Part shown: one piece after another, positions 1 to 64,000 of the stretch
Layout of the letters: each line of letters starts with the position of its first letter
Position numbering within the stretch: the first letter of the stretch is position 1
NCBI GenBank assembly: GCA_014218215.1
Contig: CP043652.1
Location: 2,604,001-2,668,000, forward strand
Source of the DNA: Geodermatophilaceae bacterium NBWT11
GTDB lineage: Bacteria > Actinomycetota > Actinomycetes > Mycobacteriales > Geodermatophilaceae
Length of the DNA: 64,000 bases
Direction of reading: 5' to 3'
The notes under the pieces: generated by a model
Told to the model about the DNA's origin: nothing
Databases searched by the model: none
What the model saw: the letters and a program-made list of their open reading frames with translations, nothing else
Position numbers and translations under genes: made by a program

Positions 1-857
1 GCGCGGCCCAGCGCGAGCAACGCGGCCCGGTCCAGCGGCACCCGCACGGTGCGCCGCTGCGCGGACCGCCCGGTCACGACGGCGTGCCCGGCCTCGACCA
101 GCTCGGGCCACGGCCGGTCCAGCTGGGCCCGCACCGCGTCCAGCGCGGCCGCCGTCGGCCCGGCGTTGCCCTCGACCATCGCGGTGACGAAGGCCGGGTC
201 GCTGCCGACCACCCGCGTGCCGCTGGAGAAGCTGCCGGCAGCCAGCCCCAGGGTGAGCGGGCCGGCGTCACCCGCGGCCGCCGCGAGGGCGGCGGCCAGC
301 AGGTGCGGGACGTGGCTGATCGCGGCGACCGCGGCGTCGTGCTCGGCGGCGGTCACCGGCACCACCTGGGCGCCGACGGCCAGCGCCAGCTCGGCGACCC
401 GCAGCCAGCGGGGCAGCTCGGTGTCGGGCTCCAGGCAGACCGCCCAGCGGGCACCGCGGAACAGCTCGGGGTCGGTCGCGGCGTGCCCGCTGCGCTCGGT
501 GCCGCACATCGGGTGCCCGCCGACCACCCGGGTGCCGAACCGCTCGCGCAGCGCGGCCAGCACCGGCGCCTTCACCGAGCCCAGGTCGGTGACCGTCGCG
601 TCGTCGTCGACGTCCAGGTCCTCCAGGGCGGTGGCCAGCGCCGGCAGCGGGGTGGCCAGCACGACCACCCCGGACAGCTCCCGGCCGACGGTCACCCCAC
701 GCGCAGCGGCGGCGTCTCGGGCGGCCGGGTCGGTGTCCCAGCCGGTCACCGGCCTGCCCGCGGCCACCAGCGCGGCGGCCAGCGACCCACCCAGCTGGCC
801 CAGCCCCACGACGGAGACCGGGGGCGCGGGCATGGTCGGCACCGGGAGCCGGCTCAC
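1..857 (-). CDS. tyrA: Prephenate dehydrogenase, 3' end cut by the window edge
   Basis: Oxidises prephenate to 4-hydroxyphenylpyruvate in tyrosine synthesis. The N-terminus reads as a Rossmann NAD(P)-binding fold with the motif GLGQLGGS about 10 residues after the ATG at 833. Later come GGHPMCGTE and ISHVPHLLA, typical of TyrA. I chose the GTG at 857 because it overlaps the stop of the upstream thioesterase as GTGA, which suggests translational coupling; the ATG at 833 is the alternative. The frame stays open to base 1, so the C-terminal part, where many relatives carry an ACT domain, lies outside. Family assignment is firm and the exact start is less so. Confidence 0.9.
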   Translation of the reverse strand, partial: MSRLPVPTMPAPPVSVVGLGQLGGSLAAALVAAGRPVTGWDTDPAARDAAAARGVTVGRELSGVVVLATPLPALATALEDLDVDDDATVTDLGSVKAPVLAALRERFGTRVVGGHPMCGTERSGHAATDPELFRGARWAVCLEPDTELPRWLRVAELALAVGAQVVPVTAAEHDAAVAAISHVPHLLAAALAAAAGDAGPLTLGLAAGSFSSGTRVVGSDPAFVTAMVEGNAGPTAAALDAVRAQLDRPWPELVEAGHAVVTGRSAQRRTVRVPLDRAALLALGR

Positions 858-1447
858 CGCAGCTCGTCCGGGGCCGGCGTCGGGCCGGCGGGGCGGGTGC
901 CGGGCCCGCCCACCGGCGGGGGTGGCGGGGGAGCGGCGTCGGCGTCGACCGGGGTGAGCTGCATCGTCGGGGGAGCGGCGGGGCCGGCCAGCTCCCAGTC
1001 GCGGTCGGTGCGGAACACCCGGGCCAGCGCGATGGCCACCATCCGGCCGTCCTGGGCGCGCGCCTCGATGCGGTAGACCGCCGTCCGGCTGCTGCGGTGC
1101 AGCTCGGTGCCCTCGGCGACCAGGTGGTCACCCGGGCGGCCGGGGGCCAGGAACTCGGTGTGCACGTCCTGGGCGACGGCGACCGTGCCGTGGCTGTTGC
1201 TCACCGCGGCGTGCACCACGTCCAGCAGCGCCATGGTCGCCCCGCCGTGCGCCGTCCCCACCGCGTTGAGCTGTGCCGGGCCGACCGTCATCGACGCCCG
1301 GGCGTACCCCGGTGCCACCTGCTCCAGGGTGATGCCCAGGTGGGCGGCCAGCGGGTCGGCGGCCAGGGCAGCGAACAGCGCCGGCGGGACGTCGGGGGCG
1401 GGCGCGGTGCTGTCGGGGTCGGCCACGTCGGCGATGATCGCACCCAT
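854..1447 (-). CDS. PaaI-type hotdog-fold thioesterase
   Basis: A 197-residue protein with a hotdog thioesterase domain in roughly residues 30-150. The hallmark NAVGTAHGGATMALLD matches the active-site segment of PaaI-family acyl-CoA thioesterases. The last 40 residues are a proline/alanine-rich tail (a run of six prolines) that looks disordered and is not part of the domain. It is translationally coupled to tyrA downstream. Its ATG shares a CATG with the start codon of the divergent gene at 1446. The substrate is unknown; the tyrA linkage hints at aromatic metabolism but proves nothing. Confidence 0.82.
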   Translation of the reverse strand: MGAIIADVADPDSTAPAPDVPPALFAALAADPLAAHLGITLEQVAPGYARASMTVGPAQLNAVGTAHGGATMALLDVVHAAVSNSHGTVAVAQDVHTEFLAPGRPGDHLVAEGTELHRSSRTAVYRIEARAQDGRMVAIALARVFRTDRDWELAGPAAPPTMQLTPVDADAAPPPPPPVGGPGTRPAGPTPAPDELR

Positions 1448-1955
1448 GAGCGACCCGATGACCGGCCCGATGACCGAGGTGCTGCCCTCCTGGGCCGTGC
1501 GGGTGGAGAAGCAGTCCGACCGCTGGGTGGTCGAGCTGCTCGCCCAGGACGCCTCCGACGAGCTGCCGGTGCTCGAGCGCGCGCTCGGCGAGCCGGGTGC
1601 GAGCTGGCCCGGGCCCTACGTGTTCGTGGTCGACACCCGGCTGTACTTCGTCGCCCTCACCCACGGTCCGGGCGGGATGGTCCGCGCACTGATCAGCGAC
1701 GTGACCCTGCAGGAGTGGGTGCTGGCCAGCGAGGTCGTGGAGCGCTACGGCATCGAGGTCGACGAGGACGCCACGGACGACGACGACGAGGACGGCTTCC
1801 CCGCCGGCGACCTGGACCTCTTCTCCGACGGCGGGCTGCCGGCCGCCGAGCTCCAGCCGATCCTCACCGCCGACCTCTGGGCCGACGAGATGGTCGCCGC
1901 GATCGCCACCCGGCTCGGCTTCGCCGACGAGCTCGCCGCGGCGATCGCGCCGTGA
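1446..1955 (+). CDS. tRNA adenosine deaminase-associated protein
   Basis: A 169-residue protein matching the actinobacterial family usually annotated as tRNA adenosine deaminase-associated, found next to tadA. It has no recognised catalytic motif. An acidic stretch (EDATDDDDEDG) lies around residue 110. Three in-frame ATG codons (1446, 1458, 1470) could start it; the first is taken here. It overlaps the next gene as GTGA and is the first gene of a three-gene operon ending in tadA. Function is unknown; the constant linkage suggests a helper of A-to-I editing or of tRNA handling. Confidence 0.8.
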   Translation: MSDPMTGPMTEVLPSWAVRVEKQSDRWVVELLAQDASDELPVLERALGEPGASWPGPYVFVVDTRLYFVALTHGPGGMVRALISDVTLQEWVLASEVVERYGIEVDEDATDDDDEDGFPAGDLDLFSDGGLPAAELQPILTADLWADEMVAAIATRLGFADELAAAIAP

Positions 1956-2590
1956 CCGTCTCCGCGGTCGTCTTCGACCTGGGCGGGGTGATCACCACCA
2001 GCCCGCTGGCCGCCTTCGGTGACTACGAGCGCGACGCCGGCCTGCCGGTGGGGCTGATCGCCCGGCTCAACACCGAGAACGCGCACACCAACGCCTGGGC
2101 CCGCTTCGAGCGCAGCGAGCTCGACCGCGACGGGTTCGTCGAGGTCTTCGAGGCCGAGGCGCGCGCGGCCGGGCACGACGTCGACGCCACCCGGGTGCTC
2201 GCCGCGCTGAAGGGCAGCGTGCGGCCCGAGGTGGTCACCGCGATCCGGCACCTGGGGACGGCGGGGGTGCCACTGGCCCTGCTGACCAACAACGCCGCCC
2301 CGATGGACCCGGCGTCCGAGCACGGCGCGCTGATGGAGCTCTTCGACGTCGTCGTGGAGAGCTCGGTGGAGGGCATCCGCAAGCCCGAGCCCGAGATCTA
2401 CCCGCTGACCCTGGAGCGGCTGTCCCGGGCCGTGGCCCGGGAGATCGCGCCGAGCGAGGTGGCCTACCTCGACGACCTGGGCCCCAACCTGAAGCCGGCC
2501 CGGGCGCTGGGCTGGCAGACGGTCAAGGTCGTCGACCCGGCCGAGGCGCTCGCCGAGCTGGCCCGGCTCACCGGGGTGCGGCTGGCATGA
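1952..2590 (+). CDS. HAD-superfamily hydrolase
   Basis: A 212-residue HAD hydrolase. Motif I is FDLGGVI at residues 7-13, with the nucleophile Asp followed by Gly rather than the second Asp, as in the YihX/epoxide hydrolase N-domain type. Motif II is LLTNNA, the motif III lysine is in IRKPEPEIY, and motif IV is YLDDL. The start is a GTG overlapping the previous stop (GTGA), and the gene overlaps tadA as ATGA. The likely role is a small phosphatase; the substrate cannot be read from sequence. Its position between two tRNA-editing genes may simply reflect operon packing. Confidence 0.85.
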   Translation: MTVSAVVFDLGGVITTSPLAAFGDYERDAGLPVGLIARLNTENAHTNAWARFERSELDRDGFVEVFEAEARAAGHDVDATRVLAALKGSVRPEVVTAIRHLGTAGVPLALLTNNAAPMDPASEHGALMELFDVVVESSVEGIRKPEPEIYPLTLERLSRAVAREIAPSEVAYLDDLGPNLKPARALGWQTVKVVDPAEALAELARLTGVRLA

Positions 2591-3045
2591 CCCCCGAGCA
2601 GGCGATGGACCGCGCGCTCGAGCTCGCCGCCGCGGCGCCGGGCTGGGGGGACGCACCGATCGGTGCCGTCGTCCTCGGGTCCGACGGCACCGTGCTGGCC
2701 GAGGCGGCCAACGAGAGGGAGAGGACCGGCGACCCCACCGCGCACGCCGAGGTGCTCGCGCTGCGGGCAGCGGCGGCCGCGCACGGGGACGGCTGGCGGC
2801 TCACCGGCGCGACCCTGGTGGTGACCCTGGAGCCGTGCACGATGTGCGCCGGGGCGGCCGTGCTGTCCCGGGTCGCCCGGGTGGTCTACGGCGCCGACGA
2901 CCCCAAGGCCGGGGCGGCCGGCTCGCTGTGGGACGTCGTCCGGGACCGCCGGCTCAACCACCGTCCCGAGGTGCTCGCCGGGCTGCGGGCGGCGGAGTCC
3001 GGGGAGCTCCTACGCGCCTTCTTCCGCGCCCAGCGGGGCCTGTAG
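2587..3045 (+). CDS. tadA: tRNA-specific adenosine deaminase
   Basis: Converts A34 to inosine in the wobble position of tRNA-Arg(ACG). The 152-residue protein carries the complete zinc deaminase signature: HAE at residues 53-55 and PCTMC at 83-87, giving one His and two Cys ligands plus the catalytic Glu. The length is normal for the family. Translation is coupled to the HAD gene by ATGA. Its TAG stop codon is also the first half of the -10 box of the downstream tRNA-Ser gene. Confidence 0.95.
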   Translation: MTPEQAMDRALELAAAAPGWGDAPIGAVVLGSDGTVLAEAANERERTGDPTAHAEVLALRAAAAAHGDGWRLTGATLVVTLEPCTMCAGAAVLSRVARVVYGADDPKAGAAGSLWDVVRDRRLNHRPEVLAGLRAAESGELLRAFFRAQRGL

Positions 3046-3048
3046 TCT
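3043..3048 (+). promoter_or_regulatory. -10 box of tRNA-Ser(CGA), overlapping the tadA stop
   Basis: TAGTCT lies 7 bases before the tRNA 5' end. Its first three bases are the tadA stop codon. The same hexamer precedes tRNA-Ser(GGA) at 5261. No convincing -35 box was found. Confidence 0.55.
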
Positions 3049-3055
3049 GCTCCAC

Positions 3056-3144
3056 GGTGGCGTGTCCGAGCGGCCGAAGGAGCACGCCTCGAAAGCGTGT
3101 GAGGTTCACAGCCTCCGTGGGTTCAAATCCCACCGCCACCGCCA
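3056..3144 (+). tRNA. tRNA-Ser, anticodon CGA, CCA encoded
   Basis: A class II tRNA with acceptor stem GGTGGCG/CGCCACC, anticodon stem CACGC/GCGTG with loop CTCGAAA (anticodon CGA), a long variable arm, and a T stem GTGGG/CCCAC with loop TTCAAAT. Discriminator G is at 3141 and the genomic CCA at 3142-3144. A strong hairpin terminator follows directly. Confidence 0.96.
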
Positions 3145-3147
3145 GCA

Positions 3148-3183
3148 CGAGAGGGCGGCACCCACGCGGGTGCCGCCCTCTCG
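3148..3183. terminator. 16-bp hairpin terminator after tRNA-Ser(CGA)
   Basis: Perfect arms 3148-3163 and 3168-3183 with the 4-base loop ACGC. It lies between the tRNA and the converging kinase gene, so it probably serves both directions. There is no clear U-tract, which is usual in high-GC actinobacteria. Confidence 0.75.
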
Positions 3184-3195
3184 TCGTCCCGGCCC

Positions 3196-4710
3196 TCAGG
3201 CGATGACGTCGACGTCCATGAGCAGCGCGCCGTCCGCGCCCTCGACCAGCACGAAGCGGTGCTGCTCGACCTGCTCCTCGCCGTCCTCGACGAAGGTGAC
3301 CTGCCCGGTGGCCTCCAGCGACCCGTCGGTGGCGCTCACCGGGCCGAGCACGACGTCGTCGAACCGGTTCCAGAACGACGTGTAGTCGCCGCGGCTCGAG
3401 GCCTCCTGCAGCGTCGGGCCGGTCAGGCCGTAGGCGGTCTGCGGGTCACCGGGCAGCAGCGCGTAGTAGCCCTCGATCGCGGTGGCCACGTCGGCGGCGG
3501 TGACGACGTCCTCGGTCGGCTCGGTGGTGGCCTCCGTGGTGGGCGCGGCCTCGGTGGTCGGGTCCTCGGTGGGGGCGACCGGCTGGGCGGCCGACGTCGC
3601 CGGGGCGGACGTCGTGGGGTCGGCCGTCGTCGTGGACGCGTCGTCGGGCCGGGTGACCAGGAAGACCCCGCCCGCGACCAGCAGCAGGACCAGCACGAGG
3701 CCCGCGGCCACCAGCCCGCCACGGGACCGGCGGGGTGCCGGGGCCGGAGCGACCGCCGTCCGCCGTGGGGGAGCGGGCAGGTCGGTGCGGGTCGGTGCGC
3801 GGGGCGGTGCCGGCACCGTCTGCAGCGGCGTCCGGGCGGTGAGCACGGCGGTGACGTCGCCCCCGCGTCCCGCGGCCAGGCCGGCCAGCTCGTCGCGCAC
3901 CTGGGCCATCGTGGGGCGGGCCGCCGGGTCGGTGCCGAGCATCCGCTCGATCGTCGCGGTGAGCGCACCCGAGCGCTGCGGCGGGCGGACGTCGCCGGCC
4001 GCGGCCCGGTGCAGCATCTCCAGGGAGTTGCCCGACGAGCCGAACGGCGGGTCGCCCTCCAGGCACGTGTAGAGGGTCGCGCCGAGGCTGAACACGTCGC
4101 CGGCCGGGCCCGGCTCCTGGCCGCGGGCGACCTCGGGAGACAGGAACGCCGGGGTGCCGGTGAGCATCCCGGTCTGGGTCAGCCGGACGTCGCCCTGGGC
4201 GTGCGAGATCCCGAAGTCGGTGATCTTGACCAGGCCCTCGAGCCGGTCGCCCTGCCCGACCAGGACGTTGCCCGGCTTCACGTCCCGGTGCACGATCCCG
4301 GCGGCGTGCGTGGCGACCAGGGCGTCGGCCAGCTGGGCACCGATCTGGGCGACCTGCTGCACCGGCAGCACCCCGTCGGCGGACAGCACGTCGGCCAGGC
4401 TGCGCGAGGGCAGGTGCTCCATGACCAGCCACGGTTGGCCGCCGTCCTCGGCGACGTCGTAGACGCTGATCGCGTGCGGGTGGCTGACCCGTGCGGCGAT
4501 CCTGCCCTCCCGCATCGTGCGGGCCCGGTGCTCCTCGGCGACCGCGGGGTCCACGCCGGGGGGCAGCACCACCTGCTTGATCGCGACCTCGCGGCCCAGC
4601 CGCTCGTCGGTGGCCAGCCAGACCGCGCCCATCCCGCCGCCACCGAGTCGGGACAGCAGCCGGTAGCGCCCGGCCACCCGGTACCCGGGGCCGATCCCGG
4701 CGCTCGTCAT
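3196..4710 (-). CDS. Transmembrane serine/threonine protein kinase (PknB-like)
   Basis: A 504-residue Hanks-type kinase. The glycine-rich loop is RLGGGGMGAV (21-30), the ATP lysine K45, the catalytic loop HRDVKPGN (141-148), DFG 165-167, and the APE motif is replaced by SPE (191-193). A Pro/Thr linker leads to one membrane helix at about 332-353. An extracellular Ala/Thr/Pro-rich stalk follows, then a roughly 100-residue terminal domain of unknown ligand. There are no PASTA repeats, so it is not PknB itself. A TAGCGT -10 box 7 bases before the ATG suggests a leaderless message. Signal and targets are unknown. Confidence 0.93.
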   Translation of the reverse strand: MTSAGIGPGYRVAGRYRLLSRLGGGGMGAVWLATDERLGREVAIKQVVLPPGVDPAVAEEHRARTMREGRIAARVSHPHAISVYDVAEDGGQPWLVMEHLPSRSLADVLSADGVLPVQQVAQIGAQLADALVATHAAGIVHRDVKPGNVLVGQGDRLEGLVKITDFGISHAQGDVRLTQTGMLTGTPAFLSPEVARGQEPGPAGDVFSLGATLYTCLEGDPPFGSSGNSLEMLHRAAAGDVRPPQRSGALTATIERMLGTDPAARPTMAQVRDELAGLAAGRGGDVTAVLTARTPLQTVPAPPRAPTRTDLPAPPRRTAVAPAPAPRRSRGGLVAAGLVLVLLLVAGGVFLVTRPDDASTTTADPTTSAPATSAAQPVAPTEDPTTEAAPTTEATTEPTEDVVTAADVATAIEGYYALLPGDPQTAYGLTGPTLQEASSRGDYTSFWNRFDDVVLGPVSATDGSLEATGQVTFVEDGEEQVEQHRFVLVEGADGALLMDVDVIA

Positions 4711-4717
4711 CCCGGCG

Positions 4718-4723
4718 ACGCTA
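4718..4723 (-). promoter_or_regulatory. -10 box of the kinase gene, leaderless type
   Basis: TAGCGT on the minus strand ends 7 bases before the ATG at 4710, and no Shine-Dalgarno sequence lies between. Transcription would start at or next to the start codon. Confidence 0.5.
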
Positions 4724-4744
4724 CCGGCGGTGCCGGTCGGGCGC

Positions 4745-5095
4745 TCAGGCCTGGGCGGGCGTGCCGTACCGCTGGGCGTACTCGGTCTGGGCGCCCTCCG
4801 GCAGGGCGTCGTACAGCTCGGCGAGCTCGGTCTCGGTGCCGGCCGGCAGGTCGTCGAACAGCTGCGCCCAGGTGGGCGGGTCCTCGTAGCTCCGGGTGAG
4901 CAGCAGCTCCCAGGCCCGCACCTGCCGGTCGCGCTGGTCGCGGCCGGCGATCATCCGGGTGAAGTACCGGTCCTTGGCGGCGTCCTTCTCCGCGCGCGTC
5001 GCGTCCTCGGGGAGGTCGCTGGGGTCGGTCTCGGTGAGCGCAGCCACGATCGCGTCCACCACCTCGGGGCGGATCTGTTCGGCGTCGCTGCTCAT
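4745..5095 (-). CDS. Small hypothetical protein, charged and helical
   Basis: A 116-residue soluble protein that I do not recognise. It is rich in Asp, Glu and Arg and looks mostly helical (for example DAIVAALTETDPSDLPED and AKDRYFTRMIAGRDQRD). No signal peptide, cysteine cluster or membrane segment is visible. The ATG at 5095 is preceded by GGGAGAG at a good distance, which favours it over an upstream ATG at 5164. It ends 34 bases before the start of the kinase gene on the same strand, so the two may be cotranscribed, but the kinase also has its own promoter box. Confidence 0.7.
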   Translation of the reverse strand: MSSDAEQIRPEVVDAIVAALTETDPSDLPEDATRAEKDAAKDRYFTRMIAGRDQRDRQVRAWELLLTRSYEDPPTWAQLFDDLPAGTETELAELYDALPEGAQTEYAQRYGTPAQA

Positions 5096-5260
5096 CGCGT
5101 GCTCTCCCGGGTCGGTGCTGCGGTGTCGGGCCCGAGCTTGCCCGGTCCCGACCCCGCTGACCACACCGGTGACCCCGCCGCATCCGACGTCCGCACCCTC
5201 GGGCGGCCCACCCGGTGCCGGCCGCCGAGAGCCGGGGCCGAACCGCCCCGGGTCGACCGG

Positions 5261-5266
5261 TAGTCT
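5261..5266 (+). promoter_or_regulatory. -10 box of tRNA-Ser(GGA)
   Basis: TAGTCT lies 13 bases before the mature tRNA end, which leaves a short 5' leader for RNase P. It is identical to the -10 hexamer of the other serine tRNA at 3043. Confidence 0.5.
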
Positions 5267-5279
5267 GGTCGGCGCAGTT

Positions 5280-5364
5280 GGAGGATTCGCCTAGTGGCCT
5301 ATGGCGCTCGCTTGGAAAGCGGGTTGGGTGCAAGCCCTCGGGAGTTCGAATCTCCCATCCTCCG
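5280..5364 (+). tRNA. tRNA-Ser, anticodon GGA, CCA not encoded
   Basis: A class II tRNA with acceptor stem GGAGGAT/ATCCTCC, anticodon loop TTGGAAA (anticodon GGA), a long variable arm and a T arm GGGAG-TTCGAAT-CTCCC. Discriminator G is at 5364; the next bases are CAG, so CCA must be added enzymatically, unlike the serine tRNA at 3056. The whole 3' part overlaps the antisense end of the EamA transporter gene. Confidence 0.96.
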
Positions 5365-6219
5365 CAGGTACAGCCCGGCCACGGCGCCGAGCATGAGCAG
5401 GCCCCCCACCAGTGCGGTGGGGGCCAGCCGCTCGCCCAGCAGCACCGTGGCCAACGCCGTCGCGGTGAGCGGTTCGAGCAGCGTCACGATCGACACCACC
5501 GCCGCGGGCACCGCTCGCACCCCGGTGAAGAACAGCCCGTAGGCCAGTGCCGTGGGCACCGCGCCCAGGTAGACCAGCAGCGCCAGGGCCACCGGGTCGG
5601 TGGTGGAGTCCAGCCCGACGGCCAGGGCGACCGGGGTCAGCGCGACGGCGCCCACGGCGAAGCCGATCGTGGTCGTCGGCACCCCGGCCGGCACCCGCGA
5701 CGAGGTGAGGACGACGGCCGCGTACGCGACCGCGCAGCCCAGCGCGGTGAGCGCCCCCAGCACGACGGCGTCCCCGCCGTCCCCGGTCGCGGACACCCCG
5801 ACCAGCAGCACCAGACCGACCAGGGCGACGGCCAGCGCGGCCCAGGTCGTGGTGTCGGGCCGGCCGTGGCCCAGCAGGCTGCCGCCGACCGCGATGAGCA
5901 GCGGGGCGGCGCCCAGGGCGACCAGGGTGGCGATCGAGACGCCCGCGGTGCCCACGGCGAGGAAGTAGGCGGCCTGGTAGACCGCCAGCCCGACGCCGAC
6001 CACCAGGAGGCGCGCCCGGGCGCCGTCGGTGGTGGACGCCTTCCGGCGGGCGAGCTGAAGGGCGACCAGCAGGGCCGCCCCGATCGCCATCCGGTGCCAG
6101 GCGACGTCGAGCGGGTCGAGGTCGGTGCGGCGGAGCACGGCGTCCCCGGCGACCCCGGAGGTGCCCCAGGCCAGTGCCGCGGCGACGACGAGGGCGAAAC
6201 CGCGGGCCGGGGTGGTCAC
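5299..6219 (-). CDS. EamA/DMT-family transporter
   Basis: A 306-residue inner-membrane protein with ten hydrophobic segments in two EamA repeats, typical of drug/metabolite exporters (substrate unknown). The second repeat carries the usual LLEPLTATALATVLLGE signature near residues 248-264. The last 20 or so residues (MGDSNSRGLAPNPLSKRAP) are read from the antisense of tRNA-Ser(GGA), giving a 66-base overlap with that gene. The true membrane domain ends before this tail, so the tail is probably a by-product of a lost stop codon. The start is a GTG at 6219 without a clear ribosome site. Confidence 0.87.
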   Translation of the reverse strand: MTTPARGFALVVAAALAWGTSGVAGDAVLRRTDLDPLDVAWHRMAIGAALLVALQLARRKASTTDGARARLLVVGVGLAVYQAAYFLAVGTAGVSIATLVALGAAPLLIAVGGSLLGHGRPDTTTWAALAVALVGLVLLVGVSATGDGGDAVVLGALTALGCAVAYAAVVLTSSRVPAGVPTTTIGFAVGAVALTPVALAVGLDSTTDPVALALLVYLGAVPTALAYGLFFTGVRAVPAAVVSIVTLLEPLTATALATVLLGERLAPTALVGGLLMLGAVAGLYLRRMGDSNSRGLAPNPLSKRAP

Positions 6220-6265
6220 CGGGAGATGATCGCGGAGGCGTCCACCGGGTTCCCCGGGCGTCCTC

Positions 6266-6271
6266 TAGACT
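6266..6271 (+). promoter_or_regulatory. -10 box of the SRP RNA gene
   Basis: TAGACT lies 8 bases before the proposed 5' end of the SRP RNA. The same hexamer recurs before the YceI gene at 6387. Confidence 0.5.
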
Positions 6272-6278
6272 GACCGGC

Positions 6279-6367
6279 AGACCCCTCGTGCGGCGTCATC
6301 CTGTGAACCTCCCCAGGGCCGGAAGGCAGCAAGGATAAGCGGGCTCTGGCGGGTGTGCGGGGGGTCC
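6279..6367 (+). ncRNA. ffs: Small signal recognition particle RNA (4.5S type)
   Basis: The conserved domain IV is present: CAGGGCCGGAAGGCAGC followed by AAGGATAAGC, with the Ffh-binding internal loops. The ends pair: GACCCC at 6280-6285 with GGGGTC at 6361-6366. Length near 90 bases fits the short bacterial SRP RNA. It lies just upstream of dnaX's neighbour, a linkage common in actinobacteria. Exact ends are estimated from pairing and the upstream -10 box. Confidence 0.92.
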
Positions 6368-6386
6368 CTTGTGTTTCCGGCACGGC

Positions 6387-6392
6387 TAGACT
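6387..6392 (+). promoter_or_regulatory. -10 box for the YceI gene
   Basis: TAGACT is followed by about 28 bases of leader with GGGAG at 6411, six bases before the GTG at 6421. This gene therefore has its own promoter and a conventional ribosome site rather than a leaderless start. Confidence 0.5.
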
Positions 6393-6420
6393 GCTTGAAC
6401 CTTCATCATCGGGAGTGTTC

Positions 6421-7089
6421 GTGCCCAGTCGCCGCACCTGGACCGTCGTCGGGGGTGTCGCCGCGCTCGTCGTGGTCGGTGCCGTCGGCGGACCGCTCGT
6501 CTACGCCGCGCTGCAGGAGGACGCCGCCCCGGCGACCACCGTGCAGGCGCAGGACTCCGACGCACCGCTCGTCGAGACCACTGACGGCACCTGGACCGTG
6601 AGCAGCGGCTCGTCGGCCGGCTACCGGGTCGACGAGGTGCTCAACGGCGCCGACGTGACCGTGGCCGGCACGACCGACCAGGTGACCGGCACCGTCGTCG
6701 TCAGCGGAGGGGACCTGGCCTCGGCCGAGGTGGACGTCGACGTCGCCTCCGTCACCACCGACAGCGACCGGCGGGACTCCTACTTCCGGGACGACGTGAT
6801 GGAGGTCGGGGAGTTCCCGACCGCCTCCTTCGTCGTGGACCGGGCCGTGGACCTGCCCGAGCTGACCGGGACGCCGGTGACCGTGCCCGTCGCCGGGACG
6901 CTCGCGCTGCACGGGGTCACCCAGGACGTGACGGTGGACCTGTCCGTCGTCCGGACCGCCGACGGCGTCGAGGCCTCCGGCTCGATCCCGGTGACCTTCA
7001 GCGACTACGACGTGACCGCGCCGGACCTGGGCTTCGTCTCCGTCGAGGACGCCGGCTCGGTCGAGCTCTTCCTGGTGCTCGCGCAGTAG
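6421..7089 (+). CDS. Membrane-anchored YceI-family protein
   Basis: A 222-residue protein with an N-terminal hydrophobic segment (about residues 8-30) acting as signal anchor, then a YceI lipocalin-like barrel. Family features are GTWTVSSGSSAGYRVDE, the segment SDRRDSYFRDDVMEVGEFPTASF and ALHGVTQDVTV. YceI proteins bind isoprenoid-like lipids in the cell envelope; the ligand here is unknown. The GTG at 6421 is chosen because GGGAG precedes it; an in-frame ATG at 6355 lies within the SRP RNA. Confidence 0.88.
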   Translation: MPSRRTWTVVGGVAALVVVGAVGGPLVYAALQEDAAPATTVQAQDSDAPLVETTDGTWTVSSGSSAGYRVDEVLNGADVTVAGTTDQVTGTVVVSGGDLASAEVDVDVASVTTDSDRRDSYFRDDVMEVGEFPTASFVVDRAVDLPELTGTPVTVPVAGTLALHGVTQDVTVDLSVVRTADGVEASGSIPVTFSDYDVTAPDLGFVSVEDAGSVELFLVLAQ

Positions 7090-7111
7090 CAGGAGTGTCG
7101 GAGGAGACCCG

Positions 7112-7117
7112 TAGCCT
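7112..7117 (+). promoter_or_regulatory. -10 box of dnaX, leaderless type
   Basis: TAGCCT is followed by six bases and then the GTG at 7124. No Shine-Dalgarno sequence fits between, so a leaderless transcript is likely. This also fixes the start codon. Confidence 0.5.
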
Positions 7118-7123
7118 CGGGGT

Positions 7124-9400
7124 GTGGCTCTGGCGCTCTACCGCAAGTACCGTCCGGCGACCTTCGCCGAGGTGGTCGGGCAGGAGCACGTCACCACCCC
7201 GCTGGTGAACGCGGTGGAGAGCGGGCGGATCAACCACGCCTACCTCTTCAGCGGCCCCCGGGGCTGCGGGAAGACCTCCTCGGCGCGCATCCTGGCCCGC
7301 TCGCTGAACTGCGAGCAGGGCCCCACGGCGACGCCGTGCGGGGTCTGTGTCTCCTGCGTGGCGCTGGCGCCGGACGGCCCGGGCTCGATCGACGTCATCG
7401 AGATCGACGCCGCCAGCCACGGTGGCGTGGACGATGCCCGCGACCTGCGGGAACGGGCCTTCTTCGCCCCGGTGCACAGCCGGTACAAGGTCTACATCGT
7501 CGACGAGGCCCACATGGTCACGACGGCGGGCTTCAACGCGCTGCTCAAGGTGGTCGAGGAGCCGCCGGAGTTCCTGGTCTTCGTCTTCGCCACCACGGAA
7601 CCGGAGAAGGTGCTGCCGACCATCCGGTCGCGCACCCACCACTACCCGTTCCGGCTGGTCCCGCCGACCACGCTGCGCAAGCTGCTGGAGAGCACCTGCG
7701 AGCGGGAGGGCGTCGAGGTCGAGCAGACCGTCTTCCCGCTGGTGGTGCGGGCCGGCGGCGGGTCGGTGCGCGACTCGCTGTCGATCCTGGACCAGCTGCT
7801 GGCCGGCGCCGGGCCCGAGGGCGTCACCTACAAGACCGCGGTCGGCCTGCTCGGGGTCACCGACGACGCGTTGCTCGACGAGACCCTCGACGCACTGGCC
7901 GCCAGCGACGCCCCCGGGGTGTTCCAGGCCGTCGACCGGGTGGTCGAGGCCGGGCACGACCCCCGCCGGTTCGCCACCGACCTGCTCGACCGGCTGCGCG
8001 ACCTGATCGTGCTGGAGGCCGTCCCCGAGGCCGGTGGCAACGGGCTGCTCGACTGCCCGCCCGACCGGCTGGACCTGATGAGCCGGCAGGCCACCTCGAT
8101 GGGGGCCGCGACGCTGTCCCGGCTCGCCGACACCGTGCACGAGGGCCTCACCGAGATGCGCGGGACGACGGCGCCGCGGCTGCTCCTGGAGCTGGTCTGC
8201 GCCCGCATGCTGCTGCCCGGGGTCGACGGTTCGGCGGTGGCCACCCTGCAGCGTCTGGAGCGGCTCGAGCGGCGGATGTCGATCGCCGGGGAGCACGCGG
8301 GCCGTCCGGAGGTCGCGCCTGCACCGGTGCGGGCTCCCGCTGCGGAGGAGGCCTCGGCCCCGAGTGCCTCGCGGGCGTACGTCCGGCCCTCGCAGACGCG
8401 GTCCGAGCCCACCCCGGCGCCTGCTCCGACACCGCCCCCCGCTCCGGCGCCCGAGCCACGGCCGGCCGCGCCGACCCCTGCGCCGGACCCGACGCCTGCC
8501 GCGCCGGTCCCTGCCCCCACCCCTGCCCCGGTCGCACCGGCGGCGGAGGAGGACGGCTGGCCGGAGACCGCGACCCCCGGGGCGCCGGTGTCCTCGCTGG
8601 ACCGGTCGACCGCGGCGGCGGCCGCTGCCCGGCCCGTCCCGGCCGCAGCTGCCGAGGTGGACGGCTGGCCGGAGACCGCGGTGCCCGGTGCACCGCCGGC
8701 TGCGCCCGCGCCCACACCCCGGCCCGCGGAGACGTCGTCCGAGCCCGACGTCCCGTTGCCGCCCGAGCCCACCGACGACGAGGACTGGCCCGCCCCCAGC
8801 CGTCCTGCTGCTCCCGCCGCGCAGGCCGCACCGCAGCCGCGGGCGGCCGCGGAGTCCTCACCCGCTCCCCGCGGCGGGGAGCCCACCCCGCTGGTCACCG
8901 CCAACCCGCCCGACCAGGCCGAGGACGGCGCGTTGACCACCGCCGACGTCCGGCGGATCTGGCCCGAGCTGATGGCCGTGGTCAAGCGGCACAAGCGGAC
9001 CACCGAGGCGCTGCTGAAGAACGCCCAGGTGCACGAGCTGTCCAACGGCGTGCTGACGCTGTCGACCACCTCGCCGGCGCTGTCGCGCAGGCTGGGCGAC
9101 GACCTGAACAAGGACGTCGTCCGCGAGGCGTTGAACGAGCTGCTCGGGGTGCGGTGGCGGGTGACCGCGATCGTCGACGCCCCCGGTCAGGCCCCGGCCG
9201 GGACGCCCCCGCCGGCGCCCGAGCAGGTCCGTGCCGCGGCACGGGCCGCGGAGAGCGCCGAGGCCGACGAGCTGATGGCCGAGCGCCGGGCCGATGTCGA
9301 CGCTGCCGCCGGCCAGGACGCCCCGCCCCCGGTCGACCCCGAGCAGGCCGCGCTGCAGCTGCTGCGCACCCAGCTCGGCGCCCGCCCGCTGGAGGGCTGA
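7124..9400 (+). CDS. dnaX: DNA polymerase III subunit gamma/tau
   Basis: Clamp-loader ATPase of the replicative polymerase. Walker A is GPRGCGKTS (44-52), followed by a zinc module with four cysteines (C63, C72, C75, C78). Walker B/DEAH-like VDEAHM and the arginine-finger region TIRSRTHHY follow. Residues 1-375 form the AAA+ and collar domains. A long Pro/Ala-rich linker (about 385-600) holds two copies of DGWPETA. The end is a tau-like domain. The length of 758 is usual for actinobacterial DnaX. I saw no slippery sequence for a frameshifted gamma form. Confidence 0.97.
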   Translation: MALALYRKYRPATFAEVVGQEHVTTPLVNAVESGRINHAYLFSGPRGCGKTSSARILARSLNCEQGPTATPCGVCVSCVALAPDGPGSIDVIEIDAASHGGVDDARDLRERAFFAPVHSRYKVYIVDEAHMVTTAGFNALLKVVEEPPEFLVFVFATTEPEKVLPTIRSRTHHYPFRLVPPTTLRKLLESTCEREGVEVEQTVFPLVVRAGGGSVRDSLSILDQLLAGAGPEGVTYKTAVGLLGVTDDALLDETLDALAASDAPGVFQAVDRVVEAGHDPRRFATDLLDRLRDLIVLEAVPEAGGNGLLDCPPDRLDLMSRQATSMGAATLSRLADTVHEGLTEMRGTTAPRLLLELVCARMLLPGVDGSAVATLQRLERLERRMSIAGEHAGRPEVAPAPVRAPAAEEASAPSASRAYVRPSQTRSEPTPAPAPTPPPAPAPEPRPAAPTPAPDPTPAAPVPAPTPAPVAPAAEEDGWPETATPGAPVSSLDRSTAAAAAARPVPAAAAEVDGWPETAVPGAPPAAPAPTPRPAETSSEPDVPLPPEPTDDEDWPAPSRPAAPAAQAAPQPRAAAESSPAPRGGEPTPLVTANPPDQAEDGALTTADVRRIWPELMAVVKRHKRTTEALLKNAQVHELSNGVLTLSTTSPALSRRLGDDLNKDVVREALNELLGVRWRVTAIVDAPGQAPAGTPPPAPEQVRAAARAAESAEADELMAERRADVDAAAGQDAPPPVDPEQAALQLLRTQLGARPLEG

Positions 9401-9405
9401 CGACG

Positions 9406-9466
9406 ACGGGCGCCCACCCCGCAGGGTGAGCGCCCGTCCCCGGCCCCCTCGCCGGGAGCGAGGGGG
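9406..9466. terminator. Double hairpin between converging dnaX and MFS genes
   Basis: The first hairpin has arms 9406-9419 and 9424-9437 with one mismatch. The second has arms CCCCCTCGC at 9444-9452 and GCGAGGGGG at 9458-9466. Both lie between two stop codons and probably end transcription from either side. Confidence 0.65.
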
Positions 9467-9473
9467 TCCTTCC

Positions 9474-10985
9474 TCAGTGCGCCATGACCGGGGCGGACTC
9501 CGGGTCGCGCTGCACGGCGCCGTGCGGCAGGAGCAGGCCGCAGACGACGGCACCGGCGGCGAAGATGGCCGCCGACCAGGCGAAGACGGTCGTGTAGCTG
9601 GAGACCGAGGCCTGCAGCAGGGCGGCCGGGTCGCTGGGGTCCACGCCGACCAGGGCGTCGGTGGCGGCAGCCGCAGCCAGGGCGCTGAGCACCGCGGTCG
9701 CGATGGAGCCACCGATCTGCTGAAAGGTGTTCACCGCGGCCGAGGCGACCCCGGCGTCGTCGGCCCGCACCCCGAGGGTCGCGGCGGCGAAGGCGGGGGC
9801 GATGACCAGCCCGATGCCCAGGCCCACGACGACCAGGCCGGGGAAGACGTGGGTCCAGTAGCCGCTGTCCACACCGAGCGTCGTGAAGATCAACAGGCCG
9901 ACCGCGCCGACGGCGAAGCCGAGGGCGACGGGCACCTTGACCCCGACCCGGGCGACGACCGCCGGGGAGGTCTGGGCGGCGATGGTCAGCGCGACGATCA
10001 TCGGCAGGAAGGCGACGCCGGTGGGCAGCGGCTCGTAGCCCAGCACCTGGGTCAGGTAGTAGGTGAGGAACAGGAAGACGCCGAACATGCCGGCCCCGAC
10101 CAGCCCGACGGCCACGAACGCACCACCCCGGGCGCGGTCGGTGACCACGCGCATGGGCAGCAGCGGGTGGTCCACCCGGGTCTCGACGACGACGAAGGCG
10201 ATCAGCAGCACGATGCCGGCGGCGATGAACCCCAGCGTGGTGCCCGACGTCCAGCCCTCGGTCTCGGCGCTGGCCAGGCCGTAGACCAGGGACACCAGGC
10301 CGGCGACGCTGAGCAGCGCACCGGGGACGTCCAGGCCGGGGGCGTCGGCGGCACGGGTGCCGCGGCGGGGCAGGAAGACCAGCGCGCCGACGACGGCGAC
10401 GATCGCGATCGGGATGTTCACGTAGAGGCACCAGCGCCAGGACAGGTACTCGGTGAGCGCGCCACCGAGGATCAGCCCGATCGCGCCACCGGCGCCGGAG
10501 ATGGCGCCGAACACGGCGAAGGCCCGGCCGCGCTCGCGGCCGTCGGTGAAGGTGACGGTCAGCAGCGAGAGGGCGGCGGGGGCCAGCAGGGCGCCGAACA
10601 CGCCCTGGGCACCACGGGCGGCGACGAGCACGCCAAAGCCGTCGGCCGCGCCACCGACCGCGGAGGCCAGCGCGAAGCCGATCAGCCCGACGAGGAAGAC
10701 CGGCTTGCGACCGACCAGGTCGGCCAGGCGCCCACCGACCAGCAGCAGGGAGCCGAAGGCGAGGGCGTAGGCGGTGACGATCCACTGGCGGGAGTCGTTG
10801 CCGAAGCCCAGGTCGGCCTGGGCGGTGGGCAGTGCGATGTTCACGATGGTGGCGTCGAGGACGACCATGAGCTGGGCGAGCGCGACGACGCCGAGCACCA
10901 GCCAGCGGCGGCGGTCGCCGCCGTCGGTGGCCGGGGTCGCGCCGGGCGGAGTCGCCTCCGGGCCGGTGCGGGTGGTGCTGGTCAT
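9474..10985 (-). CDS. MFS drug exporter, DHA2 (14-helix) family
   Basis: A 503-residue transporter with 14 predicted membrane segments. Motifs include LDATIVNIALP in helix 1 (motif D1 of the EmrB/QacA group), GGRLADLVGRKPVF (motif A) and the motif C-like segment SGAGGAIGLILGGALTEY. It probably exports a toxic compound by proton antiport. GGAGGA sits ahead of the ATG. A TetR gene diverges from it across a 94-base region with two repeats that look like operators, so expression is very likely under that repressor. Confidence 0.93.
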   Translation of the reverse strand: MTSTTRTGPEATPPGATPATDGGDRRRWLVLGVVALAQLMVVLDATIVNIALPTAQADLGFGNDSRQWIVTAYALAFGSLLLVGGRLADLVGRKPVFLVGLIGFALASAVGGAADGFGVLVAARGAQGVFGALLAPAALSLLTVTFTDGRERGRAFAVFGAISGAGGAIGLILGGALTEYLSWRWCLYVNIPIAIVAVVGALVFLPRRGTRAADAPGLDVPGALLSVAGLVSLVYGLASAETEGWTSGTTLGFIAAGIVLLIAFVVVETRVDHPLLPMRVVTDRARGGAFVAVGLVGAGMFGVFLFLTYYLTQVLGYEPLPTGVAFLPMIVALTIAAQTSPAVVARVGVKVPVALGFAVGAVGLLIFTTLGVDSGYWTHVFPGLVVVGLGIGLVIAPAFAAATLGVRADDAGVASAAVNTFQQIGGSIATAVLSALAAAAATDALVGVDPSDPAALLQASVSSYTTVFAWSAAIFAAGAVVCGLLLPHGAVQRDPESAPVMAH

Positions 10986-11002
10986 GCGTCCTCCGGGGAA
11001 GT

Positions 11003-11067
11003 GGAAAGGTCGTTCCGGTTCGGTCGAGACGGTAGCAAGGAAAACGGAGAGGTTGTTCCGCTTCGGT
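11003..11067. promoter_or_regulatory. Two tandem operator-like repeats between the MFS and TetR genes
   Basis: Two imperfect direct repeats of 22 bases lie at 11003-11024 and 11046-11067. Both read GGARAGGTYGTTCCGSTTCGGT, so 18 of 22 positions are identical. They are spaced 43 bases apart, about four helical turns. Each holds a GGA-N8-TCC core. The second reaches the TACGAT -10 box of the TetR gene, so bound repressor would block both promoters. Confidence 0.65.
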
Positions 11068-11073
11068 TACGAT
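11068..11073 (+). promoter_or_regulatory. -10 box of the TetR gene, leaderless type
   Basis: TACGAT is followed by six bases and the ATG at 11080. There is no ribosome site between them. Confidence 0.5.
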
Positions 11074-11079
11074 GGCGTC

Positions 11080-11733
11080 ATGTCCTCCGTCACGCCGGCC
11101 GCGCGCCCGTTGCGGCGCGACGCCGAGCGCAACCGCCTGCTGATCCTGGAGGCGGCCCGCGAGGTCTACGCCGACCGCGGGCTGACCGCCGGGTTCGACG
11201 AGATCGCCCGGGTCGCGGGGGTGGGCGTGGGCACCGTCTACCGGCGCTTCCCCGACCGTGCCGACCTGGTCGAGGCGCTCTTCGACCAGCAGGTCGACGA
11301 CGTCGTCGCCCGGGTGGAGGCCGCGGCCGACCACCCGGACGCGTGGGAGGGGCTCTGCGCCTTCGCCCGCTGGGGGGTGCAGACCCAGGCGGCCGACCGG
11401 GGGCTGGCGCAGGTGCTGTCCTCGGCCGGGCACGGGCACGACCGGGTTGCCGCCGGGCGGGAGCGGATCGAACCCGCCGTCCGGGTGCTGGTGCGGCGGG
11501 CCCAGCAGGCCGGTGCGCTGCGCCCCGACGTCACCGAGCTCGACCTGGGCATGACGGTGGCGATGGTCAGCCGGATCGGCGGCCCCGGGGACCACGAGCT
11601 CCGCGAGCGGTTCCTGACCCTGGCCCTCGACGGGCTGGCCACGCGCCGGGAGGCCCCCAGCCCGCTGCCGGCCCGACAGCCCTCCCAGCACGACCTGGGC
11701 TGCGTCGCCGAGCTGGCCCGCCCCGCCCGCTAG
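11080..11733 (+). CDS. TetR-family transcriptional repressor
   Basis: A 217-residue regulator with an N-terminal TetR helix-turn-helix (residues about 15-62: [18 protein letters not shown] then [26 protein letters not shown]) and a variable C-terminal ligand domain. The ATG at 11080 follows a TACGAT box by six bases, which supports it over longer in-frame options. Divergence from the MFS exporter and the shared operator repeats indicate that it represses the pump until a substrate binds. The inducer is unknown. Confidence 0.92.
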
Positions 11734-11750
11734 ACCCGTCCTCCTCCGCC

Positions 11751-11797
11751 ACTGTGCGTCCTCCTCCACCGACGTCGGTGGAGGCGGACGCACGGTG
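11751..11797. repeat. Intergenic palindrome, family R1, copy 1
   Basis: Arms 11754-11773 and 11774-11793 pair over 20 positions with a single mismatch and no spacer. The outer part, GTGCGTCCTCC with GGACGCACGGTG, is shared with the palindrome at 53231-53276. It follows the TetR stop by 20 bases and precedes ybaB, so it may act as a terminator. Confidence 0.7.
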
Positions 11798-11845
11798 GTC
11801 GTCGGAGCTGATCGACGCCGGGGCGAGGGTGTCGGACCCACCCCC

Positions 11846-11851
11846 TACCCT
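11846..11851 (+). promoter_or_regulatory. -10 box of ybaB, leaderless type
   Basis: TACCCT is followed by six bases and the ATG at 11858. This selects that start over an upstream in-frame ATG at 11795. Confidence 0.5.
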
Positions 11852-11857
11852 CGGGGC

Positions 11858-12190
11858 ATGCAACCCGGTGGAGCCCCCGACATGGCGCAGATCCTCAAGC
11901 AGGCGCAGGCCATGCAGCAGCAGCTCGCGTCCGCGCAGGAGGAGCTCGCCCAGGCTGAGGTCACCGGCACCGCCGGCGGCGGCATGGTGTCGGCGACGAT
12001 GACCGGCAGCGGCGAGCTGACCGCGATCACCATCTCCAAGGACGCCGTCGACCCCGACGACGTCGAGACGCTGCAGGACCTCGTCGTCGCCGCCGTGCGC
12101 GACGCCAACCGCGCCGCCGGTGAGCTGACCCAGGCGACCATGGGCCCGCTGGCCGGCGGCATGGGCGGGATGGGCCTGCCCGGCTTCTGA
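11858..12190 (+). CDS. YbaB/EbfC nucleoid-associated protein
   Basis: A 110-residue DNA-binding protein of the YbaB/EbfC family. It shows the usual layout: an N-terminal amphipathic helix ([20 protein letters not shown]), a central beta region ([23 protein letters not shown]) and a C-terminal helix ([15 protein letters not shown]), ending in a glycine/methionine-rich tail. It lies just before recR, the classical dnaX-ybaB-recR linkage, here with a two-gene insertion after dnaX. It probably acts in chromosome organisation or repair. Confidence 0.94.
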
Positions 12191-12248
12191 GCCGCCGCAC
12201 CAGGAGCCACCGCACCACGAGCGCGACCCGACGAGCGCAGGAGCACCC

Positions 12249-12842
12249 GTGTACGAAGGCGCCGTCCAGGACCTGATCGACGAACTGGGCCGGCTGCCCG
12301 GCGTCGGCCCCAAGAGCGCGCAGCGGATCGCCTTCCACCTGCTCGCCGCGGACGCCACCGACGTCGGTCGGCTGGTCGCCGCGCTGCAGCGGGTGCAGGC
12401 CGAGGTCCGGTTCTGCGTGACCTGCTTCAACGTCGCCGAGGGCGAGCAGTGCCGGATCTGCCGCGACCCGCGCCGCACGCTGGACGTCATCTGCGTGGTC
12501 GAGGAGCCCAAGGACGTGGTGGCCATCGAGCGCACCCGGGAGTTCCGCGGCCGCTACCACGTGCTCGGCGGGGCGATCAGCCCGATCGAGGGCATCGGAC
12601 CCGACGACCTGCGGGTCAAGGAGCTGATGACCCGGCTGATGGACGGCTCGGTCACCGAGCTGATCATCGCCACCGACCCCAACCTCGAGGGCGAGGCGAC
12701 CGCGGCCTACCTGGCGCGGCTGATCAGCCCGATGGGCATGGCGGTCTCCCGGCTGGCCAGCGGGCTGCCGGTCGGTGGCGACCTGGAGTACGCCGACGAG
12801 GTCACCCTCGGGCGGGCCTTCGAGGGCCGCCGACGGGTCTGA
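12249..12842 (+). CDS. recR: Recombination mediator RecR
   Basis: A 197-residue RecFOR-pathway protein. It has an N-terminal helix-hairpin-helix ([17 protein letters not shown]), a four-cysteine zinc motif (FCVTC and CRIC, residues about 56-71), a Toprim domain beginning at [10 protein letters not shown] and the C-terminal motif [16 protein letters not shown]. The start is GTG at 12249 and the length is normal. It loads RecA on gapped DNA together with RecO. Confidence 0.97.
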
Positions 12843-12854
12843 GGCGACGGAGGG

Positions 12855-13760
12855 CTAGGCCCAGGCCAGCGCGCTGCGGGTCGCCCAGTAGGTCGTCGGC
12901 TCCTCAGCGAGGTCGGGCAGGTCGACGTCCAGTCCGCGGGCGTCGGCGTTGGAGCGCAGCTGCGCGACCGTGACGGCACCGCTGAGGACGACGTCCACCC
13001 ACGGCTGGGCCAGCACCGCGGCCAGGGCGACGGCGTCGGGGGATGCCCCGGCCCCGCGGACGGGGGAGTCGGCGGGCAGGCCGCGGTCGGTGAGCCGGCC
13101 GTTGGCCACGCCCTCCTTGACCACCACCCGCAGCCCGGCGGCGTGGGCATCGGCCAGCGCCGGGCCGGCCGAGGTCTCCAGCAGGTTCCAGGTGCTCTGC
13201 ACGGTGCCGAAGAGCCGCGCGCCGTCGACCTCCAGCACGGTCCCGCGGCGCACTGCGTCGGCCTGGGCCGGCCCGGAGGTGGAGAAGCCCAGCTCGGTGC
13301 CGGCGTCGCGCAGCCCGGCCAGGCGGTGGAGCAGGGCCCCGTCGTCCCAGAGCGGGCTGTCGGCGGTCAGCGAGTGCACCTGGTGGAGCCGCAGCCGGTC
13401 CCCGAGCAGGGCCTGCGTCTCGCCCCACTGGCGCTCCAGGGTGGGCAGGTCGTGCGTCTTGACCTCGTCGGCGTCGACCGTGGGGTCCTCGGCGGTGTAG
13501 GTGTAGCCCCACTTGCTGGCCACGAACGGGTCGTCGTCCCGGCCGCGCAGCCACGAGGCGAGGAACTCCTCGGCCCGGCCGTAGGACCGGGCGGTGTCCA
13601 GGTAGGAGATCCCGAGGTCGGTGGCGGCGTCGAGCAGCTCGTGCGCGCGGGCCTGCAGGACGGCGGGGGAGCGGTCGGCGGGCAGGTCGGCCGAGCGCCC
13701 CAGGGTGATGTAGGCGGGGCGGCCGACCGCGGCCAGACCGAGTCCCAGGACGGCGCTCAC
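12855..13760 (-). CDS. Aldo/keto reductase
   Basis: A 301-residue TIM-barrel oxidoreductase. The tetrad is visible: D55 and Y60 in YLDTARSYG, K83 in ASKWGY and H129 in LHQVHS. It most resembles NADPH-dependent AKRs of the YajO/Tas type; the substrate is unknown. I placed the start at GTG 13760. A CAGGAT box lies six bases upstream of it, and the protein then begins at the barrel rather than with the basic stretch encoded further upstream to 13844. It converges on recR with a 12-base gap. Confidence 0.88.
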   Translation of the reverse strand: MSAVLGLGLAAVGRPAYITLGRSADLPADRSPAVLQARAHELLDAATDLGISYLDTARSYGRAEEFLASWLRGRDDDPFVASKWGYTYTAEDPTVDADEVKTHDLPTLERQWGETQALLGDRLRLHQVHSLTADSPLWDDGALLHRLAGLRDAGTELGFSTSGPAQADAVRRGTVLEVDGARLFGTVQSTWNLLETSAGPALADAHAAGLRVVVKEGVANGRLTDRGLPADSPVRGAGASPDAVALAAVLAQPWVDVVLSGAVTVAQLRSNADARGLDVDLPDLAEEPTTYWATRSALAWA

Positions 13761-13974
13761 CCGGCCATCCTGCCCCCTCTCCTGGTGACCCACGTCATTG
13801 CCCCGGCGAAGGGCCGGGGTTGGTCTCGATCCGGTGACGATCACCCGGACGGGTCACACGACTGTCACAGGCGGGGCTTAACGTCCCGTTCGCCGTCGGG
13901 ACGTCCTCTCGTCCTCGGTCCGTCACGCATCAGCTCATCCGGCCCGCTCGGGCCGAGAAGGCAGGTCTTCCGCG
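13761..13974. promoter_or_regulatory. Divergent promoter region of the peptide ABC operon
   Basis: This 214-base gap has no gene. It contains a hairpin CCCCGGC/GCCGGGG (13801-13819), a palindrome GGTGA-CGA-TCACC (13833-13845), a possible -10 box TAACGT (13879-13884) and an inverted repeat ACGTCCCG/CGGGACGT (13881-13904) that overlaps the -10 box. The last could be an operator or a 5' leader hairpin. No regulator gene is adjacent. Confidence 0.4.
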
Positions 13975-15675
13975 ATGCACCGTCGCCCCACACGTGTGTT
14001 GGCCGTCTCGGCCGCCACCCTCACCGCTCTGTCGATGGCGGCCTGCGCCTCCAGCGACCGGGAGGAGACCAGCGCCGGGGGCGGTGAGTCGTCCGGGGGC
14101 ACCTTCGTCTTCGGCGCGGCCGGCGACCCGACGATGTTCGACCCGGCCTTCGCCACCGACGGTGAGTCCTTCCGGGTCACCCGGCAGATCTACGAGGGCC
14201 TGCTGACCAACGAGGAGGGCTCCGCGGACCTCGCGCCGTCGCTGGCCGAGAGCTACGAGGCCTCCGAGGACGGGCTGACCTACACCTTCGACCTGCGCGA
14301 CGACGTGACGTTCCACGACGGGACGCCGTTCAACGCCGAGGCCGTCTGCTTCAACTTCGAGCGTTGGTACAACTTCGAGGGCCTCGCGGCCAGCCCCGCG
14401 GCCTCGGAGTACTACCAGAACAACTTCGGCGGGTTCGCCAGCACGCCCGACGTCCCCAGCCTGTACGCCGGCTGCGAGGCCACCGACGAGTTCACCGCCG
14501 AGGTGCAGATCAGCCAGGTCACCAGCCGGTTCCCGGCCGTCCTCGCGCTGCCCTCGTTCGCCATGCAGAGCCCCGAGGCCCTCGAGCAGTACGACGCCGA
14601 CGAGCTCGGTGGCAACGGCGACGCGCTGACCTACACCGAGTACGCCCTCGAGCACCCGACCGGCACCGGGCCCTTCCGGTTCGACAGCTGGGACCAGGGC
14701 AACGGCGAGGTCACCATCGTGGCCAACGAGGACTACTGGGGCGACGCGCCCGGGGTCTCCGAGATCGTCTTCCGCTCCATCGCCGACGGCAACACCCGCC
14801 GCCAGGAGCTGCAGGCCGGTTCGATCGACGGGTACGACCTGGTCGCCCCGGCGGACTACCAGACGCTGGAGGACGGCGGGTTCCAGGTGCTGCCCCGCGA
14901 CCCGTTCAACGTGCTGTACCTGGGCATGAACGGCGGCAACGTCGAGGGCACCAACGCCAACCCGGCCCTGCAGGACATCCGGGTGCGGCAGGCCATCGCG
15001 CACGCCATCGACCGCGAGACCATCGTCAACTCGCTGCTCCCCGAGGGCGCCGAGGAGGCCATCGAGTTCGTGCCGCCGGCCGTCGACGGGTGGACCGAGG
15101 ACGTCACCACCTACGACTACGACCCCGACCTGTCGCGTCAGCTGCTCACCGAGGCCGGTGCGCTGAACACCACGCTGCGCTTCTACTACCCGACCGACGT
15201 CAGCCGGCCCTACCTGCCCGACCCGGCCGCCATGTTCGAGGTCATCAGCCAGAACCTGACCGACGCCGGCTTCACCATCGAGCCCGTCTCGCTGCCCTGG
15301 AACCCGGACTACCTCGACGCGGTCAGCGCCGGGCAGGCCGACCTCCACCTGCTGGGCTGGACCGGTGACTACAACGACGCCTACAACTTCATCGGCACGT
15401 TCTTCGCCGACGCCGGTGGTGGGCAGATGAAGGCCGAGTTCGGCGGCTGGTCCGACCAGGCGATCTTCGACGCGCTGGCTGCCGGTGACGGCGAGGCCGA
15501 CATCGACGCCCGCGGCGAGCTGTACGCCGAGGCGAACGCGGCGATCATGGACTTCCTCCCGGCGGTCCCGGTCTCGCACAGCCCGAACGCGCTCGTCGTC
15601 GCCGACGACGTCGACGGTCTGGTCCCCAGCCCGCTGTCGGCGGAGGACTTCTCCACCGTCACGATCGGCAACTGA
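13975..15675 (+). CDS. Peptide-type ABC transporter substrate-binding lipoprotein
   Basis: A 566-residue SBP family 5 (DppA/OppA-like) protein. The signal peptide ends in the lipobox LSMAAC, so Cys24 would be lipidated and the protein anchored outside the membrane. The family signature is seen early in the mature part (FDPAFATDGESFRVTRQIYEGLL) and in the segment DLRDDVTFHDGTPFNAEAV. It is the first gene of a five-gene operon with two permeases and two ATPases, forming a complete importer. Substrates could be oligopeptides, nickel complexes or glycosides; sequence alone does not settle this. Confidence 0.93.
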   Translation: MHRRPTRVLAVSAATLTALSMAACASSDREETSAGGGESSGGTFVFGAAGDPTMFDPAFATDGESFRVTRQIYEGLLTNEEGSADLAPSLAESYEASEDGLTYTFDLRDDVTFHDGTPFNAEAVCFNFERWYNFEGLAASPAASEYYQNNFGGFASTPDVPSLYAGCEATDEFTAEVQISQVTSRFPAVLALPSFAMQSPEALEQYDADELGGNGDALTYTEYALEHPTGTGPFRFDSWDQGNGEVTIVANEDYWGDAPGVSEIVFRSIADGNTRRQELQAGSIDGYDLVAPADYQTLEDGGFQVLPRDPFNVLYLGMNGGNVEGTNANPALQDIRVRQAIAHAIDRETIVNSLLPEGAEEAIEFVPPAVDGWTEDVTTYDYDPDLSRQLLTEAGALNTTLRFYYPTDVSRPYLPDPAAMFEVISQNLTDAGFTIEPVSLPWNPDYLDAVSAGQADLHLLGWTGDYNDAYNFIGTFFADAGGGQMKAEFGGWSDQAIFDALAAGDGEADIDARGELYAEANAAIMDFLPAVPVSHSPNALVVADDVDGLVPSPLSAEDFSTVTIGN

Positions 15676-15681
15676 CCCACC

Positions 15682-15722
15682 CCTCCGGCCGGTGCCCCCT
15701 CCGCGGGGGTGCCGGCCGGAGG
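15682..15722 (+). terminator. Intra-operon hairpin after the binding-protein gene
   Basis: An 18-bp stem (15682-15699 with 15705-15722) including two G-U pairs and a 5-base loop. It lies 7 bases after the stop of the binding-protein gene and 52 bases before the permease gene. It may partly end transcription or stabilise the upstream mRNA, giving excess binding protein. Confidence 0.65.
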
Positions 15723-15774
15723 TCCGTCCGGGCCCCGCCGGGCCCGGCTCCCGACCCGAGAGGCTGACCGACGC

Positions 15775-16779
15775 GTGCTGCGCTTCATCGTCCGCCGGCT
15801 CCTGCAGCTGATCCCGATCCTGCTGGGGCTGTCGATCCTGCTCTTCGCGTGGCTGCGGGCACTGCCCGGTGGCCCCGCGCTCGCCGCCCTCGGTGAGCGC
15901 GCCACGCCGCAGCGCATCGCCGAGTACAACGAGGCCTTCGGTCTCAACGAGCCGGTCTACGTCCAGTACCTCAAGTTCCTGGGCCGCGCGGTCCAGCTGG
16001 ACTTCGGCACCTCGGCCCGCACCGGCCAGTCGGTCACCTCGGAGTTCTTCCTCCGCTTCCCGGGCACCATCGAGCTGACCCTCTTCGCGATGGCCTTCGC
16101 CATCGGCGTCGGCATCCCGCTGGGCTACCTGGCCGCGAAGAAGCACGGCGGCTTCGTCGACAACGCCTCGGTCATCGGCTCGCTGCTCGGGGTCACCATC
16201 CCGGTCTTCTTCCTGGCCTACCTGCTGCGCCTGGTGTTCGCCGTCGAGCTGGGCTGGCTGCCCGGCTCCGGCCGCCAGGACGTCCGCATCGACGCCACCC
16301 ACATCACCAACTTCTACGTCCTGGACGGCCTGCTCACCCGGGAGTGGGACGCCGCCTGGGACGCCCTGACCCACCTCGTGCTGCCCGGCGTCGCGCTGGG
16401 CACCATCCCGCTGGCGATCATCGTCCGGATCACCCGGGCCGCGGTCCTGGACGTGGTGAACGAGGACTACGTGCGGACGGCGAACGCCAAGGGCCTGGCC
16501 ACGACGACGGTGCGCAACCGGCACGTCGTCCGCAACGCCCTGCTCCCGGTCTCCACCACCATCGGGCTGCAGACCGGCCTGCTGCTGAGCGGGGCCGTGC
16601 TCACCGAGACCGTCTTCGCCTTCGGTGGGGTGGGTTCGGCGTTGCGGCAGGCGATCAGCGACCGTGACTACGCCCTGCTGCAGGGCTTCATCCTCATCCT
16701 GGCGGTGGTCTACGTGCTGGTGAACCTGCTGGTCGACGTCTCCTACGGGCTGCTCGACCCCCGGGTGCGCACCCGATGA
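15775..16779 (+). CDS. ABC transporter permease, DppB/OppB type
   Basis: A 334-residue inner-membrane permease with about six helices. The N-terminus LRFIVRRLLQLIPILLGLSI is typical of DppB proteins, and the EAA-like loop is RITRAAVLDVVNEDYVRTA then AKGL. The GTG at 15775 follows GAGAGGCTGACC and fits family length; an in-frame upstream ATG at 15709 lies inside the intergenic hairpin. It overlaps the next permease as ATGA. Confidence 0.93.
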   Translation: MLRFIVRRLLQLIPILLGLSILLFAWLRALPGGPALAALGERATPQRIAEYNEAFGLNEPVYVQYLKFLGRAVQLDFGTSARTGQSVTSEFFLRFPGTIELTLFAMAFAIGVGIPLGYLAAKKHGGFVDNASVIGSLLGVTIPVFFLAYLLRLVFAVELGWLPGSGRQDVRIDATHITNFYVLDGLLTREWDAAWDALTHLVLPGVALGTIPLAIIVRITRAAVLDVVNEDYVRTANAKGLATTTVRNRHVVRNALLPVSTTIGLQTGLLLSGAVLTETVFAFGGVGSALRQAISDRDYALLQGFILILAVVYVLVNLLVDVSYGLLDPRVRTR

Positions 16780-17725
16780 GCGCCCCGACCCTGGTCCCCG
16801 GCGGACGCCGCCGGGAGAAGATCGACGAGCTGGCCGCCCGGGCCGGTGCGCTGTCGGCCGGTGCCGGTGGCGAGTCGCTGTTCCGCAGCGCCGTCCGCCG
16901 CCTGCGCCGCGACCCGGTGGCCATCATCGGCGCGGTCATCGTCGTCGTGTTCCTGGTCGTGGCGATCCTGGCGCCGTTCCTCGCGCCCCGGGACCCCTAC
17001 GCCCAGACATTGCTCTCGGAGGTCCGGCAGGGTTCCATCCCCGGCGCCCGGGAGGGCTTCCCGCTGGGCGTGGACCAGCTCGGCCGCGACGTCCTCTCGC
17101 GGCTGATCGTCGGGTCGCGGCAGTCGCTGGTCATCGGCGTGGTCTCCACCGTGCTCGGCGCGGCCGTCGGCATGGTGCTGGGCATCCTGGCCGGCGGGCT
17201 GGGCGGCAAGGTCGACACGATCGTCATGCGGTTCGTCGACATCCTGCTGTCCATCCCCGGCCTGCTCATGGCGATCAGCGTCTCGGTGCTGCTGGGGGCC
17301 AACCAGCTGTCGCTGATGATCGCGATCGCGGTGACCCAGGTGCCGGTGTTCGCCCGCCTGCTGCGCGGGTCGATGCTCGTCCAGCGGGACAGCGACTACG
17401 CCCTGGCCGCCCGTGCGCTGGGCGTCAAGCGCCGGAAGATCGTGCTGGGTCACGTGCTGCCCAACTCGCTGTCCCCGGTGATCGTGCAGGCGACGCTGTC
17501 GCTGGCCACGGCGATCATCGAGGCCGCGGCGCTGAGCTTCCTGGGTCTCGGCGACCCCGACATCAGCCGGCCCGAGTGGGGAGCCATGCTCGCCAGCGCC
17601 CAGGCCGTGCTGTCGGTCCGCCCGGAGCTGGCCGTCTACCCGGCGCTGTGCATCATCGTGGTCGCGCTCGGCTTCACCCTGCTCGGGGAGTCGCTGCGCG
17701 AGGCCCTCGACCCCAAGTTCCGGCG

Positions 17726-17729
<4 letters not shown>
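16776..17729 (+). CDS. ABC transporter permease, DppC/OppC type
   Basis: A 317-residue permease. A cytoplasmic N-terminal stretch is followed by a first helix (AIIGAVIVVVFLVVAILAPF) and a periplasmic segment with the family signature PLGVDQLGRDVLSRLI. The EAA loop (DYALAARALGVKRRKIVLGHVLPN) binds the ATPases. It pairs with the upstream DppB-type subunit. Start and stop overlap neighbours as ATGA and GTGA. Confidence 0.94.
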
Positions 17730-18756
<1,027 letters not shown>

Positions 18757-18760
<4 letters not shown>

Positions 18761-19884
18761 CCGCCGCCGCCGAACCCCTGCTGCGGGTCGAGGGCCTCAA
18801 GGTGCACTTCCCGATCAAGCGCGGGGTCTTCATCGACCGCACGATCGGGCACGTCAAGGCCGTCGACGGCGTGGACCTGTCCATCGAGCGGGGGACGACG
18901 TACGGCCTGGTCGGGGAGTCCGGCTGCGGCAAGTCGACCCTGGGCCGGGCGATCCTCCGGCTGGAGGAGCCCACCGCCGGTCAGGTCTGGTTCGACGGGG
19001 TGGACGTCGCCTCGTTGAAGCCCGAGCCGCTGCGGCACATGCGCCGCCGCATGCAGATGGTCTTCCAGGACCCGCTGGGCTCCCTCGACCCCCGGCAGGA
19101 CGTCGAGTCGCTGCTGGCCGAACCGCTCAAGGCGCACGGCCTGGGCGGGGACAAGGCCGCCATCTCCACCCGGCTGCGCGAGCTGCTGGACGCCGTCGGG
19201 CTGCCCTCGGCCGCGCTGCGCCGGTACCCGCACGAGTTCTCCGGCGGTCAGCGCCAGCGCATCGGCATCGCCCGGGCCATCACCGTCGAACCCGACCTGC
19301 TCATCGCCGACGAGCCGGTGTCGGCCCTCGACGTCTCGGTGCAGGCCCAGGTGCTCAACCTGCTCGAGGAGCTGCAGGGCCGTCTCGGGCTGACCTACCT
19401 GGTGATCGCGCACGACCTGGCCGTCGTCCGGCACATCTCCGACACCGTCGGGGTCATGTACCTGGGCTCGCTGGTCGAGCAGGCGCCGGCCGACTCGCTC
19501 TACGAGCAGCCGCTGCACCCGTACACCCGGTCGCTGATGAGCGCGGTCCCGGTGCCCGACCCCGTCGTGGAGGACTCCCGCGAGCGGATCCTGCTCTCGG
19601 GTGACCTGCCCTCCCCGGCGGACCCGCCCTCGGGCTGCCGGTTCCACACCCGCTGCCCGTGGCGCCAGGAGACCCGGTGCGACACCGAGGTGCCGGTGCT
19701 GCGCGAGCTCGCCCCGGCGCACCTGGTGGCCTGCCACTGGGCCGAGGACGTCCGGGACGGGAAGCTGCTGCCCAAGGGCCCCGAGGAGGTCGCCGCCACC
19801 CAGGGCGTCTCGATCGCGGCCACCGGCGCGGACGTCGCCCCGGACTCGATGGTGGCGGTCGACCAGCCGATCGAGCGCCGCTAG
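18757..19884 (+). CDS. Peptide ABC transporter ATPase, DppF/OppF type
   Basis: A 375-residue ATPase. It opens with the segment [18 protein letters not shown], typical of DppF/OppF proteins. Walker A is GESGCGKST, the signature [14 protein letters not shown], and Walker [13 protein letters not shown]. The C-terminal cysteine motif is [16 protein letters not shown]. The last 45 or so residues are an extension beyond the usual family end. The GTG start is coupled to the DppD-type gene. It is the last gene of the importer operon. Confidence 0.95.
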
Positions 19885-19931
19885 CGCCGACCGGCGGGGT
19901 GGGGCGGCCGGGATGCGCCAGGATGGCCGCC

Positions 19932-21890
19932 ATGCGCCGACCGCCCCTCCCGCTGGCCCGCCTGCTCGTCGTGCTCGGGCTGGTCGCCGCCCCGGTGCTG
20001 CTGGCCTCCCCGGCGTCGGCGCAGGAGCCGTCCCGGCTGGCCGACCAGCTCACCGACGACGCCGGGGTGCTCTCCGACGCCGACCGGGCCGAGGTGGAGA
20101 CCGCACTCCAGGAGCTGCAGGACGCCGACGGCACCCAGCTGTTCGTCGTCTTCGTGGACACCTTCGACGGGCAGAGCGGCCCCGACTGGGCCACCGAGAC
20201 CGCCGAGCTGTCCGGGCTGGGCACCTCCGACGCGCTGTTCGCCGTCGCTGTCGAGGACCGGGCCTACGGGATCGACGTGGCCGACGGGTTCCGGCTGAGC
20301 GCAGCCGAGATGGACGACCTGGCGGTCAGCGACGTCGAGCCCCGGCTCGGCGACGACGAGTGGGGTGCTGCGGCGGTGGCGCTGGCCGAGGGGCTGACCC
20401 CGGGCTCGCCGCCGTGGGCCGCCCTGGGGATCGGGGCCGGCGTGCTCGCGGTGGGTGGCGGCGGGTTCCTGGTGGTCAAGCGCCGCCGGGACGCCGCCGA
20501 GGAGGCCGAGCGGGTGCGCGAGGCCGGTCCCTACCCGGACGAGAGCACCGAGCAGCTCACCGCCCGGGCCAGCGAGGGCCTGCTGGCCGTCGACGAGGCC
20601 GTCCGCACCTCCCAGCTGGACCTGGACTTCGCCCGGCTGCAGTACGGCGAGGCCGCGGTCGGTGAGTTTGCCGGCACGGTGGGGACGGCGAGGCAGGAGA
20701 TGGCCGAGGCGTTCTCGATCCGCCAGCAGCTCGACGACGAGACGCCCGAGAACGAGCCCACCCAGCGGCGGATGCTGGCCCGGCTGCTCGAGCTGGTGCA
20801 GGCCGCCGACGACCGGCTCGACGCCCAGGCCGCGGCCTTCGCCGCCCTGCGGGACCTGGAGGCGAACGCGCCCCGGGTGCTCGACGGGCTCACCCCGCGG
20901 GTGACCGCGCTGACCGGTCGGTTCGCAGCCGAGGAGCAGCGGGTCGAGGCGCTGCGCCGGCGGTGGGCCCCGGCGGTCGCGGCCTCGGTCGAGCAGGCGG
21001 TGCCCGAGGCCCGGCAGCACGTCGCCGCCGCCGATGCGGCGCTCGCCGCCGCGCGCAGCGAGGTGCAGGCCGGCCGGCCCGGCGCCGCGGTGTCCCCGCT
21101 GCGTGCGGCGGAGGCCGCGGTCGCCTCGGCCCAGTTCGCGCTGGACTCGGTCGGGGCCCGCGAGCAGGAGGTGCAGGCAGCGGCCACCGGGGTCGCCGAG
21201 GCCCGCGCCGACCTGCAGGCCGGCATCGTCTCGGCCGGTCAGGCCGACCCCGCCGACGCCTCCGCCCTCGCCGAGCCGGTGCGCCAGGCGCGGGAGGCCC
21301 TCGCGGTCGCCGACCAGCTGACGGCCGGCCCGGCGCCGGACCCGCTCACCGCGCTGGCCCGGCTCGACGCCGCCGACGACACCCTGGACGCCGCCCTCGG
21401 CGCTGCCCAGCAGGCCGTCGCCGCCCGCCGGGACGCCGCCGCCCGGGCCGAGCGGGCCGTGCTGAGTGCCCGGATGGCGGTCGGCAACGCCACCACCGCC
21501 GTGGCCGGTGGCCGGTCCTACGCCTCCACCGAGTCGCGCACCCGGCTCAGCGAGGCCGAGCGGCACCTCGCCGCCGCCGAGGCCGCCCTGGCCGGTGACC
21601 CCGCGGCAGCCACCAGCGAGGCCGGCCAGGCCTCGTCGCTGGCCGAGCGGGCCGTCTCGATCATCACCGCGGCCCGGCGCCGGCAGCAGGACCTGGACTC
21701 GAGCTACAGCGGGGGTGGCGGGTTCTTCGGCGGGTCCGGGGGTGGCTGGTCGGGCGGGTCGTCCTACCGCAGCTCCCGCACCCGGTCGTCGTCCCGCTCG
21801 TCGCGGTCCTCGAGCCGGTCGTCGTCCTCGGGTCGGCGGAGCTCCGGCGGCCGGTCGGGTGGACGGCGGAGTTCCGGCGGCCGCTTCTGA
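19932..21890 (+). CDS. TPM-domain membrane protein with Ser/Arg-rich tail (paralogue 1)
   Basis: A 652-residue protein. The signal peptide probably is cleaved after ASA30. A TPM (TLP18.3/Psb32/MOLO-1) domain follows (about 35-155: DDAGVLSDADRAEVETALQ, LFVVFVDTFDG), then one membrane helix (162-182) with KRRR on the inside. About 400 residues of Ala/Glu/Arg-rich helix follow, likely coiled coil. The tail is a Gly-, Ser- and Arg-rich stretch, basic and low in complexity. A CAGGAT box 7 bases ahead supports the ATG at 19932. Function is unknown; the next gene is a full-length paralogue. Confidence 0.88.
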   Translation: MRRPPLPLARLLVVLGLVAAPVLLASPASAQEPSRLADQLTDDAGVLSDADRAEVETALQELQDADGTQLFVVFVDTFDGQSGPDWATETAELSGLGTSDALFAVAVEDRAYGIDVADGFRLSAAEMDDLAVSDVEPRLGDDEWGAAAVALAEGLTPGSPPWAALGIGAGVLAVGGGGFLVVKRRRDAAEEAERVREAGPYPDESTEQLTARASEGLLAVDEAVRTSQLDLDFARLQYGEAAVGEFAGTVGTARQEMAEAFSIRQQLDDETPENEPTQRRMLARLLELVQAADDRLDAQAAAFAALRDLEANAPRVLDGLTPRVTALTGRFAAEEQRVEALRRRWAPAVAASVEQAVPEARQHVAAADAALAAARSEVQAGRPGAAVSPLRAAEAAVASAQFALDSVGAREQEVQAAATGVAEARADLQAGIVSAGQADPADASALAEPVRQAREALAVADQLTAGPAPDPLTALARLDAADDTLDAALGAAQQAVAARRDAAARAERAVLSARMAVGNATTAVAGGRSYASTESRTRLSEAERHLAAAEAALAGDPAAATSEAGQASSLAERAVSIITAARRRQQDLDSSYSGGGGFFGGSGGGWSGGSSYRSSRTRSSSRSSRSSSRSSSSGRRSSGGRSGGRRSSGGRF

Positions 21891-21930
21891 CGTCCAGCGG
21901 GCACACAGCTCGCTGAGGGACGATGGAGGC

Positions 21931-23934
21931 ATGCGTCTGCCGTACCGCCTCCTCGCCGGGTCCGCCGTCGGCGCCACCGTCCTCCTCGCCGGAGCTGGTC
22001 CCGTGCTGGCCGAGGCGCCCTTCTCGCCCGTCGAACAGGTCACCGACAACGCCGACGTGCTCTCCGCGGACGAGGAGCAGCAGGTCCAGGACGCCATCGA
22101 CGTCCTGCAGGACGACGGCACCTCGCTCTACGTCGTCTACGTGGACTCCTTCGACGACCTCACCCCTGCCGAGTGGACCGAGCAGAGCTACACCGACGGC
22201 GGGCTGGGCGGGAACGACGTGCTGCTGGCGGTCGCCGTGGACAGCAACCGCGTCGGGGCGGGCACGGCCCAGACGGGCACGGACCTGCAGCAGATCGTCC
22301 AGGACGACGTGGAGCCCCTGCTCGGCCAGGGGGAGTACGCCACGGCGGCGGTCACGTTGGCCGAGGAGCTGCAGCCCGGGGACGGCGGCACGATCGCCCT
22401 GGGTGCGCTGGCCGGGATCGCCGTCGTCGGTGGTGGCGGGTACGCCCTGCTGCGCAACCGCCGGAAGAAGAAGGTCGCGGCGGCCTCGGCGCAGGCCCGC
22501 CGGGAGCGCGAGGAGGCCGAGGCGGCTGCGGCCGACCCGCACCACGGCACCCCGACCCAGCAGCTGACCTTCCGGGCCAGCGAGGAGCTGCTCGCCTTGG
22601 ACGAGGCGGTCAAGACCTCCGAGCTGGACCTCGCCTACGCCCGCTCGCAGTACGGCGACGGCCCGGTGGCCGGGTTCGGCGACGCGCTGGCGGAGTCCAA
22701 GGCCGAGCTGTCCCGGGCGTTCACCATCCGGCAGGAGCTCGACGACGACATCCCGGAGGACGAGCCCACCCAGCGCCGGATGCTCACCGAGCTGCTCGAG
22801 CTCACCGGCACCGCCCGCACCCGGCTGGAGGGCCAGCGGGAGTCCTACGCCGAGCTGCGCCACCTGGCCGACTCCGCCCCCGAGGCGCTGGAGGCGCTGA
22901 CCCCCGTCGCCACCCGGCTGCGCGGTCGGCTGCCCGACGGTGAGCGCACGCTCACCTGGCTCGCCGAGCGCTACGCCCGCTCCGCGTGGGCGCCGGTGGC
23001 CGACAACGTGGCCGAGGCGCAGGCCCGGATCGAACGGGCCGAGCAGCTCGTCGTCGCCGGCCGGGCCGAGATCGAGGCCGGCCGGCCCAACGGTGCCGTC
23101 CCCGCCGTCCGGGCCGGGGAGGACTCCCTGGCCGAGGCCGGCAAGCTGCTGGACGCCGTCGACCGCACCGTGGCCGACCTGCGCGACGCCCCCGGGCACT
23201 TCGAGGCCGTGCGCGCGGAGACCGAGCGCGACATCGCCGAGGCGAAGGCGATGCTCGCCCGCAACGTGGACACCCCCGGGCTGCGCGAGCAGCTGGCCCG
23301 CGCGGAGGCGGCACTGGCCGGCTCGGTCGGGACGCTGCAGCCCACCGACGGGTCGCTGCCCGACCCCGTCGCGGTGACCCGCCGGCTCGACGAGGCCGAC
23401 CTCGCGCTGGAGGCCGCGCTCGAGCCCGCGCGCGACCTGCGTCAGCAGCAGGAGCGGGCCACCGCCCACCTGCAGCAGGCGATCCGCTCGGCCGACGCCT
23501 CGGTGGCTGCAGCCGGGGACTTCATCACCACCCGCCGCGGGGCCGTCGGCAGCTCGGCGCGCACCCGGCTGGCCGAGGCCGAGCGGTACCTCGACGACGC
23601 CTCACGGTCCGGGTCGAGCGACCCGATCGCCGCACTGCGGTCCGCCCAGCGGGCCGACGCGTTGGCCCAGCAGGCGATGCAGGCCGCCCAGCAGGACGTG
23701 CAGGACTACCAGGACGGCCAGTACGGCGGTGGCGGCTACGGCCGGCCCGGGTACGGCCGCGGCGGGTACGGCGGCAGCGGATTCGGGCCGGGCCTGGCCG
23801 GCGGCCTGCTCGGCGGGCTGCTGCTGGGTGGCATGGGCGGCGGCAACGGCGGCGGGTTCGGTGGCGGCGGGGGCGGCGACTTCGGCGGTGGCGACTTCGG
23901 GGGCGGCGGCGACTTCGGCGGCGGCGGCTTCTGA
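21931..23934 (+). CDS. TPM-domain membrane protein with Gly-rich tail (paralogue 2)
   Basis: A 667-residue protein of the same plan as the gene before it. It has a signal peptide (cleavage near A27), a TPM domain (about 32-150), one membrane helix (153-174) followed by RNRRKKK, and a long helical region aligning block by block with paralogue 1 (for example TQQLTFRASEELLALDEAV and the DEPTQRRML stretch). The last 90 residues are nearly all Gly, with Tyr, Arg and Phe, ending in GGDFGGGG-type repeats. GGAGG precedes the ATG. The cytoplasmic tail differs in chemistry from the Ser/Arg tail of its partner. Confidence 0.88.
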   Translation: MRLPYRLLAGSAVGATVLLAGAGPVLAEAPFSPVEQVTDNADVLSADEEQQVQDAIDVLQDDGTSLYVVYVDSFDDLTPAEWTEQSYTDGGLGGNDVLLAVAVDSNRVGAGTAQTGTDLQQIVQDDVEPLLGQGEYATAAVTLAEELQPGDGGTIALGALAGIAVVGGGGYALLRNRRKKKVAAASAQARREREEAEAAAADPHHGTPTQQLTFRASEELLALDEAVKTSELDLAYARSQYGDGPVAGFGDALAESKAELSRAFTIRQELDDDIPEDEPTQRRMLTELLELTGTARTRLEGQRESYAELRHLADSAPEALEALTPVATRLRGRLPDGERTLTWLAERYARSAWAPVADNVAEAQARIERAEQLVVAGRAEIEAGRPNGAVPAVRAGEDSLAEAGKLLDAVDRTVADLRDAPGHFEAVRAETERDIAEAKAMLARNVDTPGLREQLARAEAALAGSVGTLQPTDGSLPDPVAVTRRLDEADLALEAALEPARDLRQQQERATAHLQQAIRSADASVAAAGDFITTRRGAVGSSARTRLAEAERYLDDASRSGSSDPIAALRSAQRADALAQQAMQAAQQDVQDYQDGQYGGGGYGRPGYGRGGYGGSGFGPGLAGGLLGGLLLGGMGGGNGGGFGGGGGGDFGGGDFGGGGDFGGGGF

Positions 23935-23978
23935 GTGGAGGGCAGCAGCGCAGAGGACCTGCGCTGCTGCCCTCCACT
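23934..23978. terminator. 20-bp perfect hairpin between converging genes
   Basis: Arms 23934-23953 and 23959-23978 are fully complementary, with the loop AGGAC. The arms start at the last base of the TPM gene stop and end in the stop codon of the pirin gene, so it is a bidirectional terminator. Confidence 0.8.
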
Positions 23979-24946
23979 CACCTCTCGCGGCCGCGGGCCT
24001 TCAGGGGGACGGGGGGCATCGGCGGGGCGCCGGTGCGCTCGCCGTCCTCGAAGCCGTCGACGTGGCCGAAGCGCTCACCGGCCTCCCACTGCTCGCGGGC
24101 CTCGGTGACCTCCTCGCCGCTGCGGCCGACGAAGTTCCACCACATGACGATCTGCTCCTCGAACGGCTCGCCCCCGAGCAGCAGCAGCCGGCTGGGCCGC
24201 TCGGCGCGCACCCGCACCGTCGTCCGGCCGGTGCCCAGGTAGAGCATCGAGCCGTGCGCCACCGGGGCGCCCTCGACCGTGGAGTCGCCGGAGGACGCGA
24301 GGACCGCGTGCTCGAAGCCCGGCTCCAGCGGCAGTTCGACGTCCGCCCCGGCCTCCAGGGCCAGATCGACACCGACCAGCGGGCTGTACGCCGTCCCCGG
24401 TGAGGTCTGCCCGGCCATCGAGCCCATCAGCACGGTCGCGGTGACGCCGTCGGAGACGAAGCCGGGCAGCGTGGCGTGGTGCTCGAAGGCCGGGGCGGTG
24501 TCCCGGGTGCCGTCGGGGAGGGCCACCCACAGCTGGGCGCCCTGCAGCAGCCGGGGGTGGGTCACCGGGGACTGCTCGCTGTGGCTGATGGCGGAGCCAG
24601 CGGTCATCAGCGCCAGTTCGCCGGGGTGGAACAGCACGTCGCTGCCGAGGGAGTCGCGGTGGTGCACCGAGCCCTCGATCAGCCAGGAGACGGTCTGCAA
24701 CCCGGTGTGCGGGTGGGGGAGCACCTGCATGCCGTCGCTGCTGGAGATGTCGTCGGGCCCGTAGTGGTCCACGAACGCCCAGGCGCCGACCATCCGGCGG
24801 CTGAGGGTGGGCAGCAGTCGGCGGACCTGCATCTTCTCGCCCAGCGTCACGCTCTTGCCGGGCAGCAGGTCCAGGGCCGGGCGAGGGGCGACGCCCCCGA
24901 GCCCGCCCAGCGTGTGCGGTGCGGGGCGGGGCTCGAGGTCGCTCAC
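23978..24946 (-). CDS. Pirin-family cupin protein
   Basis: A 322-residue bicupin of the pirin family. The N-terminal cupin carries the metal-ligand motif HPHTGLQTVSWLIEG and HRDSLGS, with a further His in ISHSEQ. Pirins are iron-containing and include quercetin 2,3-dioxygenases and redox-sensing coregulators; which applies here is unknown. The GTG start lies one base after the stop of the second pirin gene, so both are one operon read from the promoter near 25947. Confidence 0.9.
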   Translation of the reverse strand: MSDLEPRPAPHTLGGLGGVAPRPALDLLPGKSVTLGEKMQVRRLLPTLSRRMVGAWAFVDHYGPDDISSSDGMQVLPHPHTGLQTVSWLIEGSVHHRDSLGSDVLFHPGELALMTAGSAISHSEQSPVTHPRLLQGAQLWVALPDGTRDTAPAFEHHATLPGFVSDGVTATVLMGSMAGQTSPGTAYSPLVGVDLALEAGADVELPLEPGFEHAVLASSGDSTVEGAPVAHGSMLYLGTGRTTVRVRAERPSRLLLLGGEPFEEQIVMWWNFVGRSGEEVTEAREQWEAGERFGHVDGFEDGERTGAPPMPPVPLKARGRER

Positions 24947-24947
24947 G

Positions 24948-25934
24948 TCAGTCAGCCTGCCCCTGCACGCCGGCGTGCGCGACGTGCTGGGCCGGGATCG
25001 ACCCGAGGCGCCCGCCCTGCCAGTCGGTGAAGGCGTCCCGGACCTCCTCGCGGGTGTTCATCACGAAGGGCCCGTACATCGCGATGGGCTCGCGGATCGG
25101 CTGTCCGCCGAGGATCACGACGTCCAGGGACGGCGTCCGGCTGTCCTGGTGCAGGGCACCCTTGACGGTCACGGTGTCGCCGGGGCCGAAGACGGCGAGC
25201 TGGCCTCCGGTCACCGGCTGGTCGCCGGCGCCCACCGTGCCGTTGCCGGAGAGGACGTAGACCAGGGCGTTGAAGTCCGGGTTCCACGGCAGGTCCAGGG
25301 TGGCGCCGGGGGCGATGGTCGCGTGCACCATGGCCATCGGGGTGTACGTCGTCCCCGGGCCGGCGTGCCCGCCGACGTCACCGGCGATGACCCGCAGGAA
25401 CGCACCGGCGTCCGGGCTGGCCAGCAGCACCGACTGGTCGGCGCGCAGGTCCTGGTACCGGGGCTCGACCCACTTCTGCGCCTTCGGCAGGTTTACCCAG
25501 AGCTGCAGGCCGTGGAACAGACCCCCGGAGAGCACGAGCGACTCCGGCGGCTTCTCGATGTGCAGGACACCGCCGCCGGCGGTCATCCACTGGGTGTCGC
25601 CGTTGGTGATCGACCCGCCGCCACCGTGGCTGTCGGCGTGCTCGAAGGTGCCGTCGATGATGTAGGTGACGGTCTCGAAGCCGCGGTGCGGGTGCCACGA
25701 GGTGCCCTTGGGCTCACCCGGGGCGTACTCGACCTCGCCCATCTGGTCCATGTGGATGAACGGGTCCAGGTCGCGCAGGTCGACCCCGGCGAACGCGCGG
25801 CGCACCGGGAAGCCCTCGCCCTCGAAGCCACGGGGAGCGGTGGTCACCGACCGGACGCGGCGCCGGACGGTCTTCGGGGCGGGCACCGGCACCCGGGCCA
25901 ACGTGGTGGTGTCCTCGACGGTGACGGCGGGCAT
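24948..25934 (-). CDS. Pirin-family cupin protein, first gene of the pair
   Basis: A 328-residue bicupin pirin. Motifs are WHPHRGFETVTYIIDGTFEH (two His and Glu ligands) and GGGVLHIEKPPE, then a pirin C-terminal domain (GPFVMNTREEVRDAF). It differs enough from its neighbour to be an old duplicate or a separate subfamily. GGAGG lies ahead of the ATG, directly beside a perfect palindrome (25947-25962), so the pair is probably repressed by an unlinked regulator. Confidence 0.92.
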   Translation of the reverse strand: MPAVTVEDTTTLARVPVPAPKTVRRRVRSVTTAPRGFEGEGFPVRRAFAGVDLRDLDPFIHMDQMGEVEYAPGEPKGTSWHPHRGFETVTYIIDGTFEHADSHGGGGSITNGDTQWMTAGGGVLHIEKPPESLVLSGGLFHGLQLWVNLPKAQKWVEPRYQDLRADQSVLLASPDAGAFLRVIAGDVGGHAGPGTTYTPMAMVHATIAPGATLDLPWNPDFNALVYVLSGNGTVGAGDQPVTGGQLAVFGPGDTVTVKGALHQDSRTPSLDVVILGGQPIREPIAMYGPFVMNTREEVRDAFTDWQGGRLGSIPAQHVAHAGVQGQAD

Positions 25935-25946
25935 CTCGACCTCCAG

Positions 25947-25962
25947 AGTTGAGCACTCAACT
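25947..25962. promoter_or_regulatory. Perfect MarR-type palindrome before the pirin operon
   Basis: AGTTGAGCACTCAACT has two 7-base arms around CA. It sits 13 bases ahead of the ATG, next to the ribosome site. Its AT content is unlike the surroundings. The form (TTGA near TCAA) resembles MarR-family operators. No MarR gene is present in the window. Confidence 0.65.
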
Positions 25963-26003
25963 ACTTGTGTGCACCTTAAGCCACGCGCGCGGGGATGTGT
26001 TCC

Positions 26004-26621
26004 TCAGCCCCGCAGTCGGCCCCAGAGCCGGACGACGGGGGAGGTGGCGAACTGCAGGAGCAGGCCCCAGAACCCGATCGCCGGCACCAGCAGGCCCAGC
26101 ACCAGGGCCACCAGGAACAGCGCGGTGGTGACCGCGGAGGGGACGACGCGGCCGACCTCACCCGACCCGGCCCGCTGCACCGCCGGGGTGCGGGCCACGT
26201 GCACCACGATCAGGGTGAGCGCGATCGAGCTGGCCGTGAGGTCGCCGACGTAGAGGGCGAACACCGTGCGACCGCCGTCCTCCCCGGCCAGCAGCGCCGT
26301 GGGGAAGGGCAGCAGCACGATGGTGAACAGCCACAGCAGGCTGAGTCGCACCAGCGTGCGGTCGTAGCCGCCGACCCGCTCGAACACCGCGTGGTGCACC
26401 GACCACAGCCGGGCGATCACCACGAAGCTCAGGGTGAAGGCGGCCAGTTCGCCCACGTGGTCGCCGAGCAGGTCGGCGACCGACTGGCCGGGCTCGCGCT
26501 CGGTGGCGACATCGACCAGCGGCAGGACCAGCAGCGTGATGGCGATGGCCACCACCGCGTCGACGAAGGTGACGAAGCGGTCGAGACCCCGCTCGGTGCG
26601 CAGCGGCGCGGGAGGGGACAC
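26004..26621 (-). CDS. TMEM175/DUF1211-type membrane protein, putative K+ channel
   Basis: A 205-residue protein with six hydrophobic segments. The first helix carries RFVTFVDAVVAIAITLLVLP, close to the TMEM175 signature RxxxFSDGVxAIAIT; here the FSD is FVD. Prokaryotic TMEM175 proteins form potassium channels. The start is uncertain: the GTG at 26621 is the last start codon before the first helix, yet it lies inside a 12-bp hairpin. It is the last gene after the beta-glucosidase on the same strand. Confidence 0.78.
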   Translation of the reverse strand: MSPPAPLRTERGLDRFVTFVDAVVAIAITLLVLPLVDVATEREPGQSVADLLGDHVGELAAFTLSFVVIARLWSVHHAVFERVGGYDRTLVRLSLLWLFTIVLLPFPTALLAGEDGGRTVFALYVGDLTASSIALTLIVVHVARTPAVQRAGSGEVGRVVPSAVTTALFLVALVLGLLVPAIGFWGLLLQFATSPVVRLWGRLRG

Positions 26622-26642
26622 GGGTGGACGGTGTCCCCTCCC
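26610..26642 (-). terminator. 12-bp hairpin after the beta-glucosidase gene
   Basis: Arms 26610-26621 and 26631-26642 are complementary with a 9-base loop. It lies 11 bases after the beta-glucosidase stop. Its far arm contains the proposed GTG of the TMEM175 gene, so it could both attenuate transcription and hide that start. Confidence 0.6.
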
Positions 26643-26652
26643 GGCCCGGCCG

Positions 26653-28041
26653 TCAACGGTGCCGGCGCAGCACCTCCGCGTAGAACAGGGCGGTGTCCTT
26701 CGGCGTCCGCACCTGGGTGTCGTAGTCCACGTGCACGATGCCGAAGCGCTGGTCGTAGCCGCGGGCCCACTCGTAGTTGTCCAGGAACGACCAGGCGAAG
26801 TAGCCCCGGACGTCGGCACCCTGCTCGATCGCGTCGGTGACCGCGGCCAGGTGGGTGAGCAGGTAGTCGGTCCGCTCGGGGTCGTGCACGGCGCCGTCGG
26901 CCGAGACCTCGTCCGGCCACGCCGAGCCGTTCTCGGTGACCACCAGGGGCAGGCCCGGGGCGGTGTCGCGCAGCCGGAGCAGCAGCTCGGTGAACGCCGC
27001 GGGTGTCACTCCCCAGCCCATCGTCGTGGTCGGGCCGGACGGCGGGACCTCCTCCACCCGCTCGCCGCCGATGAACGCCGAGGCCTTCCCGGTGGGCTCC
27101 TCGGTGGCCCGTACGACCGAGCCGAAGTAGAAGTTCACGCCCAGCCAGTCCAGCGGGGCGGCGATCACGTCGAGGTCGCCGTCCTCGACCGGGAGCGGTG
27201 CACCGGCGGCGGCGAGGTCGGCGACGACGTCGGCCGGGTACTCGCCGGTGACCACCGGGAGCAGGTACATCCGGTTCTGCTGGCCGTCGAGCCGTCGCGC
27301 GGCGTCGGCGTCGGCGGCCGAGTCGGTGGCCGGGGTCATCGGGGTGAAGTTCAGCGTCAGTCCGAGCGACTCCACGCCCCGCTCGCGCAGCACCCGGGCG
27401 GCCAGGCCGTGCCCGAGCAGCAGGTGGTGGGTGGCCCGGGAGGCCTCGACGGCGTCGGTGTGACCGGGGGCGTGCTGGCCGGCCATGTGCCCGAGCAGGG
27501 CGCTGCACATCGGCTCGTTGAGCGTCGACCAGTGCCGCACCCGGTCACCGAGCGCGTCGTGCAGGACGGCGGCGTAGTCGGCGAAGCGGGCGGCGGTGTC
27601 CCGCGAGGTCCAGCCGCCGGTCTCCTGCAGGGACTGGGGCAGGTCCCAGTGGTAGAGCGTCAGCCAGGGGTCGACGCCGGCGCCGAGCAGCTCGTCGACC
27701 AGCCGGGAGTAGAAGTCCAGCCCGCGCTGCTCGACCCGGCCGGCGCCCTCGGGGAGCACCCGGCTCCACGAGGTGGAGAACCGGTAGGCGGACAGGCCCA
27801 GCCCGGCCATCAGGGCGACGTCCTCGCGGTAGCGGGCGTGGTGTTCGACGGCGACGTCGCCGGTGTGCCCGAGGTGGGTCTTCCCCGGCGTGTGGCTGAA
27901 GACGTCCCAGATCGAGGGGCCGCGGCCGTCGACGTCCACCGCGCCCTCGATCTGGTAGGCGGCGGTGGCGGCGCCGAAGACGAAGCCCGGTGGGAACACC
28001 AGGCCGTCGGTGGCCCGGGTGCGGGTGTCGGTGCTGGTCAT
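26653..28041 (-). CDS. bglC: Family 1 glycoside hydrolase, beta-glucosidase
   Basis: A 462-residue cytoplasmic GH1 enzyme with no signal peptide. The acid/base Glu176 is in STLNEPMC and the nucleophile Glu370 in VVTENGSAW. The N-terminal signature is PGFVFGAATAAYQIEG, and the sugar-binding DNYEWARGY segment is near the end. It would hydrolyse cellobiose or another beta-glucoside after import. It lies in the same operon as the ABC importer and a MsiK-like ATPase. The symbol follows the Streptomyces ceb-bglC arrangement and is an inference from operon and operator. Confidence 0.9.
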   Translation of the reverse strand: MTSTDTRTRATDGLVFPPGFVFGAATAAYQIEGAVDVDGRGPSIWDVFSHTPGKTHLGHTGDVAVEHHARYREDVALMAGLGLSAYRFSTSWSRVLPEGAGRVEQRGLDFYSRLVDELLGAGVDPWLTLYHWDLPQSLQETGGWTSRDTAARFADYAAVLHDALGDRVRHWSTLNEPMCSALLGHMAGQHAPGHTDAVEASRATHHLLLGHGLAARVLRERGVESLGLTLNFTPMTPATDSAADADAARRLDGQQNRMYLLPVVTGEYPADVVADLAAAGAPLPVEDGDLDVIAAPLDWLGVNFYFGSVVRATEEPTGKASAFIGGERVEEVPPSGPTTTMGWGVTPAAFTELLLRLRDTAPGLPLVVTENGSAWPDEVSADGAVHDPERTDYLLTHLAAVTDAIEQGADVRGYFAWSFLDNYEWARGYDQRFGIVHVDYDTQVRTPKDTALFYAEVLRRHR

Positions 28042-28066
28042 GCGGGGGCTCCAGGGGGTGGGCGCG

Positions 28067-29140
28067 TCAGGCGACGCGGGTGCCGGTGGTGGGGTCGAAG
28101 ACGTGCAGGGCGTCGGCCCGGGGCGCGACCCAGACGGTGTCGCCGACGGCGGGGGCCTCCCGGGACGCCGTCCGCAGGACGACGGCGTCGTCCCCGCAGG
28201 TGCCGTGCACGTAGGCGTCCGAGCCGAGCTGCTCGACCAGCGTCACGGCGACGGGCAGCCCGTCGCCCGCGGCGCCGACGACGAGGGACTCCGGCCGGAA
28301 GCCGACGGTCGCCCGGCCGGTGCCGCCCGCGGCCCGGTCCAGCTGGGCGCGGGGCACCGGCAGCACCGTCGTCCCCACCCGGACGCCGCCGTCGACGGCG
28401 TCCCCGGTCACCAGGTTCATCGCCGGGGAGCCGATGAAGCCGGCGACGAAGGCGTTGGCCGGGCGGGCGTAGAGCTCCCCGGGCGGGGCGCACTGCTGCA
28501 GCACGCCGTCCCTGAGCACGGCGACCCGGTCGCCCATGGTCATCGCCTCGACCTGGTCGTGGGTGACGTAGACGGTGGTGGTGCCCAGCCGGCGCTGCAG
28601 GGCCGCGATCTGGGTGCGGGTCTGCACCCGGAGCTTGGCGTCGAGGTTGGACAGCGGCTCGTCCATCAGGAAGACCTGCGGGGAGCGCACGATCGCCCGG
28701 CCCATGGCCACCCGCTGCCGCTGCCCGCCCGACAGCGCCTTGGGCCGCCGGTCCAGGTGTGCGGCCAGGTCCAGCACGGTGGCGGCCTCGGTGACCCGGC
28801 GGGTGATCTCGGCCTTGGAGACCTTCGCCAGCCGCAGCGCGAAGCCCAAGTTCTCCGCGACCGTCATGTGCGGGTAGAGCGCGTAGTTCTGGAACACCAT
28901 GGCGATGTCGCGGTCCTTGGGCGGCAGGTCGGTGACGTCGCGGTCGCCGATCCGGATCGCGCCCTCGTCGACCTCCTCGAGACCGGCGAGCATCCGCAGC
29001 GAGGTGGACTTGCCGCAGCCCGAGGGGCCGACGAGGACGAGGAACTCGCCGTCGGCGACGTCGAGGTCGAGCCGGTCGACCGCCGGGGCGTGCGCGCGGT
29101 CGTAGACGCGGGTGGCGCCGGCGAAGGAGATGCTGGCCAT
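28067..29140 (-). CDS. Sugar ABC transporter ATPase, MsiK/UgpC type
   Basis: A 357-residue ATPase. Walker A is GPSGCGKST (38-46), the signature ALSGGQRQRVAMGRA, Walker B VFLMDEPLSNLD and the switch histidine VTHDQVEAMTMGD. The C-terminal 120 residues are the TOBE/MalK regulatory domain. In Streptomyces one shared MsiK gene serves several importers and is unlinked; here the ATPase is inside the operon, so this system looks self-contained. Confidence 0.93.
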   Translation of the reverse strand: MASISFAGATRVYDRAHAPAVDRLDLDVADGEFLVLVGPSGCGKSTSLRMLAGLEEVDEGAIRIGDRDVTDLPPKDRDIAMVFQNYALYPHMTVAENLGFALRLAKVSKAEITRRVTEAATVLDLAAHLDRRPKALSGGQRQRVAMGRAIVRSPQVFLMDEPLSNLDAKLRVQTRTQIAALQRRLGTTTVYVTHDQVEAMTMGDRVAVLRDGVLQQCAPPGELYARPANAFVAGFIGSPAMNLVTGDAVDGGVRVGTTVLPVPRAQLDRAAGGTGRATVGFRPESLVVGAAGDGLPVAVTLVEQLGSDAYVHGTCGDDAVVLRTASREAPAVGDTVWVAPRADALHVFDPTTGTRVA

Positions 29141-29179
29141 CAGGGAGCTGCCTTCCGAACGAGGGGGTGGGGGAGCGGG

Positions 29180-30067
29180 TCAGCCCTTGACGGCGCCGGC
29201 CATGATGCCGCCGACGATCTGCTTGCCGAGGACGCCGAAGACGACGAGGACCGGCAGGGTGCCGAGCAGGGTGCCGGCCATGATCACGGCGCGCTGGGGC
29301 ACGTAGCCCGAGCCCAGGTTGGCGATCGCCACCTGCACCGTCGGGTTGGCCGCGGTGAGCGCGATGATCGGCCAGAAGAACTCGTTCCAGGCGGTGAGGA
29401 ACGTGAGCATCGCCAGCACCGCCATCGCCGGGCGGGCCACCGGCAGCACGATGGAGAAGAAGATCCGGTGCGTGCTGGCGCCGTCGACCCGGCCGGCCTC
29501 GAGCAGTTCGTCGGGCAGGGCCGAGACCAGGTACTGGCGCATGAAGAACACGCCGAACGCGCTGACCAGCGTCGGCAGCACGACCGCCTGGAGCTGGTCG
29601 ACCCACTGCAGCTCGGCGATCATCATGAACAGCGGGATGACCGCCAGCTGGGTCGGCACCATCATCGTGCCGACCACCAGGGACAGCAGCAGCCCGTTGC
29701 CGCGGAACCGCAGCTTGGCGAAGGCGAACCCGGCCAGCGTGCAGAACAGCACGGTGCCCACGGTGATCGCGCCGGAGACGATGACCGAGTTGAGGATCGC
29801 CAGCCCCAGCGGCGCCTGCTCCAGGGCGGCGTCGATGTTCTCGAACAGCGTCGCGTTGGGCAGGAACGGCGGCGGGGTCGCCGCGATCTCGGCGTTGGTG
29901 TGCGACCCGGCGACCACCGTCCAGTACAGCGGGAAGACCGACACCAGGGCGAAGAGCGCGAGCAGCGAGTAGGTGACCGGCCCGGCCTTGCCCGTCTTGG
30001 TGCGGCGCCGGGCCTTGCGCGGGGCGGGGGTGACGGGGGCGGACGGCGGAGCGAGCGTGGCGGTCAC
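29180..30067 (-). CDS. Sugar ABC transporter permease, MalG/CebG type
   Basis: A 295-residue permease with six helices and the MalG-type EAA loop (ELLEAGRVDGASTHRIFFSIVLP). The cytoplasmic N-terminus is basic (PRKARRRTKTGK). The GTG at 30067 overlaps the previous stop as GTGA. It pairs with the MalF-type permease encoded just upstream. Sugar specificity is inferred only from the operon. Confidence 0.93.
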   Translation of the reverse strand: MTATLAPPSAPVTPAPRKARRRTKTGKAGPVTYSLLALFALVSVFPLYWTVVAGSHTNAEIAATPPPFLPNATLFENIDAALEQAPLGLAILNSVIVSGAITVGTVLFCTLAGFAFAKLRFRGNGLLLSLVVGTMMVPTQLAVIPLFMMIAELQWVDQLQAVVLPTLVSAFGVFFMRQYLVSALPDELLEAGRVDGASTHRIFFSIVLPVARPAMAVLAMLTFLTAWNEFFWPIIALTAANPTVQVAIANLGSGYVPQRAVIMAGTLLGTLPVLVVFGVLGKQIVGGIMAGAVKG

Positions 30068-31068
30068 GGGGTGCCTCCGGTGCGGCGGGCGCGGAGGCGA
30101 CCGGCGAGTGCCGCGAGCCCCACGACCAGCAGGATGATCAGGAACATCGCCCACGCGGTGGTGGCGGCCTGGCCGATGTTGAAGTTGGACCAGCCCTGCT
30201 GGTACATCAGCAGGCCCAGGGTCTGGTACTGGTTCCGGGCGCCGCCGGTGGTGCTGCCGTTGCCGGCGAACAGCAGCGGCTCGCCGAACAGCTGCACCGC
30301 CCCGATCGTGGAGACCACGACGGTGAACAGGATCGTGGGGCGCAGCGACGGGATCGTGACGTGCAGGAACTGCCGCCACCGGCTCGCGCCGTCCATCTCC
30401 GCGGCCTCGTAGAGCTCGTCGGGGATCGACTGCATGGCCGCCAGGTAGATCAGCGCGTTGTAGCCCGTCCACCGCCAGGTCACGATGACCGCGATGGCGA
30501 CCTGGCTGGTCAGGCTGCCGGACTCCCAGTCGATCCGGTCCAGCCCGACGGCCTCCAGGCCGGTGTTGATCAGGCCGTAGTCCCGGCCGAACAGGGTGGC
30601 GAAGACCAGGGTCGCAGCGGCGATGCTGGTGGCGTAGGGCATCAGCATCACGACCCGGAAGAAGGTCCTGCCGCGCAGCTTGTAGTGCAGCAGGTGGGCC
30701 AGCCCCAGGGCCAGGCACAGCTGGGGCACGGTGGCCAGGACGCCGATCGTGACCGTGTTGCGCAGGGCGTTCCAGAAGTAGGCGTTGCCCAGCAGCGCCG
30801 CGTAGTTGTCCAGCCCGACGAAGGTGCCCCCGCCGATGTCGGACAGCCGGGTCTCGTGCAGGGAGATCCACAGCGTGAAGACGAAGGGGAAGAGGCTGAA
30901 GGCGCCGAAGACGAGGAAGAAGGGGGCGACGTAGGCGTAGCCCCAGCGGTTCTCCGACAGCCGGGCCCGGCGACGGCGGGGCGCTGTGGTGTCGACGGGT
31001 GGTGGGGCGACCGGCTCGGGCACGGCCACGGGAAGGGCGGTGCGCAGGCTGTCGTCGGCGAGGGTCAC
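30064..31068 (-). CDS. Sugar ABC transporter permease, MalF/CebF type
   Basis: A 334-residue permease with six helices. It has a basic N-terminus (PRRRRARLSENRWGYAY) and the EAA loop (ELYEAAEMDGASRWRQFLHVTIPSL). It follows the binding-protein gene after a 97-base gap that holds a strong hairpin and is coupled by GTGA to the next permease. Confidence 0.93.
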   Translation of the reverse strand: MTLADDSLRTALPVAVPEPVAPPPVDTTAPRRRRARLSENRWGYAYVAPFFLVFGAFSLFPFVFTLWISLHETRLSDIGGGTFVGLDNYAALLGNAYFWNALRNTVTIGVLATVPQLCLALGLAHLLHYKLRGRTFFRVVMLMPYATSIAAATLVFATLFGRDYGLINTGLEAVGLDRIDWESGSLTSQVAIAVIVTWRWTGYNALIYLAAMQSIPDELYEAAEMDGASRWRQFLHVTIPSLRPTILFTVVVSTIGAVQLFGEPLLFAGNGSTTGGARNQYQTLGLLMYQQGWSNFNIGQAATTAWAMFLIILLVVGLAALAGRLRARRTGGTP

Positions 31069-31110
31069 GGTGCTCCCGGTGGTCGGGGTGGTGGTGTGTG
31101 GGCCGGTGCA

Positions 31111-31143
31111 GGTGCCCGGGGGTGGAGACCACCCCCGGGCACC
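31111..31143 (-). terminator. 15-bp intra-operon hairpin after the binding-protein gene
   Basis: Arms 31111-31125 and 31129-31143 are perfectly complementary with the loop AGA. It lies between the binding-protein stop (31166) and the first permease (31068). The peptide ABC operon has a hairpin in the same place (15682), so both are likely to set a high binding-protein to permease ratio. Confidence 0.7.
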
Positions 31144-31165
31144 GCGACTCGGGTGGTGCGGCCGG

Positions 31166-32485
31166 TCAGCCGCCGACGACCTGCTCGATGGCGTTCAGCG
31201 CGTCGGTGTAGGCCTCGTCGGGGGTCCGGTCACCGTCGGCCACCGTGGTCAGCGCCGCGGAGAACGCGTCCTGGATCTGGGTGTCGTACGGCCCGATCGG
31301 CGTCCGGCGCACGGAGTCCGCGGCATCGCCGAAGACCTGCCCGATGGGCGCGTCGCTGAAGTACTCGCTGACGGTGTCGGCGACCTCGGGGCTCTCCGCG
31401 GCGGTCGAGCTGGAGGGGAAGAACCCACCGTCGGTGAACATCCTCACCTGCTGCTCGGGGGCGGTCAGCCACTCGACCAGGGCGGTGGCCTCCTCGACGT
31501 GCTCACCGCTGCTGGGCACCCCGAGCCACGAGCCGCCCCAGGTGCTGCCGGCCTCGGCCTGCCCGGGCAGGGTGGCGATGTTCCACAGCCCGGCCCCCTC
31601 GTCGCCCATCTGCGAGGTGATGTAGCCCAACATCCAGGACGGGCAGGCGATGGTGGCGAACGCGCCGTTGCTGAAGGCGGCGTTCCAGTCGTCGCCGAAC
31701 TGGGCCAGCGACGCCGTCAGGCCGTCGTCCGCGGCCTGGCTGGCCAGGTCCCACGCGGTCTCGACGCCGTCGCTGTCCTCGACGACGGGGTTGCCGTCCT
31801 CGTCGTCGTAGGCGACGTCGCCCTGCCGGACGGCGGGGGCGAAGACGCTGTTCGGGCTGTCGACGAACGAGCTGCCCTCCTGGCGGGTGGCCGAGTCGGT
31901 GTACTGCTGACCGGTGGCCAGGTAGTCGTCCCAGGTGGGCCACAGCGCGCTGACCGCGGCCGGATCGGTGGGCAGCCCGGCGGCCTCGAAGAGGTCCTGG
32001 CGGTAGCACATGGCCTGCGGGCCGGCATCGGTCCCGAGCCCGATCACCCGGCCGTCGGTGGTGCTGGCCTGGTCCCACTTCCAGTCGTAGAAGGTCCCCT
32101 CGAGCTCGTCGGCGTTGTCCTGCGCGGCGAAGTCGACGAAGGCGTCGGCGTGGTTGGCCGTCACGTCGGCGACGAAGCCGATCTCGATGCCCTGCACGTC
32201 GGCCATCCCCGAACCGGCGGCCAGCCGGGTCTGCAGCGCCTGGTAGTACGCCCCGGACTGGGCCACCACGGACTGCTCGATCCGGATCTCCGGGTGCAGC
32301 TCCATGTACTCCTCGTAGAGCCCGGCCTCCTCGTAGCCGAAGGTGCCGTAGAGGCCCATCGTCAGGGTGATCGGGTCGTCGGCGCTGCCGCCGTCCGCGG
32401 CGCTCCCGCCGCCGCAGCCGGCGGTCAGCAGGGCGAGGGCGACGGCGGCGGACGCAGCCGCGCGTCCGCGTCGGTGATCGAACAT
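31166..32485 (-). CDS. Extracellular sugar-binding lipoprotein, family 1 (CebE-like)
   Basis: A 439-residue SBP family 1 lipoprotein. The signal peptide ends at the lipobox LLTAGC (Cys24), followed by a Gly/Ser linker. The body begins with ITLTMGLYGTFGYEEAGLYEEYMELHPEI, typical of carbohydrate-binding SBPs. It is the first gene of the operon with MalF, MalG, MsiK-type and GH1 genes. A TTGACA -35 box and two CebR-like operators lie upstream, so a beta-glucoside such as cellobiose is the best guess for its ligand. Confidence 0.91.
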   Translation of the reverse strand: MFDHRRGRAAASAAVALALLTAGCGGGSAADGGSADDPITLTMGLYGTFGYEEAGLYEEYMELHPEIRIEQSVVAQSGAYYQALQTRLAAGSGMADVQGIEIGFVADVTANHADAFVDFAAQDNADELEGTFYDWKWDQASTTDGRVIGLGTDAGPQAMCYRQDLFEAAGLPTDPAAVSALWPTWDDYLATGQQYTDSATRQEGSSFVDSPNSVFAPAVRQGDVAYDDEDGNPVVEDSDGVETAWDLASQAADDGLTASLAQFGDDWNAAFSNGAFATIACPSWMLGYITSQMGDEGAGLWNIATLPGQAEAGSTWGGSWLGVPSSGEHVEEATALVEWLTAPEQQVRMFTDGGFFPSSSTAAESPEVADTVSEYFSDAPIGQVFGDAADSVRRTPIGPYDTQIQDAFSAALTTVADGDRTPDEAYTDALNAIEQVVGG

Positions 32486-32540
32486 GGGACCTCCATCGAG
32501 AGCCGCCGGTCCGGGGCGTCAGTGCCCGGTGGCGGAGGCC

Positions 32541-32556
32541 GTGAGAACGCTCTCAC
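32541..32556. promoter_or_regulatory. LacI-type operator O1
   Basis: GTGAGAACGCTCTCAC is a 16-base near palindrome with the central CG usual in LacI operators (two mismatches). The core matches the Streptomyces CebR box TGGGAGCGCTCCCA at 11 of 14 positions. It lies 56 bases before the binding-protein ATG. Confidence 0.65.
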
Positions 32557-32593
32557 GGGCTTGACGGAGAGAGTGGGCGGCGTCACAGGGGGC

Positions 32594-32599
32594 TGTCAA
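32594..32599 (-). promoter_or_regulatory. -35 box of the sugar operon
   Basis: TTGACA on the minus strand is a perfect consensus. A possible -10, CACTCT, lies 18 bases on. The promoter is flanked by operators O1 and O2, an arrangement suited to repression. Confidence 0.45.
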
Positions 32600-32617
32600 G
32601 GACCCGGCACAGAAATG

Positions 32618-32631
32618 TGGGAGCGCTTCCA
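32618..32631. promoter_or_regulatory. CebR-like operator O2
   Basis: TGGGAGCGCTTCCA matches the Streptomyces CebR operator TGGGAGCGCTCCCA at 13 of 14 positions. It lies 43 bases before the GTG of the divergent LacI gene and 76 bases from O1, so it can serve autoregulation and a repression loop. Confidence 0.75.
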
Positions 32632-32674
32632 CGGAGCCCTTCCCAGGACGCCCCTCGTGCCGCACGATGGCCCC

Positions 32675-33703
32675 GTGACCACGACCGGGACGCGCACCGC
32701 GCTGCCGACCCTCGACGAGGTGGCGGTGCTGGCCGGCGTGTCCCGGGCGACCGTCTCCCGGGTGGTCAACGACTCCCCGCGGGTCAGTCCCGAGGCGCGG
32801 GTGGCCGTGCACGCCGCCATCGAGCAGCTGCACTACGTGCCCAACCGGATGGCCCGCAGCCTGGTCACCCGGCGCACCGACACCATCGCGCTGGTGCTGT
32901 CCGAGCCCAACAGCCAGGTCTTCTCCGACCCGTTCTTCGCCAGCATCGTGCACGGGGTGTCCGCCGCCCTGGCCGACACCGAGCTGACCCTGGTGCTGCT
33001 CACCGCCCGGGACGCCCGGGAGCAGCAGAAGATCGGCCGCTACGCCCGGCAGGGCCACGTCGACGGCGTCGTCCTCATGTCCCTGCACAGCGAGGACCTG
33101 CTGCCCGCCGTGCTCACCGACGCCGGGGTGCCGTTGGTGCTGTGCGGTCGGCCCTACGACGGGCGCGAGGTGGCCTTCGTCGACGCCGACAACGCCGGGG
33201 GCGCCGGGGTGGCCACCCGGTTCCTCCTGGAGCAGGGGCGGTCCCGCATCGCCACGCTCACCGGCCCGATGGACATGATCGCCGGGGTCGACCGGCACGC
33301 CGGCTGGGCCCGGGCGCTCACCGCGGCCGGTCGGCCCACCGACCCGGCGCTCGTCGCGCACGGCGACTTCACCGAGGCCGGGGGAGAGGCCGCGATGGCC
33401 CGGCTGCTCGAGCAGAGCCCCGACCTGGACGCGGTGTTCGTGGCCTCGGACCCGATGGCGGTGGGCGCGCTGCGGGCGCTGCGCGCGGCCGGCCGCCGGG
33501 TGCCCGAGGACGTCGCCGTCGTCGGCTTCGACGACGCGGAGGTGGCCCGCACCTGCGACCCCCCGCTGACCACCGTGGCCCAGCCGCTGGACCGGATGAC
33601 CCGCCAGCTCACCGAGCTGCTGCAACGCCAGATCGACGGGGTCGCCGGGCCCGCGGAGTCCCGGGTCTGCGCGACCGAGCTGGTCCGCCGCGCCTCTGCC
33701 TGA
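32675..33703 (+). CDS. cebR: LacI-family repressor, CebR-like
   Basis: A 342-residue regulator. The helix-turn-helix is TLDEVAVLAGVSRATVSRVVN (residues about 10-30) with the hinge helix NRMARSLVTRRTDTIALVL, then a periplasmic-binding-like ligand domain ending in VPEDVAVVGFDD. It diverges from the sugar importer and glucosidase operon, and two LacI-type operators lie between. The symbol rests on the close operator match to Streptomyces CebR and on gene content; the ligand would then be cellobiose or a related oligosaccharide. Confidence 0.88.
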   Translation: MTTTGTRTALPTLDEVAVLAGVSRATVSRVVNDSPRVSPEARVAVHAAIEQLHYVPNRMARSLVTRRTDTIALVLSEPNSQVFSDPFFASIVHGVSAALADTELTLVLLTARDAREQQKIGRYARQGHVDGVVLMSLHSEDLLPAVLTDAGVPLVLCGRPYDGREVAFVDADNAGGAGVATRFLLEQGRSRIATLTGPMDMIAGVDRHAGWARALTAAGRPTDPALVAHGDFTEAGGEAAMARLLEQSPDLDAVFVASDPMAVGALRALRAAGRRVPEDVAVVGFDDAEVARTCDPPLTTVAQPLDRMTRQLTELLQRQIDGVAGPAESRVCATELVRRASA

Positions 33704-33744
33704 GCGGCTGTGCGCGCCGACACGCGCCGTTCACGAGCCCTGGA

Positions 33745-33750
33745 TAGGTT
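33745..33750 (+). promoter_or_regulatory. -10 box of the ATP-grasp operon, leaderless type
   Basis: TAGGTT is followed by six bases and the ATG at 33757, with no ribosome site between. It gives the three-gene operon its own promoter, separate from the LacI gene 53 bases upstream. Confidence 0.5.
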
Positions 33751-33756
33751 CCCCGC

Positions 33757-35340
33757 ATGGCGGACCTCTTCGACGGCTACCCCCTCGGGGAGCAGTGGGA
33801 CGAGATGTTCGGCGCACCGGCCCAACCGCGGCCGCCGTACGCCGGGCTCTTCAGCTCGCTCCAACCGATGTCCGGGGAGGAGCTCGCGGCCCGCGCGGAC
33901 GTGCTGAGCCAGACCTACCGCGACGCCGGGGTCACCTTCGCGCACGCGGGGGAGGAGCAGCCCTTCCCGCTGGACATCGTGCCGCGGGTGATCGGCAGCG
34001 ACGAGTGGGCGCACGTCGAGCGCGGGGTCGCCCAGCGGGTGCACGCCCTCGAGGCGTTCCTGGCCGACGTCTACGGCGCCGGTCAGGTGTTCGCCGACCG
34101 CATCGTCCCGCGCAGCGTGATCACCACCAGCGCGCACTTCCACCGCGCCGCGCACGGCCTGGTGCCGCCCAACGGCGTGCGGGTGCACGTCTCGGGCATC
34201 GACCTGGTCCGCGACGAGGCCGGGGACTTCCGGGTGCTCGAGGACAACCTGCGCAGCCCGTCGGGCGTCAGCTACGTGATCACCAACCGGGCGGCGATGA
34301 GCCAGGTGCTGCCCGAGCTGTTCGGGGACCACCGCATCCAGCCTGTCGCGGACTACCCGTCCAAGCTGCTCGCCGCGCTGAAGGCCTCGGCGCCGACCGG
34401 GGTGAGCGACCCGACCGTCGTCGTCCTCACCCCCGGTGTCTACAACTCGGCCTACTTCGAGCACGCCCTGCTGGCCCGCCAGATGGGCGTCGAGCTGGTC
34501 GAGGGCCGCGACCTGGTCTGCTCCGGCGGCCAGGTCAGCATGCGGACGACGGACGGCCAGCAGCGCGTGGACGTGGTCTACCGACGCATCGACGACGAGT
34601 TCCTCGACCCGGTGCACTTCCGCTCGGACTCGGTGATCGGCTGCGCCGGCGTGCTCAACGCCGCCCGCGCCGGCCGGGTGACCATCGCCAACGCGGTGGG
34701 CAACGGCGTCGCCGACGACAAGCTCATCTACACGTGGGTGCCCGACCTCATCCGCTACTACCTGGGCGAGGAGCCGGTGCTCGCCAACGCCGACACCTAC
34801 CGCCTGGACGACGCCGACGCCACCGAGTGGGTGCTGTCCAGCCTGGACCAGCTCGTGCTCAAGCCGGTCGACGGCTCCGGCGGCAAGGGCATCGTGATCG
34901 GCCCGCGTGCCGACGAGAAGACCCTGGCCGAGCTCGCGGTGAAGGTGCGCGCCTCCCCCCGGGACTGGATCGCGCAGAAGCCGATCGGGCTCTCGACGTC
35001 CCCGACGCTGATCAACGGCAAGATCGCCCCGCGGCACGTCGACCTGCGGCCCTTCGCGGTCAACGACGGCACCGACGTGTGGGTGCTGCCCGGCGGGCTG
35101 ACCCGGGTCGCGCTGCCCGAGGGCGAGCTGGTGGTCAACTCCAGCCAGGGCGGCGGGTCCAAGGACACCTGGGTCATCTCCGGTTCCCGCCCGCAGGCCG
35201 AGCCCACCCCCGACCGCACCCAGATCGAGTTCACCACCGCCGACCTGCCCGCCGAGCCCCCCGCCCAGGACCCCGGCCCGGCCAACGACAACGCCGTCGC
35301 CCAGGGCCAACAGCAGCAGCAAGGGGTGTCGCAGTGCTGA
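33757..35340 (+). CDS. Circularly permuted ATP-grasp protein
   Basis: A 527-residue protein of the circularly permuted type 2 ATP-grasp family (DUF404/DUF407, COG2308). Recognisable parts are VSGIDLVRDEAGDFRVLEDNLR, GVYNSAYFEHALLARQMGVELVEG, YRRIDDEFLDP and the nucleotide-binding loop KPVDGSGGKGIVIG. Such proteins are predicted amide- or peptide-bond ligases. The last 45 residues are a Pro/Asn/Gln-rich tail with five consecutive glutamines. The operon continues with alpha-E and transglutaminase genes, the usual partners. Confidence 0.9.
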   Translation: MADLFDGYPLGEQWDEMFGAPAQPRPPYAGLFSSLQPMSGEELAARADVLSQTYRDAGVTFAHAGEEQPFPLDIVPRVIGSDEWAHVERGVAQRVHALEAFLADVYGAGQVFADRIVPRSVITTSAHFHRAAHGLVPPNGVRVHVSGIDLVRDEAGDFRVLEDNLRSPSGVSYVITNRAAMSQVLPELFGDHRIQPVADYPSKLLAALKASAPTGVSDPTVVVLTPGVYNSAYFEHALLARQMGVELVEGRDLVCSGGQVSMRTTDGQQRVDVVYRRIDDEFLDPVHFRSDSVIGCAGVLNAARAGRVTIANAVGNGVADDKLIYTWVPDLIRYYLGEEPVLANADTYRLDDADATEWVLSSLDQLVLKPVDGSGGKGIVIGPRADEKTLAELAVKVRASPRDWIAQKPIGLSTSPTLINGKIAPRHVDLRPFAVNDGTDVWVLPGGLTRVALPEGELVVNSSQGGGSKDTWVISGSRPQAEPTPDRTQIEFTTADLPAEPPAQDPGPANDNAVAQGQQQQQGVSQC

Positions 35341-36284
35341 GCCGCATCGCCGAGTCGCTGTTCTGGATCGGGCGCTACGTAGAGCGGGCCGACGACACCG
35401 CCCGGATCCTCGACGTGCACACCCAGCGGCTGGTCGAGGACCCGTGGATCGACGAGCAGCGGGCCTGCCACAACCTGCTCGCGCTGATGGGCGTGCCCTG
35501 CCCGCTGGAGGAGGCCGACACCGAGCGGGTGCTCGGCACGCTGGCCTTCGACCGGGTGGCCCCGAGCTCGATCGTCGGTGCGCTGAGCGCGGCCCGGGAG
35601 AACGCCCGCGGCGCCCGCGAGGTGCTGTCGGCGGAGATCTGGGAGTCCCTCAACGTCACCCACAACGCGCTGCCCCAGCAGCGCACGATGGCCCGCCGCT
35701 ACGGCCCGCACTCCCTCTTCCGGTTCGTCCGGGAGCGCTCGGCCATGGTGTTCGGGCTGGCCGACGCCACGATGAGCCGGGACGAGAGCTGGCTGTTCCT
35801 CATCCTGGGCCGCTCGCTCGAGCGGGTGGACATGACCAGCCGGATGCTCTCCACCCGGGTGCTGGCCGGTGACGCGGCGCCGTCCTGGACGTTGGTGCTG
35901 CGCTCGACCGGGGCCTACGAGCCCTACCTGCGCACCTACCGGGGTGCGGTCAACTCCAGCCGGGCCGCGGAGTTCCTGCTGCTGGACCGGCTCTTCCCCC
36001 GCTCGGTGTTCGCCGCGCTGGAGCAGGCCGAGGGCTGCCTGGCCGAGCTCGAGCGCTCCAACGTCCGCGACGGGCACCGGATCGGCGTCGCGGGGGAGGC
36101 CCACCGGATCGTCGGACGGGCCCGGACGATGCTGGAGTTCATGGGCACCGACGAGATCCTCGCCAAGCTGCCCACCCGGCTCGACGAGCTGCAGCGCACC
36201 TGCTCGGCGGCCAGCGAGGCCGTGACCAGCAGGTTCTTCACCGAGCAGGCGCCCCAGGTGTGGGTGCCGGAAGGCGTGGGATGA
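35334..36284 (+). CDS. Alpha-E domain protein (COG2307)
   Basis: A 316-residue, mostly helical protein starting LSRIAESLFWIGRYVERADDTARILDVH, the hallmark of the alpha-E family. It has no known catalytic residues and always accompanies the permuted ATP-grasp protein, sometimes fused to it. The GTG start lies 7 bases inside the ATP-grasp gene, and the stop overlaps the next ATG as ATGA. It probably forms a complex with the ligase. Confidence 0.9.
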   Translation: MLSRIAESLFWIGRYVERADDTARILDVHTQRLVEDPWIDEQRACHNLLALMGVPCPLEEADTERVLGTLAFDRVAPSSIVGALSAARENARGAREVLSAEIWESLNVTHNALPQQRTMARRYGPHSLFRFVRERSAMVFGLADATMSRDESWLFLILGRSLERVDMTSRMLSTRVLAGDAAPSWTLVLRSTGAYEPYLRTYRGAVNSSRAAEFLLLDRLFPRSVFAALEQAEGCLAELERSNVRDGHRIGVAGEAHRIVGRARTMLEFMGTDEILAKLPTRLDELQRTCSAASEAVTSRFFTEQAPQVWVPEGVG

Positions 36285-37177
36285 GCCCGATGAGCGCGCA
36301 GTCCCAGACGCAGTCCCAGTCCCGCCCGGCGCCGGACCGGTGGCGGTTGCAGGTCGTGCACCGCACCCGCTTCGAGTACGCCGGGCCCGTGCGGTCCTCC
36401 TACAACGAGGCCCGGATGACCCCGGAGAACACCACCCGGCAGACCACGCTGCGCTCCCGGGTCGAGGTGGAACCGGCGGCCTCGATCCACGCCTACCGGG
36501 ACTACTGGGGCTCCACGGTCACCGCGTTCGACCTGCACGGCCCGCACCGCGAGCTGGCCGTCGTCGCCACCTCGGTGGTCGAGGCCGGGCCCGAGCCCGA
36601 CCAGGCGCCGGTGGTGTCCTGGGAGGGGCTGGCCGACGCCGACGTCGTCGACCGGTTCGGGGAGATGCTGCGGCCCACCCCGCTGACCGCGATGGACGCC
36701 CCCGTCGTCCGTGCCGTCCGCGACGTCGTCGGCGACGCCGACCCGCGCGAGGCCGGCCACCGGGTGTGCCGGTTCGTGCACGACCACATGCAGTACCTGT
36801 CCGGCTCGACGAACGTGAAGACCAACGCCATGCAGGCGTGGACGTCGGGCAAGGGCGTCTGCCAGGACATGGCGCACGTGTCGGTCGGGCTGCTGCGCTC
36901 ACTCGGCATCCCGGCCCGCTACGTGTCGGGCTACCTGCACCCCAAGCCCGGTGCGGCGATCGGCGAGCCGGTCAAGGGCGAGAGCCACGCCTGGGTCGAG
37001 TGGTGGGACGGCAGCTGGACCGGCTACGACCCCACCAACGTCGTGGAGATCGGCACCCGGCACGTGACCCTGGGTCGCGGCCGGGACTACCGCGACGTGC
37101 CCCCGCTGAAGGGGATCTTCTCCGGTCCGCGCAGCCAGGGGCACTCGGTCGTCGTGGAGGTCACCCGGCTCGCCTGA
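36281..37177 (+). CDS. Transglutaminase-like cysteine peptidase/amidase
   Basis: A 298-residue protein. A bacterial transglutaminase N-terminal domain (about 20-110: LQVVHRTRFEYAGPVRSSYNEARM) is followed by a core with the triad C194 (GKGVCQDMAHV), H236 (GESHAWVEW) and D250 (GYDPTN). It is likely to hydrolyse or transfer an amide bond, perhaps one made by the ATP-grasp partner. No signal peptide is visible, so it acts in the cytoplasm. ATGA overlap couples it to the alpha-E gene. Confidence 0.92.
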   Translation: MSPMSAQSQTQSQSRPAPDRWRLQVVHRTRFEYAGPVRSSYNEARMTPENTTRQTTLRSRVEVEPAASIHAYRDYWGSTVTAFDLHGPHRELAVVATSVVEAGPEPDQAPVVSWEGLADADVVDRFGEMLRPTPLTAMDAPVVRAVRDVVGDADPREAGHRVCRFVHDHMQYLSGSTNVKTNAMQAWTSGKGVCQDMAHVSVGLLRSLGIPARYVSGYLHPKPGAAIGEPVKGESHAWVEWWDGSWTGYDPTNVVEIGTRHVTLGRGRDYRDVPPLKGIFSGPRSQGHSVVVEVTRLA

Positions 37178-37226
37178 TGCCGGGGCCGTCGGTCCGGTGG
37201 CAGGGACCTGGGAGACTGAGGTCCTC

Positions 37227-39026
37227 ATGACGACTCCGCTCAACCTGGTCTCGCTCGAACGCGTCTCCAAGGCCCACGGCACGACCTCCCTGCTCGACGA
37301 CGTCTCCCTCGGCATCTCCGCCGGCGAGCGGATCGGCGTCGTCGGCCGCAACGGCGGGGGCAAGTCGACCCTGCTGTCGGTGCTCACCGGCGTGGAGCCC
37401 CCCGACTCCGGCCGGGTGACCATGCGCAACGACATCGCGATGGGCGTGCTCGACCAGGCCGGCACGCTGCCGGCGGGCACGACCGTGCACGACGTCGTCC
37501 TCTCCGGGTACGCCGCGGAGCACGAGTGGGCCGCCGACCCCGCCGTCCGCTCCGTGCTCACCGGCCTGGAGCTCGACCGGCTCGGCCTGGACGCCCCGGT
37601 CGCCCCGATGTCCGGTGGCGAGCGCCGCCGCGTCGCACTGGCCGCGCAGCTGGTGCGGCCGCTGGACCTGCTGGTCCTCGACGAGCCCACCAACCACCTG
37701 GACGTCGAGGGCGTCGCGTGGCTGGCCGAGTACGTCAAGCAGCGTGCCGGCGGCATGGTGGTCGTCACCCACGACCGGTGGTTCCTCGACGAGGTCTGCA
37801 CCACCACGTGGGAGGTCGCCGACGGCTCGGTCTACGCCTACGACGGCGGCTACTCCGCCTACACGCTGGCCCGGGCCGAGCGTGCCCGGATCTCCAGCGT
37901 CACCGAGGAGCGCCGGCTCAACCTGGTGCGCAAGGAACTGGCCTGGCTGCGCCGGGGCCCTCCGGCCCGCACCAGCAAGCCCAAGTTCCGGATCGATGCC
38001 GCCCAGGCGCTCATCGCCGACGAGCCGCCGGCCCGCGACAAGCTCGCGCTGTCGAACTTCGCCGCCCGCCGGCTGGGCAAGACGGTCTACGAGCTCGAGC
38101 ACGTCGACTACGCCGTCCCCACCGAGGACGGCCCGCGCACGTTGTTCGCCGACCTCGACTGGAACGTCGGCCCGGGCGACCGGATCGGCATCGTCGGGGT
38201 CAACGGCGCCGGCAAGACCTCGCTGCTCAAGCTGCTGGTGGGGGAGAACAGGCCGGACTCCGGGACGATCAAGGTCGGCCAGACCGTCTCGCAGGCCTAC
38301 CTCTCCCAGCACGTCACCGAGCTGCCGCCCAAGGCGCGCGTGCTCGAGGCCGTGCAGGACGTCGCCCGCGTGGCGCGGCTGGGCAACCAGGAGATCTCCG
38401 CGTCCACGCTGGCCGAGCGTTTCGGCTTCGCGGCGAGCCGGCAGTGGACCCCGGTCGGGGACCTCTCCGGTGGGGAGCGGCGCCGGTTGCAGCTGCTGCG
38501 CCTGCTGATGGCCGAGCCCAACGTGCTGATCCTCGACGAGCCGACCAACGACCTGGACATCGACACCCTCACCGCGCTGGAGGACCTGCTCGACTCCTTC
38601 CCCGGCACGGTGCTGGTCGTCAGCCACGACCGGTACTTCGTCGACCGGGTCTGCGACACCGTCGTCGCGCTGCTCGGTGACGGGTCCCTGGCCCAGCTCC
38701 CGGGCGGCGTCGAGGAGTACCTGCGGCGCCGCGCCGCCGGCGGTGCCCCGCTGACCACGGCGTCGGGCGCGCAGTCGGGCCTGGGGACGACGGCGCAGGC
38801 ACCGGCGGTCTCGGCCGCCGACGCCCGCGCCGCCCGCAAGGAGGTCCAGAAGCTCGAGCGCCGGATGCTCAAGCTGGACGGCGACGAGAAGAAGCTGCAC
38901 GACCAGCTCGCCGCGGCCGCGACCGACCACGCGAAGGTCGCCACCCTCAACGCCCAGCTGCTGCAGCTGCAGGCGGAGAAGGAGCAGGTCGAGACCGACT
39001 GGTTGGTCGCCTCCGACCTCGCCTAG
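37227..39026 (+). CDS. ABC-F family ATPase
   Basis: A 599-residue protein with two ATPase domains and no membrane helices. Walker A sequences are GRNGGGKST and GVNGAGKTS, signatures MSGGERRRVALAA and LSGGERRRLQLLR, and Walker B motifs LLVLDEPTNHLD and VLILDEPTNDLD. A charged linker lies between domains and a coiled-coil tail at the end. ABC-F proteins act on the ribosome, as translation factors (EttA/Uup type) or antibiotic-protection factors. The start is the ATG at 37227 with GAGGTCC before it. Confidence 0.94.
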   Translation: MTTPLNLVSLERVSKAHGTTSLLDDVSLGISAGERIGVVGRNGGGKSTLLSVLTGVEPPDSGRVTMRNDIAMGVLDQAGTLPAGTTVHDVVLSGYAAEHEWAADPAVRSVLTGLELDRLGLDAPVAPMSGGERRRVALAAQLVRPLDLLVLDEPTNHLDVEGVAWLAEYVKQRAGGMVVVTHDRWFLDEVCTTTWEVADGSVYAYDGGYSAYTLARAERARISSVTEERRLNLVRKELAWLRRGPPARTSKPKFRIDAAQALIADEPPARDKLALSNFAARRLGKTVYELEHVDYAVPTEDGPRTLFADLDWNVGPGDRIGIVGVNGAGKTSLLKLLVGENRPDSGTIKVGQTVSQAYLSQHVTELPPKARVLEAVQDVARVARLGNQEISASTLAERFGFAASRQWTPVGDLSGGERRRLQLLRLLMAEPNVLILDEPTNDLDIDTLTALEDLLDSFPGTVLVVSHDRYFVDRVCDTVVALLGDGSLAQLPGGVEEYLRRRAAGGAPLTTASGAQSGLGTTAQAPAVSAADARAARKEVQKLERRMLKLDGDEKKLHDQLAAAATDHAKVATLNAQLLQLQAEKEQVETDWLVASDLA

Positions 39027-39043
39027 GACCCGGGCCCACCCGA

Positions 39044-39104
39044 GGCAGGGGAAGCCCTGCACACACCCGTGAGCCCCGCAGGTGTGTGCAGGGCTTCCCC
39101 TGCC
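39044..39104. terminator. 24-bp perfect hairpin terminator
   Basis: Arms 39044-39067 and 39081-39104 pair without mismatch around a 13-base loop. It lies between the ABC-F stop (39026) and the converging excisionase-like gene (39112). Such a long perfect stem could also be a degenerate repeat element. Confidence 0.8.
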
Positions 39105-39111
39105 TGGGTAG

Positions 39112-39483
39112 TCAGCGCGGGGTGGCGGGGTCCTCGTGGTGGCAGCGGGCCTGGTGGGCGAGCACGTCGGAGAGCCGCAGCCGCCGGTGGCTGCCGGGCT
39201 GGTCGTAGGGGATCAGCCCGTGGTCCAGCATCCGGACCAGTGTCGGGCGGCTGACCCCGAGCAGGTCGGCGGCCTCCTGGGTGGTGACCATCCGCTCGTG
39301 CCGGCTCAGGGTGACCGCGGCGCCGTCGGTGAAGGCGTCGGCGACGAACTCCAGGGCCTCGGCCAGCTCGGTCGGCAGCGTGATCTCCGTCCCGTCCGGG
39401 CCCGTGAGCACCCACGGACCCGCGGGCAGCGGGGGCGACACGGCAGGCGGGTGCACCGTCGACTCGCGCAGGCCGTGGTCCAC
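39112..39483 (-). CDS. Excisionase/MerR-like DNA-binding protein
   Basis: A 123-residue protein. The N-terminal part (about 1-65) is a small domain of unknown fold with TELAEALEFVADAFTDGAAV. The C-terminal part is an HTH_17 excisionase-type domain, TTQEAADLLGVSRPTLVRML followed by PGSHRRLRLSDVLAHQ. In actinobacteria such proteins often are antitoxins paired with a PIN-domain toxin, but no toxin gene follows here. The GTG at 39483 lies 7 bases after a TACAGT box, suggesting a leaderless mRNA. Its target is unknown. Confidence 0.78.
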   Translation of the reverse strand: MDHGLRESTVHPPAVSPPLPAGPWVLTGPDGTEITLPTELAEALEFVADAFTDGAAVTLSRHERMVTTQEAADLLGVSRPTLVRMLDHGLIPYDQPGSHRRLRLSDVLAHQARCHHEDPATPR

Positions 39484-39563
39484 GGGGCAGACTGTAAATC
39501 GAACGAATCGAACGCGCGCGCCGTGATCACGCCCGGCCGCATCCCGAGACCCCCTGGAGACCC
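39484..39563. promoter_or_regulatory. Divergent promoter region, excisionase-like gene and mnhA
   Basis: On the minus strand, TACAGT (39491-39496) lies 7 bases before the excisionase-like GTG. The stretch is locally AT-richer and repeats TCGAACG twice (39499-39514). A 10-base perfect palindrome CGTGATCACG is at 39522-39531. GGAGA at 39556-39560 is the ribosome site of mnhA. The helix-turn-helix protein itself may bind here. Confidence 0.5.
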
Positions 39564-42539
39564 GTGGGCCTGCTCCTCCTCGCACACCTGGTGGCCGCCG
39601 TGCTGGCGCCCGTCCTGGTGCGCTGGTGGGGGCGCTCGGCCTACTACGTGCTCGCCCTGGTCCCGGCGGCCGCCTTCGGCTGGCTGATGGCCCAGCTGTC
39701 CACGGTGCTGGACGGCGGCACCGTCGACGAGGTCACCACGTGGATCCCGGCGCTGGACCTCGACGTCACCCTGCGGCTGGACGCCCTCGCGCTGTCCGTC
39801 GCCGCCCTGGTCACCGGGGTGGGCGCACTGGTCTTCGTCTACTGCGCCCGCTACTTCGAGCCCGACGACGAGGGCCTGCGGCGGTTCGCCGGCGTCCTGA
39901 TGGCCTTCGCCGGGTCGATGCTGGGCCTGGTCGTGGCCGACGACATGCTGCTGCTCTACGTGTTCTGGGAGCTGACCACGGTCTTCTCCTTCCTGCTGAT
40001 CGGTGGCAGCGGCGCCGCGGTGGCCGCCCGGCGGGCCGCCCAGCAGGCGCTGATCGTCACCACCGCCGGCGGGCTGGCGATGCTCGTTGGGCTGGTGATG
40101 ATCGGGCAGGCCAGCGGGAGCTACCTGCTCAGCGAGGTCGTGGCGGACCCGGGCACCGGCCCGGTGGTCACCGTCGGCGTGCTGCTGGTGATCGCCGGCG
40201 CGGTCACCAAGTCCGCGATGGTGCCGTTCCACTTCTGGCTGCCCGGCGCCATGCAGGCCCCCACCCCGGTCAGCGCGTACCTGCACGCCGCGGCGATGGT
40301 GAAGGGCGGCATCTACCTGATCGCCCGGCTGGCCCCCGGGTTCGCCGACACCCCCGGCTGGAAGCCCGTCGTCCTCGGGCTGGGTCTGGCCACGATGCTG
40401 CTCGGCGGCTACCGAGCTCTGCGCCAGTACGACCTCAAGCTGCTGCTGGCCTTCGGCACGGTCAGCCAGCTGGGCTTCCTCATGGTGCTGGTGGGCACCG
40501 GCAGCCGGGAGGCCGCTGCGGCCGGGATCGCGATGCTCCTGGCGCACGGGCTCTTCAAGTCCACGCTGTTCCTCACCGTCGGCGTCATCGACCACACCTG
40601 CGGCACCCGCGACCTGCGCGAGATCAACGGCCTGGGACGCCGGGTGCCGGTGCTGGCCGTCGTCGCCGGGCTGGCCGGCGCCTCGATGGCCGGGCTGCCC
40701 CCGCTGCTGGGCTTCGTCGGCAAGGAGGCGGCCTTCACCGCGTTCCTGGACGGCGGCCTGGAGAGCCGGGTCTGGGCGATGGTCACCCTGCTCGGCCTGC
40801 TGCTGGGCTCGGTGCTGACCGTGGCCTACACCGCCCGTTTCCTCTGGGGCGCCTTCGGCACCGGCGGCTCGCTGCGGCACTGTGCGGCCGACCGCCCCAG
40901 CCCCGAGCACCTGCACCGGCCGGGTCCGGCGTTCCTCGCCGCCCCCGTCGTCCTGGCGCTGCTCGGCCTGGCCGCCGGCCCGCTGAGCTCCTTCCTGGAG
41001 CCGCTGGTCGCCCCCTACGCCGATACGCTGCCGCTGGTCGCCGAGGAGGCCGAGTCCCTCGCGCTGTGGCACGGCCTGCAGCCGGCGCTGCTGCTCTCGC
41101 TGGTCACCCTGGTCGGCGGTCTGGCGCTGTTCGCCGCCCGCGACCTGGTCGCGCGGCTCCAGCGCCGGGTCGCCATGGACGCCTCGGCCGACGAGGGCTA
41201 CTGGCACACCATGCGCGGCCTGGACGTCGTCGCACAGGTCACCACCCGCACCACCCAGCGCGGCTCGCTGCCCACCTACCTGGGCGTGATCCTCGTGGTG
41301 CTGGTCGCGCTGCCCGGCTCGATCCTGGTGTTCCGGGCGCCCTGGCCCGACGACGTCCGGCTCTGGGACACCCCGGTGCAGGCCCTGGTCGGCGTCGTCG
41401 TCCTCGGGGCCGCCGCCCTGGCCGTGCGGATCCGGCAGCGGCTGTCGGCCGTGCTGGTCGTCGGCGTCACCGGCTACGGCATCGGCGTCCTCTTCGCCCT
41501 GCAGGGCGCCCCCGACCTCGCGCTCACCCAGTTCCTGGTCGAGACGCTCACCCTGGTCACGTTCGTGCTCGTGCTGCGCAAGCTGCCCAAGGACATCTCC
41601 GACCGGCACCAGGCCAAGGAACGCACCGCCCGCGGCCTCATCGCCGTCGCGGTCGGCCTGCTCATGGGCGGGGTCGGCGTGGTCGCCCTCGGCGCCCGCA
41701 CCGCGACGCCGGTCTCGGTGGACTACCCCCAGCAGGCCTACGACTTCGGCGGCGGCGAGAACATCGTCAACGTGACCCTGGTCGACATCCGGGCCTGGGA
41801 CACGATGCTCGAGGTGTCGCTGCTCGTCGTCGTCGCCACCGGCGTGGCCAGCCTGGTCTTCCTCCGCGAGCGCACCGGCGCCGTCGCCCGCGCGACCCAC
41901 GCCCCCGACGCCGGCGCCGCCGCGGCCCGCCGCGCCCCGCGCGACCGCTGGCTGGCCGCGAGCGCGACCCTGGCCCCGCAGCGCCGCTCGGTCATCCTCG
42001 AGGTGATCACCCGGGCGCTGTTCCACACGATCATCGTGCTGAGCGTCTACCTGCTGTTCAGCGGGCACAACGTGCCCGGTGGCGGCTTCGCGGGCGGTCT
42101 GGTGGCCGGGCTCGCGCTCGTGCTGCGCTACCTGGCCGGTGGCCGGTACGAGCTCGGCGAGGCGGCGCCGGTCGACCCCGGCAAGCTGCTCGGCGGCGGC
42201 CTGCTGCTGGCCGGCACCACCGGCATCGCCGGCCTCGTCCTCGGCGCCGACGCGCTGCAGACCACCATCCTCGAGCGCACCGTGCCGCTGCTGGGCGACG
42301 TCAAGCTGGTCACCTCGCTGTTCTTCGACATGGGCGTCTACCTGATCGTCATCGGCCTCGTGCTCGACGTGCTGCGCAGCCTCGGCGCGCAGATCGACGC
42401 CGACGACGAGGACGACGACCGCGAGCAGGAGGACGGCGACGGCACGGGCACCGGCGGCGTGCACCACGTCGAGGACGGCGGCCCGGTCGCGTCGTCCCGC
42501 GAGGCCTCCGGCGCCCTCGCCCCGGGAGGACCCCGATGA
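39564..42539 (+). CDS. mnhA: Mrp Na+/H+ antiporter subunit A, with B-like domain fused
   Basis: A 991-residue membrane protein. Residues about 1-620 form the NuoL-like MrpA core (proton channel helices; EAAMVKGGIYLIARL-type motif HAAAMVKGGIYLIARLAPGF). A middle DUF4040 segment follows (GAPDLALTQFLVETLTLV). The last 200 residues form an MnhB domain (HTIIVLSVYLLFSGHNVPGGGFAGGLVAG). The tail is acidic (DADDEDDDREQEDGD). Together with C-G subunits it exports Na+ in exchange for H+. No separate B gene exists, which fits the fusion. The GTG start has CTGGAGA ahead. Confidence 0.95.
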   Translation: MGLLLLAHLVAAVLAPVLVRWWGRSAYYVLALVPAAAFGWLMAQLSTVLDGGTVDEVTTWIPALDLDVTLRLDALALSVAALVTGVGALVFVYCARYFEPDDEGLRRFAGVLMAFAGSMLGLVVADDMLLLYVFWELTTVFSFLLIGGSGAAVAARRAAQQALIVTTAGGLAMLVGLVMIGQASGSYLLSEVVADPGTGPVVTVGVLLVIAGAVTKSAMVPFHFWLPGAMQAPTPVSAYLHAAAMVKGGIYLIARLAPGFADTPGWKPVVLGLGLATMLLGGYRALRQYDLKLLLAFGTVSQLGFLMVLVGTGSREAAAAGIAMLLAHGLFKSTLFLTVGVIDHTCGTRDLREINGLGRRVPVLAVVAGLAGASMAGLPPLLGFVGKEAAFTAFLDGGLESRVWAMVTLLGLLLGSVLTVAYTARFLWGAFGTGGSLRHCAADRPSPEHLHRPGPAFLAAPVVLALLGLAAGPLSSFLEPLVAPYADTLPLVAEEAESLALWHGLQPALLLSLVTLVGGLALFAARDLVARLQRRVAMDASADEGYWHTMRGLDVVAQVTTRTTQRGSLPTYLGVILVVLVALPGSILVFRAPWPDDVRLWDTPVQALVGVVVLGAAALAVRIRQRLSAVLVVGVTGYGIGVLFALQGAPDLALTQFLVETLTLVTFVLVLRKLPKDISDRHQAKERTARGLIAVAVGLLMGGVGVVALGARTATPVSVDYPQQAYDFGGGENIVNVTLVDIRAWDTMLEVSLLVVVATGVASLVFLRERTGAVARATHAPDAGAAAARRAPRDRWLAASATLAPQRRSVILEVITRALFHTIIVLSVYLLFSGHNVPGGGFAGGLVAGLALVLRYLAGGRYELGEAAPVDPGKLLGGGLLLAGTTGIAGLVLGADALQTTILERTVPLLGDVKLVTSLFFDMGVYLIVIGLVLDVLRSLGAQIDADDEDDDREQEDGDGTGTGGVHHVEDGGPVASSREASGALAPGGPR

Positions 42540-43132
42540 CCCCCACCGTCGTCCTGCCGGTGATCATCGCCGGGCTCTACGCCGCCGGCGTCTACCTGCT
42601 GCTGGACCGCAGCCTGACCCGGGTGCTGCTGGGGTTCCTGCTGCTGGGCAACGCGACCAACGTGCTGCTGCTGTCGGCCGGCGGAGTGGCCGGGCTCGCC
42701 CCGATCCTCCCCGTCGACGACGAGTCGCAGATCAACGACCCGCTGCCCCAGGCGCTGGTGCTCACCGCCATCGTCATCACGTTCGGCATCTCCGCGTTCG
42801 TGCTGGCGATGATCTACCGCTCGTGGCGGCTGGTGCGCGATGAGGTCGTGCAGGACGACGCCGAGGACCTCCGGGTGGCCACCCGCGAGGAGATCGACGC
42901 CGACGACCGCGACCCCGAGCTGCTGCACCCGGCCGAGCGTGGCCCCGGCGACGGGCTCACCGTCGAGGCGCCCCCGCACCACCCAGACACCGACACCCCC
43001 TCGGACGACGTCGCGCTGGGCCTGGCCGGCGCCGAGGCGGCCGAGAACGAGTCCGCCGAGGCTGCCGCCGTCGGTGACGTCAGCGCGACCCCGGCCGGCG
43101 GCCGGTCGGCCCGACGGGAGGAGGAGCACTGA
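42536..43132 (+). CDS. mnhC: Mrp antiporter subunit C with long acidic extension
   Basis: A 198-residue protein. The first 110 residues are a NuoK-like MnhC with three helices (LLLDRSLTRVLLGFLLLGNATNVLLL and the segment DPLPQALVLTAIVITFGISAF). The remaining 85 residues form a hydrophilic, mostly acidic tail, nearly doubling the usual length. ATGA couples it to mnhA, and its stop overlaps the mnhD ATG by one base. Confidence 0.93.
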   Translation: MTPTVVLPVIIAGLYAAGVYLLLDRSLTRVLLGFLLLGNATNVLLLSAGGVAGLAPILPVDDESQINDPLPQALVLTAIVITFGISAFVLAMIYRSWRLVRDEVVQDDAEDLRVATREEIDADDRDPELLHPAERGPGDGLTVEAPPHHPDTDTPSDDVALGLAGAEAAENESAEAAAVGDVSATPAGGRSARREEEH

Positions 43133-44712
43133 TGGACGACCTGATCCGCGTGCTCACCCCGCTGCCGGTGCTGCTGCCGCTGCTGGGTGCCGCCGGGGCC
43201 CTGCTGGTCGGCAGGCACCCCCAGCTCCAGCGGACGCTGAGCATCCTGGTGCTCACCGCGGTGCTCGCCGTCTCGGTGTCGCTGCTGTTCCTCGCCGACG
43301 CCGAGGGCGCCACCTCGGTGTCGGTCGGCGGGTGGCCGGTGCCGCTGGGCATCGTGCTCGTGGTCGACCGGCTCAGCGCGCTGATGCTGGTCGTGGCGAA
43401 CACCGTCACCCTCGGCGTGCTCGTCTTCGCCGTCGGGCAGGGTGTGGCCGACGGCGACGAGACCGACACCCCGTTGTCGATCTTCCACCCGACCTACCTG
43501 GTGCTGGTCGCCGGCGTGAGCAACGCGTTCCTCGCCGGGGACCTCTTCAACCTCTACGTCGGCTTCGAGGTGCTGCTGGCCGCCAGCTACGTGCTGCTGA
43601 CCCTGGGCGGCACCGCCGGGCGCATCCGGGCCGGCATCACCTACGTGGTGGTCAGCCTGATGAGCTCGCTGGTCTTCCTGGCCGCGATCGCGCTGGTCTA
43701 CGCCGCCACCGGAACGGTCAACATGGCCCAGCTCGCCGTCCGCCTCGGGGAGCTGCCCGACGGCACCCAGCTGCTGCTGCAGTCCATGCTCCTGGTCGCG
43801 TTCGGGATCAAGGCCGCGGTGTTCCCGCTCTCGGCCTGGCTCCCCGACAGCTACCCCACCGCGCCGGCCCCGGTCACCGCGGTGTTCGCCGGGCTGCTCA
43901 CCAAGGTCGGCGTCTACGCGATCATCCGGACGAACACGCTGCTGTTCCCCAGCGGTGCGCTGAACGACCTGCTGCTGTGGGCCGCGCTGGCGACCATGGT
44001 CATCGGCATCCTGGGTGCGGTCGCGCAGACCGACGTCAAGCGGATGCTGTCGTTCACCCTGGTCAGCCACATCGGCTACATGGTCTTCGGCGTCGCGCTC
44101 GGGACGACGGCGGGCTTCGCCGGGGCGATCTTCTACGTCGTCCACCACATCGCCATCCAGACCACGCTCTTCCTGGCCACCGGCCTGGTCGAACGCCGCG
44201 GGGGGACGACGAACACCGAGAAGCTGGGCGGCCTGGCCAAGGCGTCCCCGCTGCTGGCGATCCTGTTCTTCGTCCCGGCGATGAACCTGGCCGGGATCCC
44301 GCCGCTGTCGGGCTTCATCGGCAAGCTCGGGCTCATCGAGGCCGGCGTCGCCGTCGGCGGGGTCGGGCCCTACGTGCTGGTCGGTGGCGCCGTCGTCACC
44401 AGCCTGCTGACCCTGGTGGCCATCGCCCGCGTCTGGGGCCGTGCCTTCTGGCGCCCCCGCGCGGTGGACACCGCCGACGAGGACCTCGAGGCGATCCGGC
44501 CGGCCGCCGGCACCGCCGTCACCACCGAGCAGCTGCAGGCCGCCAAGCTCCCCAAGACCATGGTCGCGGCCACCGCCGGCTTCGTCGCCATCACCGTGGC
44601 GATCACCGTGTTCGGCGGGGTGCTCTACGGCGTCGCCGACCGGGCCGCGGACGACCTCGTCGACCGCACGCCCTACCTGGAGTCGGTCTTCGGCGACCGG
44701 GTGGTCGAGTGA
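43132..44712 (+). CDS. mnhD: Mrp antiporter subunit D
   Basis: A 526-residue NuoN/NuoM-like membrane protein with about 14 helices. The proton-channel motif region reads FGIKAAVFPLSAWLPDSYPTAPAPVTAVFAG, with the charged residues (K, D) expected. It forms the antiporter core with MnhA. TGATG links it to mnhC and GTGA to mnhE. Confidence 0.95.
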   Translation: MDDLIRVLTPLPVLLPLLGAAGALLVGRHPQLQRTLSILVLTAVLAVSVSLLFLADAEGATSVSVGGWPVPLGIVLVVDRLSALMLVVANTVTLGVLVFAVGQGVADGDETDTPLSIFHPTYLVLVAGVSNAFLAGDLFNLYVGFEVLLAASYVLLTLGGTAGRIRAGITYVVVSLMSSLVFLAAIALVYAATGTVNMAQLAVRLGELPDGTQLLLQSMLLVAFGIKAAVFPLSAWLPDSYPTAPAPVTAVFAGLLTKVGVYAIIRTNTLLFPSGALNDLLLWAALATMVIGILGAVAQTDVKRMLSFTLVSHIGYMVFGVALGTTAGFAGAIFYVVHHIAIQTTLFLATGLVERRGGTTNTEKLGGLAKASPLLAILFFVPAMNLAGIPPLSGFIGKLGLIEAGVAVGGVGPYVLVGGAVVTSLLTLVAIARVWGRAFWRPRAVDTADEDLEAIRPAAGTAVTTEQLQAAKLPKTMVAATAGFVAITVAITVFGGVLYGVADRAADDLVDRTPYLESVFGDRVVE

Positions 44713-45290
44713 CCGCGCGGGTGACCCGGCTGCGCCAGCAGGTGCCGCTGCTGGTCTGGCTGGTGCTGGTCTGGAACATGCTGTGGGGCACGTTCAGCTG
44801 GGCGAACCTGTTCAGCGGGCTGCTCATCGCGATCGTGGCGACGACGCTCCTGCCGCTGCCCAGCGTGCCCGCCTCCGGGCGCTTCCGGCCGCTGGCCGCG
44901 CTGCGCTTCCTGGGCCGGTTCGTGGTCGACCTGCTGGTGTCCAGCGCGGAGGTGTCGTGGCTGGCGTTCCGGCCCGGCCGGCACCGCTCGGCGATCATCA
45001 CCGTGCAGCTGCGCACCGACTCCGACCTGCTGCTGACCGTCATCGCCGAGGCGTTGTCGCTGGTGCCCGGGTCGCTCGTGCTCGACCTGGACCGCGAGGA
45101 GCAGGTGCTCGCCCTGCACCTGGTGCAGGTGCGCGACCTGGCGCACGTCGAGCGGCAGCGGGCCAACGTGCTGGGCATGGAGGACCGCGTGGTGCGCGCC
45201 TTCGGCTCGGCCGAGGACATCGCCCGGCTCGACCGTCCCGACACCGACACCCCGGAGACCCAGGGCACCGAGAGGCTGAGCCAGCGATGA
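44709..45290 (+). CDS. mnhE: Mrp antiporter subunit E
   Basis: A 193-residue protein with two to three N-terminal helices (LLVWLVLVWNMLWGTFSWANLFSGLLIA) and a cytoplasmic C-terminal domain containing LTVIAEALSLVPGSLVLDLD, the family signature. The end is polar. GTGA couples it to mnhD and ATGA to mnhF. Confidence 0.93.
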   Translation: MTARVTRLRQQVPLLVWLVLVWNMLWGTFSWANLFSGLLIAIVATTLLPLPSVPASGRFRPLAALRFLGRFVVDLLVSSAEVSWLAFRPGRHRSAIITVQLRTDSDLLLTVIAEALSLVPGSLVLDLDREEQVLALHLVQVRDLAHVERQRANVLGMEDRVVRAFGSAEDIARLDRPDTDTPETQGTERLSQR

Positions 45291-45628
45291 CGACCGTGGT
45301 CCCCCTCGTCTGCTTCGCCCTGCTGGGGGTGGGCGCCGTGCTGATCCTCGCCCGCCTCGCGATGGGCCCCTCCCTGCTGGACCGGGTGGTCGCCACCGAC
45401 GCGCTGCTGGTGACCATCGCCTGCGGCATCGCCGTGTACTGCGCGGTCTACGAGGACATCTCGCTGGAACCGGTGCTGCTGGTCGTCGCCCTGCTGGCCT
45501 TCGTCGGGTCGGTCTCGGTGGCCCGCTACATCGGCGGCATGCTGGTGAGCACCGGGGACCCGGCCACCCGCGGGGGCGACGCCGACCTCTCCGGTCGGGC
45601 CGACGCACGCAGCGAGGGGACGCCGTGA
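45287..45628 (+). CDS. mnhF: Mrp antiporter subunit F
   Basis: A 113-residue protein with three helices. The signature LARLAMGPSLLDRVVATDAL is characteristic of MnhF. A short polar tail ends the protein. ATGA and GTGA overlaps connect it to E and G. Confidence 0.93.
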   Translation: MTTVVPLVCFALLGVGAVLILARLAMGPSLLDRVVATDALLVTIACGIAVYCAVYEDISLEPVLLVVALLAFVGSVSVARYIGGMLVSTGDPATRGGDADLSGRADARSEGTP

Positions 45629-46053
45629 GCGTCGCCGACGTCGTCGCGTCGATCTGCCTGGTCGCCGGCTGCTTCCTCTGCCTGACCGCGGGCCTGGGGC
45701 TCATCCGCTTCCCCGACGTGCTCAACCGGATGCACGCGGCCACCAAGCCCCAGGTGCTCGGCGTGCTGCTGGTGATGACCGGCGCGGTGATCCGGCTCGC
45801 CGGCCAGCCCATCGTCTGGATGCTGGTCCTGGTCGGGGTCTTCCAGCTGCTCACCGCCCCGGTCAGCGCGCACATGGTCAGCCGGATCGCCTACCGCCGC
45901 CGGCACGTGCGCCGCGACCTGCTGCTGGTGGACGAGCTCGGCAAGCCCGCGGACCCGCTGCCCAGCCGCCCGCACCCCGAGCACCCCGAGGGCGACCCCG
46001 ACGTCGACGAGCCCGCCGACGGCCCCGACGCCACCCCCCGCACCACCTCCTAG
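45625..46053 (+). CDS. mnhG: Mrp antiporter subunit G
   Basis: A 142-residue protein with three helices and the MnhG signature GLGLIRFPDVLNRMHAATKPQVLGVLL. A roughly 40-residue polar tail rich in Pro and Asp follows. It is the last gene of the operon; an R2 palindrome 13 bases downstream probably ends transcription. Confidence 0.94.
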   Translation: MSVADVVASICLVAGCFLCLTAGLGLIRFPDVLNRMHAATKPQVLGVLLVMTGAVIRLAGQPIVWMLVLVGVFQLLTAPVSAHMVSRIAYRRRHVRRDLLLVDELGKPADPLPSRPHPEHPEGDPDVDEPADGPDATPRTTS

Positions 46054-46065
46054 CCCCCGGGGCCC

Positions 46066-46140
46066 GCGGATGGTCCGCGCAGGTGGGGGATGGTCCGGAG
46101 CCGGCGGCGGACCTCCCCCCAGCCCGGCGGACCATCCTCA
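46066..46140. repeat. Intergenic palindrome, family R2, copy A
   Basis: Nested inverted repeats: an outer GGATGGTCCGC (46068-46078) pairs with GCGGACCATCC (46126-46136 region), and an inner GGGGGATGGTCCG pairs imperfectly with CGGACCTCCCCC. Bases 46066-46104 match 47271-47309 at 37 of 39 positions. It lies between mnhG and the stop of the endonuclease-like gene, overlapping that stop. Confidence 0.75.
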
Positions 46141-47193
46141 GGTGGTGAGCGGGTAGGCGGCCCACCGAGGGGCACCCGGGCGCACCCGACCTGCGGCGCG
46201 TGGGACTGCGGTGAACGCCTCGAGGCGTGGGACCGGTGCGGCGATCATGCGCGCGACGCGTGCGTGCAGCGCCGGCCAGCCACCGAACACGTCGGTGACG
46301 GTGGGCCGGACCACCCGGATGCCGACGGCGCGCACCTGGTCCTCCAGCCGCTTCTCCTCCCAGGCCACCTGCGCCGGCGACCGCCCGTCGTAGGCATCGG
46401 TGTACTTGGTCTTCCCGTCCGTCTCGAAGGCGACGGCGTGCTCGGGCAGCCAGCCGTCGACCACCTTGACCAGCGCGCCGTCGATCCAGATCTCCACCTG
46501 GAGCTCCGGCACCACCAACCCGGACGTCAGGTGGCGCACCCGCCAGGCCGACTCCAGCCAGGACTCCGCCCGCCCGTCGGCCAGGGCCAGGGCACGCTGC
46601 ACGGTCGGTGTCCGCTTGCTGGTCGGCGAGGCGCGCAGGACGGCGTGGAGCTCCTCGACCGTCACCAGGCCGCGCAGCAGGGCGTCGTCCACCAGGGCGA
46701 CCGCGTCGACGAGGGCGCGGTCCCCGGTGGTCGACGCCGCGGGGGACCAGCTCGCGCGAAGGCAGTCGACGACCGTGCGCGCCACCGCGGTCACGGCGAA
46801 CGGGCCCAGGCGGGTCACCTGGTCGACGGGGAGGGCGGCGCGGGTCATCCGGTACCCGTTGCCGTGCCGGGTGCGTCCGGGATCGACCAGTTGGTGGACC
46901 TGGCGCCCGCGCGGGGCCGGTAGCAGCAGCCCGTGCAGGTACCCAGCCGTGCTGCGGGCGAGCACAGCCCCGGGGCGGTCGAGCTGGCGGAGCAGGGCGA
47001 GCAGATCGAGGTGGTAGCGGCGTCCCGGGTCGGCAGCACCGAGCACGGCGGTGGGGCAGTACTGCCCGGGGCGGAGCGCTGACCAGGTGCCGCTGCGCAG
47101 GAGGGCGCGCACCTCCTCGGGGGAGCGCCCGCCGGCCAGCGCCGCCTGCCGGCTGACCAGGTCAGCGGTCCAGGCCGGGTGCGACGCGGTCAC
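46138..47193 (-). CDS. AbiEi-like/endonuclease-domain protein
   Basis: A 351-residue protein. The N-terminus resembles the AbiEi antitoxin winged-helix region (SRQAALAGGRSPEEVRALLRSGTWSALRPGQYC). A middle helical part follows. The C-terminus resembles a restriction-endonuclease-like fold (AVAFETDGKTKYT, then EEKRLEDQVRAVGIRVVR), as in DUF559-type proteins widespread in actinobacteria. Nuclease activity is not proven. The GTG at 47193 was chosen as the first start before the winged-helix part. Long R2 repeats flank the gene on both sides. Confidence 0.75.
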   Translation of the reverse strand: MTASHPAWTADLVSRQAALAGGRSPEEVRALLRSGTWSALRPGQYCPTAVLGAADPGRRYHLDLLALLRQLDRPGAVLARSTAGYLHGLLLPAPRGRQVHQLVDPGRTRHGNGYRMTRAALPVDQVTRLGPFAVTAVARTVVDCLRASWSPAASTTGDRALVDAVALVDDALLRGLVTVEELHAVLRASPTSKRTPTVQRALALADGRAESWLESAWRVRHLTSGLVVPELQVEIWIDGALVKVVDGWLPEHAVAFETDGKTKYTDAYDGRSPAQVAWEEKRLEDQVRAVGIRVVRPTVTDVFGGWPALHARVARMIAAPVPRLEAFTAVPRAAGRVRPGAPRWAAYPLTT

Positions 47194-47270
47194 CCGGCCA
47201 GCGTGGCGCCGGATGACCCGCCGTGGGGCTCTGGCGGCCCATCTGTGGACGCAGCACCCACCTGTGGACG

Positions 47271-47342
47271 GCGGATGGTCCGCGCAGGTGGGGGATGGGC
47301 CGCAGCCGGTTGCGGCCCATCCCCCAGCCGGGCGGACGTACC

Positions 47343-47345
<3 letters not shown>
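47271..47345. repeat. Intergenic palindrome, family R2, copy B
   Basis: It contains a perfect 15-bp stem, GGGGGATGGGCCGCA (47290-47304) with TGCGGCCCATCCCCC (47311-47325), and a 6-base loop. It follows the leuA stop directly and should terminate leuA. Its sequence, including the stop-codon end, is shared with copy A at the other side of the endonuclease-like gene. Confidence 0.75.
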
Positions 47346-49139
<1,794 letters not shown>

Positions 49140-49142
49140 TCA

Positions 49143-49183
49143 CCGCGGCGAGGGAGCCGACCTAGGAGAGGGCCTCGCCGCGG
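49143..49183 (-). promoter_or_regulatory. leuA attenuator arms
   Basis: The 11-base arms 49143-49153 and 49173-49183 are perfectly complementary, with a 19-base loop. The upstream arm lies within leuL codons 9-13. A competing small hairpin (CGCGGT/ACCGCG, about 49135-49147) uses the downstream arm, so two exclusive folds are possible. Ribosome stalling at the Leu codons would free one arm, as in classic amino acid attenuation. Confidence 0.6.
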
Positions 49184-49209
49184 CACGTAAGGAGGAGGCT
49201 GCCGCGCAC
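49162..49209 (-). CDS. leuL: leu leader peptide
   Basis: A 15-codon reading frame, MRGSLLLTCRGEALS, starting at GTG 49209 and ending in TAG 49162-49164. Three Leu codons (CTC CTC CTT) are consecutive and a fourth is near the end. A TACGGT -10 box lies 7 bases before the GTG, so the transcript probably begins at the start codon. It ends 82 bases before leuA. The placement, Leu run and overlapping hairpin arm are those of a regulatory leader peptide. Confidence 0.75.
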   Translation of the reverse strand: MRGSLLLTCRGEALS

Positions 49210-49216
49210 GTCGGAC

Positions 49217-49222
49217 ACCGTA
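49217..49222 (-). promoter_or_regulatory. -10 box of leuL-leuA
   Basis: TACGGT on the minus strand, 7 bases before the leuL GTG. It lies just upstream of, and not inside, the leader frame, and next to the stop of the PLD gene. Confidence 0.5.
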
Positions 49223-49230
49223 GCAGCGGC

Positions 49231-50835
49231 TCAGAACTCGTGGCGCACCCTGAGTCGGACGGGGCGACCGTCCGGGTCGTGGACCAGCTTGTAGAGCGGG
49301 GTCGCCCAGACCCGTTCCACCCGGGTCAGCTCGGGCCGGCGGTGCGGCCGGATCCGACCCGGGGGACGGGGGCCGACGCGGCCACCGGTGTGCCAGCCCT
49401 CCAGGGCGTCGGCGGCCGCCACGCAGGCGGCGACGAACTCGTCGGGGTCCAGCAGGCCCTCGTCGTCGTCCCGGTCGAGGTGTTCTCGGGCCAGTTCCAG
49501 GCGCAGGTCGCGGGCGAACGTGCGGGCGCCGTCCCCGAGTCCGGCCGGGTCCTGCGGTTCGCGCTCGTCGAGGGTGGTGTCCAGGACGGCGTTGGACAGC
49601 TCGCTGTCGTGGGTCCAGGACCGCCGGTTCATGTTGTCGCTGCCCACCTCGGCCCACACGTCGTCGACGACGCAGACCTTGGCGTGCACGTAGACCGGGG
49701 TGCCCTCGTGGTTCTCGATGTCGAACACGTGCACCCGGCCCGGCGCGGCCTCCTGGAGCAACCGCATCGCCTGGGCCTGACCGTGCTGCTGCGGGCGCTC
49801 GGAGAACGCGCCCTGCTGGTCGGGCACCCGGGGGACGACGACGACCAGCTGCAGCGTCTCGTGCTCGCGCAGCGAGGAGGCCAGGTGGTCGGCGATGTCG
49901 GTGGACCACAGGTACTGGTCCTCCAGGTAGACCAGCCGCCGGGCCCGGGTGAGCGCCTTGGTGTACCCCCGCGCGATCGACCGCTCGCCCTCGGGGGCGA
50001 AGTCGAAGGCCGGCCAGACCTTGGGGTAGGTGCGCAGCGTCTGCACCGTGTGCGGCCCGCACGCCGGGGGTGCCGGGGGCTGGTCGGGGAGCGGGGTGGG
50101 GTCCATCTGGTTGCGGCCCAGCCACTGCAGCGTCTTGTCGTGCAGCCAGGCGAACGGGCTCTCCGACGCCGGGCTCGTCGGGTCGTCCCACCGCTCGCGG
50201 AAGCAGTCGTCGAGCACACCCACGACCGGGCCGCGCAGCTGCAGCTGGACGTCGTGCCAGGGCGGGGTGTCCCCGTACGCGTCGGACATGTCCTGCGGCT
50301 GCGGGTCGCCGCGGTGCTCGGCGTCGTCCCGGCGGGTGTGCCCGAGGTCGATCCCACCGGCGAAGGCCACGTCGCGGGAGGGGTCCTGCGGGTGCCGGCA
50401 GAGCACCAGCTTCTGGTGGTGGCTGCCCATCCGGCGCACCCGCTGGTCCCGGACGACGACCGCGCCGTCCTCCTCCAGCTCCCGGTCCAGCGAAGCGTTC
50501 TGCTCCTTGGAGAAGCTCAGCCCGTCCCAGTGCGACCGCCACACCAGCCCGCGGACGACGACCCCGCGCCGGGCGGCGCGGGAGAACAGCTCGTCGACGG
50601 TCGGGCCGTCGGCACGCAGCTTCTGGCCCGGGTCGCCCCGCCAGTCGGTGAAGAAGAGGTGGTCGCCCTCGCCGAGGTCCTCCACGGCGTCGACCAGCCG
50701 GTCGAAGTAGGCCGCGCCGTGCACCAGGGGCTCGGCGAGGTTCCCCGCCGTCCAGGCCGGGATCGCGGTCGCCGGGTTGTCGCGTTCTGCGGTGGTCAGC
50801 AGCCAGTCGCGGGCGTCGTCCTCGGTGTCGGGCAC
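49231..50835 (-). CDS. Phospholipase D-like protein
   Basis: A 534-residue protein with two HKD-type motifs. The first is degenerate (SHHQKLVLCRHP) and the second canonical (YVHAKVCVVDD, followed by GSDNMNRRSW). This matches the PLD superfamily of phosphatidyl-transfer or hydrolysis enzymes. No signal peptide is seen at the N-terminus (MPDTEDDARDWLLTT). The C-terminal 80 residues are basic. The GTG at 50835 is the start. It is divergent to lysC and lies upstream of leuL on the same strand. Confidence 0.87.
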   Translation of the reverse strand: MPDTEDDARDWLLTTAERDNPATAIPAWTAGNLAEPLVHGAAYFDRLVDAVEDLGEGDHLFFTDWRGDPGQKLRADGPTVDELFSRAARRGVVVRGLVWRSHWDGLSFSKEQNASLDRELEEDGAVVVRDQRVRRMGSHHQKLVLCRHPQDPSRDVAFAGGIDLGHTRRDDAEHRGDPQPQDMSDAYGDTPPWHDVQLQLRGPVVGVLDDCFRERWDDPTSPASESPFAWLHDKTLQWLGRNQMDPTPLPDQPPAPPACGPHTVQTLRTYPKVWPAFDFAPEGERSIARGYTKALTRARRLVYLEDQYLWSTDIADHLASSLREHETLQLVVVVPRVPDQQGAFSERPQQHGQAQAMRLLQEAAPGRVHVFDIENHEGTPVYVHAKVCVVDDVWAEVGSDNMNRRSWTHDSELSNAVLDTTLDEREPQDPAGLGDGARTFARDLRLELAREHLDRDDDEGLLDPDEFVAACVAAADALEGWHTGGRVGPRPPGRIRPHRRPELTRVERVWATPLYKLVHDPDGRPVRLRVRHEF

Positions 50836-50888
50836 CGGGTGATCTCACCACCGCCCGCCCGTCGGCGCTGGTCCGCGCCCCGCGCCGG

Positions 50889-50894
50889 TAGGCT
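50889..50894 (+). promoter_or_regulatory. -10 box of lysC, leaderless type
   Basis: TAGGCT is followed by eight bases and the GTG at 50903. No ribosome site is visible. Confidence 0.5.
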
Positions 50895-50902
50895 GCGGCC
50901 CC

Positions 50903-53193
<2,291 letters not shown>

Positions 53194-53205
53194 CCGGTCC
53201 GCCCT

Positions 53206-53299
53206 GAGCGTTGATCAGGGTCCTGCACCGATGTGCGTCCTCCCCCGGGAACGATCGCGGGGGAGGACGCACGGTGATCAGGGACCCTGATCAACGCTC
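53206..53299. repeat. Nested palindrome with R1 core, copy 2
   Basis: Outer arms 53206-53223 and 53282-53299 pair perfectly over 18 bases. Inner arms 53233-53247 and 53258-53272 pair over 15. The inner part shares GTGCGTCCTCC and GGACGCACGGTG with the R1 palindrome at 11751. It sits between the converging asd and S9 peptidase genes and is likely a bidirectional terminator or a cruciform-forming repeat. Confidence 0.75.
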
Positions 53300-53304
53300 C
53301 GGGG

Positions 53305-55119
53305 TCAGGGCCGCACGTGGCGCAGGGCGAAGTCCAGGGCGACCTCGACCTGGCGGATGGTCTCCTCGATGACCAGGGAGCCGTGGCCGGCGTCGAAGCG
53401 GTAGACCTCGTGCTCCTTGCCGCGCTCGGTCAGCGCGGCGAGGTAGTTGTCGATCTGGCGGATGGGGCAGCGCGGGTCGTTCGCGCCGGCGACCACGAGC
53501 ACCGGGGCGACGACGGCGTCGACGTGGGTGAGCGGCGAGGACCGGCGGTACACGTCGGGCACCTCGTCGGGGGAGCCGCCGAACAGCGCCCGGTCGTAGG
53601 CCCGCAGGCCCTCCATCTCGTCCTCGTAGGCGGCCAGGTAGTCCGCCACCGGCACCTCGGCGATGCCGGCGGTCCAGCGCTCGGGCTGGGTGCCCAGGCC
53701 GAGCAGGGTGAGGAAGCCGCCCCACGAGCCGCCGGTGAGCAGCGTGCGGGTCGGGTCGACGACGCCCTCGGCGACGAGGGAGTCGTAGACGGCGGCGACG
53801 TCCTCGAGCTCGGTGGGGCCGGGGTTGCCGGTGAGGGCGTCCCGCCAGGTCGAGCCGTAGCCCGAGGAGCCCCGGTAGTTGACGTGGACGACGGCGTACC
53901 CGGCGTCGACGTAGGCCGCCCGGCGGGCGCGGTAGGAGTCGTCGTCGGCGGACTCCGGGCCACCGTGCACCAGGAACGCCGTCGCGTACGGCGCCTGCCC
54001 GGCCGGGCGCACCAGCAGGGCGTGCACGTCGCCGCCGGGGCCGGGGACCCAGCGGTCCTCGACCGGGTACGCGGCCGGGGGCTCGTCGCCGGGGGCGGCC
54101 AGCACGACCGGACCGTCGGCCCGGCGGATGACCGGCGGACGCTCCGAGCTGGACCAGGCAAGCTCCACCGAGCCGTCGGGGCGGGCGGTGGCGCCGCGGA
54201 CGACGCCCGGCGGGGTCTCCAGCCGGGTCAGCTCACCGGTGGCCAGGTCGTACCGGTACAGCTCGCTGCGGGCGGCGTGGTCGTGGCCGACCAGCAGGGC
54301 CGAGCCGTCGGGGTACCAGCCGGCGGTCACGTCGCCGGGCAGGTCCAGCACGACCTCGGTCTCGGTGTCGGTGGCGACGTCCCAGATCAGCAGCTCCTCG
54401 CGGCCGCGGCGCTCGTGGCCGACCAGCAGCCGGCGGTCGCCGGGCACGGGGGCGAACCCGAGTGCGTGCAGGCCGCGGCCCTCGCCGTCCCACTTCTCGG
54501 CCACCACCCAGGGGCTGTCGGCGGTGGTCTGCCCGCCCCCGGCGGCCAGGAAGGCGGCCACGTCGAACACCCGCAGCGCGGGGTAGCGGGGGTCGCCGGG
54601 CTCGGAGTGGCTGATCACGACCAGGTCGTCGTCGTGGGAGAGGCCGTCGACAGCGGCGGTGTCGGGGGTCGAGTAGCAGACGGTGGGGGTGCCGCCGACC
54701 GGTGCGACCCACAGCTCGCTGCCGTCGTCGGTCGACCGGCCCAGGGCCACCAGTCGACGGCCGATCTCCAGGCCCGAGGGGTAGGCCGGGCCCACCTCCG
54801 GGACGGCGACGACGTCCTCGCCGCCGGTGAACGGCTGCCGGCGCCAGACGCCGAACTCGTCGCCGTCGGTGTCGGCGAACCACCAGATGCTCTCGCCGTC
54901 CGGGCTGATCGTGGCCGCCAGCGTGCCGTTGGCCCGGTCGGTGACCTGGCGCTGCTCACCGGTGTCGCGGTCCCAGGTGTACTGCTCCACCACGCCGGTG
55001 ACGTCGGAGGCGAACAGGCAGCGCTGGGGGGCGTCCTCGGCCCAGTCGGGCAGGCTGACGCGGGGGGCGCGGAAGCGGGCCTGCCAACGGGCGGTGATCT
55101 CGGGGGAGAGGGCGTCCAC
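53305..55119 (-). CDS. S9-family serine peptidase (acylaminoacyl-peptidase-like)
   Basis: About 604 residues. The N-terminal part is a beta-propeller with TolB/WD-like blades (for example AATISPDGESIWWFADTDGDEFGV). The C-terminal 250 residues are an alpha/beta hydrolase: nucleophile Ser in TGGSWGGFLT, Asp in VAGANDPRCPI and His in DAGHGSLV. No signal peptide is visible, so it is cytoplasmic. It would trim oligopeptides. The GTG at 55119 is taken because a CAGGAT box lies 7 bases upstream; ATG 55128 is the alternative. Confidence 0.9.
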   Translation of the reverse strand: MDALSPEITARWQARFRAPRVSLPDWAEDAPQRCLFASDVTGVVEQYTWDRDTGEQRQVTDRANGTLAATISPDGESIWWFADTDGDEFGVWRRQPFTGGEDVVAVPEVGPAYPSGLEIGRRLVALGRSTDDGSELWVAPVGGTPTVCYSTPDTAAVDGLSHDDDLVVISHSEPGDPRYPALRVFDVAAFLAAGGGQTTADSPWVVAEKWDGEGRGLHALGFAPVPGDRRLLVGHERRGREELLIWDVATDTETEVVLDLPGDVTAGWYPDGSALLVGHDHAARSELYRYDLATGELTRLETPPGVVRGATARPDGSVELAWSSSERPPVIRRADGPVVLAAPGDEPPAAYPVEDRWVPGPGGDVHALLVRPAGQAPYATAFLVHGGPESADDDSYRARRAAYVDAGYAVVHVNYRGSSGYGSTWRDALTGNPGPTELEDVAAVYDSLVAEGVVDPTRTLLTGGSWGGFLTLLGLGTQPERWTAGIAEVPVADYLAAYEDEMEGLRAYDRALFGGSPDEVPDVYRRSSPLTHVDAVVAPVLVVAGANDPRCPIRQIDNYLAALTERGKEHEVYRFDAGHGSLVIEETIRQVEVALDFALRHVRP

Positions 55120-55142
55120 GGCGCCCATCCTGCCCCGGGTGG

Positions 55143-56201
55143 TCAGCTGCGCCCGGAGGTGGTCGGCGCCCGGTCCTCGACCGAGGCGTCGCGCACGTCG
55201 CCGATGAGCTGCTCGAGCACGTCCTCCAGCGCCACGACGCCGAGCACGTCGCCGTCCTCGACCACCCGGCCCAGGTGCACCCCGGCCTCGCGCATCGCCT
55301 GCAGCACCTCGGGGAGCGGCTCGTCGGGGGAGAGCTCGACGAAGTGCTCCAGCGCCGCGTCGGGGAACGGGTCGTCCCGCTCGGTCACGCCCAGCACGTC
55401 CTTGACGTGCACGTAGCCCAGCCAGCCACCGGCGGCGTCGAGCACCGGGTAGCGGCTGAAGCCGTGCTCGCCGACCGCGCGTTCCAGGTCCCGCGGGGTG
55501 GCCTCGCGGGTCACGGTCACCAGCTCGTCGGTGGGCAGCAGCACCGACCGGGCGTCGTGGGTCTCGAAGCCCAGCGCCCCGGCCGCCAGCTCGCCGACCT
55601 CGTCGCCGAGCAGGCCCTGGCTGCGCGACTGGGTGATCATCGAGCGGATCTCCGAGCTGTCGAAGCTCGCGGCCACCTCGTCGGTGGGCTGCACCCCGAA
55701 CAGGCGCACGAAGGCGTTGGCCAGGGTGTTGAAGAACCAGATCAACGGCTTGAGCACCGTGACGACCCTCGCCATCGGCGGGCCCAGGGCGATCGCGGCG
55801 CGGTCCGGGCCGGCGATGGTGATGTTCTTGGGCACCATCTCCCCGAGCACCATGTGCAGCACCGTCACGATCGACAGGGCCACCACCAGCGCGATGGGGT
55901 GCAGCAGGCCCTCGGGCACGCCGGCGCTCTCCAGCGGCACCTCGATCAGGTGCGCCACCGCGGGTTCGCCGACCGCCCCCAGGCCCAGCGAGCACAGGGT
56001 GATGCCCAGCTGCGCTCCCGCCATCATCTGGGACACGTTCCGCATCGCGGTCAGCGTCTTCTGCGCCCGCGCCGAGCCCGCGGTGGCCCGGGGCTCGATC
56101 TGGTCGACCCGGGCCGAGACGAGCGCGAACTCCGCGGCCACGAAGAACGCGTTGCCCAGCAGCAGGGCGACCAGCACGAGCAGTGCCACGGCATCGCTCA
56201 C
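55143..56201 (-). CDS. CNNM/CorC-family membrane protein with CBS pair
   Basis: A 352-residue protein. A DUF21 (CNNM) transmembrane domain occupies about 1-190 (GNAFFVAAEFALVSARVDQIEP at the start, LGEMVPKNITI later), followed by a CBS pair (about 205-330). The C-terminal CorC/HlyC domain of the longer partner is absent or reduced. Such proteins are linked to Mg2+/Co2+ transport. The GTG start overlaps the upstream paralogue (GTGA), so the two may form a heterodimer. Confidence 0.9.
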   Translation of the reverse strand: MSDAVALLVLVALLLGNAFFVAAEFALVSARVDQIEPRATAGSARAQKTLTAMRNVSQMMAGAQLGITLCSLGLGAVGEPAVAHLIEVPLESAGVPEGLLHPIALVVALSIVTVLHMVLGEMVPKNITIAGPDRAAIALGPPMARVVTVLKPLIWFFNTLANAFVRLFGVQPTDEVAASFDSSEIRSMITQSRSQGLLGDEVGELAAGALGFETHDARSVLLPTDELVTVTREATPRDLERAVGEHGFSRYPVLDAAGGWLGYVHVKDVLGVTERDDPFPDAALEHFVELSPDEPLPEVLQAMREAGVHLGRVVEDGDVLGVVALEDVLEQLIGDVRDASVEDRAPTTSGRS

Positions 56202-57535
56202 GCCTGCGCCACCTCGTGCTGGCGGGCGGGCAGGTCGTCGTCCCCGGTGGGCACCGGGTCGGCGTGCAGGACCGCCACCCGACGGCCCTCGAGCCGGGCG
56301 ACGGTGAGCCGGTGGCCCTCCAGCTCGACGGAGTCACCGACGGCGGGCAGCCGGGCAAGCCGTTGGGTGACGAAGCCGGCGACGGTCTCGTAGCGCCCCT
56401 CGGGGACGGCGACCCCGGTGCGCTCGCGCACCTCGTCGGGGCGCAGCAGCCCGGAGACCTCCCAGCCCTCCCCGCGGCGGCGCAGCTGGCGCAGCGGGCG
56501 GTCGGTCTCGTCGGCGATCTCCCCGACCAGCTCCTCGACGATGTCCTCCAGGGTCACGATGCCGTGCGTGGCGCCCCACTCGTCGACGACCAGGGCCAGC
56601 TGCAGGCCCTCCTCGCGGAGCAGGTCCAGCAACGGGTCCAGGTGCAGCGAGCTGGGGACGGCGAGCACCGGGCTGGCGAGCTCACCGGCGGTCCGGGTGG
56701 CCCGCTCGTCCTCGGGGACCGCGACGGCCTTCTTCACGTGCACCAGGCCCGTGACGTCGTCCAGGTTCGAGTGCCAGACCGGGAAACGGCTGTTGCCCGA
56801 GGCGATCGCGGCGGCGATGACGTCGGCGGCGGTCGCGGTGTCGGGCAGGGTCACCAGCCGGGTCCGCGGGGTCATCACGTCGGTGGCCAGCTTCTCCCGC
56901 AGGCCCAGCGAGCGGTCCAGCAGGCGGGCCGCGGTGGGGGAGAGGTCGCCCTCCTCGGCCGAACGGCGGGCCACCGAGGCCAGCTCACCGGCGCCGCGGG
57001 CGCTGTCGAGCTCCTCGCGCGGCTCGAAGCCCAGCTTGCGGACGATCGCGTTCGCCAGCCGCTGCAGCGCCCGGACCAGGAAGCCGAAGACGGTGGTGAA
57101 CGCCCGCATCCCGGGGGCGACGAACCCGGCCACCGCGAGCGGACTGGCGATGGCCAGGTTCTTCGGGCCGAGCTCGCCGATGAGCATCTGCAGCGTGGTG
57201 GCCAGCGCGATGCCCAGGACGACGGCGACCGCGGTGACCGTGCCCTCGTTCAGCCCGAGGGCGCCCAGCGGCCCCTCGAGCAGCCCCCCGATCGCCGGCT
57301 CGGCCAGGTAACCGACCAGCAGCGTGGTGATCGTGATGCCCAGCTGGGCGGCCGAGAGCTGGGTGGACAGGCCCTGCAGCGCGGTCACCGTGCCCGCGGC
57401 ACCCCGGCGGCCCTCGGCGGCGGCCTGCTCGGCCTGCCCGCGGTCGACGGTGGTGAAGGAGAACTCGGCGGCGACGAAGAAGCCCGTCAACACGGTCAGC
57501 ACGACCGCGGCGAGCAACAGCAGCCACTCGGTCAT
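56198..57535 (-). CDS. CNNM/CorC-family membrane protein with CorC domain
   Basis: A 445-residue protein. DUF21 domain (about 1-190: GFFVAAEFSFTTVDRGQAEQ, LGPKNLAIASPLAV), CBS pair (205-335) and a C-terminal transporter-associated CorC/HlyC domain (345-430). The motif VVDEWGATHGIVTLEDIVEELVGEI marks the second CBS and linker. The ATG at 57535 fits the first helix; the longer frame upstream is basic and unlikely. It is coupled to the shorter paralogue and probably acts in divalent metal efflux. Confidence 0.92.
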   Translation of the reverse strand: MTEWLLLLAAVVLTVLTGFFVAAEFSFTTVDRGQAEQAAAEGRRGAAGTVTALQGLSTQLSAAQLGITITTLLVGYLAEPAIGGLLEGPLGALGLNEGTVTAVAVVLGIALATTLQMLIGELGPKNLAIASPLAVAGFVAPGMRAFTTVFGFLVRALQRLANAIVRKLGFEPREELDSARGAGELASVARRSAEEGDLSPTAARLLDRSLGLREKLATDVMTPRTRLVTLPDTATAADVIAAAIASGNSRFPVWHSNLDDVTGLVHVKKAVAVPEDERATRTAGELASPVLAVPSSLHLDPLLDLLREEGLQLALVVDEWGATHGIVTLEDIVEELVGEIADETDRPLRQLRRRGEGWEVSGLLRPDEVRERTGVAVPEGRYETVAGFVTQRLARLPAVGDSVELEGHRLTVARLEGRRVAVLHADPVPTGDDDLPARQHEVAQA

Positions 57536-57590
57536 CGAGGCCCAGCGTGCGGGTTGCGCGCTGCAACCGCGCGTCGACCGGGTGTGGCGT

Positions 57591-58934
57591 TCAGGACAGC
57601 AGCTGCTCCACCCGCCGGGCCGCGGCGAGCAGGGCGCCGTCGGCACCGGGGAGGGACTCCAGCGACAGGCCCACCGGCAGGCCGGCCGACGTCGTCCCGC
57701 ACGGCAGGCTCAGCGCGGGCATCCCGGCGGTCGACCCGGGGGCGGTGTTCTGCACGACGGTGGCGAAGACCGGCACGTCGCGGCCGGCCAGGTCGGTGGT
57801 CACGTCGTCGCCCACCGGCGGGGCGGGCAACGGGACGGTCGGGTAGACCAGTGCGTCGAGCCGCCCGCCGTCCGCCGTCCTCAGGGCGCGGTCGTAGGCC
57901 TCGCGGAGCTGCTCGCGCAGCTGCAGGCACTCGGCGTACGCGTCCTCGGGCACCGGTGCGCCGAGGGCGTGCTCCAGCGCGCCGCGGACGTCGGGGGAGG
58001 CCACCTGGGCCAGCACCTCCTCCAGGGTCGGGCCCTCGGGCAGCGAGGCCAGGTAGCGGGGCAGCTCGCGGACCACCTCGTGGAAGACGATCGGGAACCC
58101 GCAGCGGGCGTCGAGCTCGTGCCCGCCGGCGACGTCGACCTCGACCAGCTCCACCCCGGCGTCGGCCAGCCGGTCCAGTGCCTCCCCGACCCGGTCGGAG
58201 ACCTCCGGGTGCAGGCCGTCGAAGAAGCCGGGGAGCGGGACGCCCAGGCGCAGGGCCCGGGCCGTGGGCACGGTGGTCGGGCCGTCCCCGGTCACGACCT
58301 GGTCGAGCAGGACGACGTCGGCGACGGTGGTGGCCAGTGCACCGGCGGTGTCCCGGGTGCCCGAGAGCGGCACGGTGCGGCCGCTGCCCCACCGCCCGGT
58401 GGTGGGCCGGAACCCGACGATGCCGCAGAACGAGGCGGGGACCCGCAGCGACCCGCCGGTGTCGGTGCCCAGCGCGACGGCCGTGACCCCGGTGGCGACG
58501 GCGATCGCCGACCCCCCGGACGAGCCGCCGGCCACCCGGTCGGGGTCGTGCGGGTTGCGGGCCGGCCCGTAGGCGGCGTTGTTGCCGGTGATGCCGAAGG
58601 CCAGCTCGTGCAGGTTGGTCTTGCCGACGACGGTCGCACCGGCCTCCCGCAGCATCGCCACCGCGTGGTGGTCGCGCCCCGGCTGCGACTCGTGCAGTGC
58701 CGGGGTGCCGCCGGTGGTGGGCAGGTCGGCGGTGTCCAGGTTGTCCTTGACCGCGATCGGGACGCCGGCCAGCACGCCCTCGGGGTGGCCCGGGTCGGTC
58801 GCGTCGGGGTCGACCACGGTGACGAACGCCCCCAGGTGGCCCACCGCGTGGGCCCGGGCGACGGCGGCGGAGAGCCGCTCGGCGGCGCTCCCACCGCGGG
58901 ACCGGGACAGGTCGAGACGGTCCAGGCGGGTCAC
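57591..58934 (-). CDS. Amidase-signature hydrolase
   Basis: A 447-residue amidase-signature enzyme with the Ser-cisSer-Lys triad: Lys in VPIAVKDNLDTADLP, cis-Ser in GGSSGGSAIAV and nucleophile Ser in GTDTGGSLRVPA. It resembles indoleacetamide or related small-amide hydrolases more than GatA, which belongs to the gatCAB cluster. GTG at 58934 follows a TACCGT box by six bases. The substrate is unknown. Confidence 0.9.
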   Translation of the reverse strand: MTRLDRLDLSRSRGGSAAERLSAAVARAHAVGHLGAFVTVVDPDATDPGHPEGVLAGVPIAVKDNLDTADLPTTGGTPALHESQPGRDHHAVAMLREAGATVVGKTNLHELAFGITGNNAAYGPARNPHDPDRVAGGSSGGSAIAVATGVTAVALGTDTGGSLRVPASFCGIVGFRPTTGRWGSGRTVPLSGTRDTAGALATTVADVVLLDQVVTGDGPTTVPTARALRLGVPLPGFFDGLHPEVSDRVGEALDRLADAGVELVEVDVAGGHELDARCGFPIVFHEVVRELPRYLASLPEGPTLEEVLAQVASPDVRGALEHALGAPVPEDAYAECLQLREQLREAYDRALRTADGGRLDALVYPTVPLPAPPVGDDVTTDLAGRDVPVFATVVQNTAPGSTAGMPALSLPCGTTSAGLPVGLSLESLPGADGALLAAARRVEQLLS

Positions 58935-58940
58935 TGGGGC

Positions 58941-58946
58941 ACGGTA
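58941..58946 (-). promoter_or_regulatory. -10 box of the amidase gene, leaderless type
   Basis: TACCGT on the minus strand, six bases before GTG 58934, with no ribosome site between. Confidence 0.5.
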
Positions 58947-58977
58947 CGACGGGTGGCGCCGTCCTGCCCCTGGAACG

Positions 58978-59012
58978 CCTGAAGGCCCGCCTCGTGGAGG
59001 CGGGCCTTCAGG
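58978..59012 (-). terminator. 16-bp hairpin terminator of tRNA-Pro
   Basis: Arms 58978-58993 and 58997-59012 are perfectly paired with the loop GTG. It starts three bases after the CCA end of the tRNA. Confidence 0.8.
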
Positions 59013-59015
59013 TGG

Positions 59016-59092
59016 TGGTCGGGGTGACAGGATTTGAACCTGCGGCCTCGTCGTCCCGAACGACGCGCGCTACCAAGCTGCGCCACACCCCG
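59016..59092 (-). tRNA. tRNA-Pro, anticodon CGG, CCA encoded
   Basis: Acceptor CGGGGTG pairs with CACCCCG. The anticodon stem CGTCG/CGACG encloses the loop TTCGGGA, giving anticodon CGG. The T loop is TTCAAAT. Discriminator A and genomic CCA are at the 3' end (59016-59019). Confidence 0.96.
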
Positions 59093-59142
59093 AGGTCCTC
59101 CGACAGCCTAGCCGACGGCTGCCGGTGCGCCGACGGCGGTCC

Positions 59143-60054
59143 TCAGGGCTCCCGGGCGACCAGGGTCAGCAGCGTGGCCTCGGGCGGGCAGGCGAAGCGG
59201 ACCGGCGCGTACGGGCTGGTCCCGAGCCCGGCGGAGACGTGCAGCCACGTGCCGGTGGGGTGCGCGGCGGTCGGCTCGGCCCAGCGGTGCAACCACCGGC
59301 AGCGGTCCCGGTCGATGCCGCAGTTGGTCACCAGCGCGCCGTAGAACGGCACCCGCAGCTGCCCGCCGTGGGTGTGCCCGCACAGCAGCAGGTCCCAGCC
59401 GTCGGCGGCGAAGCGGTCCAGCACCCGCGGCTCGGGAGCGTGCACCAGCCCGATGCGCAGGTCGGCGGTGGGGTCGGCCGGGCCGGCGACGTCGTCGTAG
59501 CGGTCGCGCTTGACGTGCGGGTCGTCCAGCCCGGCGAACACGATCCGGCGGCCGTCGACCGTGAGCTCGCCGCGGGCGTTGTCCAGGTCCAGCCAACCCC
59601 GGTCGGTCTTGCCGTCGCGCAGCGACTCCCACGGCAGCCACTCGCCGTGCACCCGCTTGTGGCCGGGGAAGAAGTACTTGAACGGGTTCTTCGGCCTGGG
59701 CGCGAAGTAGTCGTTGCTGGCCAGGACGAAGGCCCCCGGCTTGTCCAGCAGCGGGTCCAGCGCGCGCAGCGTGGGCCCGACGGCGTCGTGGCCGGCCAGG
59801 TTGTCCCCGGTGGTGACCACGAGGTCGGGGTCCAGGGCGGCGAGCCCGGCGATCCACTCCTGCTTGGACCGCTGACCGGCGGTCATGTGGATGTCGCTGA
59901 TCTGCAGCACGGTCAGCGGCCGTTGGCCCGGGGGCAGCACGGGGACGTCGAAGCGACGCAGCGTCCAGTGGGTGCGCTCGATCAGCGACGCGTAGCCGAC
60001 CGTGGCGGCACCGGTCGCCAGGACGGCCGCGGGGACGGCGAGAGCGGGGCGCAT
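59143..60054 (-). CDS. Metallophosphoesterase, membrane-anchored
   Basis: A 303-residue calcineurin-like phosphoesterase. An N-terminal hydrophobic stretch (about 3-20) may anchor it. The metal motifs are ISDIHM, TTGDNLAG, the SNDY segment (N/D replacing the usual GNH), GLVHAPEP and LCGHTHGGQ. Six bases before the ATG lies TAGGCT, indicating a leaderless message. The M. tuberculosis homologue sits near ponA2, as here. The substrate is unknown. Confidence 0.9.
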   Translation of the reverse strand: MRPALAVPAAVLATGAATVGYASLIERTHWTLRRFDVPVLPPGQRPLTVLQISDIHMTAGQRSKQEWIAGLAALDPDLVVTTGDNLAGHDAVGPTLRALDPLLDKPGAFVLASNDYFAPRPKNPFKYFFPGHKRVHGEWLPWESLRDGKTDRGWLDLDNARGELTVDGRRIVFAGLDDPHVKRDRYDDVAGPADPTADLRIGLVHAPEPRVLDRFAADGWDLLLCGHTHGGQLRVPFYGALVTNCGIDRDRCRWLHRWAEPTAAHPTGTWLHVSAGLGTSPYAPVRFACPPEATLLTLVAREP

Positions 60055-60060
60055 CGGGTC

Positions 60061-60066
60061 AGCCTA
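60061..60066 (-). promoter_or_regulatory. -10 box of the metallophosphoesterase gene
   Basis: TAGGCT on the minus strand, six bases before the ATG at 60054. The divergent yqeY has a related CAGGCT at 60115-60120, 7 bases before its GTG. Confidence 0.5.
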
Positions 60067-60127
60067 TGTCGCGCGGGCGGTGCGACTGCGGTGCGGACGG
60101 CGTCGTCCGCGTGACAGGCTGGTGGGC

Positions 60128-60583
60128 GTGTCCGACCTCAAGCAGACCCTCCGCGACGACCTGACCACCGCCATGAAGGCCCGGGACGAGCTGCGCACCG
60201 CCACGCTGCGCATGGTGCTGTCCGCCGTCAGCGCCGAGGAGGTCTCCGGCAAGGCCGCGCGCGAGCTGTCCGACGACGAGGTGCAGGCGGTGCTGCGCCG
60301 CGAGGCGAAGAAGCGCAAGGAGGCCGCGGAGGCCTTCGGCGGCGCCGGCCGGGCCGAGCAGGCCGCCCGCGAGGAGGCCGAGGGCGAGGTGCTCGCCGGC
60401 TACCTGCCCACCCAGCTCTCCGACGAGGAGATCGCCGCCATCGTCACCGAGGTCGTCGCCGCGACCGGGGCCAGCGGGATGGGCGACATGGGGAAGGTCA
60501 TGGGCCGGGCCAACGGCCAGGTCGCCGGGCGCGCCGAGGGTGGCCGGGTGGCCGCCGAGGTCCGCCGGCAGCTCGCCTCGTAG
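60128..60583 (+). CDS. GatB/YqeY-domain protein
   Basis: A 151-residue protein of the YqeY family, related to the tail domain of GatB. Typical segments are KARDELRTATLRMVLSAV and the conserved end MGKVMGRANGQVAGRAEGGRVA. The function of stand-alone YqeY is not settled; a tRNA-linked role is suspected. The start is GTG 60128, 7 bases after a CAGGCT box. The length is normal. Confidence 0.92.
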   Translation: MSDLKQTLRDDLTTAMKARDELRTATLRMVLSAVSAEEVSGKAARELSDDEVQAVLRREAKKRKEAAEAFGGAGRAEQAAREEAEGEVLAGYLPTQLSDEEIAAIVTEVVAATGASGMGDMGKVMGRANGQVAGRAEGGRVAAEVRRQLAS

Positions 60584-60598
60584 GACCCCGCAGACGCC

Positions 60599-60632
60599 GA
60601 GGGCCGGTCGACCACCTGGTCGACCGGCCCTC
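60599..60632. terminator. 16-bp perfect hairpin between converging yqeY and PBP genes
   Basis: Arms 60599-60614 and 60617-60632 are complementary. It lies 15 bases after the yqeY stop and 23 bases from the PBP stop, so it is probably bidirectional. Confidence 0.78.
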
Positions 60633-60655
60633 TGCCGTTCCTCGTGCCGCCGGGA

Positions 60656-62953
60656 TCAGCCCGGCTGACCGTCCCCGTTGGTGTCCGGGGCGTTCGGGTC
60701 GGCCGGCGGCTGCTCGGCCGCCGGGGGAGCGACCTGCGAGCCGTTGCTCACCAGCACCGTGACGCGGGCGCCGGCCTGGATGCGGTTGCCCGCCGACGGG
60801 TTGAGCCCGACGACGGTGCCCGCGGGCTGGTCGGAGTCCACGCTCTGCTGGCCGCCGTAGGTCAGCTCCGCGCCGGTGATCGCCGACTGGCAGGCGCTGA
60901 CCGAGGAGCAGGACGGCACCGCGCGGGTGTTGCCGTTCTGCACGCCCGCGTCGGCCTGCGGGAAGTCGACCGAGGGCTCGTTGGCCAGGATCGGCGCCAT
61001 CGCGTCGTTGAAGATCTCGGCGGGCTTGTTGCCACCGAAGCCGCCGACGTTCTGGTTCCCGATCGGGTTGAAGACCATGACGCTGGCGGTGTACTGCGGG
61101 GTCGAGCCGATGAAGCTCACCGACACGTTGCCCTGCGCCGTCCCGGTCTTGCCGGCGATCTGGTGGCCGGGGACCGCGGCCCGACGGCCGGTGCCGTAGG
61201 AGGCCTGGGTGTCGCCGATCATGATCTGGTTCATCGTGGTGGCGACACCGGACGGGATGGCCTCGGGGGTGCACCGGTCGGCGGTGTTGATCGGGGTGCC
61301 GTCGGGCAGCGTGGCCGGGGCGCCGGTCTGCGCGACGACGATCGAGGTGACCGGGTTGGGGTCGCACTGGGTGCCGTTGGCCGCCAGCGTGGAGTACGCC
61401 GACGCCAGGTCCAGCGGGCTGGTGGCGTAGGGCCCGAGGGTGAAGGACCCCTGGTTCTCCGCGATGATCTGGTCGGCCGGGGTCTGGTTGGCCCGGTCGA
61501 AGTTCATCCCCATCCGCTCGGCCATCCGCACCGGGGCCTCGACCGAGCCCAGCCGGTCCTCCAGGGCCACGAAGTAGGTGTTGGAGGAGCGGACCAGGGC
61601 CTGCTCCAGGTCCAGCGTGCCCGGGTAGGTGCCGGCGTTCTGCACCGTGTAGGCCCGCCCGCCGTTGCGGTAGACGCTGGACACGTAGGGGTCGGAGGTG
61701 GTCAGCGAGTAGTACTGCGAGTAGCCCTGCTCCAGCGCGGCGGCGGCGGTGAAGACCTTGTACGTCGAGCCCGCGCCCTTGCTGGCCACGGCGTTGAAGT
61801 TCACCGACTCGCAGGCGGCGTCGACGGCCTCGTCGCACCCGAACCGGCGGTTGTTGGCCATCGCCAGCAGGTGTCCGGTGCCCGGCTGGACGACGGTGAA
61901 CGTGCCGACCAGCGGGTCGCCGAGGGCCACGGTGTTCAGCACGGCCTGCTCGCCGGAGGCCTGGATGTCCGGGCGCAGCGTCGACTGGATGACGAACCCG
62001 CCGTTGTCGATCTGGTCCTGGGTCATCCCGAGGGTGTTGATCAGGTAGCCCTCGAGGTAGTCGCAGAAGTACCCGCCCAGGGAGGCGTTCGCGCAGCCGT
62101 TGACGGGGGGCTGGCTCTCGGCGGTGACGACGGGGGAGGCGGTGGTGTCGGCCAGTTCCTGCTCGGTGATGTGGCCGAGGTCGAACATCCGGTTGAGCAC
62201 CTGGTCGCGCCGGATCTGCGCGTTCTCCGGGTTGGCCAGCGGGTCGTCGGCGGTCGGGCTCTGCACCAGGCCGGCGAGCACCGACGCCTGGGCCAGGTTC
62301 AGGTCGATCGCGTTGACCGAGAAGTAGCGCTGCGAGGCGGCCTGGATGCCGTAGGCGCCGGCGCCGAAGTAGGCGATGTTCAGGTAGCGGGTGAGGATCT
62401 CGTCCTTGGAGTAGGTCTCCTCCAGGGCGAGGGCCAGCCGGGCCTCGCGCAGCTTGCGGCCGACGGTCTGCTCGTCGGCGGCCTCGCGCTCCTCGACGGT
62501 GTCCGCGGTCTGCAGCAGGGTCTGCTTCACCAGCTGCTGGGTGAGGGTCGACCCGCCCTCGGCGACGCCACCGGCGGCGATGTTGGTCGCCAGCGCACGC
62601 AGCGTGCCCTGCACGTCCAGGCCGTTGTGGCTGTAGAAGCGGCTGTCCTCGATGTCGACGATCGCCTGCTTCATGATCGGCGAGATCTGCTCGGCGGTCA
62701 CCGGGGTGCGGTTGTTCGTGTAGAAGTTCGTGATCGGCTGCCCGTCGGCGGCCAGCACCACGGTGTTGCCGTTGGGCGTCTGGTCGGTCAGCTCGACCGG
62801 CAGCGCGTCCAGCAGCGAGGCGGAGTTCCGGGCGACCAGCCCGGTCCCGCCGACGAACGGGAGCATCATCCCGGCGACCAGCGCTCCGGCCACGACGATC
62901 GTCGCGACGAGCTTGGCGAGGGCGCCGACCTTGGAAGCAGCGGTGTCAGACAT
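60656..62953 (-). CDS. Bifunctional penicillin-binding protein with PASTA domain (PonA2-like)
   Basis: A 765-residue class A PBP. A short cytoplasmic N-terminus is followed by one helix (about 14-40). The glycosyltransferase domain has the catalytic E102 in VDIEDSRFYSHNG and GGSTLTQQLVKQ. The transpeptidase has SxxK as STYK, SSN in RSSNTYF and KTGTAQG. A PASTA domain (AGTVVGLNPSAGNRIQAGARVTVLVS) and a Pro-rich tail end it. It builds peptidoglycan outside the membrane. The ATG at 62953 is taken; a TACCTT box lies 8 bases upstream of it. Confidence 0.95.
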   Translation of the reverse strand: MSDTAASKVGALAKLVATIVVAGALVAGMMLPFVGGTGLVARNSASLLDALPVELTDQTPNGNTVVLAADGQPITNFYTNNRTPVTAEQISPIMKQAIVDIEDSRFYSHNGLDVQGTLRALATNIAAGGVAEGGSTLTQQLVKQTLLQTADTVEEREAADEQTVGRKLREARLALALEETYSKDEILTRYLNIAYFGAGAYGIQAASQRYFSVNAIDLNLAQASVLAGLVQSPTADDPLANPENAQIRRDQVLNRMFDLGHITEQELADTTASPVVTAESQPPVNGCANASLGGYFCDYLEGYLINTLGMTQDQIDNGGFVIQSTLRPDIQASGEQAVLNTVALGDPLVGTFTVVQPGTGHLLAMANNRRFGCDEAVDAACESVNFNAVASKGAGSTYKVFTAAAALEQGYSQYYSLTTSDPYVSSVYRNGGRAYTVQNAGTYPGTLDLEQALVRSSNTYFVALEDRLGSVEAPVRMAERMGMNFDRANQTPADQIIAENQGSFTLGPYATSPLDLASAYSTLAANGTQCDPNPVTSIVVAQTGAPATLPDGTPINTADRCTPEAIPSGVATTMNQIMIGDTQASYGTGRRAAVPGHQIAGKTGTAQGNVSVSFIGSTPQYTASVMVFNPIGNQNVGGFGGNKPAEIFNDAMAPILANEPSVDFPQADAGVQNGNTRAVPSCSSVSACQSAITGAELTYGGQQSVDSDQPAGTVVGLNPSAGNRIQAGARVTVLVSNGSQVAPPAAEQPPADPNAPDTNGDGQPG

Positions 62954-62983
62954 CGCAGGCCAAGGTACCTGTCGGACGGGTCC

Positions 62984-63006
62984 GTCCGGTGTGTCGCGCA
63001 CCGGAC
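62984..63006 (-). terminator. 8-bp hairpin between the ArsA-like gene and the PBP gene
   Basis: GTCCGGTG (62984-62991) pairs with CACCGGAC (62999-63006) around a 7-base loop. It lies 56 bases after the ArsA-like stop and just upstream of the PBP promoter box TACCTT (62962-62967), so the PBP is probably transcribed separately. Confidence 0.5.
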
Positions 63007-63062
63007 GCGCAGAGCCGTCCGGTGGGTTCGTTCCCACCCGTCACAGGCCCCGCACAGCAGTC

Positions 63063-64000
63063 TCAGCGGCGGGCCGGCAGCACCCTCGTCCGCGGCGTGC
63101 CGGTGCGGGTGTCCCCGTCGGCTGCGGTGAGCTCGCCGGCCATCACCCGCAGATCGGCCAGGTCGTGCACGTCCCCGGCGGCCGCCGGCACGGTGCGGAC
63201 GGCGACCTCGGGGTGCGCGTGGGTGAACCGGTCGGCCAGCCGCTGCTCCCGCACGGCGAGGGCCATCCGCTCGGCGTGCACCCGCAGCGCCCCGGCGGCC
63301 AGCTTCGCGCCCTTGCCCCCGCCCTCGGCGACGGCCTCCGCGGCGGCCTCCGCCCGGGTGGCCGACAGCGCCGTCGTCGCCGGCGGGTGGGTGCGGTTGA
63401 GCACCAGCCCGGCCAGCGGCATGCCCTCGGCGGACAACCGGTCGACGAAGTAGGAGGCCTCGCGCAGCGCGTCGGGCTCGGGGGAGGCGACGACGAGGAA
63501 GGAGGTGCCGGGCTGGCGGAGCAGCTCGTAGGTCGCCGTCGCCCGCTCGCGGAACCCGCCGAACATGGTGTCCAGCGCGGAGACGAACGCGGAGATGTCG
63601 TTGAGCAGCTGCCCGCCGAGGATCTTGGAGATGATCCGGCTGAAGAAGGAGAACCCGGCGCCGACGATCCGCAGCCCGGCCTTGCCGCCGGCCCGGGCGG
63701 GGGCGGTGAGCAGCCGGATCATGGTGCCGTCGAGGAAGCGGCTCATCCGGTTCGGGGCGTCCAGGAAGTCCAGCGCCGACCGGGACGGCGGGGTGTCCAC
63801 GATGATCAGGTCCCAGACGTCGCTGGCCCGCAGCTGGCCCAGCTTCTCCATCGCCATGTACTCCTGCGTGCCGGCGAAGGAGGAGGAGAGCGCCTGGTAG
63901 AAGGGGTTCTCGAAGATCGTGGCGGCCCGCTCGGGCGTGGAGTGAGCGGCGACGATGTCGTCGAAGGTCCGCTTCATGTCCAGCATCATCGCGTGCAGCT
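63063..64000 (-). CDS. ArsA/Get3-like ATPase, 5' end cut by the window edge
   Basis: The C-terminal 312 or so residues of an ArsA/Get3-like ATPase. The frame is open to base 64000; the Walker A region lies outside. Visible are WDLIIVDTPPSRSALDFLDAPNRM (switch II-like DTPP), LVVASPEPDALREASYFVDRL and LNRTHPP, the usual late ArsA motifs. In M. tuberculosis two such ATPases (Rv3679 and Rv3680) lie next to ponA2. An in-frame ATG at 63989 is not a likely start, because the coding pattern continues upstream. Confidence 0.88.
   Translation of the reverse strand, partial: LHAMMLDMKRTFDDIVAAHSTPERAATIFENPFYQALSSSFAGTQEYMAMEKLGQLRASDVWDLIIVDTPPSRSALDFLDAPNRMSRFLDGTMIRLLTAPARAGGKAGLRIVGAGFSFFSRIISKILGGQLLNDISAFVSALDTMFGGFRERATATYELLRQPGTSFLVVASPEPDALREASYFVDRLSAEGMPLAGLVLNRTHPPATTALSATRAEAAAEAVAEGGGKGAKLAAGALRVHAERMALAVREQRLADRFTHAHPEVAVRTVPAAAGDVHDLADLRVMAGELTAADGDTRTGTPRTRVLPARR

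Follow-up and report, generated by a model that had tools for sequence, protein, structure and literature searches.

The window analysed here, a 64,000-nt stretch of the genome of Geodermatophilaceae bacterium NBWT11, contains on its forward strand an operon of three overlapping genes. The first gene (33757-35340, ATG start) encodes a circularly permuted ATP-grasp (CP-ATP-grasp) ligase of 527 amino acids, which we take to be COG2308-like. The second (35334-36284, GTG start) encodes an all-helical Alpha-E protein of 316 amino acids, and the third (36281-37177) a transglutaminase-like enzyme, which has 298 amino acids with ATG 36281 as its start; the list of open reading frames gives GTG 36260 as an alternative, longer start. 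At the first junction, the GTG start of the Alpha-E gene overlaps the preceding stop codon as GTGCTGA, and the second junction is an ATGA overlap. The ATP-grasp protein matches Pfam families PF14403 (E 1.1e-156) and PF04174 (E 1.6e-149), the Alpha-E protein matches PF04168 (E 3.2e-82, 277 bits), and the transglutaminase-like protein matches PF08379 (E 1.5e-23) and PF01841 (E 4.4e-22); against NCBIfam, the three proteins gave no match at 1e-3. Pfam and the coordinates bear out the families and gene order proposed in an earlier note on this DNA. The Alpha-E gene is the only one in the host genome. Flanking genes, considered as a fourth partner, are common only within the genus or family (crude gene calls), and this candidate was rejected.

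A TAGGTT -10 box (33745-33750, forward strand) is located 6 nt 5' of the ATP-grasp ATG. A TANNNT box at -12 to -14, ending 6-8 nt before the ATG, is found in 20 of 20 loci of the family, window included, and TANNNT at -12/-13 precedes only 5 of the 733 ATGs on both strands of the window. From this sequence pattern, the operon transcript is likely to start leaderless, which supports the earlier proposal of a leaderless promoter of its own. Further upstream, a conserved block (33719-33734, forward strand; family consensus GAaACGCGc-N4-CAC) recurs, with constant spacing to the -10 box, in 19 of the 20 promoters of the family, and is likely a regulator site. GlnR-type control was considered, as the block resembles half-sites of that kind; a loose GlnR-type pattern matches the genome at 27 places and its reversed control at 16.

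The AlphaFold model of the ATP-grasp protein has a pLDDT of 81.8. Its nearest Foldseek match is 3n6x (E 2.9e-53, TMt 0.91), followed by eukaryotic glutathione synthetases. 3n6x is Mfla_0391 of Methylobacillus flagellatus, a 'putative glutathionylspermidine synthase' and the sole solved relative by sequence (phmmer E 2.9e-147); it has no tail, the match reaching KDTWIL at 472 of a 474-residue chain. The fold is shared, at Foldseek E of about 1e-15 to 1e-10, with eukaryotic glutathione synthetase and E. coli glutathionylspermidine synthetase, both ATP-dependent amide ligases, and with fungal Cp1B (9cjn); these three are 10-15% identical to the window ATP-grasp and their substrates are not transferable to it. 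Cp1B is the fungal E-64 ligase, also an ATP-dependent amide ligase (PMC12568646). The Alpha-E model (pLDDT 93.3) had no Foldseek match among PDB chains at E <= 0.001, and a PDB profile search for a fold analogue gave four matches (E 0.1-0.28) that we regard as chance. The transglutaminase-like protein has the papain-like Cys-His-Asp triad of true transglutaminases, composed of Cys194 (codon 36860), His236 (codon 36986) and Asp250 (codon 37028). In an alignment of 76 sequences, namely the window sequence and 75 of 80 loci, the Cys is conserved in 73, the His in 75 and the Asp in all 76, and the triad is intact, as had been noted. Gln-Lys acyl transfer, the activity of a true transglutaminase, is not assured, because many bacterial PF01841 proteins are hydrolases.

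With a CP-ATP-grasp, an adjoining Alpha-E and a triad-bearing transglutaminase-like protein, the operon is an actinomycete, Anbu-less form of the CP-ATP-grasp/Alpha-E/transglutaminase module. This module is the core of the Anbu operon as predicted by Iyer et al. 2009, as cited in PMC6376114 and PMC5666114, and operons of ATP-grasp, Alpha-E, transglutaminase and Anbu are described from Pseudomonadota, cyanobacteria and others (PMC5666114, PMC6376114). The window operon agrees with these in its three families and in their order, and its ATP-grasp is 46-51% identical to Pseudomonadota plasmid copies among the matches listed. However, its ATP-grasp has a Gln tail, and the Anbu peptidase gene of an Anbu operon sensu stricto is absent from the genome. 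No Anbu was found by tblastn in the 64,000-nt window, as the earlier note had stated, and in the genome search that it had called for, only two proteins matched PF00227. These are encoded next to two ORFs recognised by eye, one Pup-like with a KGGE end and one PafA-like; given these neighbours, the two proteins are most likely 20S subunits of a Pup-proteasome. The actinomycete loci examined contain no Anbu either, in flanks of up to 5 kb rather than whole genomes.

The proposal of an undescribed biochemical system is not supported in that form. The set had already been predicted and named (Iyer et al. 2009, as cited in PMC6376114 and PMC5666114), and release of phosphate from ATP is on record for the ATP-grasp encoded in the operon of Yersinia bercovieri (PMC6376114). 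That no product is established holds for the published literature searched, the available text of which names neither a substrate nor a product of the module. Amide or peptide ligation by the module is a prediction, as is the making and cutting of a tag; phosphate release alone has been shown, for a homologue (PMC6376114). In the same study, neither free Gln nor free Glu stimulated the Yersinia ATP-grasp, and the co-expressed operon proteins had no specific interaction, with Anbu as the sole bait and the transglutaminase C-terminally tagged (PMC6376114).

A paralogous operon, type B, has the same three families, with ATP-grasp and Alpha-E fused (~850 aa), a second transglutaminase downstream and, in 6 of 7 cases, a ~1100-aa upstream gene. 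Its ATP-grasp part is 31-35% identical to that of the window and has no Gln tail in 7 of 7. The host genome has no type-B operon; the Rv2566-Rv2569c region of M. tuberculosis is presumably type-B-like. In Pup-proteasome tagging, a disordered tail ended by Gln or Glu undergoes deamidation and ligation. Its likeness to the window operon is an analogy only. Pfam detects no Pup or PafA/Dop homologue in the operon, which is separated by 1.7 Mb from the Pup-like locus of this genome.

The C-terminal residues 477-527 of the window ATP-grasp (35185-35337, forward strand) have a pLDDT under 50 in the AlphaFold model and are predicted to form a disordered tail. Within it, a poly-Gln run, CAA CAG CAG CAG CAA, encodes residues 518-522 (35308-35322, forward strand). 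This run is the only (CAR)5 site of the host genome, and in four congeners (CAR)5 matches are likewise found only at this operon. The Gln-rich tail ending QQQQQGVSQC, which had been pointed out earlier, is therefore real, but its final Cys is not a feature in itself, because the TGC-TGA overlap with the Alpha-E start forces a Cys; the same TGC-TGA ending is found in 19 of 20 family loci fetched. An SD-like AAGGGG and the GTGCTGA overlap account for the GVSQC end. A by-product of the Alpha-E ribosome-binding site would thus explain the last residues but not the run, and this origin of the tail was rejected. In relatives, the run is located 0-49 residues from the ATP-grasp end, and further residues (up to 49) follow it in 29 of 32 type-A loci. 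The N-terminus of the transglutaminase is also Gln-rich in the family of the window operon, with the segment SAQSQTQSQ at residues 5-13 (36293-36319, forward strand) in the window itself, so that 'one tail' per operon is true of C-termini only.

The module is common: Alpha-E is present in 37 of 60 relatives, in 112 of the 200 genomes sampled from the phylum to which a Caulobacteraceae genome belongs, and in 52 of the 148 sampled from that of Pedobacter. Our census of tails started from 223 loci, cyanobacteria and archaea being left out; 210 remained once loci in which the ATP-grasp was fused or absent, or the Alpha-E truncated, had been removed, and 137 after reduction at 85% Alpha-E identity, the transglutaminase not being seen in 13 of the 137. 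The Pseudomonadota loci (from 40 of the 112 positive genomes) and the Bacteroidota-group loci (from 45 of 52) are best-scoring Alpha-E matches with a few hand-picked additions and not random samples. All 32 type-A loci from relatives have the Gln tail on the ATP-grasp, as do 64 of the 65 actinomycete loci taken from named genomes. Under a stricter cut, it is present in 54 of 58 non-redundant actinomycete operons, and three of the four others still have shorter Gln ends. Outside the actinomycetes, the ATP-grasp bears the tail in 2 of 79 representatives, and the transglutaminase or Alpha-E in 33 of 79. Overall, 89 of the 137 operons have a Gln-rich tail, in effect on one subunit C-terminus each. 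The carrier is the ATP-grasp in 56, the transglutaminase in 20 and Alpha-E in 12; one operon, L284, is flagged on two proteins, its Alpha-E Gln not being a terminal tail. On a quick tree, carrier identity changes at least 7 times if L284 is assigned to the transglutaminase, and 8 times if it is assigned to Alpha-E.

Among 887 flanking genes (crude gene calls), only 4 have at least 5 Gln in 12 residues within the last 45 amino acids, none has at least 6 and none ends in QQ. A terminal Gln is found in 31 of 64 non-actinomycete transglutaminases, compared with 21 of 887 in this background. Within 88 runs, 146 of the 541 Gln codons are CAA, compared with 80 of 1207 in the enzyme bodies; this mixture argues against slippage of pure CAG. 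The tail sequences range from pure Q runs to SQ/TQ repeats, with variable length and distance to the C-terminus. The ATP-grasp tails of L138 (Acidimicrobiaceae) and L139 have no Gln run, and in L155, L164 and L269 the Gln repeats are on Alpha-E and no same-strand transglutaminase is seen downstream. As judged from these alignments and counts, those operons that have a Gln-rich C-terminal tail carry it, in effect, on a single protein of the set. Such tails occur far more often here than in the surrounding genes, and the protein that bears them has switched repeatedly. The pattern looks new, although a mention in Iyer et al. 2009 is possible.

The tail was also compared with the presence of Anbu. 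Of 103 Anbu-less operons in which either a transglutaminase or a tail was observed, 85 have the tail and 18 do not, while Anbu-bearing operons keep the transglutaminase and have no long tail in 17 of 21 cases (present in 4). A role of the tail as a replacement for Anbu, which these raw counts would suit, was rejected: the association is not significant on the tree (median p 0.375), seven fetched Anbu operons (L239, L246, L256, L260, L261, L264 and L265) have Gln-rich transglutaminase ends, and L142, counted as Anbu-less, has both a tail and an Anbu-like gene upstream of the set. In the 3.9-kb loci (L204-L233), Anbu can be missed.

The explanation that we tentatively favour is that the Gln tail is a built-in glutamine substrate of the operon's own transglutaminase-like enzyme. 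The catalytic Cys would attack the side chain of a tail Gln, releasing ammonia and forming a thioester, which would pass to water or to an amine, either a small one or a partner's Lys. The ATP-grasp, with its glutathione-synthetase fold, would spend ATP to form an amide bond on that substrate or acceptor, which Alpha-E would hold or position; the outcome would be a self-modifying ligase, perhaps with a state that tracks nitrogen supply. We infer that the three proteins work as one complex, in which it would not matter which subunit bears the tail. With less confidence, this could be extended to an enzyme complex in which any of the three subunits may carry the Gln-donor tail for its own transglutaminase and ligase; the tail would have moved seven or more times since it need only be somewhere in the complex. 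We counted in favour of the substrate reading the conservation of the tail, the sole (CAR)5 site, the low background, the carrier changes, the Gln-ended transglutaminases outside the actinomycetes, the triad and the mixed codons. Counted against it were the tailless operons that have a transglutaminase (Anbu-bearing, type-B and 18 of 103 Anbu-less), the tails without a Gln run (L138, L139), the Gln repeats without a seen transglutaminase (L155, L164, L269), the Gln-rich N-terminus of the transglutaminase in this family, the many hydrolases among bacterial PF01841 proteins and the unresponsiveness of the Yersinia ATP-grasp to free Gln/Glu (PMC6376114). In animals, transglutaminases are reported to act on Gln repeats (PMC5593521). 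A link to nitrogen is suggested by the four-gene set of B. cenocepacia (ATP-grasp, Alpha-E and two transglutaminase-like), with values of -8.2, -9.4, -9.4 and -6.0 in an ntrC mutant (PMC5491218), by the increase of Anbu in P. putida under nitrogen limitation (as cited in PMC5666114) and by the correlation of module domains with urea-metabolism domains in marine metagenomes (PMC3597751); all of this evidence is from other phyla or metagenomes.

The main alternative, possible though not probable, is that the tail is a docking arm, a short coiled-coil or groove-binding motif, that joins the three subunits and is chemically unchanged. A single C-terminal tail on any subunit suits an arm for a shared partner, and so do its predicted disorder, its absence from the fused type-B operons and its rarity in Anbu-bearing ones. 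However, the tails vary in sequence, length and distance from the C-terminus beyond a usual docking motif, one fixed groove would have to serve every tail-bearing subunit, and the Yersinia experiment, with the bait and tag described above, revealed no specific interaction (PMC6376114). A soluble peptide or tag pathway, in which the ligase makes a product that the transglutaminase or Anbu cuts and the tail is outside the chemistry, is what was first predicted in print (cited in PMC6376114 and PMC5666114) and agrees with the small-molecule ligase fold of the ATP-grasp, but we consider it improbable, as it leaves unexplained why the tail is kept and moves among subunits. Known members of the glutathione-synthetase fold, to which the ATP-grasp belongs, ligate amines to peptide carboxylates, and the enzyme could extend or cap a carboxylate of the tail in cis, either the C-terminus or a transglutaminase-deamidated Gln, in a Pup- or RimK-like manner. 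The non-actinomycete transglutaminases that end exactly in Gln (31/64) would fit such a primer, but the residues beyond the run in 29 of 32 type-A loci make the Gln non-terminal unless the end is trimmed, and with the lack of stimulation of the Yersinia enzyme by free Gln/Glu (PMC6376114) this option is rather doubtful. Neutral low-complexity ends, found through having three proteins to inspect, are very improbable: tail length varies, CAG repeats easily arise and a looser cut flags non-tail Gln in Alpha-E (L124, L128, L284), but 4 of 887 flanking genes stand against 54 of 58 actinomycete operons, (CAR)5 occurs at the operon alone in the host and four congeners, and the Gln codons are mixed.

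The Gln-rich tail, an oddity in the first reading, is the most informative part of the operon. A low-complexity tail that moves among the subunits of one operon is an unusual evolutionary pattern, and C-terminal tags such as that on the Yersinia transglutaminase (PMC6376114) may mask relevant residues. The module is widespread, and the tail, borne by one subunit at a time, is a concrete candidate substrate; if the built-in-substrate reading is true, the tail would identify the substrate of the module in many bacterial phyla.

The operon comprises three genes on the forward strand, which encode an ATP-grasp ligase (33757-35340), an Alpha-E protein (35334-36284) and a transglutaminase-like enzyme (36281-37177); the families and positions assigned to 33757-37177 by the earlier note are correct. 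Their overlap makes co-transcription very likely. The window sits within a single contig of 4,594,226 bases, and the closest named relative found for the ATP-grasp protein is that of Blastococcus sp. DSM 44205, at 86% identity, from which the source would most likely be a Blastococcus or a close relation. The set forms a self-contained unit: the gene order is constant in 39 of 39 loci with matches (the window and 38 others; two further supplied loci, L071 and L072, are not operon loci), and Alpha-E is present in 37 of the 60 relatives searched. The model of the ATP-grasp protein, from a 45-row alignment, has a mean pLDDT of 81.8, and its structural matches are 3n6x, followed by eukaryotic glutathione synthetases and by the glutathionylspermidine synthetase of E. 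coli, which couple amines to carboxylates of peptides. Alpha-E (35334-36281) is modelled as all-helical with high confidence (pLDDT 93.3); a Foldseek search of PDB chains gave no match at E ≤ 0.001, an absence that is not proof of a new fold.

A prediction of 2009 gave the module a role in making or modifying peptides, as related by papers that cite it (PMC6376114, PMC5666114, PMC3597751). According to one of these, the ATP-grasp protein of Yersinia bercovieri released phosphate from ATP, unstimulated by Gln or Glu, and a stable complex with Anbu, the proteasome-like peptidase of related operons, was not found (PMC6376114). Other papers indicate that the four genes of one set in B. cenocepacia are NtrC-dependent (listed changes -8.2, -9.4, -9.4 and -6.0), the fourth encoding a large second transglutaminase-like protein, not Anbu (PMC5491218); that a study of RpoN in Bradyrhizobium tabulates a CP_ATPgrasp_1 gene with a promoter-site-like sequence (PMC13207237); and that COG3484, "proteasome-type protease", belongs to a predicted sigma-54 cluster (PMC12316311).

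The ATP-grasp protein ends in a tail, residues 477-527, that is disordered in the model (pLDDT under 50). The Gln-rich end described in the earlier note holds the only site found in a whole-genome search for five consecutive CAA/CAG codons, and all 32 loci compared that have three separate genes carry 4 to 11 consecutive Gln beyond the enzyme domain, with 0-49 residues between this run and the C-terminus. All matches to this codon pattern lie at the operon in four congeners (G001, G004, G005 and G007), while other congeners and relatives have additional sites outside it. Among actinomycete loci of named genomes, 64 of 65 have at least 4 Gln within 12 tail residues (L129 is the exception). The ATP-grasp tail is present without a Gln run in L138, from Acidimicrobiaceae, and in L139, from a MAG titled Acidobacteria (66% identical). 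CAA accounts for 146 of 541 Gln codons in 88 runs versus 80 of 1207 in the enzyme bodies, counts that are not independent samples; this mixture of CAA and CAG argues for selection on the protein rather than repeat slippage. At its N-terminus, too, the transglutaminase is rich in Gln, with SQ/TQ/QQ repeats, in 7 of the 8 family loci that a script matched (window 36293-36319, L067, L040, L054, L036, L056 and L055; absent in L037), and these operons may thus carry two Gln-rich ends.

Outside the actinomycetes, the tail, where present, is mostly on other subunits. Homologous ATP-grasp proteins from Acidobacteria, Bacteroidota, Chloroflexi and a Nitriliruptoraceae MAG end about 15 residues or less past the conserved QGGG-KDT motif, without a Gln run, and the transglutaminase of these sets often terminates in or near Gln (for example EMQQQQQQ, AIQQQQQQ or QQPAQQQQ). 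In mostly small genomes of the phylum of Pedobacter, which we infer are probably Chlorobia, the run is on Alpha-E, ...ANWSQSQQQQQQ (26 of 30 loci, the 26 collapsing to nine representatives). Some Pseudomonadota have SQ/TQ repeats on Alpha-E or the transglutaminase, and in two plasmid sets, of Sphingomonas and Deinococcus, it is the ATP-grasp protein that ends Gln-rich. For a census of carriers, 223 loci gave 210 operons with an unfused ATP-grasp gene; these were thinned to 137 at 85% Alpha-E identity and scored at a threshold of 5 Gln per 12 residues. The carrier is ATP-grasp in 56 operons (54 of 58 actinomycetes and the two plasmid sets), the transglutaminase in 20 and Alpha-E in 12; 35 have no tail, and 13, in which the transglutaminase was not seen, were left unassigned. 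Only one, L284, was flagged on two subunits, and the Gln that it has on Alpha-E do not form a terminal tail. Three of the four actinomycete misses (L080, L091 and L119) have shorter Gln ends; the three deep actinobacterial representatives scored none, yet the transglutaminase of one, L149, ends in QQQ. As a control, 887 flanking genes (200 aa or longer) were scored at the same cut over their last 45 residues: 4 pass, none has 6 Gln in 12 and none ends in QQ. C-terminal Gln occurs in 31 of 64 non-actinomycete transglutaminases versus 21 of the 887 flanking genes. On a quick Alpha-E tree, with gains and losses pooled, the carrier changes at least seven times among tail-bearing operons, or eight if L284 is counted as an Alpha-E carrier.

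The tail is not universal in the module. With Anbu called by tblastn from eight Anbu-like ORFs picked by their N-terminus rather than by a curated model, the long tail is missing in 17 of the 21 Anbu-bearing representatives whose transglutaminase was seen and present in 85 of 103 Anbu-less ones (Fisher's test on raw counts, p = 4e-8); on the tree, the association loses its significance (median p 0.375). Of the Anbu-bearing representatives from Pseudomonadota, 11 of 17 nonetheless have a terminal Gln; transglutaminases of Anbu operons without a long tail often end in one or two Gln (VEQ, VQQ, AQQ, GEQ; L251, L252, L255, L257, L259, L237, L240, L253, L270 and L271). The earlier note saw no Anbu, which we take to be COG3484, in the window, and left the genome to be searched. 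The whole genome has a single pair of proteasome-fold genes, probably two 20S subunits, within a Pup-proteasome-like locus at ~4354-4359 kb of the same contig (L072). Since this pair adjoins a Pup-like ORF ending in KGGE and a PafA-like ORF, both assigned by visual inspection, Anbu is most likely absent from the genome as well.

The predicted operon promoter is conserved and probably leaderless, because a TANNNT box lies 6-8 nt ahead of the ATG in 20 of 20 family loci fetched, including the window, where such a box at -12/-13 is rare (5 of 733 ATGs, counting both strands), and a 16-bp block, GAaACGCGc-N4-CAC (33719-33734), is kept upstream of this -10 box at fixed spacing in 19 of 20. The block resembles two half-sites 11 bp apart. 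The upstream neighbour, a LacI-type regulator, and the downstream one, an ABC-F protein, both named from their translations, recur within the genus or family only, by crude gene calls. The regulator forms a divergent pair with a sugar-binding ABC protein (31166-33703), and its gene cluster, which only the genus or close kin share, is probably unrelated to the operon.

As the tail may hang on any of the three proteins, the simplest reading is that they would form one complex, of which the tail would be the common feature, whichever subunit bears it. The repeated residue is glutamine and the operon encodes a transglutaminase-like enzyme with a Cys-His-Asp triad, which suggests, as the leading but tentative reading, that the tail is a substrate of this enzyme; in animals, Gln repeats are reported as transglutaminase substrates (PMC5593521). 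Nearly as good, and possible, is that the tail is a tether. Its main support is a second, diverged paralogous operon of related families, in which ATP-grasp is fused to Alpha-E (about 850 aa; L043, L045, L047, L052, L058, L060 and L062) and the tail is absent in 7 of 7. A gene of about 1100 aa lies upstream in 6 of the 7, and the fused operon is not in the genome of the window, which has one Alpha-E gene. The original idea of a soluble peptide is unlikely, as is, by a shade more, a tail that primes the ligase; both rank below the substrate and tether readings, and a neutral tail is very improbable. The operon belongs to a known, so far unexplained module. Among the matches listed by a literature search that mostly excludes subscription papers and preprints, none concerned Gln tails in this module; as far as that search reached, the wandering Gln tail, supported by the controls, would be an undescribed property, and the idea is cheap to test.
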